DNA from: Synechococcus sp. CS-1332
GTDB lineage: Bacteria > Cyanobacteriota > Cyanobacteriia > PCC-6307 > Cyanobiaceae
Length of the DNA stretch: 64,000 bases
NCBI RefSeq assembly: GCF_025127995.1
Contig: NZ_JAHLYP010000042.1
Location: 124,001 to 188,000 of the forward strand
Reading direction: 5' to 3'
Made by a program: the position numbers and the translations under genes. The notes beneath the pieces were generated by a model. The model saw only the letters and a program-made list of their open reading frames with translations. It was not told the origin of the DNA and ran no database searches. Shown piece by piece: positions 1-64,000 of the stretch (the stretch's first letter is position 1; the number at the start of each line of letters is the position of its first letter).

Positions 1-8
1 TGGCGCTG

Positions 9-1550
9 GTGGTGCTGGGGATGGTGCTGCAGGCGGTTCAGCAGCTGCAGTGGACCCTGAGCACCTGGCTTCCCTACTGGATGGTGGGGCCGCTGATGTT
101 GGTCGTGCTGGTGGCGTTGCTGCTGGCCCTGGCGCAGGTCGGCTGGCCCTGGTTGCAGCGACTGCGCAGGCCTGGCCCTTCGGGTGCAGGCAAGACTCCC
201 ACGGCGTCCGTGCCCTCCAGCCGCCGTGAAGCGGCCCAACGGAACCTGGGCGCCGTCGACCGCACCCTTGAGAAGGTGCGCCACGCGGTGGAGCGGGAAG
301 CCCTGCATCAGGAACGCCAGCGGATGGAGGCGGAACTGGAACGGGGCGACCTGGTGATTGTCGTGTTCGGCACCGGCTCGGCGGGGAAGACCTCGCTGAT
401 CCGTGCCCTGCTGCAGGAGGTGGTGGGGGACGTGGGCGCCCCCATGGGGTCGACCACCAGCGCCACCCGCTACCGGCTGCGGCTGCGGGATCTGCCCCGC
501 GCCGTGGTCCTGGAAGACACCCCAGGCATCCTCGAAGCGGGCCGCGAGGGTCGGGAGCGGGAGCGGCTGGCCCGGGGACTGGCGGCCCGGGCCGACCTGC
601 TGCTGCTGGTGCTGGATGGGGACCTGCGCGCCAGTGAACTGGAGGTGTTCGAGGCCCTGGCGGGGCTGGGCAAGCGGCTGCTGCTGGTGCTCAACAAGTG
701 CGACCTGCGCGGCGAAGAGGAGGAGCGTCGCCTGCTGGCGCTGCTGCGGCAACGCTGCGCCGGGCGCCTCGCCCCCGAGGATGTGATCCCCGCCAGCGCG
801 GCTCCCCAGAGCGTGCCGATGCCCGGAGGCCGGCCCCTGCAACCGGCGCCGGAGGTGGAAGCCCTGCTGCGCCGTGTCGCCAGCGTTCTGCATGCCGATG
901 GGGAGGAGCTGATCGCCGACAACCTGCTGCTCCAGTGCCGCCGTCTCAGCCAGGCCAGCCAGGACCTGCTGGACCGGCAACGGCACAGCGATGCCGGCAC
1001 CATCGTCGACCGGTACATGTGGATCGGCGCGGGGGTCGTGATGGTGACCCCGCTGCCGGGAATCGACCTGCTCGCCACCGCGGCGGTCAACGCCCAGATG
1101 GTGGTCGAGATCGGCCGCGTCTACGGCGTCAGCCTCAGCCGCGACACGGCCCAGGATCTGGCCCTTTCGGTGGGCCGGACCCTGGCGGGGCTGGGGCTGG
1201 TCAAGGGAGGGGTGGGTCTGATCACCTCGGCCCTCAGCCTCAATCTCCCTGCCTTGGTGGTCAGCCGGGCCATTCAGGCGGTCAGCGCGGCCTGGCTGAC
1301 CCGGGTGGCGGGGCGCAGCTTCATCACCTACTTCCGCCAGAACCAGGACTGGGGCGATGGGGGGTTGCAGGAGGTGCTGCAGCGCGAATACGACCTGAAC
1401 AAGCGGGAGGGCATGCTGCGCAGCTTCCTGGAAACCGCCCTCAACCGGGTGGTGGAGCCTCTGCAGCAACGCCAGAGACGGCGGCTGCCGCCTCGCCCAG
1501 GGCCTCGGGGGGGGGCGGCTGAAGGGGACCGCGGGAATCCAGCACCGTGA
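9..1550 (+). CDS. P-loop GTPase with C-terminal DUF697 domain
   Basis: Membrane-associated GTPase of the Era/YcjF-like class. Hydrophobic segments lie near residues 25-50. The GTPase core has a P-loop GTGSAGKTS at about 121-129, DTPG at 170-173 and NKCD at 229-232. The C-terminal third (about 335-470) resembles DUF697, with hydrophobic Gly-rich helices and a terminal SFITYFRQ-like motif. The reading frame is open to the window edge and the first codon used is GTG at 9 (ATG at 21), so the true start may lie outside. The tail from about 480 is Pro/Arg-rich and overlaps the convergent small gene by 110 bp. The cellular role is not known; related proteins are linked to envelope or stress functions. 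Confidence 0.8.
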   Translation: MVLGMVLQAVQQLQWTLSTWLPYWMVGPLMLVVLVALLLALAQVGWPWLQRLRRPGPSGAGKTPTASVPSSRREAAQRNLGAVDRTLEKVRHAVEREALHQERQRMEAELERGDLVIVVFGTGSAGKTSLIRALLQEVVGDVGAPMGSTTSATRYRLRLRDLPRAVVLEDTPGILEAGREGRERERLARGLAARADLLLLVLDGDLRASELEVFEALAGLGKRLLLVLNKCDLRGEEEERRLLALLRQRCAGRLAPEDVIPASAAPQSVPMPGGRPLQPAPEVEALLRRVASVLHADGEELIADNLLLQCRRLSQASQDLLDRQRHSDAGTIVDRYMWIGAGVVMVTPLPGIDLLATAAVNAQMVVEIGRVYGVSLSRDTAQDLALSVGRTLAGLGLVKGGVGLITSALSLNLPALVVSRAIQAVSAAWLTRVAGRSFITYFRQNQDWGDGGLQEVLQREYDLNKREGMLRSFLETALNRVVEPLQQRQRRRLPPRPGPRGGAAEGDRGNPAP

Positions 1551-1686
1551 TCAGCACCAGATAGGCCACCCCGATCAGAATCGATAGGGCCCCGGTGAGG
1601 ATCGCCACCCACTTGCCGCGGGAATCCTTCCCGGGGGGCTGCGGTGGGATTGGATCCGGCATCGGTTCAACCACTGGTTCAGCCAT
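1441..1686 (-). CDS. Small single-pass membrane protein, unknown function
   Basis: An 81-residue protein with a Pro-rich acidic N-terminus, one hydrophobic helix at about 28-47 (WVAILTGALSILIGVAYLVL) and a Pro-rich C-terminus. Its ATG lies inside the stop region of the upstream decarboxylase (the shared bases are ATGGCTGA), so the pair is probably translationally coupled. It overlaps the convergent GTPase gene by 110 bp, so the C-terminal 35 residues lie opposite GTPase coding sequence. I believe similar short proteins occur in picocyanobacteria, but I recognise no named family. It may be a membrane tether or partner for the decarboxylase; that is inference from coupling only. Confidence 0.6.
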   Translation of the reverse strand: MAEPVVEPMPDPIPPQPPGKDSRGKWVAILTGALSILIGVAYLVLITVLDSRGPLQPPPPEALGEAAAAVSGVAAEAPPPG

Positions 1687-3136
1687 GGGCGGCCTCCGCC
1701 AGGCTTTGCTGCACCACCAGGCTCAGCCGTTCCAGGTGGTCAGGGAGCGTGTGAGGGTTGCCCAGCACCGCCTTGAGATGGTGGTGACCCCGATAGACCG
1801 GCCGCGACAGCATCAGCTGCTCAGCCAGCAGGGCCGCCCGGGTGGCGGCGCTCCAGCGCTCCGCCGCGGCCCCTTCGCAGCCATCGGGCCGGAAGGCCAG
1901 CAGGTGCAGGGGGCCGCTGCAGAGGGTCAGGCCACCGATGGCCCGCAGCCGCTGCTCCAGGTCCGTGCGGCGCTGGACAGCGGCGTCGATGAGGGCGGCC
2001 ACGCCGTCGAGGCCGAGCTGCCGCAGACCCAGCCAGAGCTTGAGGATCTCTCCTGGCCTGGTGCCCTGCAGCCCCGCCTCCCCCTGGTGGCCGCCGCCCC
2101 AGCTGGGCTCCATATAGGGCAGTCCGGTGCCGAAGGCCCGCTGCAGGTGGCGCGGATCCGCCAGCAGCAGCAGGGAGGAGGTCTTGGTGATGCCGAGCAG
2201 CTTCTGGGGATTGACCGTGATCGAATCGGCCAGAGCCAGGCCGGCGAGCCGGGAACGGAACCGCTCGCTGAAGGCGAAGATGGCGCCAATGGCCCCGTCC
2301 ACGTGCAGCCAGTGGCCGTAGTGGCGGCACAGCGCCGCAATGGGCTCCAGGGGATCGAGGGCACCGCGCACGGTCGTGCCGGAGGTGGCCACCACGGCAA
2401 TCACGGGGGTACCGGCCCGGTCGAGCTGCGCCAGCCGCTCCTCGAGGGCCTGCGGCTCCAGGCTGCCGGTCGCGGTGACGGGGAGTTGCACCAGGGCCTC
2501 GGCCGGCAGACCCATCACGGCGGTGGCCTTGATCAGCGAGACGTGGGCCTCTTCGCTGCACAGCACCACCGCCTCACCCCGGCAGGCCAGACCACGGCGA
2601 TGGCGGGCAGTGACCAGAGCCATCAGGTTGCTGAGGCTGCCGCCGCTGGCGGCCACGCCCCCGGCACCGTCGGGCAGGCCAAGCCGACTGGCCATCCAGG
2701 CGCAAAGGGCCCGCTCCAGGCGACTGAGGCTGGGCGAGAGCTCTTCAGCCAGCAGGTTGTTGTTCAGGCCGGCGCAGATCAGGTCGGCCACGATCGAAGC
2801 CGACAGGGGCGGCGGATCGAGGTGGGCCAGGGCGCCGGGGTGATTGGGGTTGTAGGCCCCTTCCATCACCAGTTGCAGATCGGCCAGCAGCCTTTCGCTG
2901 CCGAGCCCTGCCGCCTCCGGTTCCACCGCCGGCAGCACGCTCAAGCCCGGAAGGGGAGTGCCATGGCCGGCCTGGCCCAGCCAGCGACAAAGGAGTCCGG
3001 ACGCCTGCTGCAGGAGGTCCTCCAGGGCCGGGTCCACCTGAAAGGGGTCCGGGAAGGAGCCGAACTCCTGGGGGGGCGGCGCTGGCCGGTGGGCGGGGGG
3101 GACGCTGGCCAACGGCGACTGTGGGGGTCTCGGCAT
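1679..3136 (-). CDS. PLP-dependent group II decarboxylase
   Basis: A fold-type I pyridoxal-phosphate decarboxylase of the group II family (glutamate, aromatic-amino-acid and L-2,4-diaminobutyrate decarboxylases). Numbered from the ATG at 3136 (485 aa), SGGSLSNL at 164-171 binds phosphate, HVDGA at 278-282 supplies the cofactor Asp, and K312 in NPQK is the Schiff-base lysine. The frame stays open to 3385, but that part lies opposite tadA and is Pro/Arg-rich, so 3136 is preferred. Substrate cannot be read from sequence; picocyanobacterial homologues are often annotated as diaminobutyrate decarboxylase. The next gene starts within its stop region. Confidence 0.85.
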   Translation of the reverse strand: MPRPPQSPLASVPPAHRPAPPPQEFGSFPDPFQVDPALEDLLQQASGLLCRWLGQAGHGTPLPGLSVLPAVEPEAAGLGSERLLADLQLVMEGAYNPNHPGALAHLDPPPLSASIVADLICAGLNNNLLAEELSPSLSRLERALCAWMASRLGLPDGAGGVAASGGSLSNLMALVTARHRRGLACRGEAVVLCSEEAHVSLIKATAVMGLPAEALVQLPVTATGSLEPQALEERLAQLDRAGTPVIAVVATSGTTVRGALDPLEPIAALCRHYGHWLHVDGAIGAIFAFSERFRSRLAGLALADSITVNPQKLLGITKTSSLLLLADPRHLQRAFGTGLPYMEPSWGGGHQGEAGLQGTRPGEILKLWLGLRQLGLDGVAALIDAAVQRRTDLEQRLRAIGGLTLCSGPLHLLAFRPDGCEGAAAERWSAATRAALLAEQLMLSRPVYRGHHHLKAVLGNPHTLPDHLERLSLVVQQSLAEAAHG

Positions 3137-3177
3137 TCTGCCGGGTGCCCGGGCGGAGGGATGGCTAGAAGCAGGGG

Positions 3178-3672
3178 ATGGTGAGTGACGCCAACAGCCT
3201 GCTGTGGATGGACCGGCTCCTGCGGCTCTCCGAGGCGGCCGGGACCCGGGGGGAGGTGCCCGTGGCGGCCGCCTTGCTGGATGAGGCTGGACGCTGCGTG
3301 GGCTGGGGAAGCAATCGCCGCCATCTCCGGGCAGACCCCCTGGGGCACGCCGAACTGCTGGCCCTGCGCCGGGCCGCAGCGACACGGGGCGACTGGCGCT
3401 TCAACGGCTGCACCTTGCTGGTGACCCTTGAGCCCTGTCCCATGTGCGCCGGTGCCCTGATCCAGGCGCGGGTGGGCACGGTGATCTACGCCGCCGCTGA
3501 TCCCAAACGCGGCGCCCTCGGCGGCAGCCTGGACCTCGCCAGCCACCCCAGTGCCCACCACCACATGGTGGTGAAAGGCGGGGTGCGCGGCGAGCGGGCC
3601 GCGCAGCAACTGGAGAATTGGTTCCGACTCCGGCGCCTGGCCCGCCAGGTTGACGGCCTAAAGCAGGCCTGA
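3178..3672 (+). CDS. tadA: tRNA adenosine(34) deaminase TadA
   Basis: Zinc-dependent deaminase that converts A34 to inosine in tRNA-Arg(ACG). The 164-residue protein has the full cytidine-deaminase-fold active site: H57-A-E59 (zinc ligand and catalytic Glu) and P86-C87-P-M-C90 (two zinc cysteines). Length fits the family. It diverges from the PLP decarboxylase, whose start is about 40 bp away, so the two share a compact promoter region. An in-frame GTG directly follows the ATG, so either could initiate. It converges on the aminotransferase gene with only 1 bp between stop codons. Confidence 0.95.
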   Translation: MVSDANSLLWMDRLLRLSEAAGTRGEVPVAAALLDEAGRCVGWGSNRRHLRADPLGHAELLALRRAAATRGDWRFNGCTLLVTLEPCPMCAGALIQARVGTVIYAAADPKRGALGGSLDLASHPSAHHHMVVKGGVRGERAAQQLENWFRLRRLARQVDGLKQA

Positions 3673-3673
3673 C

Positions 3674-4870
3674 TCAGGCGATCGCGGCGGCCACGGGCGC
3701 AGGCGAAGGACGGAAGGCGGGCAGTTCGCTGGCAAAAATGTCGAGCAGTCGGTCGACATTCTCCGGCGTGCTGTTGTAACCCATCAGGCCGATGCGCCAC
3801 ACCTTTCCGGCCAGATCCCCGAGCCCACCGCCCACCTCAATACCAAAACGATCAAGCAGGTGGCGGCTGAAGGCCTTGCCATCGACCCCCTCGGGGATGC
3901 GGACGGTGGTGAGGGTGGCCAGACGCAGGGGCTCGCTGACATGCAGTTCCAGGCCCAGCTGTTCCAGGCCGGCCCAGAGGCGCTCGGCATTGCTGCGGTG
4001 GCGCGCCCAGGCGGCCTCGAGTCCCTCTTCGGCCAGGAGCCGCAGGGCTTCGCGCATGCCGAAGTTCATGTTGACCGGAGCGGTGTGGTGATAGACCCGA
4101 TCGCTGCCCCAGTACTTGTTGAGCAGAGAGACATCCAGGTACCAGTTGGGCACCTTTCCGGAGCGGGCGGCCAGCTTGGCCTCGGCCCGCGGACCCATGG
4201 TGAAGGGGCCCAGGCCCGGGGGGCAGCTGAGGCCTTTCTGGCTGCAGCTGTAGGCCAGATCCACCTTCCAGGCATCGATGTGCAGCGGCACCGCCCCAAG
4301 GGACGTGACCGTGTCGAGCAGCAGCAAGCAATCGTGCTGCCGGCAGAGATCACCGATCCCCTCCATCGGCTGACACACGCCGGTGGAGGTTTCGGCATGC
4401 ACCATCGCCAGGATGGCGGGCTTGTGGGCGATCAGGGCCGCTTCGAGTTCGGCCAGCTCAAAGGCCTCCCCCCAAGGCCGTTCGATGCTGACCACCTCGG
4501 CGCGGTAGCGGCCGGCCATGTCGACCAGGCGCTGGCCGAAATAGCCCATCACCGCCACCAGCACCTTGTCGCCGGGCTCGATCGTGTTGGCCAGGGTTGC
4601 TTCCATAGCGGCGCTGCCGGTGCCGCTCATCGGGATGGTGAGGCGGTTGTCGGTCTGCCAGGCGTAGCGCAGCAGCTCCTGCACCTCCCCCATCAGGTCG
4701 ATGTACAGGGGATCCAGGTGGCCGATCGGCATCCGGGCCAGGGCCTGCAGGACCGTGGGGTGGGCGTTGGAGGGTCCAGGACCCAGCAGCAGCCGCTCCG
4801 GGGTGGCAATCGGGTCCAGAGCGAGCCTGTGGGTGCTGCTGATGGAGGGAGGCACTGGGAGAAGGGGCAA
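3674..4870 (-). CDS. Class V aminotransferase (alanine/serine-glyoxylate type)
   Basis: A PLP aminotransferase of the alanine-glyoxylate/serine-glyoxylate family, historically labelled soluble hydrogenase 42 kDa subunit in cyanobacteria. It would transaminate glyoxylate from photorespiration. The 398-residue protein has SGTGSAAME at 82-90 for phosphate binding, D186 in LLDTVTS for the pyridine nitrogen, and the Schiff-base lysine K212 in SCSQKG. It sits 48 bp downstream of apcF's stop on the opposite face of the same strand order, next to a glutamine-synthetase-like gene; this aminotransferase-glnA neighbourhood is familiar from marine picocyanobacteria (from memory). Confidence 0.88.
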   Translation of the reverse strand: MPLLPVPPSISSTHRLALDPIATPERLLLGPGPSNAHPTVLQALARMPIGHLDPLYIDLMGEVQELLRYAWQTDNRLTIPMSGTGSAAMEATLANTIEPGDKVLVAVMGYFGQRLVDMAGRYRAEVVSIERPWGEAFELAELEAALIAHKPAILAMVHAETSTGVCQPMEGIGDLCRQHDCLLLLDTVTSLGAVPLHIDAWKVDLAYSCSQKGLSCPPGLGPFTMGPRAEAKLAARSGKVPNWYLDVSLLNKYWGSDRVYHHTAPVNMNFGMREALRLLAEEGLEAAWARHRSNAERLWAGLEQLGLELHVSEPLRLATLTTVRIPEGVDGKAFSRHLLDRFGIEVGGGLGDLAGKVWRIGLMGYNSTPENVDRLLDIFASELPAFRPSPAPVAAAIA

Positions 4871-4917
4871 GACCTGGCGGAGCGGCAGAAGTGATACGAG
4901 GTTAGGGAATGGCCGCC

Positions 4918-5436
4918 TCAGCGAGCGCGGACGTTGCTGGAGGAGAGGCCGCGGCAGAGATGCTCGAAGGGGGCCCGCACCAGACCGGTGTTCACCAGGC
5001 CGGCATCGGCCAGCATCTCGGCGATCACCTCGCCGAGCAGGGCGATGCTGCGGACGGTCGGTCCGGTGGGAACGCCCAGGCTCTTGTAGGTGTCGTCGAG
5101 GCCGTTGAGAACACGCTCGTTGAGGATGGTGAAGTCGTCGGCCACCAGGGCATAGCTGGCGTAGCGCAGGAAGTAATCCATGTCGCGCAGGCAGGCCGAC
5201 AGGCGCCTGGTGGTGTAGGCGTTGCCGCCGGGGAGGAGCAGCTCGGGGTCTTCAAGCCAGAGGCGTTGGGCGGCCTCGCGCACGATGACGGCCGCTTCCC
5301 GGTTGATCAGTTCGACAGCGGCGAGACGCAACTCCGCCTGGCCGTAGTAGGCATCAATCCGATCGATCGCGGAGCGATCGAAGTAGCGGCCCAGCTGGTC
5401 ATAGCGACCAATCAGACCGGTGATGGCATCTCGCAT
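4918..5436 (-). CDS. apcF: Allophycocyanin beta-18 subunit
   Basis: A core phycobilisome subunit that replaces ApcB beside the membrane linker ApcE and helps pass energy to the photosystems. The 172-residue protein starts MRDAITGLI, has the beta-subunit GGNAYTTRR motif with N72 (the usual methyl-Asn position) and C82 in ACLRDMDYFLRYA for phycocyanobilin attachment. The frame is open to 6021, but conservation begins at the ATG at 5436 and upstream codons lie opposite the glutamine-synthetase-like gene. The sequence is closer to ApcF than ApcB (GPTVRSIALL, elongated C-terminus). Divergent from the next gene across 163 bp, which should hold both promoters. Confidence 0.93.
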   Translation of the reverse strand: MRDAITGLIGRYDQLGRYFDRSAIDRIDAYYGQAELRLAAVELINREAAVIVREAAQRLWLEDPELLLPGGNAYTTRRLSACLRDMDYFLRYASYALVADDFTILNERVLNGLDDTYKSLGVPTGPTVRSIALLGEVIAEMLADAGLVNTGLVRAPFEHLCRGLSSSNVRAR

Positions 5437-5599
5437 GGACGAAACGGATCGACGCACCTGCAGCGGAAGGTAGCACTCGCGATCCGCCAGATTCCTGTGC
5501 TGCGGCTGGTTCTGGGGAATCTGACAGAAACGGTTACGCGGCCACCGGCCCGCCGAGGGGGCAGCATCGTGGCGGCAGCCTTCCCACCCGCCCCCCTCC

Positions 5600-6931
5600 A
5601 TGGCCACCTCCGCCCAGGACATCCTGCGCCGCCTCGGGGAGGACGGCATCGAGCGCATCGACCTGAAGGTGAGTGACCTGGAGGGTCGCTGGCATGCGAT
5701 CGGCTTTGAGGCGCACCGCTTCGGCGAGGAGGTGTTTCGTCGAGGCCTTCCCCTGGACAGCCTCAGCGCGGAGCCGGGGCGGACGCTGCCAGCCGCCAGC
5801 GGCCTGATCTTGCATCCGGACCCCAGCACCGCCTGGATCGACCCCTTCCTCACCCCGAGGAGCCTCAGCCTGATCGCGGCGTTCGAGGCACCCACAGAGG
5901 CCTCGACAGGATTCCGCCATTGCCCCCGCTCCCTCGCCGCCCGCGCCCTGGCCGAGCTGACCAGCAGCGGACTGGCGGATGGTGCCCGCTTCGGAGCCGA
6001 ACAAGGCTTCTTTCTGTTCAAGGACCTGGACGCCTACGGCGATGGCCAGGGCTGTGGTTACAGGGTCAGCCTCGGCCCGGCGATACCGGAAGAGCTCCGC
6101 AGCGAGCTTCTGCTCACCCTGGCGGCCCTGGATCTGCGGGCCCACCTGCAGCAACCGGCGCCGCAGGGGCCCCTGCAGCAGCTGACCCTGGGAAGCGGCG
6201 ATCCGCTGCGGGCTGCGGATGCCCTGATGGTCAGCCGCTACGTGGTGCGTCATGTGGCACAGCGCCACGGCTGGCGTGCCACCCTCCTGCCGAGGCCCAC
6301 CCTGGAGCGCACCTGCGCCGGCCTGGCGGTGCACCAGAGCCTCTGGAGGGCCGGGCAACCCCTGTTCTGCGGGGAGGGAACCTACGGCGACCTGTCCCAG
6401 ACCGCCCGCTGGTACCTGGGGGGGCTGCTGCGCCACGGCCCCTCCCTGGCTGCATTCACCAACCCCGGGACCAACAGCTACCGGCGGCTAAGGAGCGGCC
6501 CCGAGGCCCCGATCCGGCTCACCTACGCCAGGAATGACCCGTCCACCGTGGTCGACGTTCCTGCCAGCGGCAGCGATCCCGCCAAGCGGCGGCTGGTGCT
6601 GCGTCAGGCGGATGGGCTGGCCAATCCCTACCTGGCCTTTGCAGCCATGCTGATGGCCGGACTCGATGGCGTGCGGCGCCAGAGCGATCCCGGATCGCCG
6701 AGTGATCAGGAGTCCGCCGCCGCCCGTTCAGCGGGATCCGGTGGCGCCACCCTGCCCGCCGACCTGAGCCAATCCCTGGACGCCCTGGCCGACGACCACG
6801 GCTATCTGCTGGCCGGTGGCGTCTTCAGTCGGGAACTGGTCGAGGACTGGATCGCCTCGAAACGCCAGGAGGTGGAGGACCTGGAGCATCGGCCCCATCC
6901 GCACGAGTTCAGCCGCGACCCCATGGCCTGA
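5600..6931 (+). CDS. Glutamine synthetase-like protein, probable pseudoenzyme
   Basis: Clearly related to type I glutamine synthetase: the N-terminus (AQDILRRLGEDGIERIDLK), NPYLAFAAMLMAGLDG near 342-357 and AGGVFSRELVEDWI all match GlnA. Hand alignment to enterobacterial GlnA suggests that most metal ligands are lost: the EPEF pair becomes E134-Q-G136, the HHEVA...GQ-E block is missing (about 182-197), the catalytic His of GSGMH is A244, and KRIE becomes RRLV333. NRS...R arginines for ATP are also replaced. About 30 residues are missing overall (443 against about 470), mainly around 148-165. The frame is intact, so it is probably expressed and not a simple pseudogene. Role unknown; a regulatory or structural paralogue is inference. 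Confidence 0.8.
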   Translation: MATSAQDILRRLGEDGIERIDLKVSDLEGRWHAIGFEAHRFGEEVFRRGLPLDSLSAEPGRTLPAASGLILHPDPSTAWIDPFLTPRSLSLIAAFEAPTEASTGFRHCPRSLAARALAELTSSGLADGARFGAEQGFFLFKDLDAYGDGQGCGYRVSLGPAIPEELRSELLLTLAALDLRAHLQQPAPQGPLQQLTLGSGDPLRAADALMVSRYVVRHVAQRHGWRATLLPRPTLERTCAGLAVHQSLWRAGQPLFCGEGTYGDLSQTARWYLGGLLRHGPSLAAFTNPGTNSYRRLRSGPEAPIRLTYARNDPSTVVDVPASGSDPAKRRLVLRQADGLANPYLAFAAMLMAGLDGVRRQSDPGSPSDQESAAARSAGSGGATLPADLSQSLDALADDHGYLLAGGVFSRELVEDWIASKRQEVEDLEHRPHPHEFSRDPMA

Positions 6932-6932
6932 A

Positions 6933-7202
6933 TCAGGGCCGCAGCAGCCAGGCCAGCAGCAGCCCCAGTCCGCCCCAACGCAACGCCGACCAGAAGCGAT
7001 CGCCGTGCCGGGTGCTCGGCAGCAAAGCTTCGGGGAGGGGATCCAGCAGCCGTTGGGCCAGCTCCAACCGTTGCCGCCGCCGCCGCAGGGTCACGCCCGT
7101 GGAAGCCACGGCCCCCGGGCGTCCGGCCAGGCTGAGCACCGCCGCCAGTTGGTGCAGCAATCCCGGTGACGATGAGCGGCGGGGGCGCTGGAGTCGGCTC
7201 AT
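6933..7202 (-). CDS. Small membrane-anchored protein, unknown function
   Basis: An 89-residue basic protein with many Arg-rich segments and a hydrophobic C-terminal helix (about 70-87, WGGLGLLLAWLL), suggesting a tail anchor. I chose the ATG at 7202; the frame also allows an ATG at 7250, but that would overlap the divergent gene beginning at 7241. It converges on the glutamine-synthetase-like gene with 1 bp between them. I do not recognise a family. Support is composition, a plausible divergent arrangement and tight packing, so this is tentative. Confidence 0.45.
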   Translation of the reverse strand: MSRLQRPRRSSSPGLLHQLAAVLSLAGRPGAVASTGVTLRRRRQRLELAQRLLDPLPEALLPSTRHGDRFWSALRWGGLGLLLAWLLRP

Positions 7203-7240
7203 GGTGGCGCGATCGACAGGGCGAGACCTGGAACGACAGG

Positions 7241-7603
7241 ATGGATCCACGTCAGGCCGATCGTCCAGTGGAAGCCAGCAGCAATCCAGCCGAAACAGCT
7301 TCCCCGTCCACCGTTTCGGTTGTGTCGAATCGATCGTGGCCTGCCGAGGCCCTGCCCTTAGCCGAACGGCTGCACCGCCAGCTCAGCATTGGCGATCGGG
7401 ACTGGCACGCCCTCAAGCACCAGCGCTCCCGGCGGGCGGCCGAGCAGGTGGCTGCGGCCCTGGTGCAACTCCTCGCCGCCGATGAGCCTGCCGCCAGCGC
7501 GACTGGCGAGGGTCGGCGGAGCGCCATCGCCCTGCTGGAGAACGCCCAGGCCTGGCTGCGGGCCGAGATCAGCGATCCGGGCTGTCCTGCCCACGGCCGC
7601 TGA
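7241..7603 (+). CDS. Conserved cyanobacterial small protein (DUF6439-like)
   Basis: A 120-residue soluble protein. The N-terminal 35 residues are low-complexity; the rest forms an alpha-helical unit beginning LAERLHRQLSIGDRDWHALK, followed by an Ala/Leu-rich helix and ending AWLRAEISDPGCPAHG. That DPGCP-x-H ending resembles a small picocyanobacterial family I associate with DUF6439; this is recollection, not a search. Start chosen at ATG 7241, since the upstream codons run into the divergent gene. Its 3' end overlaps the convergent ATPase gene by 35 bp. Function unknown. Confidence 0.65.
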   Translation: MDPRQADRPVEASSNPAETASPSTVSVVSNRSWPAEALPLAERLHRQLSIGDRDWHALKHQRSRRAAEQVAAALVQLLAADEPAASATGEGRRSAIALLENAQAWLRAEISDPGCPAHGR

Positions 7604-7994
7604 CCGTCGCTCGCCGTGCCGCCAGCTGCAGCCGGTTGCCCCGGCTGCTCCAGCGGACATCATCAAAGCAGTGGTGGATGAGGAACAGGCCCCGACCGGA
7701 AAGGGCATCCTGCTCGCAGGGCAGGACATTCTGGCGGGCATGGGGCGGGAGCCCGGGGCCTTCGTCCTGAACCTGCCAGACCACCCAGCGAGGGGTGACG
7801 ATCCGGCGCACCCTCAGGCACTTGCCCGGATCGCAGCCGTTGCCGTGTCGCACGGCATTGACCAGGGCCTCCTGGAGACCGAGCTGCAGCTCCGCCTGAC
7901 GGAGGGCGCAGCCGATGGGTTCAAGAAGCAACTCCACCAGCGGAGCCAGCTGCAGGGTGGAGGGGGTGATGTAGTCGGCCCAGCGGAGCTGCAT
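7569..7994 (-). CDS. Anti-sigma-factor type ATP-binding protein (RsbW-like)
   Basis: A compact 141-residue HATPase of the RsbW/SpoIIAB serine-kinase class. The N box is EALVNAVRHGNG, the G1 box DEGPGLPP and the G2 region GRGLFLIHHCFDDV, in the order expected for the GHKL fold. Proteins like this bind and inhibit sigma factors and phosphorylate a STAS-domain antagonist; a STAS protein is encoded at 44184-44567, though not adjacent. The frame is open to 8162, but conservation begins at the ATG at 7994 (MQLRWADYITPS) and the longer form overlaps gun4. Convergent overlap of 35 bp with the upstream small gene. Confidence 0.85.
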   Translation of the reverse strand: MQLRWADYITPSTLQLAPLVELLLEPIGCALRQAELQLGLQEALVNAVRHGNGCDPGKCLRVRRIVTPRWVVWQVQDEGPGLPPHARQNVLPCEQDALSGRGLFLIHHCFDDVRWSSRGNRLQLAARRATVSGRGQDSPDR

Positions 7995-8026
7995 GAAGCA
8001 GGAATTCCCATTCGCCTGATTTGAAC

Positions 8027-8773
8027 CTAACGCGCCCTCCCTGCCGGCGCCTCCCCCAGGCGGGCCTGGATGGCGGGATGTTGCAGAAGCGCGTCCATCA
8101 ACCGCACACCCCGCAGCTGATTGACCAGCGGCATGTGGCCCTCCGGCGCTTCGAGGGACCACTGGAAAGCTCCCGGATAGCGGGTCCAGGTGCCCTCACT
8201 TTTCCACCCGAGCCTGGGCCAGAGCCGATCCCATTGCCCCTGACACCCCTGCAGCAGCCGGGCCTGGACCGAGAAGCCGAAGCGCCCCTGGGAGTAACAG
8301 CACCAGAGACGGTCGAGGCTGGTGAGGTCGGTGCCGGACATGGCCGCCACCTCGCTGTAATAGACGTAGCCGCGGCGAACGGCCGCCCCACCGGCCAGCT
8401 GGCGCAGGTGCTCGCTGGTGAGACGATCGGCCTCCTCGAAGGCCTGCCGCATCAGGTGGTGCTGCAACGGCGCGTAGTCGAGGCCAGCGATGCTGGCGAC
8501 GGCGAGCCAGCCATCGGGATGGCGGGCCAGGAGGGCGTCCTGCCGAGCCGCATCACCGCAGGCCATCAGCAGCTGGATCAGATGGCCGGCGGCCCAGTCG
8601 TCGCCAGTGGCGTCGAGCTGGTCGAGCCTGTCCGGGATCAGATCCAGCAGCTCTGTTCCAGCCTGCTCGAGCTGGCCCAGGAGGCTGCGGCGCTGACGGA
8701 GCGAACCAGCGAGGAAACGACCCAGCAGCTGTTCGGCATCGACGGTGCTGGAAACCGGAGGACCGGAGAGCAT
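8027..8773 (-). CDS. gun4: GUN4 domain protein, Mg-chelatase activator
   Basis: Porphyrin-binding activator of the ChlH subunit of magnesium chelatase in chlorophyll synthesis. The 248-residue protein has a helical N-terminal half, as in Synechocystis Gun4, then the GUN4 core from about 85: LQHHLMRQAFEEADRLT, DLTSLDRLWCCYSQGRFGFSVQ and GTWTRYPGAFQWSLEAPEGHMPL. These are family hallmarks. Length fits the two-domain form. The final residues (about 225-248) are basic and variable. It is divergent from psb28 across 126 bp, so two photosynthesis-assembly genes may share that regulatory interval. Confidence 0.93.
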   Translation of the reverse strand: MLSGPPVSSTVDAEQLLGRFLAGSLRQRRSLLGQLEQAGTELLDLIPDRLDQLDATGDDWAAGHLIQLLMACGDAARQDALLARHPDGWLAVASIAGLDYAPLQHHLMRQAFEEADRLTSEHLRQLAGGAAVRRGYVYYSEVAAMSGTDLTSLDRLWCCYSQGRFGFSVQARLLQGCQGQWDRLWPRLGWKSEGTWTRYPGAFQWSLEAPEGHMPLVNQLRGVRLMDALLQHPAIQARLGEAPAGRAR

Positions 8774-8899
8774 GGGCAGACGACCAGCCGAAAAGGCAGC
8801 ATGGTGGAAACCACTATGTCAGGGCCGATGGGCACTGGCTGAATGGTGAGCAGGGAGGGGGTTCTGGCCCTGCCTAAAGTCCCATTTTCAGAGAATGCC

Positions 8900-9274
8900 A
8901 TGGCCGCCGCCATTCAGTTCTTCCGCGGTGTGGACGAGACGGTCGTGCCCGACATCCGCCTGACCCGATCGCGGGATGGCCGCACCGGCCAGGCCACCTT
9001 CGTGTTCGAGGAGCCCGAGGCCCTGGCTCCCCAGGCCGTGGGCGATATCACCGGCATGTTCATGCTCGATGAAGAGGGCGAGATGGTGACCCGGGAGGTG
9101 AAGGCCCGCTTCGTCAACGGCAAGGCCAGCGCCCTGGAAGCCACCTACACCTGGAAGAGCACCGCCGATTTCGAGCGCTTCATGCGCTTCGCCCAGCGCT
9201 ATGCCGACGGCCACGGCCTCGGGTTTGCCGGCCAGGGTGACGAGCCGGCCGAGGAGGGCCAGGAGGAGGCTTGA
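8900..9274 (+). CDS. psb28: Photosystem II assembly protein Psb28
   Basis: Cytoplasmic-side assembly factor that binds PSII intermediates lacking the full oxygen-evolving complex. The 124-residue protein starts [25 protein letters not shown] and contains [25 protein letters not shown] and [17 protein letters not shown], all characteristic. ATG at 8900 was chosen over 8843 because homologues begin there. An acidic Glu-rich extension ends the protein. The downstream permease starts with a TTG that overlaps this stop codon (TTGA), suggesting coupling of a photosynthesis gene to a transporter. Confidence 0.95.
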
Positions 9275-10344
9275 AATTCGGCCAGTGGTTGGGCCTGATC
9301 GCCCTGATGGCGGCGCTCGTTCTGTTGTGGAGCCTGCGTGACGCCCTGATCCTCCTGTTCGCCGCCGTGGTGCTCGCCATGGCGCTCTGCACCCTGGTGG
9401 GCGCCATCCGGGAACGGATCGGTGTGGCCAGGCCCATCGCCCTGCTGCTGGCCCTGTTGCTGGTGACGCTGCTGGTGCTGATCGTCGCCACGGTCGTGAT
9501 CCCCCCCTTCATCGCCGAGTTCCGCGAACTCGTGCAGCAAGTGCCGCGGGCCTGGGCGGAGTTGTTGAAGCTGTTGCGCCACGCCCTTGAGGGGGCGTCA
9601 CAGATGGTGTATGGCCGCAGGGACGGCAGCCTCGACTGGCTCAAATCCACCCTCTCGATTCCGGCCACCCTGCCCCCCGACCTGCTGGGCCGCCTCGGCG
9701 GTGGGGCGATCGGCCTGGTGGGGGTGGCCGGCAACCTCGGTGCCGGCCTGCTCCAGACCCTGTTCGTGGTGGCCGTCTCCCTGATGGTCGCCGCCCAGCC
9801 CACCGGCTACCGGGAGGCCCTGCTGCTGCTGGCGCCCTCCTTTTACCGGCGGCGCCTGCGCCAGGTGCTGGTGTCCTGCGGCACCGCCCTGAGCAGCTGG
9901 ATGGTGGGGGTGCTGATCAGCTCCGTCTGCGTGGGTCTGCTGGCGGCCATCGGCCTGTCCGTGCTGGGCGTGAAGCTGGTGGCGGCCAATGCCCTGCTGG
10001 CCGGCCTGCTCAACATCATCCCCAACGTGGGACCGACGCTCAGCACGATTTTCCCGATGTCGGTGGCGCTCCTTGATGCCCCCTGGAAGGCCGTGGCCGT
10101 TCTGGTGGTTTACGTGATCATCCAGAACCTCGAGAGCTATGTCATCACCCCCTCGGTGATGCACCATCAGCTGCAGCTGCTGCCGGGCCTGACCCTCACC
10201 GCCCAGCTCCTGTTCACCCTGCTGTTCGGCCCGCTCGGCCTGCTGCTGGCCCTGCCCCTGGCGGTGTGCCTGCAGGTGCTGCTGCGGGATGTGTTGATCC
10301 ATGACATCCTCGATCCCTGGAAGCGGGAGCGCCAACAGACATGA
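9271..10344 (+). CDS. AI-2E family transporter (PerM/YhhT type), copy 1
   Basis: A 357-residue polytopic membrane protein of the AI-2 exporter superfamily. Hydrophobic helices fill the N-terminus (three between 5 and 80), a soluble stretch lies at about 85-150, and a C-terminal membrane bundle contains the hallmark [16 protein letters not shown] and [15 protein letters not shown]. Start is TTG at 9271, overlapping the psb28 stop; an ATG at 9307 is an alternative that would shorten the first helix. The next gene is a homologue starting in its stop codon. Substrate unknown; family members have been linked to AI-2, Na+/H+ exchange or export of small molecules. Confidence 0.85.
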
Positions 10345-11348
10345 AGGCACGCACCCTGCTCGGGGCCCTCGGCCTGGTGGCGCTGTTCCTGCTGCTGTGG
10401 GAGCTGCGCTGGGTGCTGCTGATCCTCTTCGGCGCCGTGGTGCTGGCGGTGGCACTGGATGTGCCCACCAGCCTGCTGCGGCGGCTCACCCGCCTGAACC
10501 GGTGGGCGGCCCTGTCGCTGGTGCTGCTGGCGCTGCTCGTGATCGGCTGGCTCCTCGGCAATCTGCTGCTGCCGGAACTGATCGACCAGATCCGCCAGTT
10601 CAGCCAGTTGGTCCCTGAGTTGATCCAGCGGCTCGGTGACGTGGTGCCCAAGACCCCCCTGTTGCGCGATCTGGAACGGCAGCTGGACGATGGGACCCTG
10701 TGGGACCGGCTCCAACCCCTGGGAAGCCAGCTGCTCGGCGTGGCGGGTGGCGCCGCCAACAGCACGATTCAGCTGCTGCTGATGCTGCTGCTGGCGATCC
10801 TGATGGCGCTCGATCCAGTCAGCCATCAACGCCTGGTGATTGCCGCGACGCCACTGTTCTACCGGCGGCGCATGGAACAGCTGCTGGGGGAATGCCGCGA
10901 GGCCCTCGGTGGCTGGCTGGCTGGCATGACCATCTCCGGCACCGTGGTCTTCCTCACCACCTGGGCGGGCCTGGCGGCGCTGCAGGTGCCCCTTGCTCTG
11001 CTGAGCGGCCTGGTCTGTGGTCTGCTCACCTTCGTGCCCACCATTGGACCCACGGCCGCCACCCTGCTGCCACTGGCCGTGGCCCTGCTGATCTCACCGG
11101 CGAAAGTGGTTCAGGTGCTGGTGCTGAGGCTGCTGCTGCAGAACGGCGAAGCGTTCCTGCTCACCCCCCTGCTGCTGAGCCGCACCGTCAACCTGCTGCC
11201 CACCGTCGCCCTGATGGCCCAGTTGAGTCTGGGGGCCCTGCTGGGATTGCCCGGGCTCCTTCTGGCCCTGCCTCTGGTGGTGGTGCTGCAGGTGGCCTGC
11301 GAAGAGGTGCTTGTCCGGGACGTGATGGACCGCTGGGATCTGACCTGA
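10341..11348 (+). CDS. AI-2E family transporter (PerM/YhhT type), copy 2
   Basis: A 335-residue paralogue of the preceding gene, with the same layout and the motif FVPTIGPTAATLLPLAV in place of NIIPNVGP, plus [18 protein letters not shown] near the end. Its ATG overlaps the upstream TGA (ATGA), so the two are translationally coupled and may work together. The middle soluble region (about 85-145) differs most between the copies. Substrate not inferable. It converges on the small membrane gene at 11377 with 28 bp between. Confidence 0.85.
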   Translation: MKARTLLGALGLVALFLLLWELRWVLLILFGAVVLAVALDVPTSLLRRLTRLNRWAALSLVLLALLVIGWLLGNLLLPELIDQIRQFSQLVPELIQRLGDVVPKTPLLRDLERQLDDGTLWDRLQPLGSQLLGVAGGAANSTIQLLLMLLLAILMALDPVSHQRLVIAATPLFYRRRMEQLLGECREALGGWLAGMTISGTVVFLTTWAGLAALQVPLALLSGLVCGLLTFVPTIGPTAATLLPLAVALLISPAKVVQVLVLRLLLQNGEAFLLTPLLLSRTVNLLPTVALMAQLSLGALLGLPGLLLALPLVVVLQVACEEVLVRDVMDRWDLT

Positions 11349-11376
11349 GCAGAACCGGCCAACAGGCCTGATCGCC

Positions 11377-11604
11377 TCAGCCGCGGGAGCGGCGGTAGTG
11401 ATGCCAGAGGGACGGCTGACTGAGCAGCACGGCCACGGCCAGCAGATGGGAGCGCACCGCGGCGGTGAAGGAGGTCAGGGTGAAGTGATCCCAGAGCAGG
11501 ATCAACTCCACCCGCAGATCGATCAGGGCCAACACCAGCAGCACCACCGGCAGCATGGGCCAACCACGCCTGGGCCCCACGACGACGCCATCGGTCCCCC
11601 TCAT
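11377..11604 (-). CDS. Small membrane protein coupled to secF
   Basis: A 75-residue protein with a hydrophobic segment at about 18-37 and a second, weaker one near 50-60, ending in a basic tail (WHHYRRSRG). Its ATG overlaps the secF stop codon as ATGA, so it is the last gene of the pdhB-secD-secF run. No family recognised. Position suggests a membrane protein made along with the Sec auxiliary complex, but that is inference from order alone. Confidence 0.6.
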   Translation of the reverse strand: MRGTDGVVVGPRRGWPMLPVVLLVLALIDLRVELILLWDHFTLTSFTAAVRSHLLAVAVLLSQPSLWHHYRRSRG

Positions 11605-12563
11605 CGCTTCGAGAGCACGGGCAGAAGGGTGGGGGCCACACCGATGCTCGACCAGCTGCCGACGGCGATGCCCACCGTGAGCGCCACGGCGAACCAGAAC
11701 AGGGTGCTGCCGCCGAAGAAGATCAGGGCCACCAGGGGCAACAGGGTGGTGAAGGAGGTGTAGAGCGAGCGGGTGAGGGTGGCATCCACCGCCACGTCCA
11801 CCTGGTCCACCAGGGGAAGATCGCCCAGGGTGCGTCGCTGCTCGCGGATCCGGTCGTAGACCACCACGGTGTCGGTGACGGAGTAGCCGGCCACGGTGAT
11901 CAGGGAAACGGCGAAGAGGGAATCCACTTCAATGCCCTGGAGCAGCCCCAGCCAGGCGAACAGGCCGCAGGTGATCAGCACGTCGTGGGCCAGGCACAGC
12001 AGGGCCAGGAAGGCGAAGACGCCGCTGTAGTTGATCGAGATGTAGACGGCGATTCCGGCAAAGCTGACCAGAAGTGAGATGAGGCTGCCCCTCAGGAGTC
12101 GGGAGCCGAGGGTGGGGCCGATCGTGTTGACCGAGGTGCCGCTCTTGAGCAGCGGACCGAACTTGCCGGCAAGGCCATCGACGAGGGCCTTGCTCTGGTC
12201 GGCCTCAAGGGCAGGAAGGCGCAGGAGCAGGGAGCGGCCGCCGTCGAGCACCTGAACAGAGGCGCTGCCCAGGCTGGGGGCGATCTCCCCTTCAGGGGAC
12301 GGCAGGTCGAGACTGCTGAGGCCCTGGCGGATCTCGGCGGCGGTGATGGCCTTGCAGGGGGCACAGTCGCGCTCCACCTGCACCTGGGTGCCACCAGTGA
12401 AATCAAGCCCGGGCCGCAGCGGCGCACCGATCGACGGGTTCAACCAGCAGAGCGCCAGACCCAGGAGGCTCAGGCCGCAGGCCAATAAGGAGCCCACCCA
12501 GGCCAGACGCCGGTGGCGGCTGATGCGGAAGCGGGGGGATGGGGCGGGGGTCATGGCAGTCAT
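11601..12563 (-). CDS. secF: Protein translocase subunit SecF
   Basis: RND-type membrane subunit that works with SecD to use the proton gradient in protein export. The 320-residue protein has an N-terminal helix, the lumenal first loop with FTGGTQVQVE, and five C-terminal helices carrying AIYISINYSG-like, DVLITCGLF, VTDTVVVYDRIRE and the final FFGGSTLFWFAVAL helix. Two Met codons (12563 and 12554) could start it; the first lies directly after the secD stop. The order secD-secF-small membrane gene is a single operon. A CxxC pair (DCAPCKA, near 65-69) in the loop could form a disulfide. Confidence 0.95.
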   Translation of the reverse strand: MTAMTPAPSPRFRISRHRRLAWVGSLLACGLSLLGLALCWLNPSIGAPLRPGLDFTGGTQVQVERDCAPCKAITAAEIRQGLSSLDLPSPEGEIAPSLGSASVQVLDGGRSLLLRLPALEADQSKALVDGLAGKFGPLLKSGTSVNTIGPTLGSRLLRGSLISLLVSFAGIAVYISINYSGVFAFLALLCLAHDVLITCGLFAWLGLLQGIEVDSLFAVSLITVAGYSVTDTVVVYDRIREQRRTLGDLPLVDQVDVAVDATLTRSLYTSFTTLLPLVALIFFGGSTLFWFAVALTVGIAVGSWSSIGVAPTLLPVLSKR

Positions 12564-14090
12564 TCAGGCCAGACCCGGTTGGGGCGCGGCGGATTTAACG
12601 GGGGGAAGCTGGCGGGAGGGCAGGAAGTAGGTGGGACGCCGCAGGGCCGGGTAGCTCATCACCAGGCGCAGCAGGGTGCGGGTGCAGGTCAGGGCCGTGA
12701 ACAGACTCAGCACCAGGCCGATGGCCAGGGTGACGGCGAAGCCCTTGACCAGGCCAGTGCCGAGGAAAAACAGGGCCGCGCAGCTGATCAGACCGGTGAC
12801 GTGGCCATCGATGATCGAGGACAGGGCCAGGGAGAAGCCCGTGTCGATCGAACGGATCAAGGTGTTGCCACCGCGCAGCTCTTCCTTGATGCGCTCGAAG
12901 ATCAGCACGTTGGCATCCACGGCCATCCCCACCGAGAGGATGAAGCCGGCGATGCCCGGCAGCGTCAGGGTGACGGGAATGAGGGCATAGATGGCCAGGT
13001 TGAACAGGGCGTACAGGCTCAGGGCCACCACCGCCACAATTCCGGGCAGGCGGTACACCGCCACCATGAACACCGCCACCAGCACCAGGCCCGACAGGCC
13101 CGCCACCAGGCTGGAGCGGATGTTCTCGGCCCCCAGGGACGGACCGACGGTGCGCACCTCGACGATCTTCACCGGCAAGGGCAGGGATCCGCCCCGCAAT
13201 TGCACCTCCAGGTCACGGGCCTCCTCGGCTGTGAAATTGCCGGTGATCGAGGCGGATCCCCCGGTGATGCCGGCCACCTTGAACTGCTCGCCCACGCTGG
13301 CCTCGCTGATCGAGCGTCCATCAAGGACAATGCCGAGCACCCTTCCGGTACCAGCGATGGATTGGGTCAGAGACGCAAACTTCTCGCCACCCTCGCGGTT
13401 GAAGCCCAGGGTCACTTCCCAGCCGGAGCCGGTGGCCTGCTGCTGGCGACCGGCGCTGGTGAGATCCTTGCCGGTGATCAGCGGAGGCCCGTAGAGGCTC
13501 AGGATCCGGCGGTTGGTTTCCCTGAGCAACAGCTCGATCTGGTCGACCTCACTGGTGCCAGTGGGCACCTCAATCCCCAGGGAGGTGAGCGCCTTGGAGA
13601 GGTCCTGGGGAGATAACGCCGGGGGCTCGGGCGGTGGCGGTGCCGTGGGGTCCTCGCTCACAGAGGGGGGGCGCTTGGCGCGCAGCACCGACTCGGCCTG
13701 GCGTTTGAGGGCCAGCAGTCCGCGCATCTCCTCCTCGGTGCCCGGCTTCTGGGCGCGGAACTCGAGCAGGGCCGTGCTGCCGAGGACGCGGGCCGCCTGG
13801 CTGGGATCCTGCTCGCCCGGGAGCTGCAGCACCAGCTGGTCGTTGCCCACCGCCTGGAGGGTGGATTCGGCCACCCCGAGTCCGTTGATGCGCCGTTCCA
13901 GCACGTCCTTGACGGCCTCCAGCTGCTCGCTGTCCACCCGGGTGATGGCGCCGGCGGGCATCACCTGGAGGGTGAGCTGGCTGCCGCCGCGCAGGTCGAG
14001 ACCCAGCTGCAGACCGTAATTGGCGAGAAGGGCGCCGGAGGCGATGGTGAGGGCAAGGATGAGGGCGAACCAGCCCTGTTGGCGTCCCAT
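12564..14090 (-). CDS. secD: Protein translocase subunit SecD
   Basis: Partner of SecF in the Sec translocon. The 508-residue protein has an N-terminal helix, DLRGGSQLTLQV at about 33-44, ERRINGLGVAESTLQ, a Pro-rich insert near 150 (DPTAPPPPEPPALSPQ), the P1 head domain, and the C-terminal six-helix bundle with SVGMAVDANVLIFERIKEEL. All are hallmark SecD features. The stop is one base before the secF start, and pdhB lies 1 bp upstream, so pdhB-secD-secF are probably co-transcribed, as I recall in other picocyanobacteria. Confidence 0.96.
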   Translation of the reverse strand: MGRQQGWFALILALTIASGALLANYGLQLGLDLRGGSQLTLQVMPAGAITRVDSEQLEAVKDVLERRINGLGVAESTLQAVGNDQLVLQLPGEQDPSQAARVLGSTALLEFRAQKPGTEEEMRGLLALKRQAESVLRAKRPPSVSEDPTAPPPPEPPALSPQDLSKALTSLGIEVPTGTSEVDQIELLLRETNRRILSLYGPPLITGKDLTSAGRQQQATGSGWEVTLGFNREGGEKFASLTQSIAGTGRVLGIVLDGRSISEASVGEQFKVAGITGGSASITGNFTAEEARDLEVQLRGGSLPLPVKIVEVRTVGPSLGAENIRSSLVAGLSGLVLVAVFMVAVYRLPGIVAVVALSLYALFNLAIYALIPVTLTLPGIAGFILSVGMAVDANVLIFERIKEELRGGNTLIRSIDTGFSLALSSIIDGHVTGLISCAALFFLGTGLVKGFAVTLAIGLVLSLFTALTCTRTLLRLVMSYPALRRPTYFLPSRQLPPVKSAAPQPGLA

Positions 14091-14091
14091 C

Positions 14092-15075
14092 TCAGCGACG
14101 GCCCGCCTTCAGATCGAGCGCCGCGGCGACGATCTGGTGCGGCTGAATGATGGTGAGGTTCTCCAGATTGCCGTTGTAGGGCGTGGGGATGTCCTGGGAC
14201 GACAGCCGCAGGGGCCGGGCATCGAGATCGTCGAAGCAGTGCTCCGTGATCAGGGCGATCAGTTCGGCGCCGATGCCGCCCGTTTTCATGCACTCCTCCA
14301 CCACCACCACCTTGTGGGTCTTGCGGATCGAGCGGGCGATGGTCTCCATGTCGAAGGGCTTGAGGCTGACCAGATCGATCAGCTCCACATCAACACCCTC
14401 CTGCTCCAGCTGCTCCACCGCCTTGAGGCAGTGGTGGCGCATGCGCGAGTAGGTGAGGATCGTGACGTCCTTGCCCTCGCGCACCACCTCGGCCTGGTCG
14501 AGGGCACAGATGTAATCGCCTTCCGGGATGTCTTCGCTCAGGTTGTAAAGCAAGACATGCTCGAAGAAGAGCACGGGGTTGTTGTCGCGGATGGCGGCCT
14601 TCATCAGGCCCTTGGCGTTGGTGGGGGTGCTCACCGCGACGATCTTGATGCCTGGAACGGCGTGGAAGTAGGCCTCAAGGCGCTGGCTGTGCTCGGCACC
14701 GAGCTGACGACCAACGCCCCCGGGCCCGCGCACCACGGCCGGGATCGTGTAGTTGCCGCCGCTGGTGTAACGCAGCATCCCCATGTTGTTGGAGATCTGG
14801 TTGAAGGCGAGCAGCAGAAAGCCCATGTTCATCCCCTCCACGATCGGCCTCAGGCCGGTCATGGCGGCGCCGACGGCCATGCCGGTGAAGCTGTTCTCAG
14901 CGATGGGGGTGTCCAGCACCCGCAGTTCGCCGTACTTCTCACAGAGGTCCTTGGTGACCTTGTAGGAACCGCCGTAATGGCCCACGTCCTCGCCCATGAC
15001 ACAGACATGGGGATCGCGCGCCATCTCCTCGTCGATGGCTTCGCGCAGGGCGTTGAACAGGAGAGTTTCAGCCAC
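14092..15075 (-). CDS. pdhB: Pyruvate dehydrogenase E1 beta subunit
   Basis: Beta subunit of the thiamine-diphosphate E1 that decarboxylates pyruvate to feed acetyl-CoA synthesis. The 327-residue protein starts [22 protein letters not shown] and shows [42 protein letters not shown] (with the catalytic Glu region), and the C-terminal [16 protein letters not shown] transketolase domain. Length is typical. No other PDH subunit is in the window; cyanobacterial PDH genes are usually scattered. It is followed by secD after 1 bp. Confidence 0.95.
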
Positions 15076-15107
15076 GGAGCGGGGGGCCTTTGCGCGGCCA
15101 ACCTATC

Positions 15108-15203
15108 TCAGCCGCCGGCGGCGAAGGTGCTGAGCAGCAGGACTGACAGGAGCATGCCCGGCAGCAGCAGGACCACCAGCAGACCCAGGTCGTGGGGTGT
15201 CAT
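15108..15203 (-). CDS. Very small hydrophobic protein (31 aa)
   Basis: An open frame starting ATG at 15203 encodes 31 residues: MTPHDLGLLVVLLLPGMLLS then LLLSTFAAGG-like, i.e. one continuous membrane helix. A second in-frame ATG at 15221 would add six residues (MPSFAP). It lies between DUF3082 and pdhB, 32 bp before pdhB. Size and single helix resemble the small subunits of photosynthetic complexes, but I recognise no named one. It could also be chance, since leucine codons are frequent in high-G+C DNA. Confidence 0.4.
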   Translation of the reverse strand: MTPHDLGLLVVLLLPGMLLSVLLLSTFAAGG

Positions 15204-15231
15204 CGGAGCGAAAGACGGCATCCGGAGCAGC

Positions 15232-15534
15232 CTAGGAAGGGGACTCCGCTTGAGCCGGCAACAGGCTGCGGATGAACACCAGAAACAGCCCCAGGCCGAT
15301 GAAGGCGAAGGTGAAGGTGGCCAGGAAGCACATCCCCACCATCAGGGTCTTCATCGCCGTGGCGATGCTCTGGGCGAAAGCCGAGTCGAAGTGCGGCGGA
15401 TGGGTCACGTACCAGCCCACCACTCTCTGGCTCACCCCCAGGCTCAGCCAGGCCAGCAGGCCACTGGTGAGGGCACCGGACAGGAAGCTGAGGGGCCCCT
15501 TGCGCGGCGGCGGGGTGGGCTGTTCGTCCGTCAT
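15232..15534 (-). CDS. DUF3082 membrane protein
   Basis: A 100-residue cyanobacterial membrane protein. A short Pro-rich N-terminus ([20 protein letters not shown]) is followed by a first helix (about 20-37), a loop with [20 protein letters not shown], and a second strong helix (about 65-90) ending FIRSLLPAQ. This matches my memory of DUF3082. Start at 15534 overlaps the ispE stop as ATGA, so it is coupled to ispE. The longer frame to 15588 is inside ispE and unlikely. Function unknown. Confidence 0.8.
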
Positions 15535-16481
15535 GGTGGGGATCCATCCGTCACCAGGCTGACACCGGACCCGCCGCAACGGCAGCACCAGGAGGCAAAA
15601 CCCAGCGCCTCCAGCGGTCCGGCCAGGGCGGTCCGGGCCGTCTCGGCCGCCGGCAGGTCCGGGTAGAGCGCATACAGGCTCGGGCCGGAACCGCTCATCG
15701 CCACGGCCAGGGCCTCCGGGCCGCCGCGCAGCAGCTCGAGGCCAGAGCGGATGCTCTCCACCTCCGGCGTCACCACCGACTGGAGGTCATTACGGATCGG
15801 TGGCAGTGGGCCCTCGCCGGCCAGGGCGGCCAGCAGTGGGCCCTGGCGCAGGGCCTGGCGCCGCTGCTCGAAATCCTCTTCGCTCTGCAGGTAGAAGTCG
15901 CTGCGCAGCTCCCGGCAACGGCCGTAGGCCCAGGGTGTGGACACGCTGGCCTGGGGGTGCTTGAGCAGCAGCACCGCCCGCTCCACCAGCCGCTCCGCCG
16001 ACACGGGCTCCAGCCTCTCCCCGCGCCCGAAGCAGAGCTGGGTGCCACCCTCCAGGCAGAAGGGCATGTCGGATCCCAGCTCGGCCGCCAGGCCATGGAG
16101 CCTCTCGGTGCCCAGGCCCAGACCCCAGAGGGCATCAAGACCCACCAGGGCAGCGGCGCCATCGCTTGAGCCGCCCGCCAGGCCGGCGCCGATGGGGATG
16201 CGCTTGTGCAGTGTGATCTCCACCCCCAGTTCCGGCAGGCCGACCCGGGAGCGCAGCAGTTCCGCCGCCTTGACGATCAGGTTGGTGCCGTCGGTGGGTA
16301 GATCCGCGTTGTCGCAGCGCAGCCGGATCGTGGCGTCGGCGCTGACGCGCAGCACCAGGGTGTCGGCCAGGTCGATGCTCTGCATGACCATCGCCAGCTC
16401 GTGGTAGCCATCGGGCCGCAGCCCCAGCACCTCGAGGTGCAGGTTGATCTTGGCGGGGGCCGAAACGGTCAGTATGGGCAT
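15531..16481 (-). CDS. ispE: 4-diphosphocytidyl-2-C-methyl-D-erythritol kinase
   Basis: GHMP kinase of the MEP isoprenoid pathway, phosphorylating CDP-methylerythritol. From ATG 16481 the 316-residue protein begins [20 protein letters not shown] with K11, has the ATP-binding [17 protein letters not shown] at about 96-112, and the C-terminal [11 protein letters not shown] motif. The frame extends to 16568, but family N-termini match the inner ATG. Its stop overlaps DUF3082. In related genomes I recall ksgA lying just upstream of ispE; here the caspase-like gene pair sits between them on the opposite strand. Confidence 0.94.
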
Positions 16482-16620
16482 GGGGCTGGGCGGACGTCCC
16501 TGCAACAACGGGTAGCGCAGGCCTGATTCAAGCGGAGCCCCCGGCAGGCTTGCGGGGCCTTCGCCCATGGCGTGAGTCCTGCCAGATCAACCAGAATGGT
16601 GGGAGCGATCGGGTGCAGAG

Positions 16621-17112
16621 ATGAAAGCCAGCCATGGAAACCCCTTTCGAGCCACCTTCGGTGTTGGGCTGTTTCTGAGTGTGCTGCTGCAGATCCCGGC
16701 AGCCTTGGGGGCCGACCCGACGTCTGGACGAACGGTGGACATCCTCTGGAGGGCTCCAGGGCGTCAATCCATCGCCATCCAGAAGGAACTGGACTTCGAG
16801 GGCTCTGTGACGCAGGAGGGCAAATCCCAACCCGACGTCCGGTCACCGGCCCTGATCTACGTCCTGGTAGGCCTCGTGAGCATCGATCTGCTGGTGAAGA
16901 CCTTGATGATGGCCTACAAGGACGTGCGCTACGGCGGCATCGTCGTTCGTCGTGGAGCCGATGACAGGTTGGAAATCCAGAACGACAAACGCCTGGCAGG
17001 GGGAACGATCGTCGTCGATCAGGGGAAGGCGAAGGATCTGCGGATCTTTCGTGCCAGTGAAAAGCCCGCGTCCGGGGAGTTGCTTGAGGCGATCACGCCC
17101 CTGCTGCGGTGA
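16621..17112 (+). CDS. Exported membrane protein of unknown function, upstream of caspase-like gene
   Basis: A 163-residue protein with an N-terminal signal or anchor (about 10-30, ending AALGADP) and a second hydrophobic helix at about 75-97 (ALIYVLVGLVSIDLLVKTL). The C-terminal 65 residues are soluble, beginning KDVRYGGIVVRRGADDRLEIQ and containing GGTIVVDQGKAKDLRIF. That places either the tail or the loop with the first signal in the cytoplasm; topology is uncertain. The stop overlaps the GTG of the caspase-like gene (GTGA), so the two form a coupled pair. No family recognised. Base composition is somewhat lower in G+C than neighbours. Confidence 0.65.
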   Translation: MKASHGNPFRATFGVGLFLSVLLQIPAALGADPTSGRTVDILWRAPGRQSIAIQKELDFEGSVTQEGKSQPDVRSPALIYVLVGLVSIDLLVKTLMMAYKDVRYGGIVVRRGADDRLEIQNDKRLAGGTIVVDQGKAKDLRIFRASEKPASGELLEAITPLLR

Positions 17113-18299
17113 CCACCAACCGCCTGCCGGTCCTCGTCCAGCTGGCGTCGGCCCTTTGGTTGGGGTGGGGCTGCGTCACAAGCACATCGGCTCAGGAAGG
17201 GTTGCAGGTTGCCGACCCCAAGGGCACGCCCATGTTCCGCTACGGGGGCAGCCACGCTCTGATCATCTGGGCAGGCGATTACAAAGATCCCTTTTGGAAG
17301 AAACTCAACAATCTTCAACGTGAAGCCGCTGATGTCGCGGCAGCACTTCATCGCCAAGGGTTTCAGGTTGATGTTGTTGCTAATCCAGGCTCACAGAAAC
17401 TGAAGCAGTCCATCGAAGACTTTGTGAAGCGATATGGCTATCATCCAGACCATCGTTTGGTGATTTACTTTGCTGGTCATGGCTGGACCCGCAACAATGA
17501 CCTCGGCTATCTCGTTCCAGTGGATGCTCCAGCCGCCTCTCACCCAAGCAGTGATCTGGAGTTTGCAAAATCTGCCCTCAGCATGGAGCAGATCATGTCA
17601 TGGGCAAAACAGATGGAAGCCAAGCACGTACTCTTCATCTTCGACAGCTGTTTCTCGGGAGCCATTTTCAAGGTGCGTTCAGCCTCTCCTGCACCCACCT
17701 ACCTACAACGAAAGATACGTCTACCGGTCAGACAGTTTCTTACTGCCGGCGATGTCAATGAGGTGGTCCCTGCCACAAGTCTCTTCACCCCCCTGCTCAT
17801 ACGAGGCCTCGATGGCGCGGCGGATATCAACCGCGATGGATACGTCACTGGTTCTGAACTTGGCGAGTATCTGCCCCAGCAGATGGCCACATACAGCACA
17901 ACGCAGAATCCCCAGTACGGAAAGATTCGTGATCCTCGACTGGACGAAGGCGACATCGTTTTCCGCGTCGTCAGGTCTTCTGGAGAGAGCGCACCGCCCC
18001 TCCGCACAAGCTCGCCTCTTCCCCAGGCGACAGCTCCAGGAGGGGGAGGTCGGATCGAGAACCTGCCGATGCCCTCGCTGCCCGAGCCCTCGCTCAGCGT
18101 GCCCCAGCCTTCCATGCGCCAGGGGAAGCCAATCCTGATCCGCACCGAATCGATCCGCAATCGTGGCGATGCCCTCCAGCTGGCGATGGATCAGGTGCCA
18201 CCGGGCGCCACGGTGACGGATAGCCGATGCACTGCGATCTCCGTCGCCGGCAATGCCCGCTATCGCTGCAGCGTCTGGTTCAGCTCCCCTTCCCCCTGA
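17109..18299 (+). CDS. Secreted caspase-like (C14/metacaspase) protease with EF-hand and C-terminal Cys domain
   Basis: A 396-residue protein. An N-terminal signal ends near TSTSA (28). The caspase p20 fold covers about 45-290, with H124 in YFAGHGW and C181 in FDSCFSG forming the catalytic dyad. A loop at 239-250, DINRDGYVTGSE, fits the EF-hand consensus (D, N, D, Y, T, E at 1, 3, 5, 7, 9, 12), suggesting calcium binding, which is known to activate metacaspases. A Pro-rich linker (about 295-340) leads to a 50-residue domain with C374 and C387 (GATVT...RYRC). That domain recurs in the free protein at 19206-19517. GTG start overlaps the preceding stop. G+C is visibly lower at 17280-17700. Substrate unknown. 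Confidence 0.85.
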   Translation: MTTNRLPVLVQLASALWLGWGCVTSTSAQEGLQVADPKGTPMFRYGGSHALIIWAGDYKDPFWKKLNNLQREAADVAAALHRQGFQVDVVANPGSQKLKQSIEDFVKRYGYHPDHRLVIYFAGHGWTRNNDLGYLVPVDAPAASHPSSDLEFAKSALSMEQIMSWAKQMEAKHVLFIFDSCFSGAIFKVRSASPAPTYLQRKIRLPVRQFLTAGDVNEVVPATSLFTPLLIRGLDGAADINRDGYVTGSELGEYLPQQMATYSTTQNPQYGKIRDPRLDEGDIVFRVVRSSGESAPPLRTSSPLPQATAPGGGGRIENLPMPSLPEPSLSVPQPSMRQGKPILIRTESIRNRGDALQLAMDQVPPGATVTDSRCTAISVAGNARYRCSVWFSSPSP

Positions 18300-19129
18300 T
18301 CGACGCCGCGCGCATGCATCAGGGCGCGGGCCAGTGCCATCCAACGCTCGGGCCCCAGCTCCTGGGGCCGCTGCTGCAGGTCCACCCCGGCGGCGGTAGC
18401 CAGCTCCAGCAGTTCCGGCGCCGGCAGCAGGCCCGCCAGGCTGGTGCGCAGCATCTTGCGTCGTCCAGCGAAGCACCGCCGCAGCAGGCTCTCCACCGCC
18501 AGGGCCTGGTCCAGCGGTGGCAGGTCCGCCGCCGCCACCGGCTCGATCACGATCACCTCCGAGGTGACCTTCGGTGGCGGGGAGAAGCAGCGGGGCGGCA
18601 CCGTGCAGACGCTGCTGCAGCGGGCCAGCAACTGCATCCGCACGCTGAGGGCCGAGAAGGCGCTGCTGCCCGGCCGGGCCCGGATGCGCTGGCCCACCTC
18701 CTGCTGCACCAGCAGCACCAGCCGCTCGAAGCGGCAGGGGGCCGGCCGGCCGAGGCGACCCACCAGCACCTCCAGCAACGGGCCGGTGATGTTGTAGGGA
18801 ATGTTGGCGACCACCTTGGTGGGAATGGGCCGTTCGGGGCAGGGCAGGGCCAGTTCGAGTACGTCACCCTCGATCAGGCTGAAGCGCCCGTCGTCGCCGA
18901 ACCGCTGCCGCAGGCCCACCACCAGGTCCCGGTCCAGCTCCACCGCCAGCAGGGACGCCGCCGGGGACTCCAGCAGCCGTTCGGTCAGGGCGCCCCGCCC
19001 CGGGCCCACCTCCAGGACGTGGTCGGCGCCGTCCAGATCGGCGGCCGCCACGATGCGATCCAGGATCTGGGGATCGGTGAGCCAGTGCTGACCGAAGCGC
19101 TTGCGGGCCCGGTGGCCGCTGAAGGTCAT
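18260..19129 (-). CDS. ksgA: 16S rRNA dimethyladenosine transferase
   Basis: SAM-dependent enzyme (RsmA/KsgA) that dimethylates two adenosines of helix 45 in 16S rRNA. The 289-residue protein begins MTFSGHRARKRFGQHWLTD, has EVGPGRGALT at 40-49 for SAM, GDV near 88-90, and the catalytic NIPYN at 109-113. Its C-terminal end overlaps the convergent caspase-like gene by 40 bp. In related genomes ksgA and ispE are, to my memory, neighbours in one operon; the separation here is about 1.7 kb. Confidence 0.95.
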   Translation of the reverse strand: MTFSGHRARKRFGQHWLTDPQILDRIVAAADLDGADHVLEVGPGRGALTERLLESPAASLLAVELDRDLVVGLRQRFGDDGRFSLIEGDVLELALPCPERPIPTKVVANIPYNITGPLLEVLVGRLGRPAPCRFERLVLLVQQEVGQRIRARPGSSAFSALSVRMQLLARCSSVCTVPPRCFSPPPKVTSEVIVIEPVAAADLPPLDQALAVESLLRRCFAGRRKMLRTSLAGLLPAPELLELATAAGVDLQQRPQELGPERWMALARALMHARGVDQGEGELNQTLQR

Positions 19130-19205
19130 GGAGGCGCCGGCAGGTCACCCCAGATTGCAGGGCCGTCGGGCCTGGCTAGAGATGGAGCAGCGTTCCCCCT
19201 CCGCC

Positions 19206-19517
19206 ATGGCCCATGGTTTCCGGCTGACTGGTCCCCTGTTGACCCGTCCCCTGCTCACCGGTGCCCTGCTGGCCGGCGGCCTTGCCCTGCTGGCGGGCCC
19301 CGCCCACGCGGGCAGCGTCACCGCCGAATCAATCTTCGACCGTCAGGCCACCCGCCAGCAAGCCAAGAGCCAGGTGCCCAAAGGCGCCACGGTGACTCGC
19401 ACGGTCTGCGAAGACCTGGAGGTGGGCATGGACAACACCCGATACCGCTGCACCGTCTTCTACACAACAGCTCCGGCCAGCCCAGCTCCAGCCGCTCCGG
19501 CCACCAGCCAGCCCTGA
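19206..19517 (+). CDS. Small secreted protein sharing the caspase-like protein's C-terminal domain
   Basis: A 103-residue protein with a long hydrophobic signal (about 10-36, ending GPAHAG) and a mature part of about 65 residues. ESIFDRQATRQQAKSQVPKG, then C68 and C82 (GATVT...RYRC), matches the end of the caspase-like protein: both have ESI, R, A, QVP, GATVT, a Cys, N, RYRC and V in the same order. The two cysteines could form a disulfide outside the cytoplasm. ATG at 19206 chosen because the signal starts there. It ends in a Pro/Ala-rich tail. Function unknown; inhibitor, prodomain mimic or partner of the protease are possibilities. Confidence 0.7.
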   Translation: MAHGFRLTGPLLTRPLLTGALLAGGLALLAGPAHAGSVTAESIFDRQATRQQAKSQVPKGATVTRTVCEDLEVGMDNTRYRCTVFYTTAPASPAPAAPATSQP

Positions 19518-19542
19518 GACGGAGCTCCCTGCCCGGAAGCGC

Positions 19543-19908
19543 TCAGTCGCCCAGCCGGATCCAGCGCACTGGAGCCCGCGAGGGCGGCAGCGGCACCAGG
19601 GCCGCCACCTGCTCCACCGGCGTCCGCTCCCAACACGGATGGGCCGCCAGCCAGCAGTTCCAGGCCCGCTCCAGGCGCTGGCGCTTCGGCCAGCGCAGCG
19701 CCGCGGTGCCCGAGCCATCGAGACCCGAACGCCGGCGCCCCTTCACCTCCACCAGCAGCAGCCGTCCCGGCTTGTGCAGGACCAGATCCAGTTCCCCCCA
19801 AGGGCAGCGCCAGTTGCGCTCCAACAGCTGCCAGCCCTGGAGCCCCAACAGCCGCAGCACCCGCTGCTCCGCCCAGGCTCCCTGACGCTGGGCGGGGCTG
19901 GGAGGCAT
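19543..19908 (-). CDS. YraN/UPF0102 family nuclease-fold protein
   Basis: A 121-residue protein of the YraN family, which has a restriction-endonuclease-like fold. GAWAEQRVLRLLGLQGWQLLERNWR at about 10-34, then GELDLVL (the acidic residue pair E and D) and VEVKGRR give the E-D-ExK arrangement expected. Family function is unsettled; roles in DNA processing or repair are suspected. It begins at 19908 and converges on the small secreted protein across 25 bp. Length matches the family. Confidence 0.9.
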   Translation of the reverse strand: MPPSPAQRQGAWAEQRVLRLLGLQGWQLLERNWRCPWGELDLVLHKPGRLLLVEVKGRRRSGLDGSGTAALRWPKRQRLERAWNCWLAAHPCWERTPVEQVAALVPLPPSRAPVRWIRLGD

Positions 19909-19985
19909 GGCGGCAAGCAGCTGCTGCTGCAGAGTTCCCTGCCGTGGTCAAGCCCGCGAGCGGCAGACCCGGCGGCGGATGGCGC

Positions 19986-20480
19986 TCAGTAGTACCGGCG
20001 GGGGTTCTGACGGATGGCCAGCTGCACCTCCACCAGGAACAGGAGCAGGCCCACGATCATGGCCCCCATGGCCGCCACGAACAGGGGCACGACGATGGCG
20101 GTCACGTCCAGGGCCGCCACGGCACTGATGAACAGCACCGCCACCACGGCGGCCACCAGCAGGGCGGTGACGGTGACCGCCAGAATCGCTCGGTTGATCA
20201 GGAAGGTCCGGCGCCGTTGGACCGCCAGCACCTGCTCCAGCCGGTCGCTGTCCTCCCCATCGGCCTCCTCCTTCGCCCGGCTCTTGGCCAGGGCCTCCTG
20301 AATGACACGGGTGCGATCGATGATCCGCGCCAGTCGGGAGCTGAACAGGCTCAGCAGGCCGGTGACGCCGGTGAACAGGAACACCGGCGCCACCGACAGC
20401 TGGATCGCCTTGGAGAGGCCGGCCACGGAGCGCCCATCCCCCACATCCACCGAAAGCAACAGCGGTTCGTTCCAGAGCAT
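19986..20480 (-). CDS. DUF2721 membrane protein
   Basis: A 164-residue protein with three hydrophobic helices: about 28-47 (LSVAPVFLFTGVTGLLSLFSSRL), about 95-120 and about 124-153. An acidic, soluble stretch lies at about 60-85 (AKSRAKEEADGEDSDRLEQVL). RLARIIDRTR at about 49-58 and RRTFLINRAI at about 88-97 fit DUF2721. The stop-proximal end is NPRRYY. Ends 14 bp upstream of the next gene's stop on the same strand. Function unknown. Confidence 0.85.
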   Translation of the reverse strand: MLWNEPLLLSVDVGDGRSVAGLSKAIQLSVAPVFLFTGVTGLLSLFSSRLARIIDRTRVIQEALAKSRAKEEADGEDSDRLEQVLAVQRRRTFLINRAILAVTVTALLVAAVVAVLFISAVAALDVTAIVVPLFVAAMGAMIVGLLLFLVEVQLAIRQNPRRYY

Positions 20481-20494
20481 CCTGCTGGGGCCCC

Positions 20495-22117
20495 TCAGGC
20501 CGCTGGGGTGATCTGGCTCTGGAGCAGGGCCTCCAGCTCCAGATCAGAGAGGGGTGCCGACAGTTGGTAGCCCTGGCCATGGCGGCAACCGAGGGTGAGC
20601 AGCATCTGCCGCTGCCTGGAGCGTTCCACCCCTTCCACCACCACCATGATTCCAGTGGCGTCGCTGAGCCGGATCACCGCACTGAGCATGGCCTGCTGCA
20701 GCTGGTCGTAGTCGATGGCGGAGATGAGGCTTCTGTCGATCTTGACCTCACTGAACGGCAGCTCGGTGAGCCGCTGCAAGCCGGAGTAGCCGGTGCCGAA
20801 ATCATCCATGGCCAGCTCGAAGCCCTGGCGCCGGAGGTCCCGCAGCTGGTTGGCGACGTGGGTGGACATCTCCAGGATGCTGCCCTCGGTGACCTCCAGG
20901 ACAATGCGACCGGGCGTCAGTTGGTGGCGTTCGAGGGCCATCAACAGGTCGCTGCTCCAGGTGGGATCCTGCACCTGCAGCGGTGAGACATTGACGCAGA
21001 TCTTGCCCAGCTGCAGTCCGGCCACATCCCAGCGGTGCAGGGCCTCGAACGCCCGCTCCATCACCCAGCGCCCCAGGGACGAAATCTGGGCTGTGGCCTC
21101 GGCCACGTCGATGAAATCAGCGGGGGACTGGCGTCCGAGCACCGGATCATCCCAGCGGCAGAGCACTTCTGCTGCGATCACACGGCCGGATTCCAGCTCG
21201 ATGATCGGCTGATAGGCCAGCTCCAGCTGCTCCTGCTCGATGGCCAGGGCCAAGGGCCGGGCCAGCAGTTCCTGCAGCTGGACGGAGCGCTCCACCGGCG
21301 AGGCGATGCTGCAGCTGGGAAACGGCTGGCGATGGGTTTCCTCCAGCGCCCGGGTGGCGGCCTCCAGCAACGCGGCGAATTCATTGCCGTCCTCGGGAGC
21401 GCGGCTGATGCCGACGTTCAGCGAGGGCTCGATGACGTGCTCCAGCACCGTGGTGGGCGCCTCCAGGCTGGCGAGCAGCGCACCGGCCATGTCCCGCACC
21501 GCGTCGATGCCCATCGCGCCCGGCAGCAGGGCCAGCAGGCGGTCGCCCCCCTGGCGGGAGAAGAAGCCATGGGCCGGAAGGGCCGCTTCCAGACGATGGG
21601 CGATCTCCTCGATCAAGGCCTCACAGGCGGCGATGCCCAGCCGGCCACGCACCAGATCGAGTTGCTGCACCTGCAGATGCAGCAGTACGGCGCCTCCTGC
21701 GTAGCGAGCTGTCACCAGGTCATCCAGGTCAGCCAGGGTCACCCGCTGGTCGAGCAGTTCCAGCAGGCACCAGACCGGTTCCGTCCCGTTGGTGGCCGGC
21801 AGGCGTGTGAGGGACAGGGGGATCTCCCCTTCAGCCACCGGGGAGCCGACCAGTTCACTGCTCAGGGTGGCCACCGCACCCTGCAGCAACGGCGCCACGT
21901 CGGCGGCGCAGAGGTCCTGCAGGAGCCGCTGGCGCAACGTCGCCAGCTCCAATCCTGAACGCCGGCAGAAGGCCCCATTCGCCGCCACGATCGCCCCCAG
22001 GCCATCGGCCAGGGCCGCCGGCCTGTCGATCCGCTCCAACAGGCCCCCGACCACTCCGGCCCCTGATCGCTGGAAATCCCTGGGTTGAGAGTCCTTGGGT
22101 TGGAGGTCCTGGGCCAT
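20495..22117 (-). CDS. GGDEF-EAL protein with degenerate GGDEF; probable c-di-GMP phosphodiesterase
   Basis: A 540-residue signalling protein. A PAS-like segment covers about 20-110, a GGDEF domain about 130-270, and an EAL domain about 285-535. The GGDEF signature reads GGDRL (near 195), so cyclase activity is unlikely. In the EAL domain the signature is EVL, but the remaining metal and catalytic motifs are present: NVSP, EVTEGS, DDFGTGYS, KIDRS and EGVE. The likely activity is hydrolysis of c-di-GMP to pGpG, with the GGDEF domain as a GTP sensor; this is inferred from family knowledge. No transmembrane segment is seen. Confidence 0.85.
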   Translation of the reverse strand: MAQDLQPKDSQPRDFQRSGAGVVGGLLERIDRPAALADGLGAIVAANGAFCRRSGLELATLRQRLLQDLCAADVAPLLQGAVATLSSELVGSPVAEGEIPLSLTRLPATNGTEPVWCLLELLDQRVTLADLDDLVTARYAGGAVLLHLQVQQLDLVRGRLGIAACEALIEEIAHRLEAALPAHGFFSRQGGDRLLALLPGAMGIDAVRDMAGALLASLEAPTTVLEHVIEPSLNVGISRAPEDGNEFAALLEAATRALEETHRQPFPSCSIASPVERSVQLQELLARPLALAIEQEQLELAYQPIIELESGRVIAAEVLCRWDDPVLGRQSPADFIDVAEATAQISSLGRWVMERAFEALHRWDVAGLQLGKICVNVSPLQVQDPTWSSDLLMALERHQLTPGRIVLEVTEGSILEMSTHVANQLRDLRRQGFELAMDDFGTGYSGLQRLTELPFSEVKIDRSLISAIDYDQLQQAMLSAVIRLSDATGIMVVVEGVERSRQRQMLLTLGCRHGQGYQLSAPLSDLELEALLQSQITPAA

Positions 22118-22256
22118 CCACGGATTCGGAGATCGAACGGGCCGGAGATCCGGACCCGCACCACGCTAGTCGCCTTGTCTCCATCGGCATCGCCCCCCGG
22201 GCCGTGGGGTGAGGTGACCCCCCTTTCCTAGGCTCACCGTCTTCGCTCCATCCCCG

Positions 22257-22772
22257 ATGGCGAGCCCCCTCTCCCCGCCGCTCTCCCTGCCCCGGTTCCT
22301 GACCCTGCTGCTGTCCCTGCTTCTGGGCGGAGTTCTGCTACTGGCCGGCCCCCTCCCGGTGGCGGCAGCGATGGATTACGCCAAGCAGGTGCTGATCGGG
22401 GCCGACTTCCATGGCTCCGATCTGCGCGGCGTCACCTTCAATCTCACCAACCTGCGCGACGCCGATCTCTCCGGGGCCGACCTGCGCGGGGCCAGCCTGT
22501 TCGGCGCCAAGCTCCAGGACGCCAACCTGAACGGCAGCGATCTGCGTGACGCCACCCTGGATTCGGCCGTGTTCGAGGGCACCGACCTGCGCAATGCCCG
22601 CCTCGACGACGCCTTCGCCTTCAACACCAAGTTTCGTGGGGTGCTCATCGATGGCGCCGACTTCACCAACGTGCCCCTGCGCGGCGACGCCCTCACCAGC
22701 CTCTGTGCCGCCGCCAGCGGCACCAACCCCGTCAGCGGTCGGCTCACCCGCGACACACTGAACTGCAGCTGA
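22257..22772 (+). CDS. Exported pentapeptide-repeat protein
   Basis: A 171-residue protein with a strong signal peptide (about 10-37, ending PVAAAM) and a mature region of repeated A(D/N)LxX units from about 45 to 145 (GADFHG, ADLSGADLRGASLFGAKL, ANLNGSDLRDATL and so on), which form a right-handed quadrilateral beta-helix. A C-terminal cap has two Cys (SLCAAASG and LNCS). Cyanobacterial lumenal pentapeptide proteins are the closest analogues. Location is periplasm or thylakoid lumen. Role unknown. It is followed 10 bp later by the next gene. Confidence 0.85.
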   Translation: MASPLSPPLSLPRFLTLLLSLLLGGVLLLAGPLPVAAAMDYAKQVLIGADFHGSDLRGVTFNLTNLRDADLSGADLRGASLFGAKLQDANLNGSDLRDATLDSAVFEGTDLRNARLDDAFAFNTKFRGVLIDGADFTNVPLRGDALTSLCAAASGTNPVSGRLTRDTLNCS

Positions 22773-22782
22773 CCCCGCCCCG

Positions 22783-23202
22783 ATGAGCTTCGATGCCCGC
22801 AGCCGCGAACGGCTGGAGGCCCTCGGCCGCCAGCTGCCCAGCAAGCTCCCCGCCCCGCCTCCGCCCACCCCGATGCGGGCGGTCGACCGCCGCCATCCCG
22901 TCGAAACCGAGCAGGATCCGGAGAAGCTGTTCCGCGGGCTGATGGACGTCAGCGCCGACGGCAACGTCCCCCCCCACCTGCTGGAACGGCTGCGGCAACT
23001 GGAAGTGCCTCCCCCCACCAGCACTTCCGCCAGCACTTCCGCCAGCGGCGACCTGGCCGGCAGCGGCCAGCGCCCCGCCAACCCCGGCCGCCGGCGGACC
23101 CAGACCCCCCGGACCGGGGGGAGTCCCCGTCCCTTGGCCGGCGATCCAGAGCAGGACCTCTACACCGCCTTTCAGCAACTGCTGCTGGAGGACGACGACT
23201 GA
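22783..23202 (+). CDS. Conserved small soluble protein, unknown function
   Basis: A 139-residue protein starting MSFDARSRERLEALGRQLP. The N-terminal half has a charged helix and a Pro-rich run, then DPEKLFRGLMDVSADGNVPPHLLERLRQLE. Residues about 78-115 are low-complexity (TSTSASTSASG, then basic/Pro). The end is a helix, EQDLYTAFQQLLLEDDD. I do not recognise the family, but the mix of conserved-looking helices and linkers, and its place 10 bp after the pentapeptide gene, argue that it is real. The LexA box for umuD begins 3 bp after its stop. Confidence 0.6.
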   Translation: MSFDARSRERLEALGRQLPSKLPAPPPPTPMRAVDRRHPVETEQDPEKLFRGLMDVSADGNVPPHLLERLRQLEVPPPTSTSASTSASGDLAGSGQRPANPGRRRTQTPRTGGSPRPLAGDPEQDLYTAFQQLLLEDDD

Positions 23203-23204
23203 TC

Positions 23205-23218
23205 AGTACATCTGTACT
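23205..23218 (+). promoter_or_regulatory. LexA (SOS) operator upstream of umuD-umuC
   Basis: The 14-mer AGTACATCTGTACT is nearly palindromic and fits the cyanobacterial LexA consensus as I recall it (RGTACNNNDGTWCB) at every position. It sits 27 bp before the umuD ATG and 3 bp after the previous stop, and TACAGT directly after it (23218-23223) could be a -10 element, which would put LexA over the promoter. Confidence 0.75.
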
Positions 23219-23244
23219 ACAGTGAGGGTTCTTGCCGGGCCGGG

Positions 23245-23571
23245 ATGGGGGTCGACCTCAACGAGCAGCTGAACCTCGACCCCGGCCGCACCCTGCTGCT
23301 GCGCGTCTGCGGCGACTCAATGCTCGGTGCCGGCATCCGCCACGGCGACCTGCTCGTCGTGGACCGGGAGGCCACGCCCAGGTCCGGCCGCATCGTGGTG
23401 GCCCTGCTGGAGGGGGGATTCACCCTCAAGCGTCTGGTTCGCCGGGGGGCGCACTGGTGGCTGGAGCCGGCCAACCCCGCCTACCCACCCCTGGCCCTCG
23501 GTGGCAGCGACGATGACCGCCTCTGGGGCGTGGCCGTGCACGTGATCCGTTCGCTGCCGGGGGGGCGATGA
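23245..23571 (+). CDS. umuD: UmuD'-like accessory protein of DNA polymerase V, lacking the cleavage arm
   Basis: A 108-residue S24-family protein. S25 in GDSM and K62 in FTLKRL match the Ser-Lys dyad of UmuD. The start GVDLNEQL aligns with about residue 37 of E. coli UmuD (139 aa), so the N-terminal arm and the Cys-Gly cleavage site are absent; even UmuD' starts at 25. No upstream in-frame start exists between the LexA box and the ATG at 23245, so truncation is real. It would not need RecA-driven processing. It overlaps umuC by 4 bp (ATGA). Confidence 0.85.
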   Translation: MGVDLNEQLNLDPGRTLLLRVCGDSMLGAGIRHGDLLVVDREATPRSGRIVVALLEGGFTLKRLVRRGAHWWLEPANPAYPPLALGGSDDDRLWGVAVHVIRSLPGGR

Positions 23572-24848
23572 GCCAGGCCACCGTCCTGGTCGACGGCAAC
23601 AACTTCTACGCCTCCTGCGAAGCGGCCCTCGACCCCTCCGTGATCGGCAAGCCCCTGGTGGTGCTCTCCAACAACGACGGTTGCATCGTCTCCCGCAGCG
23701 CCGAGGCCCGCGCCATGGGCATTCCCATGGGCGCCCCCTGGTTTCAGGTGCGCCACGACCTGGAACGCCGCGGCGTGCTCGTGCGCAGTTCCAACTACGG
23801 CCTCTACGCCGACATGAGCCAGCGGCTGATGGCCAGCCTCGAAGCCTGGGTGGAGGGCCTGGAGATCTATTCCATCGACGAAGCCTTCGGCCGCCTGCAC
23901 CGCCCGCCCGGCGACGGCGACCTCACCGCCTGGGGCCAAGACCTGCGCCAGCAGGTGCGCCGCCAGCTGGGCCTGCCGGTGGCGGTGGGCATCGCCCCCA
24001 CCAAGGTGCTGGCCAAGATCGCCAACCGCATCGCCAAGCGCGACCCCTCCCATGGCGGCGTCTTCGATCTGGGCCAGGCGGGTGATCCTGACCCCTGGCT
24101 GGAGGCCATCGCCATCGAGGATGTCTGGGGCATCGGCCGCAAGCTGTCCCGCTGGTGCCGGCTACGGGGCATCGGCCATGCCCGGGCCCTGCGCGACATG
24201 CCGAGCGGCGAACTGCGGCATCGTTGTGGTGTTGTGGGGGTCCGCCTGCAGCAGGAACTGCGCGGCCACAGCTGTCTGCCCCTGGTCGCCGTGCCGCCGG
24301 CGAAGCAGGAAACCTGCGTCAGCCGCAGCTTCAGCGAACCGGTCAGCAGCCTCGAGGACCTGCGGCAGGCGATCGCCACCTACCTCAGCCGGGCCTGCGA
24401 GAAGCTGCGCCGCCAGGGGCAGCGGGCGGGCAGCGTCACGGTGTTCGTGCGCAGCAGCCCCTTCAACGGCACCCGCTTCTATGCCAATGCCGCCACCGTC
24501 ACCTTGCTGCTACCCAGCAACGACACCGCCGTACTGCTCGCCGCCGCCCTGCCCCTGGCCGAGCGGCTGTTCCGGCCCCACAAGCCGCTGCAGAAGGCGG
24601 GCGTGCTGCTGCAGGATCTGCAACCGGTGGGGCTGCTGCAGCACCATCTGCTGGCCCCGCTGCCGCCGGAACAACAGCAGCGGCGCGAGGCCCTGATGGC
24701 CACCGTCGACGGCCTCAACCGCCGCTACGGCAGCGGCACCGTGCAGTGGGCCGCCTGCGGCCTGCGGCCCCGCTGGACAATGCGCCGCTCGCGCCTGTCG
24801 AGGGCCGCCACCACCCGGCTGAGCGATGTGCCGGTGGTGCGGGCCTGA
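23568..24848 (+). CDS. umuC: DNA polymerase V catalytic subunit UmuC
   Basis: Y-family translesion polymerase of 426 residues. The N-terminus MSQATVLVDGNNFYASCE carries D9; SIDEAF at 102-107 gives the catalytic Asp-Glu pair. The finger region has FQVRHDLERRGVLVRSSNYGLYADMSQR. The thumb helix-hairpin-helix is DVWGIGRKLSRWCRLRGI (about 185-200), and the C-terminal half matches UmuC-specific sequence (SRSFSEPVSS, and the little-finger domain). The ATG overlaps umuD's stop. Expression should be SOS-controlled via the LexA box. The C-terminus ends in a basic, low-complexity tail. Confidence 0.94.
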   Translation: MSQATVLVDGNNFYASCEAALDPSVIGKPLVVLSNNDGCIVSRSAEARAMGIPMGAPWFQVRHDLERRGVLVRSSNYGLYADMSQRLMASLEAWVEGLEIYSIDEAFGRLHRPPGDGDLTAWGQDLRQQVRRQLGLPVAVGIAPTKVLAKIANRIAKRDPSHGGVFDLGQAGDPDPWLEAIAIEDVWGIGRKLSRWCRLRGIGHARALRDMPSGELRHRCGVVGVRLQQELRGHSCLPLVAVPPAKQETCVSRSFSEPVSSLEDLRQAIATYLSRACEKLRRQGQRAGSVTVFVRSSPFNGTRFYANAATVTLLLPSNDTAVLLAAALPLAERLFRPHKPLQKAGVLLQDLQPVGLLQHHLLAPLPPEQQQRREALMATVDGLNRRYGSGTVQWAACGLRPRWTMRRSRLSRAATTRLSDVPVVRA

Positions 24849-24857
24849 GCGCCGCCC

Positions 24858-25856
24858 TCAGGCCCCGTCGTAGAGGCTGGCAATCTGGTTGCGGCCGTTG
24901 CCCTTGGCCAGTTCATGGGCCCGCTCGGCCCGCTGGATCAGGTCGGTGAAGCGGTGATCGGCGGGGGCCAGAACGGTGAGGCCACCGGTGATGTGCAGGT
25001 GGACGTCGGAATGGGTGTGGACGCCGGACAGGTGGCTGACGGCGGTACGCAGGCCATCGGCCAGGGCCATGGCCTGGTCGCGCTCGATTCCCACCAGCAT
25101 CAGGGCGAAATCACCATCCCCGAGGCGGGCGGCGAAGTCCTGTTCCTGGAGAAAGGTGCGCGCCAGCTGGACCACATCGGAGAGCACCTGATCGCCGGCG
25201 AGCTGACCCCAGCGGTTGTTGATCAGCCGCAGATTGTCGAGATCGAAGAGAAGCAGCGACAGGGGGTGCTGATCGCGGCGGGCACGGTCGAACTCCCGCG
25301 CACCGATGCTCAGGAAGGTGTGGCGGGTGGGCAGGCCGGTGACCGGACAGAGGTGGGCCAGGCGCCGCAGCTCCAGCTCGCGCATGGCCAGCTGGGCCAG
25401 GCGTTGCAGCAACTCGCGCTGCTCCGGGCCGATGTCCCGGGGCTCCCGATCGATGACGCAAAGGGTACCGAGGTTGTGACCCTCAGGGGTCTGCAGCGGC
25501 GCCCCGGCATAGAAGCGGATGTGGGGATTGGCGAAGACCAGGGGGTTGCTGCGGAAGCGCTCATCAGCGCGGGCATCGGGCACCACCATCACCTCGTCGT
25601 GAACGATGGCATGGGCGCAGAGGGCCATCTCCCGCGGGGTTTCGCGCACCTCCAGTCCCCGTTTGGCCAGAAACCATTGCCGATCGGCTTCCACCAGGGA
25701 GATGGCCACGATCGGGGTCTGGAAGATGGCCGCGGTCAGATCCAGGATGCGGTCGAAATGCTCGTCGCTGTCGGCTTCGAGGATGCCGTAGCGCTCCAGA
25801 TCGCGGAGCCGCTGGTCCTCGTCGGCGGGGACCGGATAGGCCGGATAGGGAGCCAT
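24858..25856 (-). CDS. GAF-GGDEF protein with altered GGDEF signature
   Basis: A 332-residue protein. A GAF-type sensor spans about 28-165 (LTAAIFQTPIVAISLVEADRQWF, CAHAIVHDEVMVVPDAR, FYAGAPLQTPEGHNLGTLCVID). A GGDEF domain spans about 170-330 (LCPVTGLPTRHTF, then RLGDGDFALML). The active-site signature reads GDGDF rather than GGDEF, so diguanylate cyclase activity is doubtful, though the Asp is kept. It could be a GTP or c-di-GMP sensor, or a weak cyclase. Start at 25856. It ends 9 bp from umuC's stop, convergent. Confidence 0.85.
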   Translation of the reverse strand: MAPYPAYPVPADEDQRLRDLERYGILEADSDEHFDRILDLTAAIFQTPIVAISLVEADRQWFLAKRGLEVRETPREMALCAHAIVHDEVMVVPDARADERFRSNPLVFANPHIRFYAGAPLQTPEGHNLGTLCVIDREPRDIGPEQRELLQRLAQLAMRELELRRLAHLCPVTGLPTRHTFLSIGAREFDRARRDQHPLSLLLFDLDNLRLINNRWGQLAGDQVLSDVVQLARTFLQEQDFAARLGDGDFALMLVGIERDQAMALADGLRTAVSHLSGVHTHSDVHLHITGGLTVLAPADHRFTDLIQRAERAHELAKGNGRNQIASLYDGA

Positions 25857-25929
25857 GAAGAGCCAACGTCCACTGAAAATCTAGGCAGATCGGGCGGTGG
25901 CAAGCGGACTTTGAAGCGGAATCCTGGCC

Positions 25930-28014
25930 TCAGGCCGCCGGCACCGCCAGGGTCTCCTCGTAACCGGCCCGGCGGCCGTCATCCAGCTGATTCAGGTAGC
26001 GGCGCTCGCTGTAGTAAGCCTCCTGGAAGCGCAGAGCGTCGCCGTTGAGCGCGTCGAAGAGGTCATGGATCCGGGTTTCCATGTCAAGGCCGCTGCCGGC
26101 CGCTGGGCTGGCGGGGCCTGTCGGGGGCGCGTCGCGCTCCTCCTCCAGCAACCGGGCAATGCAGTGCTCCAGGGTCTGGAGCCGTTGACTCGACCAGGCA
26201 TCCAGCAGGTGACGGCAGCGCCGCAGCACCCGTTGCCGCTCCAGGGAGGCCGTGGCGCCTCGGAGCTGCAGGGGCGGATGGGCCAGGGCGAGCCGCTGCA
26301 CCTCACTGGGCTCCAGCAGGGGGGTCAGCCGGCCGAGCAGGGCGCTCTGCTCCACCAGCAGCCGGTCGCCCAGCAGCCGGGGCAGATCGAGATCGGCCAG
26401 ATCCAGCCCAGGATCGGTGCCCCGGTTGATGGCCTCGAGCCGACCGGCACCGAGGTTGTCCTCCTCCAATTCCCCGATCGCGGCCCAGAGCTGGCGGTGG
26501 TGCTGGAGGGCAAAGTCATCGAGCTCCCGACGCCGCAGCTCGGCACGGATCACGCCGCGCCACGGGGCGCAATGGAGGTAGAGGCGCAGGATCTCCGCCT
26601 CGGCCCGCTCCCGGTGCCCCACCTCCCCAGGTTGCTCCCATTTCACCGAGCGGCCATGCCAGCGCTGGCCCTTCACCTGCTGACGCAGGTCCTCCTCCAG
26701 CTGGATGGCCAGCCGGGCCTGGCCGCCCGAGAGGCGTTCGGCCACCTGCTGCAGGTAGTGGCTGCGCACGGCCGACTGGGGCAGTTTGCCCAGCAGCTGG
26801 ACCAGACCGGAAACGGCCTGCTGGAACTGGTCGGCCCGGGCCAGATCCTTGCCTTCGAACACCTGCTCGATCTGCCAGTCGAGCCAGAGCGGGGCCTGAT
26901 CGAGCAGGGAGCGGTACTCCCCAGGGCCATGGTGCTGCAAAAACTCGTCGGGGTCTTTGCCGGCGGGGAGGTGCAGCACCCGCAGTTCCAGCTGGCCCTG
27001 CAGCGCCAGTTGCTCCACTTCACCGATGGCCCGCTGGGCGGCACGGATGCCCGCCCCGTCGCTGTCGAAGTTGAGGATCAGCCGCCGGCCATCGCAGCAG
27101 CGGCACAGCTGGGTGATCTGGCTGGAGCTGAGGGCCGTGCCGAGGGCCGCCACCGCATTGGTGATGCCGGCGGCATGCAGGGCGATGACGTCGAAATAGC
27201 CCTCCACCACCACGGCCCGGTCGTCGCGGCGGATGGCGTCGGCGGCCCGATCCAGCCCAAACAGATGCTTGCCCTTCTCGAACACCTCCGTTTCCGGGGA
27301 GTTGAGGTACTTCGGTTCAGCCCCGTCCAGGCCCCGGCCACCGAAGCCGATCACCCGGCCCTGGCGGTCACGGATCGGCACCATCACCCGGTCGCGAAAG
27401 CGGTCGTAGAAGCCGCCGCCCCCCTTGCGGGCCACCACCAGACCGGCCGCCTCGAGCAGGTCGGCAGCCTGGCCCTCCACCTGCTGCAGGTGCTGCAGCA
27501 GACCATCCCAGCCAGCCGGGGCATAGCCCAGCTGGAACGCTTCGAGGGTGGTTTCGCTGAGGCCGCGCGTCTGGCGCAGGTAGGTGAGGGCTGGGGCTCC
27601 CTCCGGAGAGCGCAACTGGCCCTGGAACCAGCCCGCCGCCAGGGCCAGCACCCGGTGCAGCCGCTCGCGGCGCGAGAGCTGCTGACGCAACCGCTCCTGC
27701 TGGGGGCCATCGAGGGTCTCGACCGGCAGCTGGTAGCGGCGGGCCAGATCCAGCACCACCTCGCTGAAGCTGGTGCGCTGCAGCTCCATCAGGAACTTGA
27801 TGGCGTTGCCGCCGGCCCCGCAGGAGAAGCAGTAATAGAACTGTTTGGCTGGTGACACCGTCATCGACGGCGACTTGTCGTCGTGGAACGGGCAGATCCC
27901 GACGAACTCGCGTCCCTTCTTCTTGAGCACCACGTGCTCCCCCACCACGTCGACGATGTCGGCCCGTTCCTTGACGGCCTCGATCGTGCGGGGGTGGAGG
28001 CGGGGAAGACTCAA
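25930..28014 (-). CDS. dnaG: DNA primase DnaG
   Basis: Makes RNA primers for replication. From a TTG at 28014 (694 aa) the protein begins SLPRLHPRTIEAVKERADIVDVV. The CHC2 zinc ribbon uses C41, H44, C62 and C65. The TOPRIM core has VVVEGYFDVIAL and NFDSDGAGIRAA, and the C-terminal part should bind DnaB. An in-frame ATG at 28089 gives 25 extra residues rich in Ser/Pro; TTG is preferred because homologues begin near there, but it lacks a clear Shine-Dalgarno. Divergent from the EamA gene by about 150 bp. Confidence 0.93.
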   Translation of the reverse strand: MSLPRLHPRTIEAVKERADIVDVVGEHVVLKKKGREFVGICPFHDDKSPSMTVSPAKQFYYCFSCGAGGNAIKFLMELQRTSFSEVVLDLARRYQLPVETLDGPQQERLRQQLSRRERLHRVLALAAGWFQGQLRSPEGAPALTYLRQTRGLSETTLEAFQLGYAPAGWDGLLQHLQQVEGQAADLLEAAGLVVARKGGGGFYDRFRDRVMVPIRDRQGRVIGFGGRGLDGAEPKYLNSPETEVFEKGKHLFGLDRAADAIRRDDRAVVVEGYFDVIALHAAGITNAVAALGTALSSSQITQLCRCCDGRRLILNFDSDGAGIRAAQRAIGEVEQLALQGQLELRVLHLPAGKDPDEFLQHHGPGEYRSLLDQAPLWLDWQIEQVFEGKDLARADQFQQAVSGLVQLLGKLPQSAVRSHYLQQVAERLSGGQARLAIQLEEDLRQQVKGQRWHGRSVKWEQPGEVGHRERAEAEILRLYLHCAPWRGVIRAELRRRELDDFALQHHRQLWAAIGELEEDNLGAGRLEAINRGTDPGLDLADLDLPRLLGDRLLVEQSALLGRLTPLLEPSEVQRLALAHPPLQLRGATASLERQRVLRRCRHLLDAWSSQRLQTLEHCIARLLEEERDAPPTGPASPAAGSGLDMETRIHDLFDALNGDALRFQEAYYSERRYLNQLDDGRRAGYEETLAVPAA

Positions 28015-28163
28015 GAGTGCAGGCTCAAGGCGGGAGGGGGAGGATGGGAGCGGCCGGATGGTGGAGCGTGAAGGGCTGGGGACGGACAACCCCCATTGGT
28101 GGTGGTCCTACTGGAGACAGTCTGGGGCCTGACACCACGGATGGAGGTCGCCGGGTGAACCGA

Positions 28164-29069
28164 ATGCCCCAGTCCGACCCTGGTAGAACCCTGTCGGCCG
28201 GGGTCTGGATGGTGCTCAGCGCCCTCTCCTTCAGCCTGATGGTGGTGGGGGTGAAGCAGGTGGGCGACCGGCTTCCGATTGCCGAGGTGGTGCTGGCACG
28301 GGCCCTGGTGAGCCTGGCGCTCAGTTACGGCATGGCCAGGAGGCTCGGTGTGGATCCCTGGGGGCGGCGCCGGGGGCTGCTGGTGCTGCGGGGTCTGGTG
28401 GGCAGTGCCGCCCTGTTCTGTGTCTATGCCGCCGTGGTGCACCTGCCCCTGGCCTCCGCCACGGTGCTGCAGTACCTGTACCCCACGTTCACGGCACTGC
28501 TGGCCTGGCTGCTCCTGGGTGAGCGCCTGGGACGGCGGGTGCTGCTGGCCATGGGGCTGGGTTGGCTGGGGGTGCTGCTGGTGGCCCAGCCCACCGCCAC
28601 TTCCGCCCTGCCGACGCCCTGGGTTCTGGTGGCGGTGGCCGGCGCCCTGCTCACCGCCGTGGCCTACGTGAGTGTGCGGAGCCTGGCCGAAAGCGAACCT
28701 GCGGCGGTGATCATCTTCTACTTTCCGCTCGTGGCCGTTCCCATGAGCCTGCCGCTGGTGCTGCTTGATCCGGTGCTGCCCACCGCGAGCGAACTGGTTT
28801 GGCTGTTGGGGGTGGGGGTGTTCACCCAGCTCGGCCAGGTGGGACTCACCAAGGCCCTCACCCAGCTGCCAGCGGCCCGGGCCACCGCAATCAGCTACGT
28901 GCAGGTGGGATTCGCCGCCCTCTGGGGCTGGTGGATCTTCGGTGAAGCCATCGATCTGCCGACGGCACTAGGGGCGGCCCTGATCCTGATCGCCACGCTG
29001 ATCTGTCTGGGTCAGCCGCCGGGACTGGCCAAGGCGGAGGAATCCGCTGAGCAACGACTTCTACGATGA
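28164..29069 (+). CDS. EamA/DMT family transporter
   Basis: A 301-residue protein with about ten hydrophobic helices arranged as two EamA repeats (about 10-130 and 150-285). Motifs include LGERLGRRVLLAMGLGWLGVLLVA at the end of the first repeat and GWWIFGEAIDLPTALGAALILIATL at the end of the second. Start at ATG 28164; upstream GTG 28155 is possible. The frame is open to 28017, but that stretch is Gly-rich and not membrane-like. The stop overlaps the next gene's start (ATGA). Substrate unknown; metabolite or amino-acid export is typical of the family. Confidence 0.85.
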   Translation: MPQSDPGRTLSAGVWMVLSALSFSLMVVGVKQVGDRLPIAEVVLARALVSLALSYGMARRLGVDPWGRRRGLLVLRGLVGSAALFCVYAAVVHLPLASATVLQYLYPTFTALLAWLLLGERLGRRVLLAMGLGWLGVLLVAQPTATSALPTPWVLVAVAGALLTAVAYVSVRSLAESEPAAVIIFYFPLVAVPMSLPLVLLDPVLPTASELVWLLGVGVFTQLGQVGLTKALTQLPAARATAISYVQVGFAALWGWWIFGEAIDLPTALGAALILIATLICLGQPPGLAKAEESAEQRLLR

Positions 29070-30481
29070 CGCCGCCAGGTTGGGTTCCCCTGCTGTCGAT
29101 CCCACTGCCTGGTGCTTGTCATCCCTGGCTGGCCACGATGGTGGCTGGCCTCAGCCATGGAGCGGAGTCGGCAGTGATCAGGCCGCCGATGGCTCCCGGC
29201 ATCGTCCCCTTGCCGCTGATGATGGTGACCATCGGGGGCATCTTTCTTGGCACCCTGGCCATCAGCCGCTTCTCCTTGAAGATTGGGGTTCCCGCCATTC
29301 TTGGCGTCCTGCTGTTCGGCCTGTTCATCAATCCCTCCGTCACCCTGTTCAGCCATGAGACGATCCTGCGGCTGCAGGTTCTGAGTCTGTCGATCCTGCT
29401 GTTCAACGCCGGACTGGAAACGGACATCCGCTCGATTCGCGGCTTCCTTGAATACGGCATCATCCTGGCGGTGGGAGGGGTGATTCTCTCCAGCCTGATG
29501 CTGGGGCTGATCATCTGGTTCGTGGCTTCCCCCGATGCCGCCGGCATCGAGCTCGGCTTCGGGCAGGTCCCTGTCGCGGTGGCGATGCTGATCGCCGCCT
29601 GTCTGGGGTCGACGGACGCGGGGGCCACGATGAACGTGCTGCAGTTGGTGGAGGGCGCGATTCCCCGCCGGCTCTCGGCCCTGGTGCAGTTCGAATCCTC
29701 CGTGAACGATCCCACAGGCATCCTGTTTCTAGGCCTGGTGATCGGCCTGACGACACTGGAGGGGGGGAGCAGCGGGCAGCAGGTGGTGGTGGAGCAGCTG
29801 CAAACGTTCCTGCAGAAGATCGGGTCGGGCCTTTTAATCGGCGTCTGCGTGAGTTATCTGGGCCGCTTCAGTCTCAATCGTCTGGTGCGCGATGCGAGCC
29901 AGTTGCTGATTCTGGGCATCGCCATCGGCCTGATTTCCTATGGAGTGGCGGAGCTGATGGGAGGCTCCGGTTTCATCAGCGCCTACGTGGCGGGCCTGAT
30001 GCTGAGAAACCACAGTTACAGCAATGAACAGATCACTCCGGAGGCTCTGCAGCACACCTTGCTGCCGTTCAACAACATGACCGAAATCACCATCTTTCTG
30101 ATCTTCGGTCTCAGTGTCCATCCTCTCGAGCTCCTGCCCGCCTTGCCGGAGGGCTTCGTCGTGGCCATCGCCATGATGCTGGTGGCCAGACCGGCGAGTG
30201 TTCTGCTGCTGCAACGGTTCTCGCCCTTCAGCCTGCGGGATTCGCTGCTGGTGTCCTGGTGCGGGCTGCGGGGGGCGGTGCCCCTCGCCCTGAGCTTCGA
30301 GATGGTCGACGCCATCCCCAAGGTCCGCGGCATCGACCCGGCCACGGTGCCATCCCTGGTCCAGAACGCCGGAGGGATCGTCTTCTGTGTAGTCGTGATC
30401 AACCTGCTGGTGCAGGGGCTCACCCTTCCCCACGTCGGCCGCTGGCTCAGGCTTTCCGAGGAAGGGGCAGGGGCTCAGTGA
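29066..30481 (+). CDS. CPA1 family cation/proton antiporter
   Basis: A 471-residue membrane protein with about 12 helices from residue 45 on. The CPA1 signature FESSVNDPTGIL (about 210-221) contains the transport Asp, and CGLRGAVPLAL (about 397-407) is the conserved second-half motif. IPRRLSALVQ fits the helix before the ND motif. These identify a Na+/H+ or K+/H+ antiporter of the NhaP type. The first 45 residues are atypical; Met25 or Met42 could be the true start, but the ATG at 29066 overlaps the EamA stop. It overlaps the convergent lipoprotein gene by 35 bp. Confidence 0.88.
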   Translation: MTPPGWVPLLSIPLPGACHPWLATMVAGLSHGAESAVIRPPMAPGIVPLPLMMVTIGGIFLGTLAISRFSLKIGVPAILGVLLFGLFINPSVTLFSHETILRLQVLSLSILLFNAGLETDIRSIRGFLEYGIILAVGGVILSSLMLGLIIWFVASPDAAGIELGFGQVPVAVAMLIAACLGSTDAGATMNVLQLVEGAIPRRLSALVQFESSVNDPTGILFLGLVIGLTTLEGGSSGQQVVVEQLQTFLQKIGSGLLIGVCVSYLGRFSLNRLVRDASQLLILGIAIGLISYGVAELMGGSGFISAYVAGLMLRNHSYSNEQITPEALQHTLLPFNNMTEITIFLIFGLSVHPLELLPALPEGFVVAIAMMLVARPASVLLLQRFSPFSLRDSLLVSWCGLRGAVPLALSFEMVDAIPKVRGIDPATVPSLVQNAGGIVFCVVVINLLVQGLTLPHVGRWLRLSEEGAGAQ

Positions 30482-30908
30482 TCCAGTCCTGGCTGTTGCC
30501 GTCGCTGCTGCCGCTGGGGCGGGCCAGGCGCCAGCTCTCCCCCCTGGCACCACGCTGCAGGTAGAGCTCGAAGGGGCTGTCGACGCGGATGGCATCCCCG
30601 GGCAGCCGCCAGTCAAAGCGACCGCTCAGGTGCAGTCCCCGCCCCTCACCGATGGCGACGGCCTCCTGCTGCTCGACCCTCACGCGGCTCACCTCGGGGA
30701 GGCCGCCGGCCTCCAGATCGAGGGCCCGGGCAATGGCCCCCTGGGTGAGCTGGATCTGCAGGGACAGGGCGTCGAGCAATACGCCCCTGGGAGGTTGGCC
30801 GCCCCTGCTGCAGCCCCCCAACAGGAGCAGCAAGGCCAGCAGCGGTGCCAGAACCAGCGTCAGCGGCGACAGGGAGCGGCCCGGGGGGCTTGGCAGGAGG
30901 GGCAGCAT
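30447..30908 (-). CDS. Lipoprotein of unknown function
   Basis: A 153-residue protein. Numbered from ATG 30908, a signal with a lipobox LLGGC ends at the Cys near 33, so it should be lipidated and held at the outer or inner membrane. The mature part has a beta-rich look (LLDALSLQIQLTQGAI, GLHLSGRFDWRLPGDAIRVDSPFELYLQRG). ATG 30932 is also in frame and would overlap the divergent ruvA start by two bases. No family named, but the arrangement next to ruvA is, in my memory, seen in related genomes. 3' end overlaps the antiporter gene. Confidence 0.7.
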   Translation of the reverse strand: MLPLLPSPPGRSLSPLTLVLAPLLALLLLLGGCSRGGQPPRGVLLDALSLQIQLTQGAIARALDLEAGGLPEVSRVRVEQQEAVAIGEGRGLHLSGRFDWRLPGDAIRVDSPFELYLQRGARGESWRLARPSGSSDGNSQDWITEPLPLPRKA

Positions 30909-30930
30909 GGGGGCTGACGCACGTTTCACC

Positions 30931-31584
30931 ATGATCGGCTGGCTGCAGGGGCGACTGGCCGAACCATGGCAGCAGGCGAACCGCTGCGGGGCCCTGCTGA
31001 TCTGCCAGGGGGTGGGTTACGAGGTGCAGTTCACCCTGAGGCAGTGGCAGCGACTGCCTGAGGTGGGGAGCGATCTAGGCCTGCACGTGCACCACAGCAT
31101 CCGTGACGACGGCTGGACCCTCTATGCCTTTCTCGCCCGTCAGGAGCGGGACCTGTTCCGCGAGCTGGTGGCCGTGAGCGGTGTGGGGCCCCAGATGGCC
31201 CTGGGCCTGCTCGGGGCCCTGGATGTACCGGAGCTCGTGCGAGCCATCGTCCACGCCGACCTGCGCAGCCTCTGCCTGGCCCCTGGGGTGGGCAAGCGCA
31301 CGGCCGAACGCCTTTCGGTGGAGCTGCGGCAACGCCTGCAGGAGCGCTTCGCCGGCCTGGTGGATCCCCTCGAAGAGGAGGAGGTCGGCGGCGAGGAGGC
31401 CCCAGGGGGCCCCTCGGCCCCCTGCCGCGAGGAGGTGCAGATCACCCTGGTGGCGCTCGGTTACGAACCCCTTGAAATCCACCGGGCCCTGCGGGCGGTC
31501 GCCGCCGCCGGGATCGAGGGGTCCGCATGCGCCGATGACTGGATCCGCGAAAGCCTGCGCTGGTTGTCCCGCGCCGTGGCCTGA
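30931..31584 (+). CDS. ruvA: Holliday junction DNA helicase subunit RuvA
   Basis: Binds four-way junctions and loads RuvB during recombinational repair. The 217-residue protein begins MIGWLQGRLAE (OB-fold domain I), has the helix-hairpin-helix motifs GVGPQMALGLLG and LAPGVGKRTAERLSVELRQRL in domain II, an acidic linker (DPLEEEEVGGEEAPGG), and C-terminal domain III (EVQITLVALGYEPLEIHRALRAV). ATG 30931 was chosen over the much longer frame because domain I starts there. Its first codon lies opposite the longer start of the divergent lipoprotein gene. Confidence 0.95.
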   Translation: MIGWLQGRLAEPWQQANRCGALLICQGVGYEVQFTLRQWQRLPEVGSDLGLHVHHSIRDDGWTLYAFLARQERDLFRELVAVSGVGPQMALGLLGALDVPELVRAIVHADLRSLCLAPGVGKRTAERLSVELRQRLQERFAGLVDPLEEEEVGGEEAPGGPSAPCREEVQITLVALGYEPLEIHRALRAVAAAGIEGSACADDWIRESLRWLSRAVA

Positions 31585-31661
31585 AGGGGCTGCGCTGAAG
31601 GGAAGGCCAACGGGCCGCACGTTAAGGTGTTGGTTTGCACCGTTCGGGCACAGATCCGCCC

Positions 31662-31931
31662 ATGCCGCTCACTACCACCCAGAAACAGGAACTGATCAAT
31701 TCCCATCAGGCCCACGGCACTGACACCGGCTCGGTGGAAGTGCAGGTGGCGATGTTGAGCGAGCGGATCCAGCAACTCAGTGGCCACCTGCAGAAGAACA
31801 TCCACGATTTCTCTTCCCGCCAGGGGTTGCTCAAGATGATCGGCCGGCGCAAGCGCCTGCTCGGCTATCTCCGTGCCCAGAGCGAGACCCGCTACGCCGA
31901 ACTGATCAAGAAACTCGGCATCCGCGGCTGA
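31662..31931 (+). CDS. rpsO: 30S ribosomal protein S15
   Basis: Primary 16S rRNA binding protein of the small subunit platform. The 89-residue product, [21 protein letters not shown]..., contains [45 protein letters not shown] and the typical C-terminus [11 protein letters not shown]. Length is exactly the family norm. An in-frame ATG at 31635 is rejected because homologues begin at 31662. It lies 77 bp downstream of ruvA and is followed by the PAM68-like gene 10 bp later. Nothing unusual. Confidence 0.98.
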
Positions 31932-31941
31932 GGCTCATTCC

Positions 31942-32367
31942 ATGGCCCGTCGGCCGAAGCCGAAATCGTTCGCGGCGCCCGCTGCCGGCGGCCCCCCAGC
32001 CAAGGCTCCACGGCAGCAGGTGATCCCTGAGGCGGTGGCCAACCGCATGGTGCGGCGCATCGCCATTGCCACGGGAACCCCCACGGTCCTGGGGATGGGT
32101 GTGTTCGTGGCCAGCTACCTGCTGGTCACCCGTGGGCTGCTCGACATACCACCCGGCCTGACGCTGGTGGGCTCAGGCGCCTTCTTTTTGCTGGGTCTGC
32201 TGGGCCTCAGCTATGGGGTGCTCTCGGCCAGCTGGGAGGACGCCCCCGGCAGCCTGCTGGGGGTGGAGCAGATCGGCGTCAACATCAGCCGGGTGCGAGC
32301 CTCGGTGCGGGCCATGCGCCAGGGCGCCTCGGGCCCCGACTCCGGCTCAGGCAGCCCCCAAGGGTGA
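31942..32367 (+). CDS. PAM68-family protein (PSII assembly)
   Basis: A 141-residue membrane protein with a basic Ala/Pro-rich N-terminus (about 1-35), two helices (about 46-65 and 72-92), and a conserved tail [30 protein letters not shown]. That tail fits PAM68/DUF3464, which assists PSII assembly and CP47 insertion in Arabidopsis and Synechocystis. Located beside rpsO and dnaE, a conserved order as I recall. The last 21 bp overlap the convergent end of dnaE. Confidence 0.85.
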
Positions 32368-35300
32368 ACGCAACCAGGCCGTGAAATCGGCCGAGGCGAG
32401 GGTCTGGACGGCCGCCGGCGCATCGGCGACGCAGAACTGCCCGCCCAGGCGCACGAACCGTGTTTCGTCCTGATGCTTCACCAGGGCCACCACCGGCACC
32501 CGCACGCCAGCCTCCTCCTGGCCAGGGCGGTGGCGGGTCAGGCATTCGCGCAGCCGATGCTGCACGGCGATGTCCCCAGCCTGCTCGGGCGCCAGCTCCA
32601 CCATCACCAGCTGCAGGTCCTCGATGCTGCGGCAGTCGTCAACGAGCAGCTGCACCCGGTCGTCGCGGCGGTCGACAGCGGCCCACAGCAACAGGCGGGC
32701 ATCCACCATCAGGTGGTCGGCTAGGCGGGCGTAGCTCTTGGGAAACACCACCGCTTCGCAGGCACCGGTGAGGTCCTCCAGCTGCAGCACGGCCATGCGG
32801 TCCCCCTTGCGGGTGGTCACCTGGCGGATCTCGCTCACCATCACCACCACGCTCACCTTGGCCTTGTCGGCCATCTCCTCGAGATTGGCCAGGCCGATCG
32901 GGGTGAGCAGCCGCACCTGGGAGGCCAGTTGGCGCAGGGGGTGGTCGGAGATGTAGAAGCCCAGTAACTCCTTCTCCAGCTTCAGCTTCTCAGTGGGGGG
33001 GTAATCAGCCACCGCAGCGGCCCGTGGTGGTGCAGGCGCCGCGCCCTCCGTGGCCCCCGCCGAACCGCTGCCGAACAGGTCGAACAGGTTGCCCTGGCCG
33101 CTGGCCCGGTCACGGGCGCGGGAACTGGCCCAATCGAGCACGAGGTCGAGATCGGCCATCAACTGGGCCCGGTTGGCCTTGGACTCGAGGCCATCGAGGG
33201 CACCGCAGTGGATCAGGGACTCGATCGCCCGGCGGTTGAGCTGCTGCCCAGGGATCCGGTCACAGAGATCGGCGAGATGCAGGAAGGGACCGCCGCTGGA
33301 TCGCGCCTCGATCAGCTGTCGGATGGCACCGTCGCCAAGGTTGCGGATCGCCGAGAGTCCGAAGAGGATCTTCTTGCCCACGGGCGTGAAGTCGATGCCG
33401 GAGGCATTCACGTCTGGTGGCATCACCTCGATGGCCATCGCCTGGCAGTTGGCGATGTAGCGCTGCACCTTGTCCGTGGTGCCGGCATTCACCGTGAGCA
33501 GGGCCGCCATGTAGGCCACCGGATGGTGGGCCTTGAGGTAGGCGGTCTGGTAGGTGACGGCGCCGTAGGCGGTGGAGTGGCTCTTGTTGAAGCAGTACTC
33601 GGCGAACAGCACCATCTGATCGAACAGCGCCTCAGCAATGGCGGCGTCCACACCCCGTTCGCTGGCCCCGCCCACGAACTGGTGGCGGTGCTTCTGCATC
33701 TCCGACACCTTCTTCTTGCCCATGGCCCGCCGCAACAGATCGGCCTCACCGAGGGAATAGCCCGCCAGATCCTGGGCGATCCGCATGATCTGCTCCTGGT
33801 AGACCATGATCCCGTAGGTCTCCTTGAGGATCGGCTCCAGCTTGGCGTGGGCCACATCAATCGCTTCGCGGCCGTGCTTGCGGTTGATGAACTTGGGGAT
33901 CAGGCCCGCATCCAGGGGGCCCGGCCGGTAGAGCGCCAGGATCGAGGAGATGTCCTCCAGGGAGGAGGGTTTGAGATCACGGACGATCTGGCGCATGCCG
34001 CTGGATTCCAGCTGGAAGATGCCCTCCAGATCGCCCCGGGCCAGCAGGGCGTAGGTGCCCGGATCGTTGGCCGGCAGGGCGTCGGGATCGAGCCGTTCCC
34101 CTTCGGCCTGGGCCACCAGTTCAATCGTCTTCTCGATCATGGTGAGGTTCTTGAGGCCCAGGAAGTCCATCTTCAGAAGGCCCATCGCCTCGACGTCCTC
34201 CATGAAGTACTGGGTGATCACCTGGCCGTCGTTATTGCGCTGGAGGGGCACCAGTTCATCGAGGGGTTCGGCGGCGATCACCACCCCGGCGGCATGGACA
34301 CCGAAGGTTTTGTTGGTGCCTTCGATGCGGCGGGCCAGGTCGACCCAGTGGCGCACCTTGGGATCGTTCTCGTACTTCTCGCGGAATTCCGGCACCGGCG
34401 ATTCGGCGCCGATCATCTCGGCCAGCTTCGCCGGTTTGCCCCGGGCCACGGGAATCAGCTTGGCCAGCCGGTCGGCCTCGCCGTAGGGGATGTCGAGCAC
34501 CCGGGCGACGTCCTTGAGCACCGCCTTGGAGGTCATGCGGTTAAAGGTGATGATCTGGGCGACCTTGTCCTCGCCATAGCGGCGGGTGACGTACTCGATC
34601 ACCTCGCCGCGGCGCTCGATGCAGAAGTCGGTGTCGATGTCAGGCATCGACTTGCGTTCCGGGTTAAGGAAGCGCTCGAAGAGCAGGCCGTGCTCCACCG
34701 GATCGATGTTGGTGATCCCCAGGGCATAGGCCACCAGCGAGCCGGCGGCCGACCCACGCCCCGGGCCCACCGGAATGCCCTGGTCCCGGGCGTAGCGGAT
34801 GTAATCCCAGACCACCAGGAAGTAGGTGGGGAAGCCCATCTGCTCCATCACCTGCAGCTCAAAGGCCAGCCGCTCGCCGTAGCCGGGATCGATGGGGGCA
34901 TCGCCTGCCAGGGACAGGCGACGGCGCAGTCCCTGGTGGCTCACCTCACTGAGGTAGCTCACCGGGGTGTGGCCCTCGGGGATCGGGAAGCGGGGCATCT
35001 GTTGGCGCCCCAGGATGTCGTAGTCCTCCACCTTCTCAGCCACCGTGGCGGTGGTGGCGATGGCAGCGGCGATCACCTCAGGTGCCAGATGGTCGGCGAA
35101 GAGCTGGGCCATCTCCGCCTCGCTCTTGATGTATTCGGTGCCCGTATAGCGCAAGCGCTTCTCATCACTGATCAGCTTGCCGGTGAGCACGCACAGCAGG
35201 GCGTCGTGGGCCTCCACGTCATTGCTGGTCAGGTAGTGGGCGTCGTTGGTGGCGACCAGGGGAATGGCCAGCTCGGCGCTGATCCGCGCCATCTCGACGT

Positions 35301-35889
35301 TGACGATGCGGTCCTCGAGGCCGCCATGGTCCTGGATTTCCAGGTAGAAGTCATCGGCGAACACCTCCCGGTACCAGGCGGCCACCTCCCGGGCCACGTC
35401 CGGGCGTCCCCGCAGGATCGCCTGGGGGATCTCGCCACCCAGGCAGGCGGTGGCCACCATCAGGCCTTCGCTGTATTGCTGCAGCAGGGATTTATCGATA
35501 CAGGCCCGCGCGAAGATGCCCCGGCCGCGCATGCCGCGCAGGTGGCTGATGCTGGTGAGCTTGACCAGGTTGCGGTAGCCAACGGCGTTGCGGGCCAGCA
35601 CCACCAGGTGGTAGCGGCGCTCCTTCTTCGGCTGGGGGTCCTCGATCGAGCCGTTGATGACGTACATCTCGTTGCCGATGATCGGCTTGATGCCCGCCTT
35701 GGTGCAGAGCTTCAGCAGCTCGATGGCGCCGTACATGACGCCGTGGTCGGTGAGGGCCAGGGCCGGCATGCCCAGCTCCACGGCTCGCTCCACCATGGCC
35801 GGCAGCTGGGAAGCCCCGTCCAGCAGGCTGTAGTCACTGTGGTTGTGGAGCGGAACGAAGGCCACGGCGTCGGAGGGCAGCGCCACCAC
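32347..35889 (-). CDS. dnaE: DNA polymerase III alpha subunit, single uninterrupted gene
   Basis: Catalytic subunit of the replicative polymerase, 1180 residues. The N-terminal PHP domain starts [20 protein letters not shown]; the polymerase core has [21 protein letters not shown] and [19 protein letters not shown] with catalytic Asp; the tail has an OB fold ([32 protein letters not shown]) and a final domain. The site where many cyanobacterial DnaE proteins carry a split intein (AEY/CFNKSH, bases 33586-33600) is intact here, so there is no intein. 3' end overlaps PAM68 by 21 bp. Confidence 0.97.
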
Positions 35890-36298
35890 AGGATGGGTTC
35901 AGCCTACCGGGGGACCACCAGATCTGGTGTGAAGGGGTCTGGGACGGGCCTGGAGGCCGGCCAGCGTGCCTGCCAGGGGCCGCGATGAAACGCTCGACAG
36001 CGCTGCGCCACCACTGGCCAGGTGCGCTCCCTGAGTGAAACGATCCGGCAGGATTGGCGCACCAAGCCGCTCCACGCCGGGTGGTCGCAGGGCCTGCTGC
36101 AGGCGCGCTACCAGCGGGGCTCTCGACAATGTCGTGGACGAGGAGGCCAACGACACCATCAGCAACGCTGCGGAGGTGCGCCAACGACTGCTGAAGCTCA
36201 ACCCCCACAGCTCCGCCGCATTGTTGGTACCCGGCTGGCGGTGAACGGCTGCTCCGGCATCAGCGCCAGAGTGTGCCGGTGACCGGATCCAGGCAGGG
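35890..36298 (+). other. Gene-poor spacer between dnaE and oleate hydratase, with gene-like fragments
   Basis: About 410 bp with no intact gene. A perfect 14-bp palindrome CACCAGATCTGGTG lies at 35916-35929, 27 bp upstream of dnaE. Between 36022 and 36243 two plus-strand frames look protein-like: one reads SLSETIRQDWRTKPLHAGW, and after a frame change near 36115 the other reads LDNVVDEEANDTISNAAEVR and on to a stop at 36242-36244. Joined, they resemble a decayed gene of about 75 codons. I cannot name it. Confidence 0.4.
35916..35929. promoter_or_regulatory. Perfect 14-bp palindrome upstream of dnaE
   Basis: CACCAGATCTGGTG is its own reverse complement. It ends 27 bp before the dnaE start, in a position that could bind a dimeric regulator or form a small hairpin. 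No known consensus matched, and a single palindrome this size can occur by chance in 64 kb, so the regulatory reading is a guess. Confidence 0.3.
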
Positions 36299-38068
36299 TC
36301 AGTCGTCCGCGACGATCTGGAATTCCCGCAGCAGTACGCCGATCTGGGTTTTGTCGAGTTCCTTCATCAGCAGGTTGCGCACGAAGGCGGGCCCCGGGAT
36401 GTTGATCTCCTTGCCGTCGCGGAGACGACCGGATGCGGCCAGAAGCATGCGGATGTCGTAGGTGGAGTTGAAGACCTCCGGCACACCGCGCTCGACGTTG
36501 AGCAGGGTGTACACAGCCTCCATGGGCGTGCGGACGGAATACTCCGTGGTGAAGATGCAGTCGCGCTGTCTGGACTCGGCGAACTGGCCGATGAAGGCGA
36601 AGTTGACCGCGCCTTCGGGGACCACATCCGGCCGATCACCGGCCTGGCGCGGCATGAAGAACGCCGTCACGTACGGCATCATCACCGGCACGGTGATCGC
36701 ACCGGTGGCGGCCAGATCGGGGATGGACTCAACCGGCACGCCCAGGTGGTAGAGCCATTCCTGGGTGATCTCCTCCCCGGTGCAGTCCTGCATTGGCTTT
36801 TTCACATAGTCACCGGGTTTCTCGACGAACAGCGCGTAGACCCAAACCACGATCTGGTCCCTGGGCTGCTGTTTGAAGTGCGGCTGGCGGTTCACCGTCC
36901 AACTGAGCAGCCAGGACGAATCCCTCGCGGTGACGATGCCGCCCGTCACCACCTTGCCACTGAAAGGATCGCGCTTGGCGATCTTCTGGATATACTTCGG
37001 AATACGTTCATCGAGCGTGGTGACGGTCGCTGATTCCCATTTGGTCTCGGGGATGTGCGTGCCAAACACGTCCGGCCGGCCGAACGCCGAATCTTTCGCG
37101 GCGATGCGCCGCCACAGATCCCAGGCTGGGGCAGGGCCATCATTGAGAGCTGCCGGCGTGTGGTGGTCGCCGTTGACGGAATTCTCGGTGAGCGAGCCGA
37201 TGGTGATGAAGACCAGGTCATCGGCGCCGAGATCAACGCCGCCATTGTCGCCGTTTCTGAGCCAATGGATGCCGGTGGCCTGTTTGCGACCGGCTGTGAT
37301 CTTGAAGTCGATATCGGTGACCTTGGTGCTGTACTGAAACACCACACCATGGTCGAGCAGCCAGCTGACCAAGGGGAGCACCAGAGATTCGTACTGGTTG
37401 TACTTGGTGAACTTGAGGGTGGAGAAATCTGGCATACCGGCGATCTGGTGAATGAAGCGATGCAGGTACAGCTTCATCTCCAGCGCCGAGTGCCACTCCT
37501 CGAAGGCGAACATCGTGCGCCAGTAGAGCCAGAAGTTGCTGTTCAGGAACTCCTCCCCGAACACCTCGTTGATGCGGATGTTCTCCATCTCCTGGCGGGT
37601 GGCCAGGAACAGCTTGATGACCTCCTTCTGCGCCCGTTCACTGAGGGTGAACAGGCCGTCAGTATGCGCGTCCTCACCGCGATTGATCGTGGCGCGCTGC
37701 AAGGAGAGGTTCGGATCGTCCTTGCTGAGCCAATAGAACTCGTCGAGCACGCTGGCAGCGTCGATCTCCAGCGACGGGATCGAGCGGAACAGGTCCCACA
37801 GGCACTCAAAGTGGTCTTCCATCTCGCGCCCACCGCGGATCACGAAACCTTGCTTCGGCTCCCTGATGCCGTCCAGCGCGCCACCTGCCAAGTGCTGCTG
37901 CTCCAGGATGGTGATCCTGTGGCCTGGCATCTGGGCGTCGCGGATCAGAAAGGCCGCACCAGCCAGGCCCGCCAGGCCCGAGCCGACGAACCAGGCCGAC
38001 TTGTTCTCGACGCCCATGGGTTTGCGCGGGCGGGCGAAGGCTTCGTAATTGCCACTGCTGTAGTACAC
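36299..38068 (-). CDS. Oleate hydratase (MCRA family)
   Basis: FAD-dependent enzyme that adds water to the cis-9 double bond of unsaturated fatty acids, giving 10-hydroxystearate from oleate. The 589-residue protein begins MYYSSGNYEAFARPRKP, has the dinucleotide-binding VGSGLAGLAGAAFLIRDA at about 28-45, GGALDGI near 62, GFVIRGGREMEDHFECLWDL near 75-95, and the C-terminal NFAFIGQFAESRQRDCIFTTEYSVRTPMEAVY, all hallmarks. Length is normal and no break is seen. It is uncommon in cyanobacteria, G+C looks lower than in flanking genes, and it sits in a non-backbone segment, so transfer is likely. No neighbour helps define its role. Confidence 0.92.
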   Translation of the reverse strand: MYYSSGNYEAFARPRKPMGVENKSAWFVGSGLAGLAGAAFLIRDAQMPGHRITILEQQHLAGGALDGIREPKQGFVIRGGREMEDHFECLWDLFRSIPSLEIDAASVLDEFYWLSKDDPNLSLQRATINRGEDAHTDGLFTLSERAQKEVIKLFLATRQEMENIRINEVFGEEFLNSNFWLYWRTMFAFEEWHSALEMKLYLHRFIHQIAGMPDFSTLKFTKYNQYESLVLPLVSWLLDHGVVFQYSTKVTDIDFKITAGRKQATGIHWLRNGDNGGVDLGADDLVFITIGSLTENSVNGDHHTPAALNDGPAPAWDLWRRIAAKDSAFGRPDVFGTHIPETKWESATVTTLDERIPKYIQKIAKRDPFSGKVVTGGIVTARDSSWLLSWTVNRQPHFKQQPRDQIVVWVYALFVEKPGDYVKKPMQDCTGEEITQEWLYHLGVPVESIPDLAATGAITVPVMMPYVTAFFMPRQAGDRPDVVPEGAVNFAFIGQFAESRQRDCIFTTEYSVRTPMEAVYTLLNVERGVPEVFNSTYDIRMLLAASGRLRDGKEINIPGPAFVRNLLMKELDKTQIGVLLREFQIVADD

Positions 38069-38719
38069 CCTGTTCTCCTTTTGTTTCTTTCAGCATTCAT
38101 TCGCTGGTTCTGCGAACCAACTGGCCAGGTGACAGTGCCTAGGTGCATCAACAGAGGTCTGACCAAACGTAGGCTTCAAGCTCCTGATGGGCTGTGTGTT
38201 CTGCACATCTGCTTCTGCCTGCTGCCTGCCGATCACTGGTCAGAGAACACCTTCACCGCCCGTCATGCTCGAGAAAGATAGGCCCAGTGATCTGCAGGTA
38301 CCAGAGAATCTTGTTGTTGGAACTCAAAGGCTGAATTGTGATGCAGGCTCCAGCACACCAACGATTGGGATCTTCGCCACCATGACTCAGACCATCGCCG
38401 TGATGGCGCTGCGGAAGCTGGCGTGGGCCACGGCGAAGAACGGCGAGCCAATCAGCAGCAGGGCAAGGAACCAGGGTCATCGACCGGGCAAAGGTGTCCA
38501 GGACGATGCCCACAGCTTGGTATCGGCACCGAACCAGGTTTTGTTGTGCTCGGGCTTGAACCGCATACGCACCTCCAGCTCCACCGGCGGCAACGGGCTG
38601 GGCAGGTATGCCGCAAGCACGTCCGCACCTCGGCGGCGTCAATCACTTGCACACAACCGCTGCCGGTGAGGTCCGACCTGATGCCGGAGATTTGGTGGGC
38701 CTTGGAGGCGGTCAGCCAG
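38069..38719 (-). pseudogene. Gene-poor stretch holding a possible decayed membrane-protein gene
   Basis: About 650 bp with no intact gene. On the minus strand from about 38700, one frame reads WLTASKAHQISGIRSDLTGS then GCVQVIDAAEVR; after a shift near 38630 another reads VLAAYLPSPLPPVELEVRMR then FKPEHNKTWFGADTKLW, passes an in-frame TGA near 38480, and continues PWFLALLLIGSPFFAVAHA to a stop near 38399. The pieces look like real protein in sequence, with a terminal hydrophobic helix, so a frameshifted and interrupted gene is plausible. I cannot name a family. The remaining 330 bp before oleate hydratase shows nothing recognisable. Confidence 0.35.
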
Positions 38720-39220
38720 CTATCCGGCCGCCTGGAGATTGGGGCAGGGAACGGTCCACAGGCTCTTCAGCTTGAGCGCCTGATCGGTGTCGCCCTTGGC
38801 GCCCAGCTGGTTCACCGTCAACTGAATCCGTTCACAGTCGACCTGCTTCTCGAGCTTGGCTCGCTGGGTTCGGAGATCCTGAAGGTCCCGCTCCGCCTGC
38901 TGGCGCTTGGCCTGCTGCTGGCCATCGGCCGCCAGGAGCCGGTTTGCCCCTGCGTCCATCTCCTTGAGCTGCAGCTGGAGGGCGGCCTCACGCTGGGAAG
39001 CGGATTCCATTTCGTTCTTGAGCGCCAATTCGCCCTGCATCCGCTCCATCACATCCCTGTTGGCCTGATCCTGGGCTTGGGCCTGGGCCTGGACCTGGGC
39101 TTCGGCCTGAAGCCGTTGCTGATGCTGGTTGTTGAGGATGGCGAAACCAGCCACCACCAACACAACGGCAGAAGCCAAGGCCACCCAGTACCTGTTCTGC
39201 CGATTTGAGAGGTTTTCCAT
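38720..39220 (-). CDS. Membrane-anchored coiled-coil protein, unknown function
   Basis: A 166-residue protein: short polar N-terminus, one helix at about 12-30 (VALASAVVLVVAGFAIL), then a long helical region (about 35-135) rich in Gln, Ala, Glu and Lys (QAEAQVQAQAQAQDQ, QREAALQLQLKEMDAG), typical of a coiled coil. Two cysteines lie near the end (DCERIQ and PCPNL). ATG 39220 was chosen because the helix follows directly; the frame is open to 39316. No family recognised. The bitopic form with an extracytoplasmic coil could serve in envelope organisation, which is speculation. Confidence 0.6.
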   Translation of the reverse strand: MENLSNRQNRYWVALASAVVLVVAGFAILNNQHQQRLQAEAQVQAQAQAQDQANRDVMERMQGELALKNEMESASQREAALQLQLKEMDAGANRLLAADGQQQAKRQQAERDLQDLRTQRAKLEKQVDCERIQLTVNQLGAKGDTDQALKLKSLWTVPCPNLQAAG

Positions 39221-39342
39221 ACTCTTCTCTACCCAGCCATCAGGGCGACGTAGCCAGACCGGGGCTGCAGAACAGTGGCGAATGTGCTGCGACCCATCCC
39301 CTGGGGCCGAAGTCAATGATCACAGACCTTCGCAACTCCAGC

Positions 39343-39765
39343 CTATGGCGCTGCCCAGCTGCACTGGCCTGCATCAAGGACATCGGAATCATCCACAAAC
39401 CTGAAGATCCTTCCATCCTTGCGGATGTATTGAAAGTCATCGATCAGTGCCCCTTGGTTGGTATAGACATAGCGTCCTGCCGTTGGAGTGGCTGTCGTTT
39501 CAACCCACTGGGTTTCGAACTCCGACGGCCGTCCCCCATACACCCTTCTGAGCTCCGTCACTTTCAACAATTTCAAGGGGATGGGCCCACGACTGCCCTG
39601 ATAAAGAACATAGGCACTGGAATCGCTGTCAGATTTAAGGCCAAACTGAATCCTGAGAAGAGGGTTCTCTCCAACGGATCTCAGGCAGCGGACATTGTCC
39701 TGGTCAGCCGAAACGGGCGGGGCCGCGACGATCAAGAGCAGCAGGAAGGCCATGCATCGCTTCAT
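39343..39765 (-). CDS. Small secreted protein, unknown function
   Basis: A 140-residue protein with a clear signal (MKRCMAFLLLLIVAAPPVSA, cleavage near 20). The mature domain has two cysteines (VRCLRSVGE near 26 and GQCSWAAP near 135) that could pair, and strand-rich sequence (LLRIQFGLKSDSDSSAYVLYQG, RYVYTNQGALIDDFQYIRKDG, IFRFVDDSD). ATG at 39765 chosen because the signal starts there; longer frames give non-signal sequence. Its G+C looks lower than in backbone genes. No family recognised. Confidence 0.6.
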   Translation of the reverse strand: MKRCMAFLLLLIVAAPPVSADQDNVRCLRSVGENPLLRIQFGLKSDSDSSAYVLYQGSRGPIPLKLLKVTELRRVYGGRPSEFETQWVETTATPTAGRYVYTNQGALIDDFQYIRKDGRIFRFVDDSDVLDAGQCSWAAP

Positions 39766-39794
39766 CGGTGGCTCCATGGCGGTTGGACGATCCA

Positions 39795-40193
39795 TCAGCG
39801 GCGTTCGACGGGTTTGGAGACGTGCTGATGGGCGACCTTCCACTGCCCATCACACTTGAGCAGGCAGAACGTGATGCGCACGGTATCGCCAAACGTCTGG
39901 CCATCCGGGAGCGTCCCCCCGCACTGGAGCAAGCCAAAGGCATAACCCACATCAACTCCCGCCCGGACAGAGAGATCGTGCAGCGCAAATTGCAGGGCGC
40001 CCTGGACCTCCGGCTGCCAGGAGTCCCAACTCGCACGGTACTGCGCCGCTGAGGTGTACTGCAGCGGCGACAACACATCAAACAGCACCAGGTCGTCCTG
40101 ATGATTGGCGAGAACCTCCTCCTGCCGGCCGTCTCGGGTGGCTTGGACCCACTGCTCCAGCACGTTCCGAATGGCCGCTTCGTCCGCGTGCAT
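39795..40193 (-). CDS. NTF2-like (SnoaL/DUF4440 type) protein
   Basis: A 132-residue protein with the NTF2-like cone fold pattern: MHADEAAIRNVLEQWVQATRDGRQEEVLANHQDD, then VLFDVLSPLQY, a middle region ALHDLSVRAGVDVGYAFG, and the C-terminal strand DTVRITFCLLKCDGQWKVAHQHVSKPV. Such proteins bind small hydrophobic ligands or act in detoxification and ketosteroid-like chemistry; the exact role is not inferable. It lies 75 bp upstream of gatA's stop on the same strand and marks the end of the accessory segment. Confidence 0.8.
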   Translation of the reverse strand: MHADEAAIRNVLEQWVQATRDGRQEEVLANHQDDLVLFDVLSPLQYTSAAQYRASWDSWQPEVQGALQFALHDLSVRAGVDVGYAFGLLQCGGTLPDGQTFGDTVRITFCLLKCDGQWKVAHQHVSKPVERR

Positions 40194-40268
40194 GGTCAGA
40201 GGCAGCCGTTCATCACCGAAACCCTAAGGTCGATGCCTCCGGCCAATGCAAGAGGACTGTGGTCCTGC

Positions 40269-41741
40269 TCAGGCCACCAGCGCCGCCGTCGGTCGTTGCG
40301 CCATCACCGCCGCCGCCCGTTCGTACTGGTGGGCCACCTGCAGCAGCTTCGACTCCTCGAGCACACCGGTGATCAGCTGCAGGCCGATCGGCAGGCCCTG
40401 GGTATCGAAGCCGCAGGGCACGCTGATGGCCGGCAGGCCGGCCAGGTTGGCGGGGATGGTGAGCAGGTCGGCCAGGTACATGGCCAGGGGGTCGCCCGTG
40501 TGGGCGCCACTGGGGAAAGCGGTGGTGGGCGAGGTGGGGGTCAGCAGCACGTCGACGCTCTCGAAGGCGCGGTCGAAATCGCGGCGGATCAGGGTGCGCA
40601 CCTGCTGGGCTTTGCGGTAGTAAGCGTCCACGTAGCCGGCGGAAAGGGCATAGGTGCCGATCAGGATGCGGCGCTGCACCTCCTCGCCGAAGCCGCTGGC
40701 CCGGCTGCGGGCGGTCATCGCCGCCAGGCCGTCGCTGCCGGCTTCGGTGGCCGGTGCCCGGAAGCCGTACTTGACGCCGTCGTAGCGGGCCAGGTTGGCG
40801 GAGGCCTCCGAGGGGGCAATCACGTAGTACGTGGCGATGCCGTCGTTGAAGCGGGGGCAACTGACGTCCACCAGCTCACAGCCCAGGGCCTCTAGCTGGG
40901 CGGCGGCCGCCAGCACCGAGGCCTTCACCTCGGGATCGAGACCCTCCTGGTCGAAGCACTCGCGGATCAGCCCCACCCGCAGACCCTTGATGGGTGTCTC
41001 CAGGTCGGCGGAGAAATCGGGCACCGGCGCCTTCAGGCAGGTCGCATCGCGGGGATCTTCCCCGGCGATCACCTGCAGCAGCTCGGCGGCATCGGCCACG
41101 CTGCTGCTGAACGGGCCCACCTGGTCGAGGGAGGAGGCGAAGGCCACCAGTCCCCAGCGGCTCACCCGGCCATAGGTGGGCTTGAGACCCACCACACCGC
41201 AGAAACTGGCGGGCTGGCGGATCGAGCCACCGGTGTCGGAGCCCAGGGCAGCGATGCACTCACCGGCGGACACGGCGGCCGCGCTGCCACCGGAGCTGCC
41301 CCCGGGCACCCGGTCAGGATTCCAGGGGTTGCGGCTGGCGCCGAAAGCCGAGGTCTCGGTGGAGCTGCCCATGGCGAACTCGTCGAGGTTGGTCTTGCCC
41401 AGCAGGACGGCGCCGGCCCGCCAGAGCCGCTCCGTCACCGTGGATTCGTAGGGGGGGACGAAATGTTCCAGCATGCGGCTGGAGCAGGTCGTGCGGATCC
41501 CCTTGGTGCAGAGGTTGTCCTTGATGGCCAGGGGAATGCCGGCCAGTGGGGGCAGGGACTCACCGGCCGCCCGGGCCGCATCGATGCGGTCGGCATCGGC
41601 CCGCGCCCGCTCGCTGGTGACCTCCAGGAAGGCATGCACCGCGGGATCCACCGCCGCGATGCGGGCCAGGTGGCGATCCGTGAGCTCCCGGGCCGACACT
41701 TCGCCCCGCTGAAGCTGCTCACGCCATTCGGCGATGCCCAT
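40269..41741 (-). CDS. gatA: Glu-tRNA(Gln)/Asp-tRNA(Asn) amidotransferase subunit A
   Basis: Glutaminase subunit of GatCAB that makes Gln-tRNA and Asn-tRNA. The 490-residue protein has the amidase signature with catalytic Ser-Ser-Lys: KDN in [11 protein letters not shown], and [34 protein letters not shown] (both Gly-Ser motifs present). C-terminal motifs [14 protein letters not shown] are also typical. Family length. In related genomes, gatA is adjacent to dnaE as I recall; here about 4.4 kb separates them. Confidence 0.96.
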
Positions 41742-41771
41742 CCAACCGCTAGCCAGCTGCGTTGGACGCTA

Positions 41772-42023
41772 TCAGTCGGCCAGGTCGGGGGTTTCGGTGA
41801 ACGGCTCGCTGCGGCCGGTGCGCAGGCACTGATGCTCCAGGGAGGCCGGTGACTCCGCCCGCAGATCGTCGAGGAACGCCGGCAGAGCCCGCTCCAGCGT
41901 TTGTCGGCGCACAAAGGGGCCGAACCAGTACACCGCGTCGGGAGAGCGGGTTTCCACCCGCGCCCACCAGGCCAGGCCCAGCCCATTGGCGATGCCGCGC
42001 GAGGGCCAGAGCAGTGGATTCAT
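41772..42023 (-). CDS. DUF1816 protein
   Basis: An 83-residue protein, MNPLLWPSRGIANGLGLAWWARVETRSPDAVYWFGPFVRRQTLERALPAFLDDL..., matching the DUF1816 family of small cyanobacterial proteins (WWA-E-T--P---YWFGPF pattern). Some such proteins are related in fold to phycobilisome linker-like domains. ATG 42023 chosen over 42047. It lies 30 bp upstream of gatA on the same strand. Function unsettled. Confidence 0.85.
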   Translation of the reverse strand: MNPLLWPSRGIANGLGLAWWARVETRSPDAVYWFGPFVRRQTLERALPAFLDDLRAESPASLEHQCLRTGRSEPFTETPDLAD

Positions 42024-42080
42024 GGAGGGGGGATGCAAGGAGGCCATTCTGGGGGGGCGGCTGGCCCACCCCCGGTGGGT

Positions 42081-43763
42081 TCAAAGGCGGATGTCGCCCT
42101 CGAAACCTGTTGCCGACTCGGGCAGATGCGGCAGTGTCTCCAGGGAGTCCCCGTGGGGAGCTTCCGGGGAAGAATCCTGGTCATCCTCGGCGAGCAACTC
42201 GTTGGCAACCGGCTCGTCGGACCCGTCCAGCTCGCTTTCCAAGGTCGGTTCCGGCTCGCTCTCCACGGGCGGTTCCGGCTCGCCGTCGCCAGGTGTTTCC
42301 TGGTGTTGCCAGGCGACTGGCTCAATCGCAGCGGAGGACTCCTCATCGGGATCGGGTGGCGCCGGCATCGAGGGGCGCACAATCCTGGGGGCGGGAGCGG
42401 TGCCCGTCAGGCCCCGCATCCAGCCGCGACGGGCCACTTCGTAGAGCAGCAGCGCCGTGGCCACCGAGGCGTTCAGGCTCGGGGTGGCGCCCCGCAGGGG
42501 AATGCGCACCAGTTGGTCGCAGGAACGGCGCGTCAACAGCGACAGGCCATCCCCTTCCGAACCGGTGACCACCACCAGGGGGCCCTCCAGGTCGACCTCC
42601 TCCAGGCTGACCGTGCCCTCCTCCGCCAGGCCCACCACCCGGTACCCCTCCTGTTTGAGGGTGTCGAGGGAACGGTTGAGGTTGACCACCCGGGCCACCG
42701 GCAGATGCTCCAGGGCGCCGGCGGCGACCTTGGCCACCGAGCCGGTGAGGCCGGCGTTGCGGCGCTGGGGCAGCACCATGCCATGGGCGCCCAGGGCCTC
42801 GGCGCTGCGCACGATGGCCCCGAGGTTCTGGGGATCCGTCAGGCCATCCACCGCGATCAGCAGGGGGGCCTCACCGATCGAGCGGCAACCTTCGATCAGG
42901 CTGGTCAGGTCGAGGGTCTCGGCGGCGGCGGGCTGCAGCACGATGCCCTGGTGCACGGCGCCACCGGTGAGCTGGCCCAGGCGCGCCCAGGTCACCTCCT
43001 CCACCAGCACGCCGGAGGACTTCGCCTCCCGCAGCAGCTGCAGGAAACGCGGGTTGAAACGCATCTCGGGCGTGCACCACACCCGGTGGATCGGCCGACC
43101 GCTCTCCAGGGTGGCCTGAGTCGTGTGGCGTCCCCAGATCAGGTCAGTGGGGGCGGCGGCGGCAAAGGCGTCGGCTGTGCCACGGAAGTCGACATCAGAG
43201 CCGTCGGACTCCGGCCGCTCAGCTCCGCTGCGTCCCTGGAAGGTCCGCGGGGCGCGGTCCGCGTCCCGGAACAGGGCCGGTCCGCGGCGGGCCGGGCCGG
43301 TGCGCGAGGGGATGGGACGGCCGGTGGTCGGCCGTCCGGCCCCACCACGGCTCGGAACGGGGCGGCCGAAGGAGGGTCGGGCGGGGATGAAGCGGTCACC
43401 ACCGCGACGCTCGCGGGTCGGCCGTCCGGCGCCGCCGCGGGAGTCGTCGGGTCGATCGGCGCCGGGGCGCCCCTCGTAGGGACGGCGGCCGTAGGGGCTG
43501 CCGGCCGAGCGGTCGGGGCCACCCGGCCGCTCACCGCCGCGTTCACCGCGTTCTCCGCCGCGTTCCCGATCAAAGGGAGGCTTGTCACGGCCGTAGGCCT
43601 CGCCGGGGCGGCGGGGGCGGGCGGAGCCGGAACCGCGGTTGATGGGGCGGCCACCGGCGCCGGAGCCAAGGCGGCGGGGGGTCCGGTCAGCGCCGGAATC
43701 AGGGCGACGGTCAGGACGGCGGTCGGGACGGCGGTCGCCGCGGCGGTCAGGGGAGGGACTCAT
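42081..43763 (-). CDS. rlmB: 23S rRNA (Gm2251) methyltransferase RlmB with long basic N-terminal extension
   Basis: SPOUT-fold TrmH/RlmB methyltransferase. The catalytic part (about 205-450) has LIWGRHTTQATLES, LGAIVRSAEALGAHGMVLPQRR, VTGSEGDGLS and LRGATPSLNASVATALLLYE. The first 200 residues are a low-complexity tail of Arg, Gly, Pro, Asp and Ser with repeats such as DRRPDRRPDRRPD and GERGERGGERPGG. The C-terminus (about 455-560) is acidic. Most RlmB proteins lack these tails; the basic one may bind RNA. Its start overlaps the mini-RNase III stop by 4 bp. Confidence 0.9.
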   Translation of the reverse strand: MSPSPDRRGDRRPDRRPDRRPDSGADRTPRRLGSGAGGRPINRGSGSARPRRPGEAYGRDKPPFDRERGGERGERGGERPGGPDRSAGSPYGRRPYEGRPGADRPDDSRGGAGRPTRERRGGDRFIPARPSFGRPVPSRGGAGRPTTGRPIPSRTGPARRGPALFRDADRAPRTFQGRSGAERPESDGSDVDFRGTADAFAAAAPTDLIWGRHTTQATLESGRPIHRVWCTPEMRFNPRFLQLLREAKSSGVLVEEVTWARLGQLTGGAVHQGIVLQPAAAETLDLTSLIEGCRSIGEAPLLIAVDGLTDPQNLGAIVRSAEALGAHGMVLPQRRNAGLTGSVAKVAAGALEHLPVARVVNLNRSLDTLKQEGYRVVGLAEEGTVSLEEVDLEGPLVVVTGSEGDGLSLLTRRSCDQLVRIPLRGATPSLNASVATALLLYEVARRGWMRGLTGTAPAPRIVRPSMPAPPDPDEESSAAIEPVAWQHQETPGDGEPEPPVESEPEPTLESELDGSDEPVANELLAEDDQDSSPEAPHGDSLETLPHLPESATGFEGDIRL

Positions 43764-44167
43764 GGGCTGGCGGAGGGGGGACAGGGTTCGGTCTTCTCGA
43801 GATGGTCCAGCAGCTCAGCCAGCCGTCTGGGGTCCTGCAGAAAAAGCCATCCCAGCATCGTCTCAAATCCCGTGGCCTGCCCATAGGCCCGAGGGTTGCC
43901 ACGGCGGGGACCCCGTCCCGCCTGGTTGCGGCCGCGCAGCACGACGCGGCGCTCCACCTCGCTGAGCAGGGGATCCAGACGCTGCAGGGCTTCCGCCTGG
44001 GCTTCGGCCTGGACCTCCGCCACCACAGCCAGGTGCAGCTCGGCGGCCCGGGCCGGCTGGCGGCAGTGCCGCAAGCGCTGGTGCAGTTCCCAGACCGCAT
44101 CCCCCAACCAGGCCAGCTGGGCCGTGGCCAGGGGCGTGCCAGGAGCCTGGGCTGGCACGGAGGCCAC
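43760..44167 (-). CDS. Mini-ribonuclease III-like protein
   Basis: A 135-residue RNase III catalytic-domain protein without a dsRNA-binding domain. The signature TAQLAWLGDAVWELHQR (about 16-32) carries the acidic active-site residues, and RGRNQAGRGPRRGNPRAYGQATGFETMLGWLFLQDPRRL matches Mini-III, which matures 23S rRNA. GTG at 44167 is chosen because the domain begins shortly after; the upstream frame to 44350 covers the STAS gene. It overlaps the next gene rlmB (ATGA), so both rRNA-processing genes are coupled. Confidence 0.85.
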   Translation of the reverse strand: MASVPAQAPGTPLATAQLAWLGDAVWELHQRLRHCRQPARAAELHLAVVAEVQAEAQAEALQRLDPLLSEVERRVVLRGRNQAGRGPRRGNPRAYGQATGFETMLGWLFLQDPRRLAELLDHLEKTEPCPPSASP

Positions 44168-44183
44168 CCAGCGGCCAGTCCCC

Positions 44184-44567
44184 TCAGGCGGGGGCGAGGC
44201 TGCCAAGGGCGGACTCCAGATCGGGTTGCAGGTGCAGAAAGGCCTCCAGGCGCACCAGCTTGACGGTCTGGACGACGCGGGCGTTGCCGACCACAAGGAA
44301 CTGACGGGAGCTCTCGTTGAACAGCTTGGCCAGCTGCACCAGGGCGCCAAGTCCGGAGGAGTCGATGAAATCGATGCGGCTGAGGTCGATGACGACCGGG
44401 AGGGCTTCCCCCTTGTGCCGATCGCCGATGAACTCGGTGAACTGCTTGTCGGAATAGGCGTCCAGTTGCCCTGTGAAACTGAACAGCAGGCACTCTTCCC
44501 GCCGTTCGCTGCCCCCTCTCAGGGAGACGGTCAGTCGCTGCAGGTCGGTAATGGCCCCAGTCCTCAA
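44184..44567 (-). CDS. STAS-domain protein (anti-sigma factor antagonist type)
   Basis: A 127-residue protein. VIDLSRIDFIDSSGLGALVQLAKLF contains the phospho-acceptor serine of SpoIIAA-type antagonists. Before it come LLFSFTGQLDAYSDKQFTEFI and afterwards FLVVGNARVVQTVKLVRLEAF. Anti-anti-sigma proteins bind a RsbW-like kinase; an ATPase of that type is at 7569-7994, but distance means pairing is only a guess. Followed 16 bp later by the mini-RNase III gene on the same strand. Start MRTGAITDLQRLTV at 44567. Confidence 0.88.
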   Translation of the reverse strand: MRTGAITDLQRLTVSLRGGSERREECLLFSFTGQLDAYSDKQFTEFIGDRHKGEALPVVIDLSRIDFIDSSGLGALVQLAKLFNESSRQFLVVGNARVVQTVKLVRLEAFLHLQPDLESALGSLAPA

Positions 44568-44635
44568 GGTGTTGAACGCGCCGAACTGTAGAGACCCCTA
44601 CCCCGAATGCGGGTACCGCAACGAAACGTGGCGAT

Positions 44636-45835
44636 TCAACGGCGTTCCGCCATCAATGCCGTGAACCGGGCGAAGTGATGGTCGGCATCGTGGGGGCCGG
44701 GACTGGCCTCCGGGTGGTATTGGATGCCGAACACCGGCTGATGGCGCAATTCCAGGGCGGCCACCGTGCGGTCATTGAGGTTGTGGTGGGTGATCCGCAC
44801 CCGCTCGTCCGGAAGGGAGGCCGGATCGAGGGCGAAACCGTGGTTCTGGCTGGTGATCTCCACCGATCCGGGGGAGCCGCAGGGGTGGTTGAGGCCGCGG
44901 TGGCCGTAGCCGAGCTTGAAGCTGCGGCCCCCCAGGGCCAGTCCAAGGATCTGGTGGCCGAGGCAGATGCCGAAGACCGGCAGCTGCGGTTGCTGCAGCA
45001 GGTCGCGGGCCAGGGCGATCCCTTCGCGCACCGCCGCCGGATCGCCGGGGCCATTGGAGAGGAACACCCCCTCCGGCTCCAGGGCCAGCACCTGCGCCAG
45101 GCTGGCATCGGCCGGCAGCACGGTGACCGCGCAGCCGTGGGCCACCAGGCGCTCGAGGATGGCCCGCTTGATGCCGAAATCGATCGCCACCACCCGGTAG
45201 GGGCGCTCAGGACGGGGCTGGAGCCTGGTGTCGAAGGGGGCCGCGCAGGGGCTGCTCCAGGTGTAGGGCTCCCTGGTGCTGACCCGGGCCGCCAGGTTGA
45301 GGCCATCCATGGCCGGGGTGGCCAGCACCTGTTGCAGCAAGGTGGCCGGGTCGGTGCCGTCGCTGGCGATGGCGCCGTTGATGGCGCCGCCCTGGCGCAG
45401 ATGGCGCACCAGGGCCCGGGTGTCGACGCCACGGATGCCCACCACCCCCTGGCGGCTCAGCCAGTGGTCGAGGGTCTCCTCGCAGCGCCAGTTGCTGGGC
45501 CGGGGGGCGAGCTGGCGGACGATGCAACCGCGGGCATGGGCGTGGTCCGCCTCCAGATCTTCGCCGTTGACGCCGGTGTTGCCGAGCTCCGGATAGGTGA
45601 AGGTGATCAGCTGGCCGGCGTAGCTCGGATCGGTGAGCACCTCCTGATAACCGGTCATGCCGGTGTTGAAGACCACCTCGCCGCAGACGCTGCCACGGGC
45701 CCCGCAGGCCAGGCCCCGCAGCACGGTGCCATCGGCCAGGACGAGCACGGCCGGAGCGTCGTCTGGAGCGGTGCTGGGCGCAACAGGGGCCTCCTGAGGG
45801 GTATCCAGGGTGGCGGCGGCAGGAACCCTGATCAT
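44636..45835 (-). CDS. carA: Carbamoyl-phosphate synthase small subunit
   Basis: Glutaminase subunit that supplies ammonia for carbamoyl phosphate in arginine and pyrimidine synthesis. The 399-residue protein has [40 protein letters not shown], the class I glutaminase [16 protein letters not shown] with catalytic Cys, and NHGFALDP plus [21 protein letters not shown] with the His-Glu pair. The first 30 residues are variable. ATG overlaps the trpD stop (ATGA), so both are in one transcript. Confidence 0.96.
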
Positions 45836-46872
45836 CCTTCAGACCCCGACAGCGCGGCCCGCAGCGCTTCCAGCCTGGCCCAGGCGCTGCCGTCAGCCAG
45901 GGCCTGGCGGGCCCGGGCCAGGGCCGCGGCGATGGACGGCTCCAGCCCCGCCGCCTTGAGCACCAGGGCAGCGTTGAGGGCCACCACATCGGTCTGGGCC
46001 TGGGTGCCCCGTCCCTGCAGGACCGCCTCCAGGATCAGACGGTTGGCGTCCACATCCCCGCCCCTGAGGGCCTCCAGATCGGCAGGCGCCAGCCCCAGCT
46101 CCGCGGGATCGATCCAGTCGCTGCGCACCACGCCGTCCTCCAGGAGACGCAGCTCGCTGGGACCCGAGAGGGTGGCCTCATCCAGGCCGCCATGGCCATG
46201 GACGACGATGGCGCGCCGCTGACCGAGGCGACGCAGGGCGTCGGCCATCGGATCGAGCAGGTCGGGCCGGGCCACACCCAGCACCTGGGCCTCGGGCGTG
46301 AGGGGATTGACGAGCGGTCCGAGCAGATTGAAGACGGTGCGCACGCCGAGGCTGCGGCGCAGGGGGGCCATGCCGACGAGGGCGGGGTGCCAGCCCGGGG
46401 CGAACAGGAAGGTGACGCCGGTGCGCGGCAAGGCCTCCACCACCGTCGCCAGGGGGGCCCCCAGGCGCAGGCCCAGGGCCTCGAGCACGTCGGCCGAGCC
46501 AACGCGGCCGCTGGCACTGCGGTTGCCGTGCTTGGCCACATGGGCCCCGCAGGCCGCCGCCGTGAAGGCCACGGCCGTGGAGATGTTGAAGCTGTCGGCG
46601 CCGGCGCCGCCGGTGCCGCAGGTGTCGATCAGCTCCAGCGGGGGCCGCTCCCCAGGCAGGGGGCAGGCCTCCCGCAGGACGGCGGCCATGGCCGCCAGCT
46701 CCTCGCCGCTGGTGCCCTTGGCCCGCAGGGCCGCCAGCAAAGCCCCGGTCAGCACCGGATCGATGGCACCGGCCAGCCAGCCACGCATCAGGGCCTCGGC
46801 CTGTTCGGCCTGAAGGTCCCGGCCACACAGAAGCTGTTCCAGCAGCTGGGGCCAGGCGGGGGAGGCGGGCAT
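45832..46872 (-). CDS. trpD: Anthranilate phosphoribosyltransferase
   Basis: Second step of tryptophan synthesis, joining anthranilate to PRPP. From ATG 46872 (346 aa) the protein begins [15 protein letters not shown] and shows [21 protein letters not shown] (PRPP site), [21 protein letters not shown], and [12 protein letters not shown]. The frame is open to 47379 but that part is an artefact of high G+C. The order trpD-carA is common in cyanobacteria, as I recall. No other trp genes are present. The 220 bp upstream holds a terminator for the gene at 47096-47404. Confidence 0.96.
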
Positions 46873-46985
46873 CACCGAAAGCTGAACCGTCTGCGGCAAC
46901 CTAAGGGAATCCTGCCACTGGCCACCTGACACCCCAGGGCCGTTGGCCACGGCCCGGCCAGGCCCGGCCTGGCCAGCAGCTCCCC

Positions 46986-47018
46986 AAAAAAATAGCCCGG
47001 GTGCAGAGCACGTCGGGC
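46986..47018 (-). terminator. Rho-independent terminator after DUF3288 gene
   Basis: On the minus strand, GCCCGAC-GTGC-TCT-GCAC-CCGGGC forms a stem of about ten pairs (one bulge) with a three-base loop, followed by TATTTTTTT (46986-46994). It lies 78 bp after the DUF3288 stop and 114 bp before trpD. Confidence 0.8.
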
Positions 47019-47095
47019 CGGGTGATGGGGACGCCTCCACTATCGCCTGAGGAGCGCCATTCTGACCAACGGGCCGAAAACCGGTATCGCCGCGC

Positions 47096-47404
47096 TCAAC
47101 CCGCGTCGTCGGAGGCGGTGTCGAACCCGGAACCCACCGCTTCAGCCACCGGAGCGCCGCCCGGCCGAAACCCTGCGGCCCAGATGGTCCGGGTGCGGCC
47201 ATGGAGCGCCTCGGCGTCCAGTCCCCAGAGCCGCAGAACTTTCTCGAGGTCGTCGCGGATGTCGGCGGCTCCGGGAAAACCCGCGTAGCGCATCTGCAGC
47301 CGTGCTGCATCAACCAGGTGTTCCTCCTGGGGGCGCTCCACCGCCAGCAGCCGGTCGACCGTCTCCCGGTCGATGGCATGGAGGGGATGGTTCTGGTCGT
47401 CCAT
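47096..47404 (-). CDS. DUF3288 protein
   Basis: A 102-residue cyanobacterial protein. MDDQNHPLHAIDRETVDRLLAVERPQEEHLVDAARLQMRYAGFPGAADIRDDLEKVLRLWGLDAEALHGRTRTIWAAG fits DUF3288, with the QxxHP start and FPGA-DI--DL-KVL pattern. ATG 47404 preferred; an in-frame ATG at 47419 adds MGRRA. The C-terminal tail from about 80 is variable. Divergent from the ABC transporter gene across about 50 bp. Ends at a terminator. Function unknown. Confidence 0.85.
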   Translation of the reverse strand: MDDQNHPLHAIDRETVDRLLAVERPQEEHLVDAARLQMRYAGFPGAADIRDDLEKVLRLWGLDAEALHGRTRTIWAAGFRPGGAPVAEAVGSGFDTASDDAG

Positions 47405-47456
47405 GGCCCTGCGGCCCATGGGCCCTGGGGAGCGATGCCTAGGTTAGGGGGCCCCC

Positions 47457-49223
47457 ATGCCCCGTCCTTCCTGCATGAGCGCCCTGCGGCTGGATCTGAT
47501 CGGGCGCTACCTCCGTCCCCACAGGCGCACGGTCCTGGTGGGGGCTGGAGCCCTGGTGGTGGTCAACCTGCTGGGGGTGGCGATCCCACTCGTGGTGCGG
47601 CAGACGATCAACGCGCTCAAGCCCGGCTTCGTGATGGCGGACGTGCTGGGCGTGGCGGGGCTGATCGTCGTGATGGCCACGGTGATGGGCGCCACCCGCC
47701 TCTATTCCCGGATGCTGGTGTTCGGGGTGGGCCGGCAGGTGGAGGCGAGCCTGAAGGAGCGCATCTTCGACCACGTGCTCACCCAGGACCCCGGCTGGGT
47801 GCAGACCACCGGCAGCGGCGAGGTGATCAGCCGGGCCACCAGTGATGTGGAGAACATCCGGCGGCTGCTGGGCTTCGCCCTGCTCAGTCTCACCAACACG
47901 GTGCTGGCCTATGCCCTCACCCTGCCGGCCATGCTGGCGATCGACCCCCTGTTGAGCCTGGCGGCGGTGTCCCTCTACCCCGGCATGCTGATGGTGGTGC
48001 GCCTGTTCGGCGGCCGCATGATGAAACAGCAGCGCCGGCAGCAGGAAGTGCTGGCCAACCTCAGCGACCTGGTGCAGGAGGACCTCAGCGGCATCGGCGC
48101 GATCAAGATCTACGGCCAGGAGGCCACCGAGGAGAAGGCCTTTGCCGACCTCAACAAGGTGTATCTGGACGCCCAGCTCTCCCTGGCCCGCACCCGCAGC
48201 ACCTTGTTTCCCCTGCTCGAGGGGATCGCTTCCCTCAGCCTGCTGCTGCTGCTGGCCCTGGGCAGCGGCCAGCTGGAAAGCGGTCGGCTGAGTATCGGCG
48301 ATCTGGTGGCCCTGATCCTGTTCGTGGAACGGCTGGTGTTCCCGACCGCCCTGCTGGGCTTCACCCTCAACACCTTCCAGACCGGACAGGTGAGCCTCGA
48401 GAGGGTGGAAGCCCTGCTCAGCCATCCACCCGCCATCGTCTCGCCCGTCGATCCGCTGCCCCCCGGGCGACCGGCCCTCGGGGCCGTCATGGCCAAGGGA
48501 CTCACGGTCCGTTATCCGGGGGCGGAGCGGCCGGCCCTCGAGGAGCTCAGCTTCGAGATCCGCCCCGGTGAGCTGGTGGCCGTGGTGGGGCCGGTGGGTT
48601 GCGGCAAGACCACCCTGGCCCGGGCCCTGGGCCGGATGGTGGAGGTGCCCTCCGGCCAGCTGTTCCTCGACGGCGTCGACGTGACCCGGCTGCGGCTGAG
48701 CGATCTGCGCCGGCAGGTGGCCCTGGTACCCCAGGAGGGCTACCTGTTCACCGCCAGCCTGGCCGACAACCTGCGCTATGGCGACCCTGAGGCCGGCATG
48801 GACCGGGTGGAGGAGGCCGCCCGGCAGGCCCGCCTGGAGGGGGACATCAAGGGCTTCCCCGATGGCTACCGCACCCTGGTGGGGGAGCGGGGGATCACCT
48901 TGAGCGGTGGGCAGCGCCAGCGCACGGCCCTGGGGAGGGCGCTGCTCGTGGAGGCTCCCCTGCTGGTGCTCGATGACGCCCTGGCCAGCGTCGACAACAC
49001 CACCGCCGCGGGCATCCTGCGCTCGGTGCGCGAGGAGCAGCAGCGCACCGTGGTGATGATCAGCCACCAGCTCTCGGCCGCGGCGGCCTGCGACCGGATC
49101 CTGGTGCTCGAAGCGGGTCACCTTGTCCAGGAGGGCCACCACACCGACCTGCTGCAGCAGGAGGGCACCTACCGCCGGCTCTGGGACCGGGAGGAAGCCG
49201 TCCGTCAGCTTCAGGCCGCCTGA
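47457..49223 (+). CDS. ABC exporter, fused membrane and ATPase domains
   Basis: A 588-residue half-transporter (type IV exporter fold). Six helices (about 25-300) precede the ATPase. Walker A is GPVGCGKTT (about 379-387), the ABC signature LSGGQRQR (about 483-490) and Walker B LLVLDDALASVD (about 503-514), then SHQLSAAAACDRILVLEAGH. The residue after the Walker B Asp is Asp, not the usual Glu, as seen in MdlA-like partners of heterodimeric exporters. No second half is in the window. Start could also be ATG 47475. Substrate unknown; lipid or peptide export is typical. Confidence 0.9.
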   Translation: MPRPSCMSALRLDLIGRYLRPHRRTVLVGAGALVVVNLLGVAIPLVVRQTINALKPGFVMADVLGVAGLIVVMATVMGATRLYSRMLVFGVGRQVEASLKERIFDHVLTQDPGWVQTTGSGEVISRATSDVENIRRLLGFALLSLTNTVLAYALTLPAMLAIDPLLSLAAVSLYPGMLMVVRLFGGRMMKQQRRQQEVLANLSDLVQEDLSGIGAIKIYGQEATEEKAFADLNKVYLDAQLSLARTRSTLFPLLEGIASLSLLLLLALGSGQLESGRLSIGDLVALILFVERLVFPTALLGFTLNTFQTGQVSLERVEALLSHPPAIVSPVDPLPPGRPALGAVMAKGLTVRYPGAERPALEELSFEIRPGELVAVVGPVGCGKTTLARALGRMVEVPSGQLFLDGVDVTRLRLSDLRRQVALVPQEGYLFTASLADNLRYGDPEAGMDRVEEAARQARLEGDIKGFPDGYRTLVGERGITLSGGQRQRTALGRALLVEAPLLVLDDALASVDNTTAAGILRSVREEQQRTVVMISHQLSAAAACDRILVLEAGHLVQEGHHTDLLQQEGTYRRLWDREEAVRQLQAA

Positions 49224-49354
49224 GCCGAAGGGACAAGCGCCGCAGGCCTGCAGGACGCGGGTTTCTAACAGTTGTTGAGTTGCACCACCCAGGGGCGTTG
49301 GCTGGGTTTATCTGGATGGGCCGTGGTTCCCTCACCGCCTGCCACGCCGTTCCC

Positions 49355-49633
49355 ATGGCCCCCACCCCGTCGCCCTTCAGCCAGCCGCTCAACGTTCGCT
49401 GCACCCTGACGTTCGGTGACATCTACGCCCAGGTGCTGATCTGGATGGCCGTCATCTTCGTGAGCCTGGCGGCGGGTCTGGCCCTGATGGGGGCGAGCCG
49501 TCCCCTGTTCGCCCTGGTGGGGGTGGGCCTGATCCTGGTGCTGTCGCTGCCCTTTCTGCTGTTCGCCTTCATCACCACCCTGCTGAACCACATCGCCCTG
49601 GTGCCGCAACAGGACCAACAGGGCGCTTCCTAG
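49355..49633 (+). CDS. Small two-helix membrane protein
   Basis: A 92-residue protein. ATG 49355 begins MAPTPSPFSQPLNVRCTLTFGDIYAQVLIWMAVIFVSLAAGLALMG, followed by a second helix (VGVGLILVLSLPFLLFAFITTLLNHIALV). The frame runs upstream to 49280, but the chosen ATG precedes the first helix. Conserved-looking spacing between genes and codon use support it. I cannot name the family; it looks like a conserved picocyanobacterial protein of unknown function. It ends 26 bp before msrA. The 131 bp upstream shows no clear feature. Confidence 0.6.
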   Translation: MAPTPSPFSQPLNVRCTLTFGDIYAQVLIWMAVIFVSLAAGLALMGASRPLFALVGVGLILVLSLPFLLFAFITTLLNHIALVPQQDQQGAS

Positions 49634-49659
49634 GGTTGGGTTTCTGACGGCATAGCGCC

Positions 49660-50397
49660 TTGTTCGGCCTCTTCAACAGCCCCTCCGGCGGCAGCAACAC
49701 CCCGGCCCCTGACGCCGCGCGGAAGGGAGCCGCAGGGATCCACGCCGTTCTCGGCACCCCGCTGGCGGACCCCCTGCTGGTGGGCCAAGCCGAGGCGCAG
49801 TTCGGCTGCGGCTGCTTCTGGGGGGCGGAGAAGGGGTTCTGGCGGCTTCCCGGGGTGGTCACCACCGCTGTGGGCTATGCCGGTGGCCAGCTCGCCTCCC
49901 CCAGCTACGAACAGGTCTGCAGCGGTCGCAGCGGCCATGCCGAAGTGGTGCGCGTGGTGTGGGACACGGCCCGCGTCTCCTTCGCCGATCTGCTCAAACT
50001 CTTCTGGGAGTGCCATGACCCCACCCAGGGCAACCGCCAGGGCAATGACCGGGGCAGCCAGTACCGGTCGGCCATCTTCGTGGACGACCCCGATCTGTTG
50101 GCCCTCGCCGAAGCCAGCCGCCAGGCCTACCAGGCGGTCCTCAATGTCGCCGGGGCGGGAAGGATCACTACCGAGATCGGCTCCGGCAGACGCTTCCACT
50201 TCGCTGAGCCCCACCACCAGCAGTACCTGGCCAAGCCAGGAAGCCGCCCTTACTGCTCCGCCCAGCCCACGGGCCACATCCTCGGCACTTATCCCGGTGC
50301 CACCTATCTGCTTCCGGCAGGCGTGTGGGAAAGCTATGACTGGGCCATCCCCCATTGCGTCCTTCGCGGCGACAATGCGCCGATCGCCCTCGTCTGA
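49660..50397 (+). CDS. msrA: Peptide methionine sulfoxide reductase MsrA
   Basis: Reduces methionine-S-sulfoxide in proteins, using a catalytic Cys in FGCGCFWGAEKGFWRLPGV (about 48-66). VGYAGGQLASPSYEQVCSGRSGHAEVVRVVWD, DPTQGNRQGNDRGSQYRSAIF and the C-terminal HQQYLAKPGSRPYCSAQPTG, with a further Cys, are all family features. The TTG at 49660 (MFGLFNSP) is the start, matching homologous N-termini as I recall. About 40 residues precede the catalytic domain. The next gene begins 11 bp later. Confidence 0.95.
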   Translation: MFGLFNSPSGGSNTPAPDAARKGAAGIHAVLGTPLADPLLVGQAEAQFGCGCFWGAEKGFWRLPGVVTTAVGYAGGQLASPSYEQVCSGRSGHAEVVRVVWDTARVSFADLLKLFWECHDPTQGNRQGNDRGSQYRSAIFVDDPDLLALAEASRQAYQAVLNVAGAGRITTEIGSGRRFHFAEPHHQQYLAKPGSRPYCSAQPTGHILGTYPGATYLLPAGVWESYDWAIPHCVLRGDNAPIALV

Positions 50398-50408
50398 CCG
50401 CCTCCTCC

Positions 50409-50717
50409 ATGGCCGCCCCCCCGCTGCTCGCGCTCGGACTCCTGCCCCTGCTGGCGATGCAGTCCCCCTGGTGGGAGAACTACGACATACGGGAGCGCTT
50501 CCTCTGCGGTGACCGCGTCTCGGTGGTGCTGGAGCGCAACGCCTCCCAGGCCTCCCTGATCGCCGGCCGCACCCGGTCCACTCTGTTCCGGGAGGAATCG
50601 GACGCACCGGGCCTCCGCTACCAGAACGAAAGCTTGCGGGTGATTCTGCGGGGCGATGAACTCACCCTTGAACAGCTGCCCAGTCGCCGCATCTGCGTGC
50701 GCAGCGAACAGGTATGA
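50409..50717 (+). CDS. Small exported protein, first of a coupled trio
   Basis: A 102-residue protein starting MAAPPLLALGLLPLLAMQSPWWENYDIRERFLCGDRVSVV. The hydrophobic start resembles a signal; the mature part is strand-rich with two cysteines (FLCGDRV near 33, RRICVRSE near 98) that could pair, similar in outline to small periplasmic binding domains. ATG at 50409 chosen from the signal. It overlaps the next gene (ATGA), forming a chain of three with overlapping stop/start codons. Function unknown. Confidence 0.6.
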   Translation: MAAPPLLALGLLPLLAMQSPWWENYDIRERFLCGDRVSVVLERNASQASLIAGRTRSTLFREESDAPGLRYQNESLRVILRGDELTLEQLPSRRICVRSEQV

Positions 50718-50875
50718 AACCCCTCTCCGATCGGGTGGTGATCGTGGCCCTGATCGCCGCCGTCGGGATCTGTTTCGCCCTCGCCTTCTGGACGGTGCGG
50801 CTGAACCCCTCAGGGGAGCCGCCGATGCAATGGCGACAGGGGCCAAGCGCCCAGGTGCCACCGCTGCTCTCGTGA
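50714..50875 (+). CDS. Small single-pass membrane protein (53 aa)
   Basis: A 53-residue protein beginning MKPLSDRVVIVALIAAVGIC with a helix to about residue 26 (FALAFWTV) and a Pro-rich tail. ATG at 50714 overlaps the previous stop (ATGA), and its own TGA overlaps the GTG of the next gene (GTGA). Double overlap with neighbours is good support for a real gene of this size. Family and function unknown. Confidence 0.65.
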   Translation: MKPLSDRVVIVALIAAVGICFALAFWTVRLNPSGEPPMQWRQGPSAQVPPLLS

Positions 50876-51234
50876 ACGACCCCACCGAGGACCAGGACCG
50901 GGACCAGCCGAGGCGCCAGCTGCATCCGCTGCCAAGGGGGCTGGTGGAGCTCTACGGCCTGCTGGCGGTGTTGTTCGTGCTCGTGCCGGAGTGGATGGCC
51001 GGCGGCGCCCTGAAAGGCTTCAGGGAGGGTCGGGAGGGCTCTGAACTGCCCCTGCCGTCAATGGCCTGGCAGCGGCTTCCCGAATTGCAGCTGGCCACGA
51101 TGGGACTGGCGGAGCTGCGGCTGATGGCGCGCCGCGAGCGCCTCTGCGGCTACATGGTCATGGGGCGCCAACGCCTCACGAACCGCCTGATGCGGCGGCT
51201 GTCCAGGCGTCGTGGGACCCCAAGGACGCTGTGA
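50872..51234 (+). CDS. Small membrane-associated protein, third of the coupled trio
   Basis: A 120-residue protein from GTG at 50872 (VNDPTEDQDRDQPRRQL). One hydrophobic segment (about 26-42, ELYGLLAVLFVLVPEWM) is followed by an amphipathic Leu/Arg-rich tail (LPELQLATMGLAELRLMARRERLCGY, then RRLSRRRG). The basic C-terminus would face the cytoplasm or bind nucleic acid. The frame extends upstream to 50656, but overlap with the preceding genes argues for 50872. It precedes tRNA-Pro by 14 bp. No family recognised. Confidence 0.6.
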   Translation: MNDPTEDQDRDQPRRQLHPLPRGLVELYGLLAVLFVLVPEWMAGGALKGFREGREGSELPLPSMAWQRLPELQLATMGLAELRLMARRERLCGYMVMGRQRLTNRLMRRLSRRRGTPRTL

Positions 51235-51248
51235 TAACTTCGTTTCGC

Positions 51249-51322
51249 CGGGGCGTAGCGCAGCTTGGTAGCGCACCACTTTGGGGTAGTGGGGGTCGTG
51301 GGTTCGAATCCCGCCGCTCCGA
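51249..51322 (+). tRNA. tRNA-Pro (anticodon UGG)
   Basis: A 74-nt cloverleaf. The acceptor stem pairs CGGGGCG (51249-51255) with CGCTCCG (51315-51321), with one G-U pair; the D arm is in GTAGCGCAGCTTGGTAGCGC, the anticodon stem-loop is CCACTTTGGGGTAGTGG with anticodon TGG, and the T arm contains GTGGGTTCGAATCCC. The discriminator is A and CCA is not encoded. No variable-arm extension. A terminator follows at 51380. Confidence 0.95.
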
Positions 51323-51379
51323 TTCAGCCGGCCCGCCAAACGATTCGAGTCTCTGTTGCTCGGTCGTTGTGTTTCTTCT

Positions 51380-51407
51380 CAGCTGATCCCATCAGCTGAT
51401 TTTTTTT
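51380..51407 (+). terminator. Rho-independent terminator after tRNA-Pro
   Basis: CAGCTGAT-CCC-ATCAGCTG is a perfect 8-bp stem with a three-base loop, followed by ATTTTTTTT. It lies 58 bp downstream of the tRNA 3' end, in the right orientation to end the tRNA transcript. Confidence 0.9.
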
Positions 51408-51440
51408 GCCCCTCCTGCGTTCGGGGAGCCTGGGCAAGCT

Positions 51441-51695
51441 TCAGTGGAGTCTGGTGGCGACGTTGAAGCGCACCAGCCAGAGGTTGACGCGTCGGCGCAG
51501 CCGGGGCGGCACCTCCTGCACCAGCTGGAACAGTTCCTGGGAGGCCAGCCGGCGCAGGGCGCGGACATCGACCCGCCAGAGGGCCTCCGCTTCCCGGATC
51601 AGCCGCGCCCAGGTACGGGCCGTCTGCCAGCGGCGCACTCGGTGCTGCGCGGGTTCAGCGCCATCACCGGAGCTGGTTGGCAGCCGGGTGACCAT
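51441..51695 (-). CDS. Small basic protein, unknown function
   Basis: An 84-residue protein from ATG 51695. After a short polar start, RRWQTARTWARLIREAEALWRVDVRALRRL and ELFQLVQEVPPRLRRRVNLWLVRF form predicted amphipathic helices rich in Arg, Leu and Trp. The regular helical pattern suggests a real small protein, but I recognise no family. It ends 33 bp from the tRNA terminator and its start is about 110 bp downstream of the exonuclease stop on the same strand. Modest confidence. Confidence 0.4.
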   Translation of the reverse strand: MVTRLPTSSGDGAEPAQHRVRRWQTARTWARLIREAEALWRVDVRALRRLASQELFQLVQEVPPRLRRRVNLWLVRFNVATRLH

Positions 51696-51806
51696 GACGG
51701 CGGCGCCGGAAGAACACTCCAAGGGTGGGGAGGCAACGAGGAAGCGTCGCGGATCCCCGGTTCTCCTTCAACCATCGAAACAAAAACGGAAGATTTGGCG
51801 CCGGTC

Positions 51807-52691
51807 TCAGGCGCTCCGGGCCAGGTCTTCGGCGGGGGAAGGATCTGGCACCAACTGGACGGGGAAGGCCAGCGCCTCCACTTCCCGCCGACTGAGCCGG
51901 CGGCTCCAGGCCCGTGGCACCGCTTCGTTCCATCGGAAGCCGGCCTCCCGGGCGCGCTGACGCTCGGCATAGGGAAGATCCGCCCGGTACAGGCTGCGGG
52001 GCTCCAGGGCAGCCTGCAGCAGCGCCTCCAGGTCGGCGCAACGCTCGAACACCTGGGCCAGGTAAACACAATCGGTCAGGGCCCGGTGGGCCGCCCAGAC
52101 CGGCACCCCGTAGGCCAGCGCCAGATCGCGGACGGAAGGGGTGCTGCGCAGCTGCCGCTCGGCTGGCCAGCGGATGTCCTCCATCGAGCAGATCCAGGGG
52201 CGATCCAGCACCGGCAGGGACCCCAGCCCGAACCACTGACGGTCGAAGGCGACGTTGTGGGCCACCAGGGCGTCACAGGCGCCCACCATGGCCCGGAAGC
52301 AGGCCAGGGCGTCCTGCCAGGGCTGCTCCAGGCGGGTCACCGCGGCAGGGATGCCGTTGATGCCCTCGGCGGCGTTGCTGGCGCAAGGCATCAGGAAGGA
52401 CACCTGGGTGAGAACGGCCCGATGGGGTACATGAAACAGAATCGCCCCCACCTCGATGCACTGGCCCTGGAGGGTGGAGAGCCCGGTGGTCTCCGTGTCG
52501 AGGATCAGCAGGATTTCCGGAACCCGGGGCAGGGACCGTGCTGGGCGGCCGGCACAGGCGGGCAGGGACAGGGGGGCCGAGCGGGTCGCGGGGGCGGGGG
52601 GCGGCTCGGCAGGAGCTGAGACCTGTGTCGCGGCCGGCGCGGCCATGCCCAGCAGATCATTCTGTTGCCAGAGACCGGGTTGCTCCTGCAT
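51807..52691 (-). CDS. DnaQ-like 3'-5' exonuclease (DEDDh)
   Basis: A 294-residue protein with a DnaQ-fold exonuclease domain (about 60-220). D65 and E67 in LILDTETTG (Exo I), HNVAFDRQWF (Exo II) and HRALTDC (Exo III with His and Asp) give the DEDDh set. The first 55 residues are Pro/Ala-rich linker. The C-terminal 80 residues (ADLPYAERQRAREAGFRWNEAVPRAWSRRLSR) resemble a domain found after such exonucleases in cyanobacteria. It could act in proofreading or in DNA/RNA trimming. ATG 52691 chosen; the longer frame overlaps the promoter of prxQ. Confidence 0.88.
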   Translation of the reverse strand: MQEQPGLWQQNDLLGMAAPAATQVSAPAEPPPAPATRSAPLSLPACAGRPARSLPRVPEILLILDTETTGLSTLQGQCIEVGAILFHVPHRAVLTQVSFLMPCASNAAEGINGIPAAVTRLEQPWQDALACFRAMVGACDALVAHNVAFDRQWFGLGSLPVLDRPWICSMEDIRWPAERQLRSTPSVRDLALAYGVPVWAAHRALTDCVYLAQVFERCADLEALLQAALEPRSLYRADLPYAERQRAREAGFRWNEAVPRAWSRRLSRREVEALAFPVQLVPDPSPAEDLARSA

Positions 52692-52792
52692 CAGGTGCCG
52701 TCCGCACGCGTCCCCATCGTCGCAACCCGGGCAAGGCCCCGCCGGGGTCGTGCTTCCTAGGCTGGGTTGATCCCGAAGTTTCCCCGCGTTCC

Positions 52793-53257
52793 GTGGCTCC
52801 AGCCCTCGCCCCCGGCGACACCGCCCCCCTGATCGCCCTCCCCGACCAGGACGGCACGGAACGGCGCAGCGACCAGCTGGACGGCAAAGCATTGGTGGTG
52901 TTTTTCTATCCCAAGGACGACACGCCCGGCTGCACCATGGAGGCCTGCGCCTTCCGGGACAGCTACAGCGATCTGCAGGGGCTCGGCGCTGAGGTGTGGG
53001 GTGTCAGCGGCGACGATGCCTCCAGCCACCGGCGTTTCGCCAACCGCCACCGGCTGCCGTTCCCGTTGCTGGTGGATGCCGGTAACCGGCTGCGCAAGGC
53101 CTTCGGCGTGCCCAACGTGCTGGGCCTACTGCCCGGCAGGGTCACCTACGTCATCGACGGCCAGGGGGTCGTTCGCCATGTCTTCAACAACCTGCTCGAC
53201 GGCCCGGCCCACCGGCGCGAGGCCCTGGAGGCCCTGCGTGGCCTCGAGGCGTCCTGA
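52793..53257 (+). CDS. Peroxiredoxin Q (BCP family)
   Basis: Thiol peroxidase of 154 residues. C47 in DDTPGCTMEAC (peroxidatic) and C52 (resolving, five residues on) give the atypical two-Cys arrangement of PrxQ. Further motifs are VVFFYPKDDTPGC, VWGVSGDDASSHRRFANRH and FPLLVDAGNRLRKAFGV. GTG at 52793 (VAPALAPGD) gives the normal family length; the upstream frame is an artefact. It is followed by the DUF1350 gene after 34 bp. Confidence 0.92.
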   Translation: MAPALAPGDTAPLIALPDQDGTERRSDQLDGKALVVFFYPKDDTPGCTMEACAFRDSYSDLQGLGAEVWGVSGDDASSHRRFANRHRLPFPLLVDAGNRLRKAFGVPNVLGLLPGRVTYVIDGQGVVRHVFNNLLDGPAHRREALEALRGLEAS

Positions 53258-53291
53258 CCCGCGCCGCGATCCGTAAGCGGGGACCCAGACG

Positions 53292-54020
53292 ATGACGCTG
53301 TGGCGACAGCAGGGGGAACTCTGGACGTTGGAGCCGTCGGGCAGGGACCGCGGGCTGATCGAGTTCATCGGTGGCAGCTACCTGGCCGCCACCCCCCAGC
53401 TGAGCTACCGACGCTTTCTCGAGTCCCTGGCCGCCAGGGGCTGGCGGATCCATGCCTGGAGTTATGTGCCCGGCTTCGACCACCAGGCCCAGGCCAATGC
53501 CGCCTGGCGCCTGTTCCGCCAGTGGCGGGAGCAGCAGGCCGGGCCGGCCGAGGCCACCCTGCTGCGGCTGGGCCACAGCCTCGGCTGCAAGCTGCATCTG
53601 CTCGCCCCCGACGGCGGCCGCCGCTGCGATGGCCTGGTTGCGCTGAGTTTCAACAACTTCTCGGCCGAGCGATCGATCCCCTTCCTGGCGGAGCTGGGCC
53701 AGCAGTTCCGCTTCCGCAGCGAATTCAGCCCCTCCCCGGAGGAGACCCTGCTCCAGATCAGCAGCAGCTACCGCCAGCCCCGCAACCTGCTGGTGCGCTT
53801 CAGCCGCGACACGATCGACCAGAGCGGCCGGCTGATCGACGTGCTGCAGGCCAGGGCCGGCGATGCCTCCAACCTTGTGGAACTGCCAGGGGATCACCTC
53901 ACACCCGCCAGCGGGGGCCTGCGCAAGCAGTTTCTGGGGGAATGGGCCGATGATCCGGCCCGCCAACGGGGGATGGAGCGGCTGGCCGAGCAGATCAGCG
54001 CCTGGTCCGGGGCCGCGTAA
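53292..54020 (+). CDS. DUF1350 alpha/beta-hydrolase-like protein
   Basis: A 242-residue protein beginning MTLWRQQGELWTLEPSGRDRGLIEFIGGSYLAATPQLSYRRFLESLAARGW. LGHSLGCKLHLL near 93-104 has the Gly-x-Ser-x-Gly nucleophile elbow, and FNNFSAERSIPFL and LVELPGDHLTPASGG (a likely His) complete an alpha/beta-hydrolase layout. The family occurs in cyanobacteria and plastids; function is not established. Located between prxQ and acs. Ends 24 bp before acs's stop, convergent. Confidence 0.85.
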   Translation: MTLWRQQGELWTLEPSGRDRGLIEFIGGSYLAATPQLSYRRFLESLAARGWRIHAWSYVPGFDHQAQANAAWRLFRQWREQQAGPAEATLLRLGHSLGCKLHLLAPDGGRRCDGLVALSFNNFSAERSIPFLAELGQQFRFRSEFSPSPEETLLQISSSYRQPRNLLVRFSRDTIDQSGRLIDVLQARAGDASNLVELPGDHLTPASGGLRKQFLGEWADDPARQRGMERLAEQISAWSGAA

Positions 54021-54044
54021 ACGGCGCCTGGACAGTGGCGGCCC

Positions 54045-56018
54045 TCACACCCTTAGCTGGTCGAGCACCGAACGGTCCTCGAGGGTGGAGGTGTCACCGC
54101 TCACCTCCTGGCCAGCCGCCAGGGAGCGAAGGATCCGGCGCATGATCTTGCCGCTGCGGGTCTTGGGCAGGGAGTCAGTGAAGCGGATGATGTCGGGCCG
54201 GGCGATCGGCCCGATCTCCAGGCCCACGTGGCGGCGCAGCTCCGCCTCCAGGGCCGCATCGCCGTCCACCCCCACATCCAGAGTGACGAAGGCCACGATC
54301 CCTTCCCCCTTGAGGTCGTCGGGCCGGCCCACCACGGCGGCCTCCGCCACGGACGGATGGCTCACCAGAGCCGATTCGATCTCCATCGTGCCCAGCCGGT
54401 GGCCGGAGACGTTGATGACGTCATCGACCCGGCCCATCACCCAGAAATAGCCATCCGCGTCGCGGCGGGCGCCGTCACCGGCGAAATAGAGGTAGCTGCC
54501 GTCGGCGGGCCGGATGTGCTCCCAGTAGCTGCGCCGGAAGCGGTCGGGATCGCCGTGCACGGTGCGCATCATGCCGGGCCAGGGGCGCCGCACCGCCAGG
54601 TAGCCCCCCTGGCCGGTGGGCACACTGTTGCCCTCCAGATCCACCACGTCGGCGACGATGCCCGGCAGGGGCAGGGTGGCCGAACCGGGCTTGGTGGGGG
54701 TGGCTCCTGGCAGGGGGCTGATCATCACCCCACCGGTCTCGGTCTGCCACCAGGTGTCGACCACGGGGCAGCGGTCGCCGCCGATCACATCGCGGTACCA
54801 CATCCAGGCCTCCGGATTGATCGGCTCGCCGACGGTGCCGAGGATGCGCAGGCTGCCCATGTCGTAGCGGTCGGGCACCGCGCGGCCGCTCTTCATGAAG
54901 GCGCGGATGGCGGTGGGGGCGGTGTAGAAGATCGTCACCCGGTGCTTCTCGATCACCTCCCAGAAGGCCCCGGGCTTGGCGGGCCGCGGTGCCCCCTCAT
55001 ACATGAGGGTGGTGGCGCCGTTGGAGAGGGGCCCGTAGACGATGTAGCTGTGGCCGGTGATCCAGCCCACATCGGCCGTGCACCAGTGGATGTCGTCCTC
55101 GCGGATGTCGAAGATCCACTGGAAGGTGAGATGGGCCCAGAGGTTGTAGCCGGCGGTGGTGTGCACCACCCCCTTGGGCTTGCCGGTGGAGCCGGAGGTG
55201 TAGAGCACAAACAGCCGGTCTTCGCTGGCCATCGGCTCGGCTGGGCAATTGGCGCTCTGGCGGTCCACCAGCTCGTGCCACCACAGGTCGCGGCCGGCCT
55301 CGAAGGCGGTGGCCTCGCCGGTGCGGCGCACCACCAGCACGTGCTCGACGCTGGGACAACCTTCATCCAGGGCCTGATCCACCGCCGGCTTGAGGGACAC
55401 GGCCTTGTCCTTGCGGAAGCCGCCGTCGGCGGTGATCACCAGCTTCACCTGGCCATCGATCAGCCGGTCGCGCAGGGCCTCGGCGGAGAAGCCGCCGAAC
55501 ACCACCGAGTGGGGGGCGCCGATGCGGGCGCAGGCCAGCATGGCGATGGCCGCCTCGGGCACCATCGGCATGTACAGGGCCACCAGATCGCCCTTGCCGA
55601 CACCGAGTCCTTTGAGGGCATTGGCGGCGCGGCAGACCTCGGCGTGCAGTTCGCGGTAAGTGAAGGTGCGCACGTCGCCCGGTTCCCCCTCCCAGATCAG
55701 GGCCGTCTTGTCGGCACGGGGGCCCTCCAGGTGGCGATCAAGGCAGTTGTAGGAGAGGTTGGTGGTGCCCCCCTCGAACCAGCGGGCGAAGGGCGGATTG
55801 CTCCAGTCGAGCACCGTGTCGAAGGGCTCGAACCAGTGCAGCTCGCGCCGGGCCGCCTCCCCCCAGAAGCCATCGGGATCGGCCTGGGCCCGCGCCGCCA
55901 GGGCTTCGTAGGCGGCCATCGAACCGATGCGGGCCGCAGCGGCCAGCTGGGGCGGCGGATCGAACTGCCGCTGTTCCTGGAGCACCGACTCGATCGTGGG
56001 CGAGGAGTCCTGGGTCAT
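54045..56018 (-). CDS. acs: Acetyl-CoA synthetase (AMP-forming)
   Basis: Activates acetate through acetyl-AMP to acetyl-CoA. The 657-residue protein has the ATP signature [37 protein letters not shown], and the C-terminal A10 lysine motif TRSGKIMRR that would be acetylated for control. ATG 56018 ([12 protein letters not shown]) preferred; ATG 56054 would add 12 residues. Sequence is complete. Divergent from the TspO-like gene. Confidence 0.96.
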
Positions 56019-56098
56019 GGCAAAGCCTGCCGGGCGGGCTGGGGCATGGTGCATTCAACCGCAGACAGGCCACGCTGGAGGGACACGGCTCCCTTCCC

Positions 56099-56551
56099 AT
56101 GCCCGCCTGGCTGACAATCCTGCTGGTGATGGGCCTGGTGATCGCCGTCCTGACCCCGAGCCAGCAGCAGTTCGCCTGGTTCCTGCGGCTGCGCAGGCCC
56201 CGCTGGCTCACGTTTGAGCGCTGGATCCCGGTGATCTGGTCGGTCGTCTACCTCTGCTTCTACGCCTCGTCCCTGATCCGCTGGAGGGCCGGTGGGGTGA
56301 CGGCGCCGCTGGCCATGGCGGGCTACCTGGTGCTGCTGGTGCTGGTGCAGAGCTACACCCTGCTGATCTGCCGCACCAGGCGGCTCGCCTGGGGAACGGC
56401 GGCGGGCCTGGCCGGCTGGCTCTGGGGCCTGGGCCTGGCACTGGCGCTGCTGGCCGTGTCACCGCCCGCCAGCCTGCTGCTGGTGCCCTTCCTGCTCTGG
56501 AGCCCGATCGGCACGTTCGTGACCTGGCGGATGCAGAGGCTGAACCGCTGA
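56099..56551 (+). CDS. TspO/MBR family membrane protein
   Basis: A 150-residue protein with five helices. The region RPRWLTFERWIPVIWSVVYLCFYASSLIRW (about 31-60) has the Pro- and Trp-rich pattern of TspO, and the end LLLVPFLLWSPIGTFVTWRMQRLNR fits its fifth helix. TspO proteins bind porphyrins and affect tetrapyrrole stress responses. The similarity is moderate (long deletions relative to the typical family), so function is uncertain. Start MPAWLTILL at 56099. Confidence 0.7.
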   Translation: MPAWLTILLVMGLVIAVLTPSQQQFAWFLRLRRPRWLTFERWIPVIWSVVYLCFYASSLIRWRAGGVTAPLAMAGYLVLLVLVQSYTLLICRTRRLAWGTAAGLAGWLWGLGLALALLAVSPPASLLLVPFLLWSPIGTFVTWRMQRLNR

Positions 56552-56651
56552 GGCCCCCATGGCCTGAAGCACCGATCGAGCCGATCAGGGCTGCTCATCG
56601 CTGCTTGGCAAGATCGCCCGGCGGCGTTAGCCAGGGGGCGAACCCATCGGA

Positions 56652-56978
56652 ATGGAGCGGAAGGCCATGGAGGAGCAGCCCATCACGCCCCATGCCGGCC
56701 CGACACGGGACGCCGAGGGCAACCTCACCTACGTGGGGGACGACGGTCGCCGTTACGTGGTGGGTCTGCCGCCGGACATCGATGAGGACAACGTCGAGAA
56801 GGTGATGACCCTGCTGCGGGGTGGCACCGGGCTGTTCCAGCAGATCGAGGCCCTCTGCCACCGCTGGATCGACGAGGTTGGCGGCAGCGAACTCGATGAG
56901 CGGGCCGCCCTGGTGCTGCTGCTCACCACCCTGGAAACCGCCCTGGAAGACCGTTACCCCGAGAACGATCCTTCCTGA
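56652..56978 (+). CDS. Small soluble protein, unknown function
   Basis: A 108-residue acidic protein. DAEGNLTYVGDDGRRYVVGLPPDIDEDNVEKVMTLLRGG reads as a short beta-unit, and QIEALCHRWIDEVGG then ERAALVLLLTTLETALEDRYPE as helices. ATG 56652 and in-frame ATG 56667 are both possible. Its stop overlaps the next gene's start by one base (TGATG), so the pair is coupled. Similar short proteins exist in picocyanobacteria to my recollection, unnamed. Confidence 0.65.
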   Translation: MERKAMEEQPITPHAGPTRDAEGNLTYVGDDGRRYVVGLPPDIDEDNVEKVMTLLRGGTGLFQQIEALCHRWIDEVGGSELDERAALVLLLTTLETALEDRYPENDPS

Positions 56979-57652
56979 TGCAGGCTGGGGGGATGCCCCA
57001 GCGACCCGCCGCCTGCCTGTTCGATCTCGACGGTCTGCTGCTGGACACCGAACCCGCCCATGCCAGGGCCTGGCAGGCGGCGGCCAGCCACTTCGGCCGC
57101 CGCCTGGATGGGGCTGAGCTCCTCAGCCTGCGGGGCCGAAGGCGACACGACTGCGCCAGCGAGGTGCGCCGGTGGATCGCCGCCGCGGGAGGGCCGTCGC
57201 TGAGCGAGCAGGAGCTGCTGGCCGTCCGCCAGCCGATCGCCGAGGCCCTGCTCGCGGGCGCCCCGGCCATGCCCGGTGCCGAGGCCCTGGTGCGACGCTG
57301 CGTGGCCCTGGACATCCCGATGGCCCTGGCCACGAGCAGCGCGCGCGCGGCCGTGGAGATCAAGGTGGCGCCCCACCCCTGGATCGGCCTGATCAGCGAG
57401 CGGGTCTACGGCGACGATCCGCAATTGGGCGGTGGCAAACCCGCGCCGGATCCCTTCCTGCTGGCGGCCCGGCGCCTCGGGGTGGCGCCAACCGCGTGCT
57501 GGGCGTTCGAGGATTCCAGCGCCGGGGTGACCGCAGCCCTGATTGCCGGCTGCCGGGTGCACGTGTTGCTGCCGCCAGGGGTCAGCTGCCAGGCCTATCC
57601 CGACGGTGTGATCTGCCTCAACTCCCTGGAGGAGGTGAAGCTGGATCAGTAG
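56978..57652 (+). CDS. HAD superfamily hydrolase (subfamily IA)
   Basis: A 224-residue phosphatase-like protein. D16 and D18 in FDLDGLLLDTEP (motif I), ALATSSARAAV (motif II with Ser), the Lys in GGGKPAPDPFLLAARRLG (motif III) and EDSSAGVTAAL (motif IV) are present. Subfamily IA has a four-helix cap here around 30-100. Substrate is unknown; beta-phosphoglucomutase or sugar-phosphate phosphatase are options. Met6 could be the true start. Convergent overlap of 7 bp with the prenyl synthase. Confidence 0.88.
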   Translation: MQAGGMPQRPAACLFDLDGLLLDTEPAHARAWQAAASHFGRRLDGAELLSLRGRRRHDCASEVRRWIAAAGGPSLSEQELLAVRQPIAEALLAGAPAMPGAEALVRRCVALDIPMALATSSARAAVEIKVAPHPWIGLISERVYGDDPQLGGGKPAPDPFLLAARRLGVAPTACWAFEDSSAGVTAALIAGCRVHVLLPPGVSCQAYPDGVICLNSLEEVKLDQ

Positions 57653-58617
57653 AGGCGACTGAGGACGAACTCCGGCAGGGCGCGCAGGGCGCTGCGGGGC
57701 TCCGAGGGGGGCAACCACTCGATCGCTTCGTGGGCCTCGCGGGCAAAGCCTTCAGCCAGGGCACGGGCACGGCCGATCGCCTCGCAGCCGCGCACCATGG
57801 CCAGGGCCTGGTCCAGGTCGCCGGCCTCACAGAATTCCCGCTCGATCAGCCCGGCCAGGGCCGGCCGCTCCTCGAGGGCATAGAGCACCGGTGCGGTGAG
57901 GTAGCCCGAGGCCAGGTCACTGGCGGCAGGCTTGCCAAGCTGCTGGTCGCTGGCGGTGAAATCCAGGATGTCGTCGACCACCTGGAAGGCCAAGCCGAGC
58001 TGGCGGCCGAAGCGGTAGAGGGCATCGAGGCGCGGTTCGCCCAGGCCGGTGAGCACCCCGGCGGCCCGGGCACTGTTGGCGATCAGGGAGGCGGTCTTGC
58101 AGTAGCTCTTTTCGAGGTAGGTCTCGAAGCTCTGGCCCGTGTCGTAGCGGAACAGGCCCTGGCGCACCTCACCATCCGCCAGATCCATGATCACGCGGGA
58201 AAGCAGCTTCACCACCTCGAGATCATCGAGGTTGGCAAGGTGCCAGCTGGCCTGGGCGAAAAGGAAATCGCCGGCCAGCACCGCAACGCGGTGGTTGAAG
58301 CGACTGTGCACCGTGGCCACGCCACGACGCGTGGCGGCCTCGTCGACCACATCGTCGTGGACGAGGGAGGCGGTGTGGATCATCTCGGTGATCTCAGCCA
58401 GCCGCCGGTGGCGGGAGCTGAGGCCCCCATCGGGGGCAATGGCCCTCGACAGCAACAGCACAATCCCCGGGCGAATCCGCTTGCCGCCGGCCGCGAACAG
58501 GTGCTCAGCGGCGGCCTGAAGAATCGGATGGCCGGCGCCGATCAGGCTGCGCAGGTCGGCCAGCAGCGCATCGAGGTCGGACTCCACCGGCTGGAGCAAC
58601 TCTGCAACCGTCGCCAC
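57646..58617 (-). CDS. Solanesyl-type polyprenyl diphosphate synthase
   Basis: Trans-polyprenyl synthase making the long isoprenoid side chain, probably for plastoquinone. The 323-residue protein has the first Asp-rich motif SLVHDDVVDEAATRRG and the second VVDDILDFTAS, plus AAGGKRIRPGIVLLLSRA near 48-65. GTG at 58617 is chosen because GGAGGT lies 4 bases before it and length fits; the frame to 59043 overlaps murI. It is 37 bp after murI on the same strand. Confidence 0.93.
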   Translation of the reverse strand: MATVAELLQPVESDLDALLADLRSLIGAGHPILQAAAEHLFAAGGKRIRPGIVLLLSRAIAPDGGLSSRHRRLAEITEMIHTASLVHDDVVDEAATRRGVATVHSRFNHRVAVLAGDFLFAQASWHLANLDDLEVVKLLSRVIMDLADGEVRQGLFRYDTGQSFETYLEKSYCKTASLIANSARAAGVLTGLGEPRLDALYRFGRQLGLAFQVVDDILDFTASDQQLGKPAASDLASGYLTAPVLYALEERPALAGLIEREFCEAGDLDQALAMVRGCEAIGRARALAEGFAREAHEAIEWLPPSEPRSALRALPEFVLSRLY

Positions 58618-58654
58618 GTCACCTCCACGATGAAAGGATCCTAGGGGCCGTGCC

Positions 58655-59479
58655 TCAATAGGCGCGGGTGGGCGACTGCAGGCTGACGCTGCGCACGGCC
58701 GGCCGGCTTCCCAGCCAGGCGGCGGCAGCGCCGGCGAAGGCCTCAGCGGGGCCAGTGACACAGAAACGCGTGCGCTCCAGGGGCGGACGCACCGACTCCA
58801 CCGCCTGGTCGACTTCGGGGGAATCGCCGAGGCTGGCCAGCAGGGGCCCGAGGCGCTGGGCGGCCGCCAGGGCGGGGTCCACCAGTTGCACGTCGGGGGG
58901 GAGCAGTTCGGCCAGCAGGGCCCGCAGCAGCGGGTAGTGGGTGCAGCCCAGCACGATGGTGTCCACCTCGGCCTCCAGCAACGGGGCCAGATAGGCGGCG
59001 GCGGCCGCGCGCAGCTCGGGAGCCTGCAGGTCGCCGGCTTCAATCAGGGGCACGAAGGCGGGACAGCCCATCTCCAGCACCCTGGCCGACGGGCGACAGG
59101 CCTGGATCGAGCGCCGGTAGGCGCCGCTGGCGGCGGTGGCGGGGGTGGCCAGCACCCCGACGTGGTCGCTGGTGAGCTCGCTGGCCAGGCTGTCAATCAG
59201 CCCCACCACCGGCACGCCCGCTTCGGCCACGGCCACATCGAAGGCCAGGGCATTGGAGGTATTGCAAGCCATCACCAGCACGCCCACCCCCTGCAGTCGC
59301 AGCCAATGCACCACCTCCGAGGCGATCGCCCGGATCTCCTCCTTCGAGCGCTGGCCGTAGGGCACCCGGGCCGTGTCCCCCAGGTAGAGGCAGGGGGAGT
59401 GGGGGTAGAGGGCGTGGACCTGCCGCAACACGGTGAGCCCGCCGAGGCCACTGTCAAAAAGGCCGACGAGCAGGCTCAT
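58655..59479 (-). CDS. murI: Glutamate racemase MurI
   Basis: Makes D-glutamate for peptidoglycan. The 274-residue protein has FDSGLGGLTVLRQV with the catalytic-region Asp, VMACNTSNALAF (first catalytic Cys), and VLGCTHYPLLRALL (second catalytic Cys). Length typical. ATG overlaps the amidase stop (ATGA), so two cell-wall genes are coupled, followed by the prenyl synthase. Confidence 0.95.
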   Translation of the reverse strand: MSLLVGLFDSGLGGLTVLRQVHALYPHSPCLYLGDTARVPYGQRSKEEIRAIASEVVHWLRLQGVGVLVMACNTSNALAFDVAVAEAGVPVVGLIDSLASELTSDHVGVLATPATAASGAYRRSIQACRPSARVLEMGCPAFVPLIEAGDLQAPELRAAAAAYLAPLLEAEVDTIVLGCTHYPLLRALLAELLPPDVQLVDPALAAAQRLGPLLASLGDSPEVDQAVESVRPPLERTRFCVTGPAEAFAGAAAAWLGSRPAVRSVSLQSPTRAY

Positions 59480-60576
59480 GGGTCCCCCTGGAGATAGTCG
59501 AGGATCCCGGCGCTGACCGCCACGGCCATCCGGCGACGGAAATTGGGATCGGCCAGGCGCGGGGCGTCGACGCTGCCGGTGAGGAAGCCCATCTCCGCCA
59601 GCGCGGCCGGCATCACGGTGCGGCGGATCACAAAGAAACGGCCCGGTCGGGCCCCACGGTCGGGCGTGCCCGGCGAGACCGCCATGATCCGGGACTGGAT
59701 CGCCTGGGCCAGCCGCAGGGAGCTGCCGGACTGGAAATAGAACGTTTCAACGCCATTCACATCCGGTCGGGCCATGCTCAGGGCATTGGCGTGGATGCTC
59801 ACGAACACGTCGGCGTTGCTGCTGTTGGCCAGCGAGACCCGCGGCGGCAGGTCGACGTCCACGTCCGAGGTGCGGGTCATCAGCACCTGCACCCCACGCG
59901 CCTGGAGCAACTGGGCCACCTGGAGGCTCACGTCCAGCACCACATCGGTTTCCCGCAGTCCACCGATGCCCACGGCCCCCGGATCAGGCCCCCCGTGACC
60001 AGGGTCGATCACCACCCGGAAGCGGCCCCGGGGCACCGCCGGCAAGCCGTCGGTGGAGAGCGGCCGTCCCGAGGTGACCCTTCCCCTGCTGCCGAAGCCA
60101 CTCGGGCGGGAGGCGGTCCAGGTCGCGGGGGCGGCCTCCATGTCGCCCTCGCCGACATTGCGGGTGAAGCCGCTGAGGGGCAGGCCGGTGAGGCTGAGGC
60201 GCCAGCGATCACGGGCCGTGCCCACCAGGCGCAGCTGGCGCGGATCAAGGCGGGTGCCGGGCCTGAATTCGAGCACCAGCCGGGTGGTGCCGGAATCGGG
60301 CCTGCCGATGCGCACTTCCCGCACCAGGCCACCGACGGGCACCGAACGGCTGCGTTGGGGGGCACCCGGCAGATCCACCCAGACCCGGGGACCGGTGACG
60401 CCTGAACCCTCCTCGTAGAAGGCCTGGAGCCGCACCCCCGGGGAGGTGCGCAACTCCAGCACCCCCTCCCTGCTGAGGCGCCAGGCCGAAAGGGCGCTCG
60501 CCGCCTGGGCAGGCAGGGCCCCGAGCAGCAGGGGCAGCGTCAGTAACCAGGCGAATCGCGCCGCGCGCACTCCCAT
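59476..60576 (-). CDS. N-acetylmuramoyl-L-alanine amidase with AMIN domain
   Basis: Exported amidase that cuts the bond between MurNAc and the peptide in septal peptidoglycan. Signal peptide at about 1-26 (ending PAQAA). An AMIN-like beta domain covers about 30-135 (SAWRLSREGVLELRT, RVWVDLPGAP, TRLVLEFRPGTRL). After a linker, the Amidase_3 catalytic domain (about 185-365) has VIDPGHGGPDPGAVG (zinc His), LRETDVVLDV (Glu), SIHANAL (His) and ALAEMGFLTG (Glu). ATG 60576 is used; GTG 60582 also in frame. The start codon follows the CN-hydrolase stop closely. Confidence 0.93.
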   Translation of the reverse strand: MGVRAARFAWLLTLPLLLGALPAQAASALSAWRLSREGVLELRTSPGVRLQAFYEEGSGVTGPRVWVDLPGAPQRSRSVPVGGLVREVRIGRPDSGTTRLVLEFRPGTRLDPRQLRLVGTARDRWRLSLTGLPLSGFTRNVGEGDMEAAPATWTASRPSGFGSRGRVTSGRPLSTDGLPAVPRGRFRVVIDPGHGGPDPGAVGIGGLRETDVVLDVSLQVAQLLQARGVQVLMTRTSDVDVDLPPRVSLANSSNADVFVSIHANALSMARPDVNGVETFYFQSGSSLRLAQAIQSRIMAVSPGTPDRGARPGRFFVIRRTVMPAALAEMGFLTGSVDAPRLADPNFRRRMAVAVSAGILDYLQGDP

Positions 60577-60582
60577 GAACAC

Positions 60583-61401
60583 TCAGAAAAGGGCCGGATG
60601 ACGGTGCTGCAGGCTCGGCATCTGGGCACGGACCCTGGCCTCATGGGCCATGTCGACCGGGGCCATCGCCAGTCCCGGCTCCACCCCCGCGTCGGCCATC
60701 ACGGTGCCCCAGGGGTCGATCACCAGAGCATGGCCATGGGTCTGGCGGCGTCCGTAGTGGAGTCCGGTCTGGGCGGGCGCCAGGACGTAGGCGGTGTTCT
60801 CGATCGCCCGGGCCTGGAGCAGCACCTGCCAATGATCCTTGCCGGTGTAGGCCGTGAAAGCGGCCGGGATCATCAGCAACTGGGCGCCAGCACCGGCCAG
60901 CTGGCGGTAGAGCTCGGGGAAGCGAACGTCGTAACAGATGGACAGACCGATGCGGCAGAGCCCCGGCACGTCGACCACGGGGGGCAGGTCGTGGCCAGGT
61001 TGCACCGTCGCGGACTCCCGATAGGTGATGCCGTCAGGCAGATCCACGTCGAAGAGGTGGATCTTGTCGTAGCGGGCCAGGAGCTGGCCTTCCCGACCCA
61101 CCAGTTCGGCGCGGTTGAAGGTCTGGCCCTCGCCGGCCGGCACCGGAAACCCGCCGCCGAGCAGGGTCACCTGATAGCGGCGGGCCATGGTGACCAGGAA
61201 GCGGCTGCAGCGCTCGGCCAGGATCGGCGCCAGCTCAAGCCGGCGTGCGTCATCGCCCATGAAGGCGAAGTTTTCGGGCAGACCGACCAGGTCGGCGCCA
61301 CGGCGGGCCGCCAGCTCGATCAGCTCCTCGGCCGCCGAGAAGTTGGCGTCCGGGTCCGGCGTGCTGGTGAGTTGCAGCGCCGCTGCCAGAAAACTGCTCA
61401 C
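60583..61401 (-). CDS. Carbon-nitrogen hydrolase (nitrilase superfamily)
   Basis: A 272-residue amidase of the Nit/omega-amidase branch. E43 in LPENFAFMGD, K113 in YDKIHLFDVD and C156 in ICYDVRFPELYR form the Glu-Lys-Cys triad. The FDVD stretch is common in deaminated-glutathione amidases, so removal of toxic deaminated glutathione or alpha-ketoglutaramate hydrolysis are the likely roles. Located next to the amidase on the same strand. Confidence 0.9.
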   Translation of the reverse strand: MSSFLAAALQLTSTPDPDANFSAAEELIELAARRGADLVGLPENFAFMGDDARRLELAPILAERCSRFLVTMARRYQVTLLGGGFPVPAGEGQTFNRAELVGREGQLLARYDKIHLFDVDLPDGITYRESATVQPGHDLPPVVDVPGLCRIGLSICYDVRFPELYRQLAGAGAQLLMIPAAFTAYTGKDHWQVLLQARAIENTAYVLAPAQTGLHYGRRQTHGHALVIDPWGTVMADAGVEPGLAMAPVDMAHEARVRAQMPSLQHRHPALF

Positions 61402-61462
61402 CGCCGGACCGCTCCAAGACCGGCGAATCGTAAGGGAGCCGCCAAGGGGGGCAAGGCGCGCC

Positions 61463-62218
61463 TCAACTGGCGCGCAGCACCCCGGGTTCGGCCTGGAGCG
61501 GCACGATCTCCAGGCTGTCCACAGCGGCGCAGCAGGCGAAGTCGGCGTCGTGGTTGCCGAGGCCGATCAGGCGCTGGCCGTGGCTGGCGCTGCGCAGGCA
61601 GGTCTCGGTGTCATGGCGCCACTGCTGCCAGAGGGCCAGGGCCGCCAGCATCTCGTCGTTGGCGCAGCGGACCCCCATATGGGGCGCCACCGCCAGCTCG
61701 ATCGCGGCCGAAGCCACGGCCCCCGCCGCCAGGCTGTCCTCAAGGGAGTAATCCCCTTCCCAGCCGCTGCCCACGATCCACACCCGCAGGGCCCGACGCT
61801 CGATCAGCCGCCGGGCCACGGCGGTGCGGTTGGGCAGGCAGGCGGTGAGCAACAAGGGCACCGCCTGGACCCGGTCGAGGGAGCGGGTGCCGTTGGTGGT
61901 GCTCAGGAAGATGCGCTTGCTCTCCACCCGCTCCGGGGTGACCGCCAGGGGGGAATTGCCGAGGTCGTAGCCCTCCACCCGTTTGCCGCCCCGCTCCCCG
62001 GCCCGTAGCCGGCGGGCGGCCGGCCAGTCGGCTGCGGCCGCTTCGAGGGCGCCCAGATCGGCAAAGGCCTGGATCGCCTCCGCCCCGTTCTGCAGCGCCC
62101 AGGCGATGGTGGTCGTGGCCCGCAGCACGTCGATGACCACGGCCGCATCGGGGCCGTCCTCCTCGGGAGAACGCAGGGGGGGAACCGCTTCGGAGGTGTG
62201 GAAGTAGGAGAGCAGCAC
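61463..62218 (-). CDS. comB: 2-phosphosulfolactate phosphatase family protein
   Basis: A 251-residue ComB-family protein, whose archaeal relatives dephosphorylate 2-phosphosulfolactate in coenzyme M synthesis. [23 protein letters not shown] near 27-49, [30 protein letters not shown] and [23 protein letters not shown] are typical. In cyanobacteria, coenzyme M is not made, so its substrate is unclear; sulfolactate metabolism is possible. Divergent from ubiD. Confidence 0.88.
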
Positions 62219-62278
62219 GGGACGCGGTCGCTACGGGGGTGCGTCACAGTAGGCAGCAGCTCGACGGCGCAGGACGAC

Positions 62279-63865
62279 GTGGCGGGAGTGGTGGCGGATG
62301 GGGTTGTGAGCGGCAAAGCGCTCGGGCGGCAACGCAATCTGCGCGATTTCCTGGCGTTGCTGGAGAAGCGCGGCCAGCTGCGGCGTATCTCGGCGCCGGT
62401 GGACCCGGATCTGGAACTGGCGGCCATCGCCGATCGGGTGTTGGCCATGGGCGGCCCGGCCCTGCTGTTCGAGAACGTGATCGGCTCCCCCATGCCGGTG
62501 GCCGTCAATCTGATGGGCACGGTGGAACGGGTGCTGTGGAGCATGGGCATGGAACGGCCCGAGGAGCTCGAGGCCCTCGGTGAGCGCCTGGCCCTGCTGC
62601 AGCAGCCCCGGCCGCCGAAGGGGCTCAAGGAGGTGATGAAGTTCGGGGGGGTGTTCTGGGATCTGGTGCGGGCCCGGCCCGACCGCGACCTCACCCCCCC
62701 CTGCCACCAGCAGGTGCTGCGGGGCGAGCAGGTGAACCTGGAGCGCCTGCCCCTGCTGCGCCCCTGGCCGGGGGATGCGGGCGGGGTGATCACCCTGGGG
62801 CTGGTGATCACCAAGGACCCCGAAACCGGGGTTCCCAACGTCGGCGTCTACCGGCTGCAGCGCCAGTCGATCAACAGCGCCACCGTGCACTGGCTGAGCG
62901 TGCGAGGCGGCGCCCGACACCTGCGCAAAGCAGCGGCACTGGGCCGCAAGCTGGAGGTGGCGGTGGCGATCGGTGTGCATCCACTGCTGGTGATGGCGGC
63001 GGCCACCCCGATTCCGGTGCAGCTGAGCGAGTGGCTGTTCGCAGGCCTCTACGCCGGTGAGGGCGTGCGACTGGCCCGCTGCAAAACCCTCGACCTGGAG
63101 GTCCCCTCCCACAGCGAAGTGGTGCTGGAGGGCACGATCACCCCCGGGGACTATCTCCCCGACGGCCCCTGCGGCGACCACATGGGCTTCTACGGCGGTG
63201 AGGAGGACTCTCCCCTGGTGCGCTTCCACTGCGTCACCCAGCGCCGTGATCCGATCTTCCTGACCACCTTCAGCGGCCGCCCCCCCAAGGAGGAGGCCAT
63301 GCTGGCGATCGCCCTCAACCGCATCTACACGCCGATCCTGCGCCAGCAGATCCCGGAGATCGTTGATTTCTTCCTGCCCATGGAGGGCCTCAGCTACAAG
63401 TTGGCGGTGATCGCCATCGACAAGGCCTACCCGGGCCAGGCCAAGCGGGCGGCCATGGCCTTCTGGAGCGCCCTGCCCCAGTTCACCTACACCAAGTTCG
63501 TGGTGGTGGTCGACAAATCGATCGCGATCCGCGATCCGCGCCAGGTGATCTGGGCGATCAGCGCCCAGGTGGATCCGCAGCGGGACCTGTTCGTGCTGGA
63601 GGACACCCCCTTCGACTCGCTCGATTTCGCCAGCGAACGGCTCGGGCTCGGAGGCCGGCTGGCCATCGACGCCACCACCAAGATCGGCCCGGAGAAACGC
63701 CATGACTGGGGCCAGGCCCTGGGCCGGGATGCGGCCCTGGAGGCCCGGGTGGATGGTCGCTGGAGCGAACTGGGCCTCGATGATCTGGGCCAGGGCGAGC
63801 CGGACCCCGCCCTGTTCGGCTACACGTTGGAGTACGTGCTGGAGCGCCTCGCCGCTGGCCGCTGA
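62279..63865 (+). CDS. UbiD family decarboxylase
   Basis: Prenyl-FMN-dependent decarboxylase. In cyanobacteria, UbiD homologues act in the plastoquinone pathway. The protein begins RNLRDFLALLEKRGQLRRISAPVDPDLELAAIADRVL, has GTITPGDYLPDGPCGDHMGFYGG (with the conserved E/R/D active-site region), and VVDKSIAIRDPRQVIWAI. The exact start is not clear: GTG at 62279 (528 aa) is used here, but 62291 or 62306 are possible. The upstream 62198-62278 is not conserved-looking and overlaps comB. It overlaps the next gene by one base. Confidence 0.9.
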   Translation: MAGVVADGVVSGKALGRQRNLRDFLALLEKRGQLRRISAPVDPDLELAAIADRVLAMGGPALLFENVIGSPMPVAVNLMGTVERVLWSMGMERPEELEALGERLALLQQPRPPKGLKEVMKFGGVFWDLVRARPDRDLTPPCHQQVLRGEQVNLERLPLLRPWPGDAGGVITLGLVITKDPETGVPNVGVYRLQRQSINSATVHWLSVRGGARHLRKAAALGRKLEVAVAIGVHPLLVMAAATPIPVQLSEWLFAGLYAGEGVRLARCKTLDLEVPSHSEVVLEGTITPGDYLPDGPCGDHMGFYGGEEDSPLVRFHCVTQRRDPIFLTTFSGRPPKEEAMLAIALNRIYTPILRQQIPEIVDFFLPMEGLSYKLAVIAIDKAYPGQAKRAAMAFWSALPQFTYTKFVVVVDKSIAIRDPRQVIWAISAQVDPQRDLFVLEDTPFDSLDFASERLGLGGRLAIDATTKIGPEKRHDWGQALGRDAALEARVDGRWSELGLDDLGQGEPDPALFGYTLEYVLERLAAGR

Positions 63866-64000
63866 TGCTGCGCCGCAGCGGCATCTACGCCCTCAAGGCC
63901 CTGCTGGAGCTGGCCCTTGATCCACCGCGCTGGCAGTCGGTGAACGCCCTGGCCCTGGCCCAGGACCTGCCCGCCCCGATGCTGGAGCAGCTGATGCTGA
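63865..64000 (+). CDS. Rrf2 family transcriptional regulator (5' part)
   Basis: Only the first 45 codons are in the window. MLRRSGIYALKALLELALDP (winged-helix beginning), QSVNALALAQDLPAPMLEQLML matches the Rrf2 family (YAL-ALL-LA..., then V--LA-----P---LEQ-L). It starts at ATG 63865 overlapping the ubiD stop (TGATG), so the two are coupled. Rrf2 proteins often bind Fe-S clusters or sense redox; whether this one does cannot be seen. Confidence 0.8.
   Translation, partial: MLRRSGIYALKALLELALDPPRWQSVNALALAQDLPAPMLEQLML

What the first reader, a model, noticed from the sequence alone, without database searches (positions are those of the whole stretch)
17109..19517. A caspase-like protease and a small secreted protein share one Cys-containing domain, on either side of ksgA
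The last 50 residues of the protease (from about 346) and the mature part of the protein at 19206-19517 match position by position: ESI, R, A, QVP, GATVT, Cys, N, RYRC, V. Each has two cysteines about 13 residues apart. The free copy has its own signal peptide. This looks like either a domain duplication fused to the protease or a toxin/partner pair: the free copy might bind, inhibit or compete with the protease's tail. I know of no description of such a domain. Seen directly: the shared pattern. Inferred: homology and functional link.
Basis: partly seen in the sequence, partly recalled or inferred. Interest (0 to 1): 0.75.

Follow-up and report, generated by a model that had tools for sequence, protein, structure and literature searches.

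The report
Caspase with captured host-protein tail
In a few Cyanobium-like cyanobacteria a caspase-like protease that looks exported carries at its end a copy of a small two-cysteine protein that nearly every genome searched in their genus also makes on its own; the match is real, but the two genes do not look like a dedicated pair.

Summary
The shared domain is real: tail (18138-18290) and free protein (19311-19475) align at 45% identity, E 2e-10; 0 of 20,000 shuffles reach the score. It is a ~50-residue two-Cys domain with no Pfam or NCBIfam match, modelled as beta-alpha-beta-beta, pLDDT 91, found only in the window's family. The toxin/partner reading fails: 41 of 42 genus genomes have the free gene, 5 the tailed caspase. 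In two of those five no ksgA is near the caspase; instead a TIR-TPR gene follows it. In 103 domain copies the caspase is the only fusion partner seen. A cyanobacterium outside the window's order has the same upstream gene and caspase with GUN4 in the tail's place. Best reading: an exported orthocaspase in a small conflict-type operon laid out like EACC1-caspase systems, whose exchangeable C-terminal slot took up a host domain as sensor, bait or docking module. Sequence tests do not place the upstream gene in EACC1. Nearness to the free gene comes from cassette insertion beside ksgA. Function is inferred, not shown. Boldest surviving reading: an integrated decoy.

The parts
16621..17112 (+). 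163-aa operon partner ('up163'): hydrophobic N-terminus plus a second hydrophobic helix (residues 78-96), no known family
   Evidence: ORF; homologue upstream of the caspase in G113, G352, G243 and outgroup G613, in G005 and as a remnant in G217; no match in Pfam, PADLOC or NCBIfam at E 0.1 for the window protein; hydropathy
17109..18299 (+). caspase-like protease (orthocaspase) with export-signal-like N-terminus and C-terminal two-Cys domain
   Evidence: PF00656 1.1e-12, residues 49-185; NF047832 66.2 bits, below its cut-off of 140; PADLOC 'caspase' model 1.4e-8; H124 (GHG) and C181 (DSC) invariant in 5 aligned sequences including the outgroup
17979..18131 (+). Pro-rich linker (residues 291-341), fast evolving
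   Evidence: alignment; dN/dS 0.55-0.74 in three pairs against 0.07-0.11 in the core
18138..18290 (+). tail copy of the two-Cys domain (residues 344-394)
18260..18299 (.). 40-nt convergent overlap of the protease and ksgA 3' ends; same length in L005 and L007
   Evidence: ORF tables; KsgA is 289 aa with a different C-terminus in these three, 281 aa ending GGA in 7 of 8 compared loci without the cassette (294 aa in the eighth, L013; L011 not compared), and 281 aa in L004, whose cassette remnant lies elsewhere
18260..19129 (-). ksgA (16S rRNA dimethyladenosine transferase; name recalled)
   Evidence: ORF; tblastn to relatives
19206..19310 (+). signal-peptide-like N-terminus of the free protein
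   Evidence: 96 of 103 domain copies have a hydrophobic stretch just upstream
19311..19475 (+). free copy of the two-Cys domain, most of the mature protein
   Evidence: AlphaFold2 pLDDT 91.3, pTM 0.71, strand 2-7, helix 11-20, strands 27-38 and 42-52
19206..19517 (+). free small secreted-type protein gene, divergent from ksgA
   Evidence: ORF; a ksgA-adjacent copy in 55 of the 85 genomes whose loci were read

Best explanation
16621-18299 is a two-gene cassette: a small protein with two hydrophobic stretches, its stop overlapping the start of an orthocaspase with an export-signal-like N-terminus. Shown by sequence: the caspase core is constant with an intact His-Cys pair; a fast-evolving Pro-rich linker joins it to an exchangeable C-terminal domain, the two-Cys domain in five genomes of the window's genus and GUN4 in a cyanobacterium outside the window's order; two versions have a TIR-TPR gene directly downstream; the cassette is sporadic, sits at different sites and has one decayed copy. 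Inferred: it works as a stress- or invader-triggered conflict module in the style of EACC1-caspase systems, in which the C-terminal domain senses a ligand or serves as bait or docking site in the periplasm and its state licenses the caspase (self-cleavage in the linker or cleavage of partners), with TIR-TPR as a cytosolic effector where present. The free protein at 19206-19517 belongs to the family-wide set of host proteins from which this kind of domain was recruited; it may share the tail's ligand, but its nearness here comes from insertion of the cassette beside ksgA, not from a dedicated pair.
For: Domain homology. Only fusion partner seen: of 103 distinct domain copies 96 follow a hydrophobic stretch directly; the seven exceptions are the five caspase tails, one contig-edge cut (G274) and one borderline case (G174). 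Slot exchange: G613 has the upstream gene plus a caspase with GUN4 (PF05419 9.7e-36) in the same place. TIR_2 plus TPR gene next on the same strand in G352 and G243; no match to it at 1e-5 in the five other genomes tested. Upstream gene and caspase overlap by 4 nt in four of the five intact pairs read (window, L005, G352, G243); 18-nt gap in G613. Sporadic: 6 of 400 family genomes match the caspase at E below 1e-100, five of them with the tail. Decayed tail-less remnant in G217/L004 on the other side of the free gene: catalytic-site residues changed, frame change, in-frame stop in the upstream gene. Tail under more constraint than the linker in two of three pairs. Layout of EACC1-caspase systems as described in PMC7159879 section 33 (section read in full). 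Of three actinobacterial plasmid relatives of this caspase, the small gene just upstream is EACC1 over the Pfam cut-off in one, below it in one, without match in one.
Against: No function is tested. up163 has no EACC1 match, and profile comparison with three EACC1-type proteins gives probability 0.1. The caspase scores 66 bits against 140 for the EACC1-associated subfamily. TIR-TPR is absent from the window genome. The second hydrophobic helix of up163 is weak in G243 (best window there 1.01), so membrane insertion is unsure. One of three tail dN/dS values (0.88, few changes) exceeds that of the linker (0.74). The GUN4 comparison rests on one genome. Export is read from hydrophobic N-termini; no signal-peptide program was run.
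Confidence: 0.5

Rival explanations
1. Toxin/partner or protease/inhibitor pair: the free protein binds or competes with the protease tail.
For: Same predicted compartment, same domain, about 1 kb apart here; all five genomes with a tailed caspase also have a free copy.
Against: 36 of the 37 genus genomes without the tailed caspase have the free gene, as do 178 of 400 family genomes by a match at E 0.001. In G352 and G243 tail and free copy are on different contigs of draft assemblies. No joint structure could be run.
Confidence: 0.12
2. Local duplication: the tail is a recent copy of the neighbouring free gene, carried to the other side of ksgA.
For: Same strand, either side of ksgA; p-AU 0.064 does not formally reject it.
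Against: Free copies of the window clade form a group that excludes the tails (97/97); G352 and G243 have tails with no ksgA nearby; forced grouping costs 26.9 log units. Tail to own free copy 43% identity, free to free 89-98% among close relatives.
Confidence: 0.06
3. General sorting or surface-anchoring domain that happens to be on the caspase.
For: Small C-terminal domain on a protein that looks exported; two cysteines in all 103 copies.
Against: A sorting domain would sit on many proteins; here most matched genomes show 1-5 copies and one fusion partner was seen in 103 copies. The window genome shows two copies in all.
Confidence: 0.12
4. Autoinhibitory or activity-gating tail with no external ligand (zymogen-type control).
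For: Variable linker and compact folded tail; the slot is filled in the five tailed caspases and in the GUN4 outgroup.
Against: Exchange with GUN4, described as tetrapyrrole-binding (PMC7159879 passage), fits sensing better. The full-length model failed (pLDDT 37), so docking of the tail could not be judged either way.
Confidence: 0.2

Closest known systems
EACC1-caspase two-gene conflict systems (System 4 of Kaur et al. 2020, PMC7159879)
   Same: Small 5' gene with a hydrophobic helix, then a caspase with highly variable C-terminal domains (section 33 read in full). Actinobacterial plasmid relatives of this caspase follow EACC1-type small genes, one of three over the Pfam cut-off.
   Different: The 5' gene is not EACC1 by sequence; the caspase is below the subfamily cut-off; both proteins look exported; the paper names actinobacteria and, sporadically, proteobacteria, and the window is a cyanobacterium.
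Cyanobacterial orthocaspases with accessory domains, GUN4 included (PMC8283722)
   Same: Peptidase C14 usually N-terminal, accessory domain C-terminal; GUN4 in 29 of the proteins tabulated there (passages seen).
   Different: The two-Cys domain has no database name, so a table of named domains could not show it. PMC3501461 (passages) reports no metacaspase in 26 Synechococcus/Prochlorococcus/Cyanobium strains, whereas 10 of 42 genomes of this genus match the catalytic part at 1e-5, one of them decayed.
Dodecin-type beta-alpha-beta-beta folds; 1vr4 (YbjQ-like, recalled) and RcsF
   Same: Same order of elements and whole-length alignments: 1vr4 Z 6.0, rmsd 2.0 over 54; dodecins Z 4.9-6.0; RcsF 2y1b Z 5.1, rmsd 3.4 over 55.
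   Different: No sequence match; no Foldseek hit at E 0.001; Z below 8 may be a common arrangement, and ribosomal-protein rows lie just below; ligand sites and oligomer not compared.

Membership tests
Peptidase C14 / orthocaspase | Caspase domain above the Pfam cut-off | tested here: met
   PF00656 48.6 bits, cut-off 21.4
Peptidase C14 / orthocaspase | His-Cys catalytic pair | tested here: met
   H124 in AGHG and C181 in FDSC invariant in five aligned sequences; assignment as catalytic recalled
EACC1-caspase system | Upstream gene encodes EACC1 (PF19953) | tested here: not met
   No Pfam match at E 0.1 for three up163-type proteins and none to EACC1 for G613's; PF19953 in the whole own genome: one hit on another contig at 0.458, under the cut-off; profile comparison probability 0.1
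EACC1-caspase system | Caspase in the EACC1-associated subfamily | tested here: not met
   NF047832 is the only NCBIfam match but 66.2 bits against a cut-off of 140
EACC1-caspase system | Small 5' gene plus caspase with variable C-terminal domain | tested here: met
Dodecin family | Dodecin fold | tested here: inconclusive
   Fold resembles, Z 4.9-6.0, below the level that stands clear of common arrangements
Dodecin family | Flavin-binding dodecamer | not testable with these tools
   no oligomer or ligand modelling available
Any named family for the two-Cys domain | Match in Pfam, NCBIfam or PADLOC | tested here: not met
   No match for free protein or tail at E 1 in Pfam and NCBIfam; free protein none in PADLOC at 0.1

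The most novel reading that the evidence does not exclude
A bacterial 'integrated decoy': an exported caspase of a conflict operon has built in a copy of a family-wide host envelope protein (in another cyanobacterium, of the host protein GUN4), so that an attacker that targets the host protein, or a change in its ligand, also acts on the tail and fires the caspase, with TIR-TPR as a second effector in some strains.
Probability: 0.12. Interest if true: 0.85.

Novelty: new variant of a known kind. Interest (0 to 1): 0.5.

Why it matters
It describes a domain family found here only in one cyanobacterial family, often fixed beside ksgA and with no match in Pfam or NCBIfam, and shows that an orthocaspase took it up in a slot that in another cyanobacterium holds GUN4. 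That gives a concrete way to ask what prokaryotic caspases sense, in a clade once reported to lack them, and carries the plan 'constant caspase, variable C-terminus' to proteins that look exported. The decoy reading is directly testable.

Tried and rejected
Phages: no relative of the free protein at E 0.1. Viral contigs: none for the free protein or a marine-type paralogue, one weak caspase relative (27% identity). Solved structures: no sequence match at 0.01 for the protease and only weak, chance-like matches for the domain and up163. Full-length caspase model: pLDDT 37, unusable, though the tail took the same order of elements. EACC1 membership of up163: tested, failed. Two Rhizobium plasmid caspases and one Deinococcus one were fetched for comparison; the parts of the Rhizobium ones beyond the caspase domain matched no Pfam family; the Deinococcus one was not scanned. 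A search for more up163 in the order of G613 found only G613 (1 of 214). Link of DUF1471 or RcsF to dodecin in print: one paper on a fungus and none. 'Integrated decoy' with 'bacterial' and 'caspase': 16 papers hold the terms; the eight listed are by title and abstract start not about prokaryotic immunity (listing only). Checked on re-reading: one search counts 58 ksgA-adjacent copies in 55 genomes; the surplus three are caspase tails in loci cut inside ksgA, so 55 genomes stands.
Full report
What is there. Two ORFs on the + strand, a caspase-like protease (17109-18299) and a small protein (19206-19517), flank ksgA (18260-19129, -). Protease residues 344-391 match free residues 38-86 at 45% identity, E 2e-10. 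In the whole own genome the free protein finds itself and then the tail, E 1.6e-7; 0 of 20,000 shuffles reach the alignment score.

The domain. Free protein and tail have no Pfam or NCBIfam match at E 1. A profile of 14 members finds it in 31 of 386 genomes sampled across the phylum, and all 31 belong to the window's family. The free protein alone finds 178 of 400 family genomes at E 0.001; of the 20 genomes without a match that the call listed (222 in all), 19 are 1.3-2.2 Mb. In the genus the domain is in 41 of 42 genomes. Of 85 genomes whose loci I read (best matches first plus hand-picked ones, so not a frequency estimate), 55 have a copy within 450 bp of the ksgA start and divergent from it; one of the rest, G274, is cut by a contig edge. 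Of 103 distinct copies all have two cysteines in the aligned part (the profile itself favours this), and 96 follow a hydrophobic stretch; the exceptions are the five caspase tails, one contig-edge cut and one borderline case. Start codons were not mapped copy by copy. AlphaFold2 gives pLDDT 91.3, pTM 0.71, beta-alpha-beta-beta, with the two cysteines on the last two strands. In the VIA-align list 1vr4 and dodecins fill the first 15 rows, RcsF is at ranks 17 and 19, ribosomal proteins follow; Z is 6.0 at best, which by the tool's own note may be a common arrangement.

The caspase. PF00656 at 1.1e-12; H124 and C181 invariant in five aligned sequences. Orthologues at E below 1e-100: 6 of 400 family genomes, namely G000, G113, G005, G352 and G243 with the tail and G217 without. 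G217 is decayed: changed residues at both catalytic motifs, a frame change after about residue 265, no tail in any frame, and an in-frame stop in its upstream gene. G005 (L007) has a broken frame near its N-terminus, which may be an assembly error. The other four have a hydrophobic N-terminus and a Pro-rich linker. The linker evolves fast (dN/dS 0.55-0.74 in three pairs) and the core slowly (0.07-0.11); the tail (residues 342-383) gives 0.23, 0.43 and 0.88, the last with few changes and above its linker value. Other caspases occur in the genus: 10 of 42 genomes match the catalytic part at 1e-5.

Neighbourhood. A 163-aa gene overlaps the caspase start by 4 nt here and in L005/G113, G352 and G243. 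In G352 and G243 no ksgA lies in the 10-12 kb read around the cassette, and the next gene on the same strand encodes a TIR_2 plus TPR protein of 745 and 741 aa; no match to it was found in the other five genomes tested. In the three ksgA-linked genomes caspase and ksgA overlap by 40 nt and KsgA is 289 aa with a different ending; it is 281 aa in 7 of 8 compared loci without the cassette and 294 aa in the eighth (L013; L011 was not compared), and 281 aa in L004, whose remnant lies elsewhere. The simplest reading is that the cassette was inserted beside ksgA in this sub-clade, so that the nearness of tail and free gene is secondary.

Origin of the tail. The three tails fall outside the free-copy clade of their own genomes (97/97). 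A tree holding tails and own free copies together is 26.9 log units worse, p-AU 0.064; all five tails as one clade cannot be rejected, p-AU 0.484. With 55 columns the deeper order is unresolved, and the tool warns of long branches.

Slot exchange. A phylum sample for the 163-aa gene found 4 of 373 genomes: three of the genus and G613, of another family and listed as 'same class'. G613 has the gene 18 nt upstream of a caspase whose C-terminal slot holds GUN4, PF05419 9.7e-36, with 45% identity to the window protein over the alignment. A wider look in its order found no second case (1 of 214).

Reading. In layout this is the EACC1-caspase plan: a small 5' gene with a hydrophobic helix, a constant caspase, many alternative C-terminal domains (PMC7159879 section 33, read in full). 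Of three actinobacterial plasmid relatives, the gene just upstream of the caspase is EACC1 over the Pfam cut-off in one, below it in one and unmatched in one. But up163 is not EACC1 by sequence and the caspase is under the subfamily cut-off: it resembles such a system, and membership is not met. The exported-looking N-termini and two cysteines suit an oxidising compartment; that is inference. The tail as sensor, bait or docking module is inference from slot exchange and from the free homologues; gating of the caspase is inference by analogy.

What it is not. A dedicated toxin/partner pair is unlikely: 36 of 37 genus genomes without this caspase have the free gene. A general sorting tag is unlikely with one fusion partner in 103 copies. 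An earlier survey reported no metacaspase in 26 Synechococcus/Prochlorococcus/Cyanobium strains (PMC3501461, passages); the sporadic caspases here add to that picture. Paper searches that showed no description of the domain: (listings).

Noticed in passing
L078 (G243:C165:1-10000), 4880-6989: Beside the caspase-TIR cassette lie genes that look, by recalled motifs only, like a fluorescence recovery protein, a desaturase/ketolase-type enzyme and an orange carotenoid protein.
   Followed up: no
L133 (G613:C68:28000-44000), 7591-9609: Exported-looking caspase-GUN4 fusion with an up163 homologue directly upstream in a cyanobacterium outside the window's order.
   Followed up: yes
L004 about 5560-6900 (L081; G217): Decayed, tail-less up163-caspase remnant on the other side of the free gene, between it and a minus-strand yraN-like gene (name recalled).
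   Followed up: yes
L145, L146, L173-L178 (G034, G075, G101): Single-contig genomes of another genus in the family carry two or three free paralogues of the two-Cys domain with no ksgA match nearby.
   Followed up: partly
L138 (Deinococcus aetherius plasmid), 1948-6265: A caspase gene directly follows a gene annotated as I42-family protease inhibitor, with a C1 peptidase gene further upstream.
   Followed up: no
window 17109-18299, residues about 239-251: A D-x-N-x-D-G-Y-x-T-x-x-E loop in the caspase, weakly matched by EF-hand models (E 0.18-0.24), may bind calcium.
   Followed up: no
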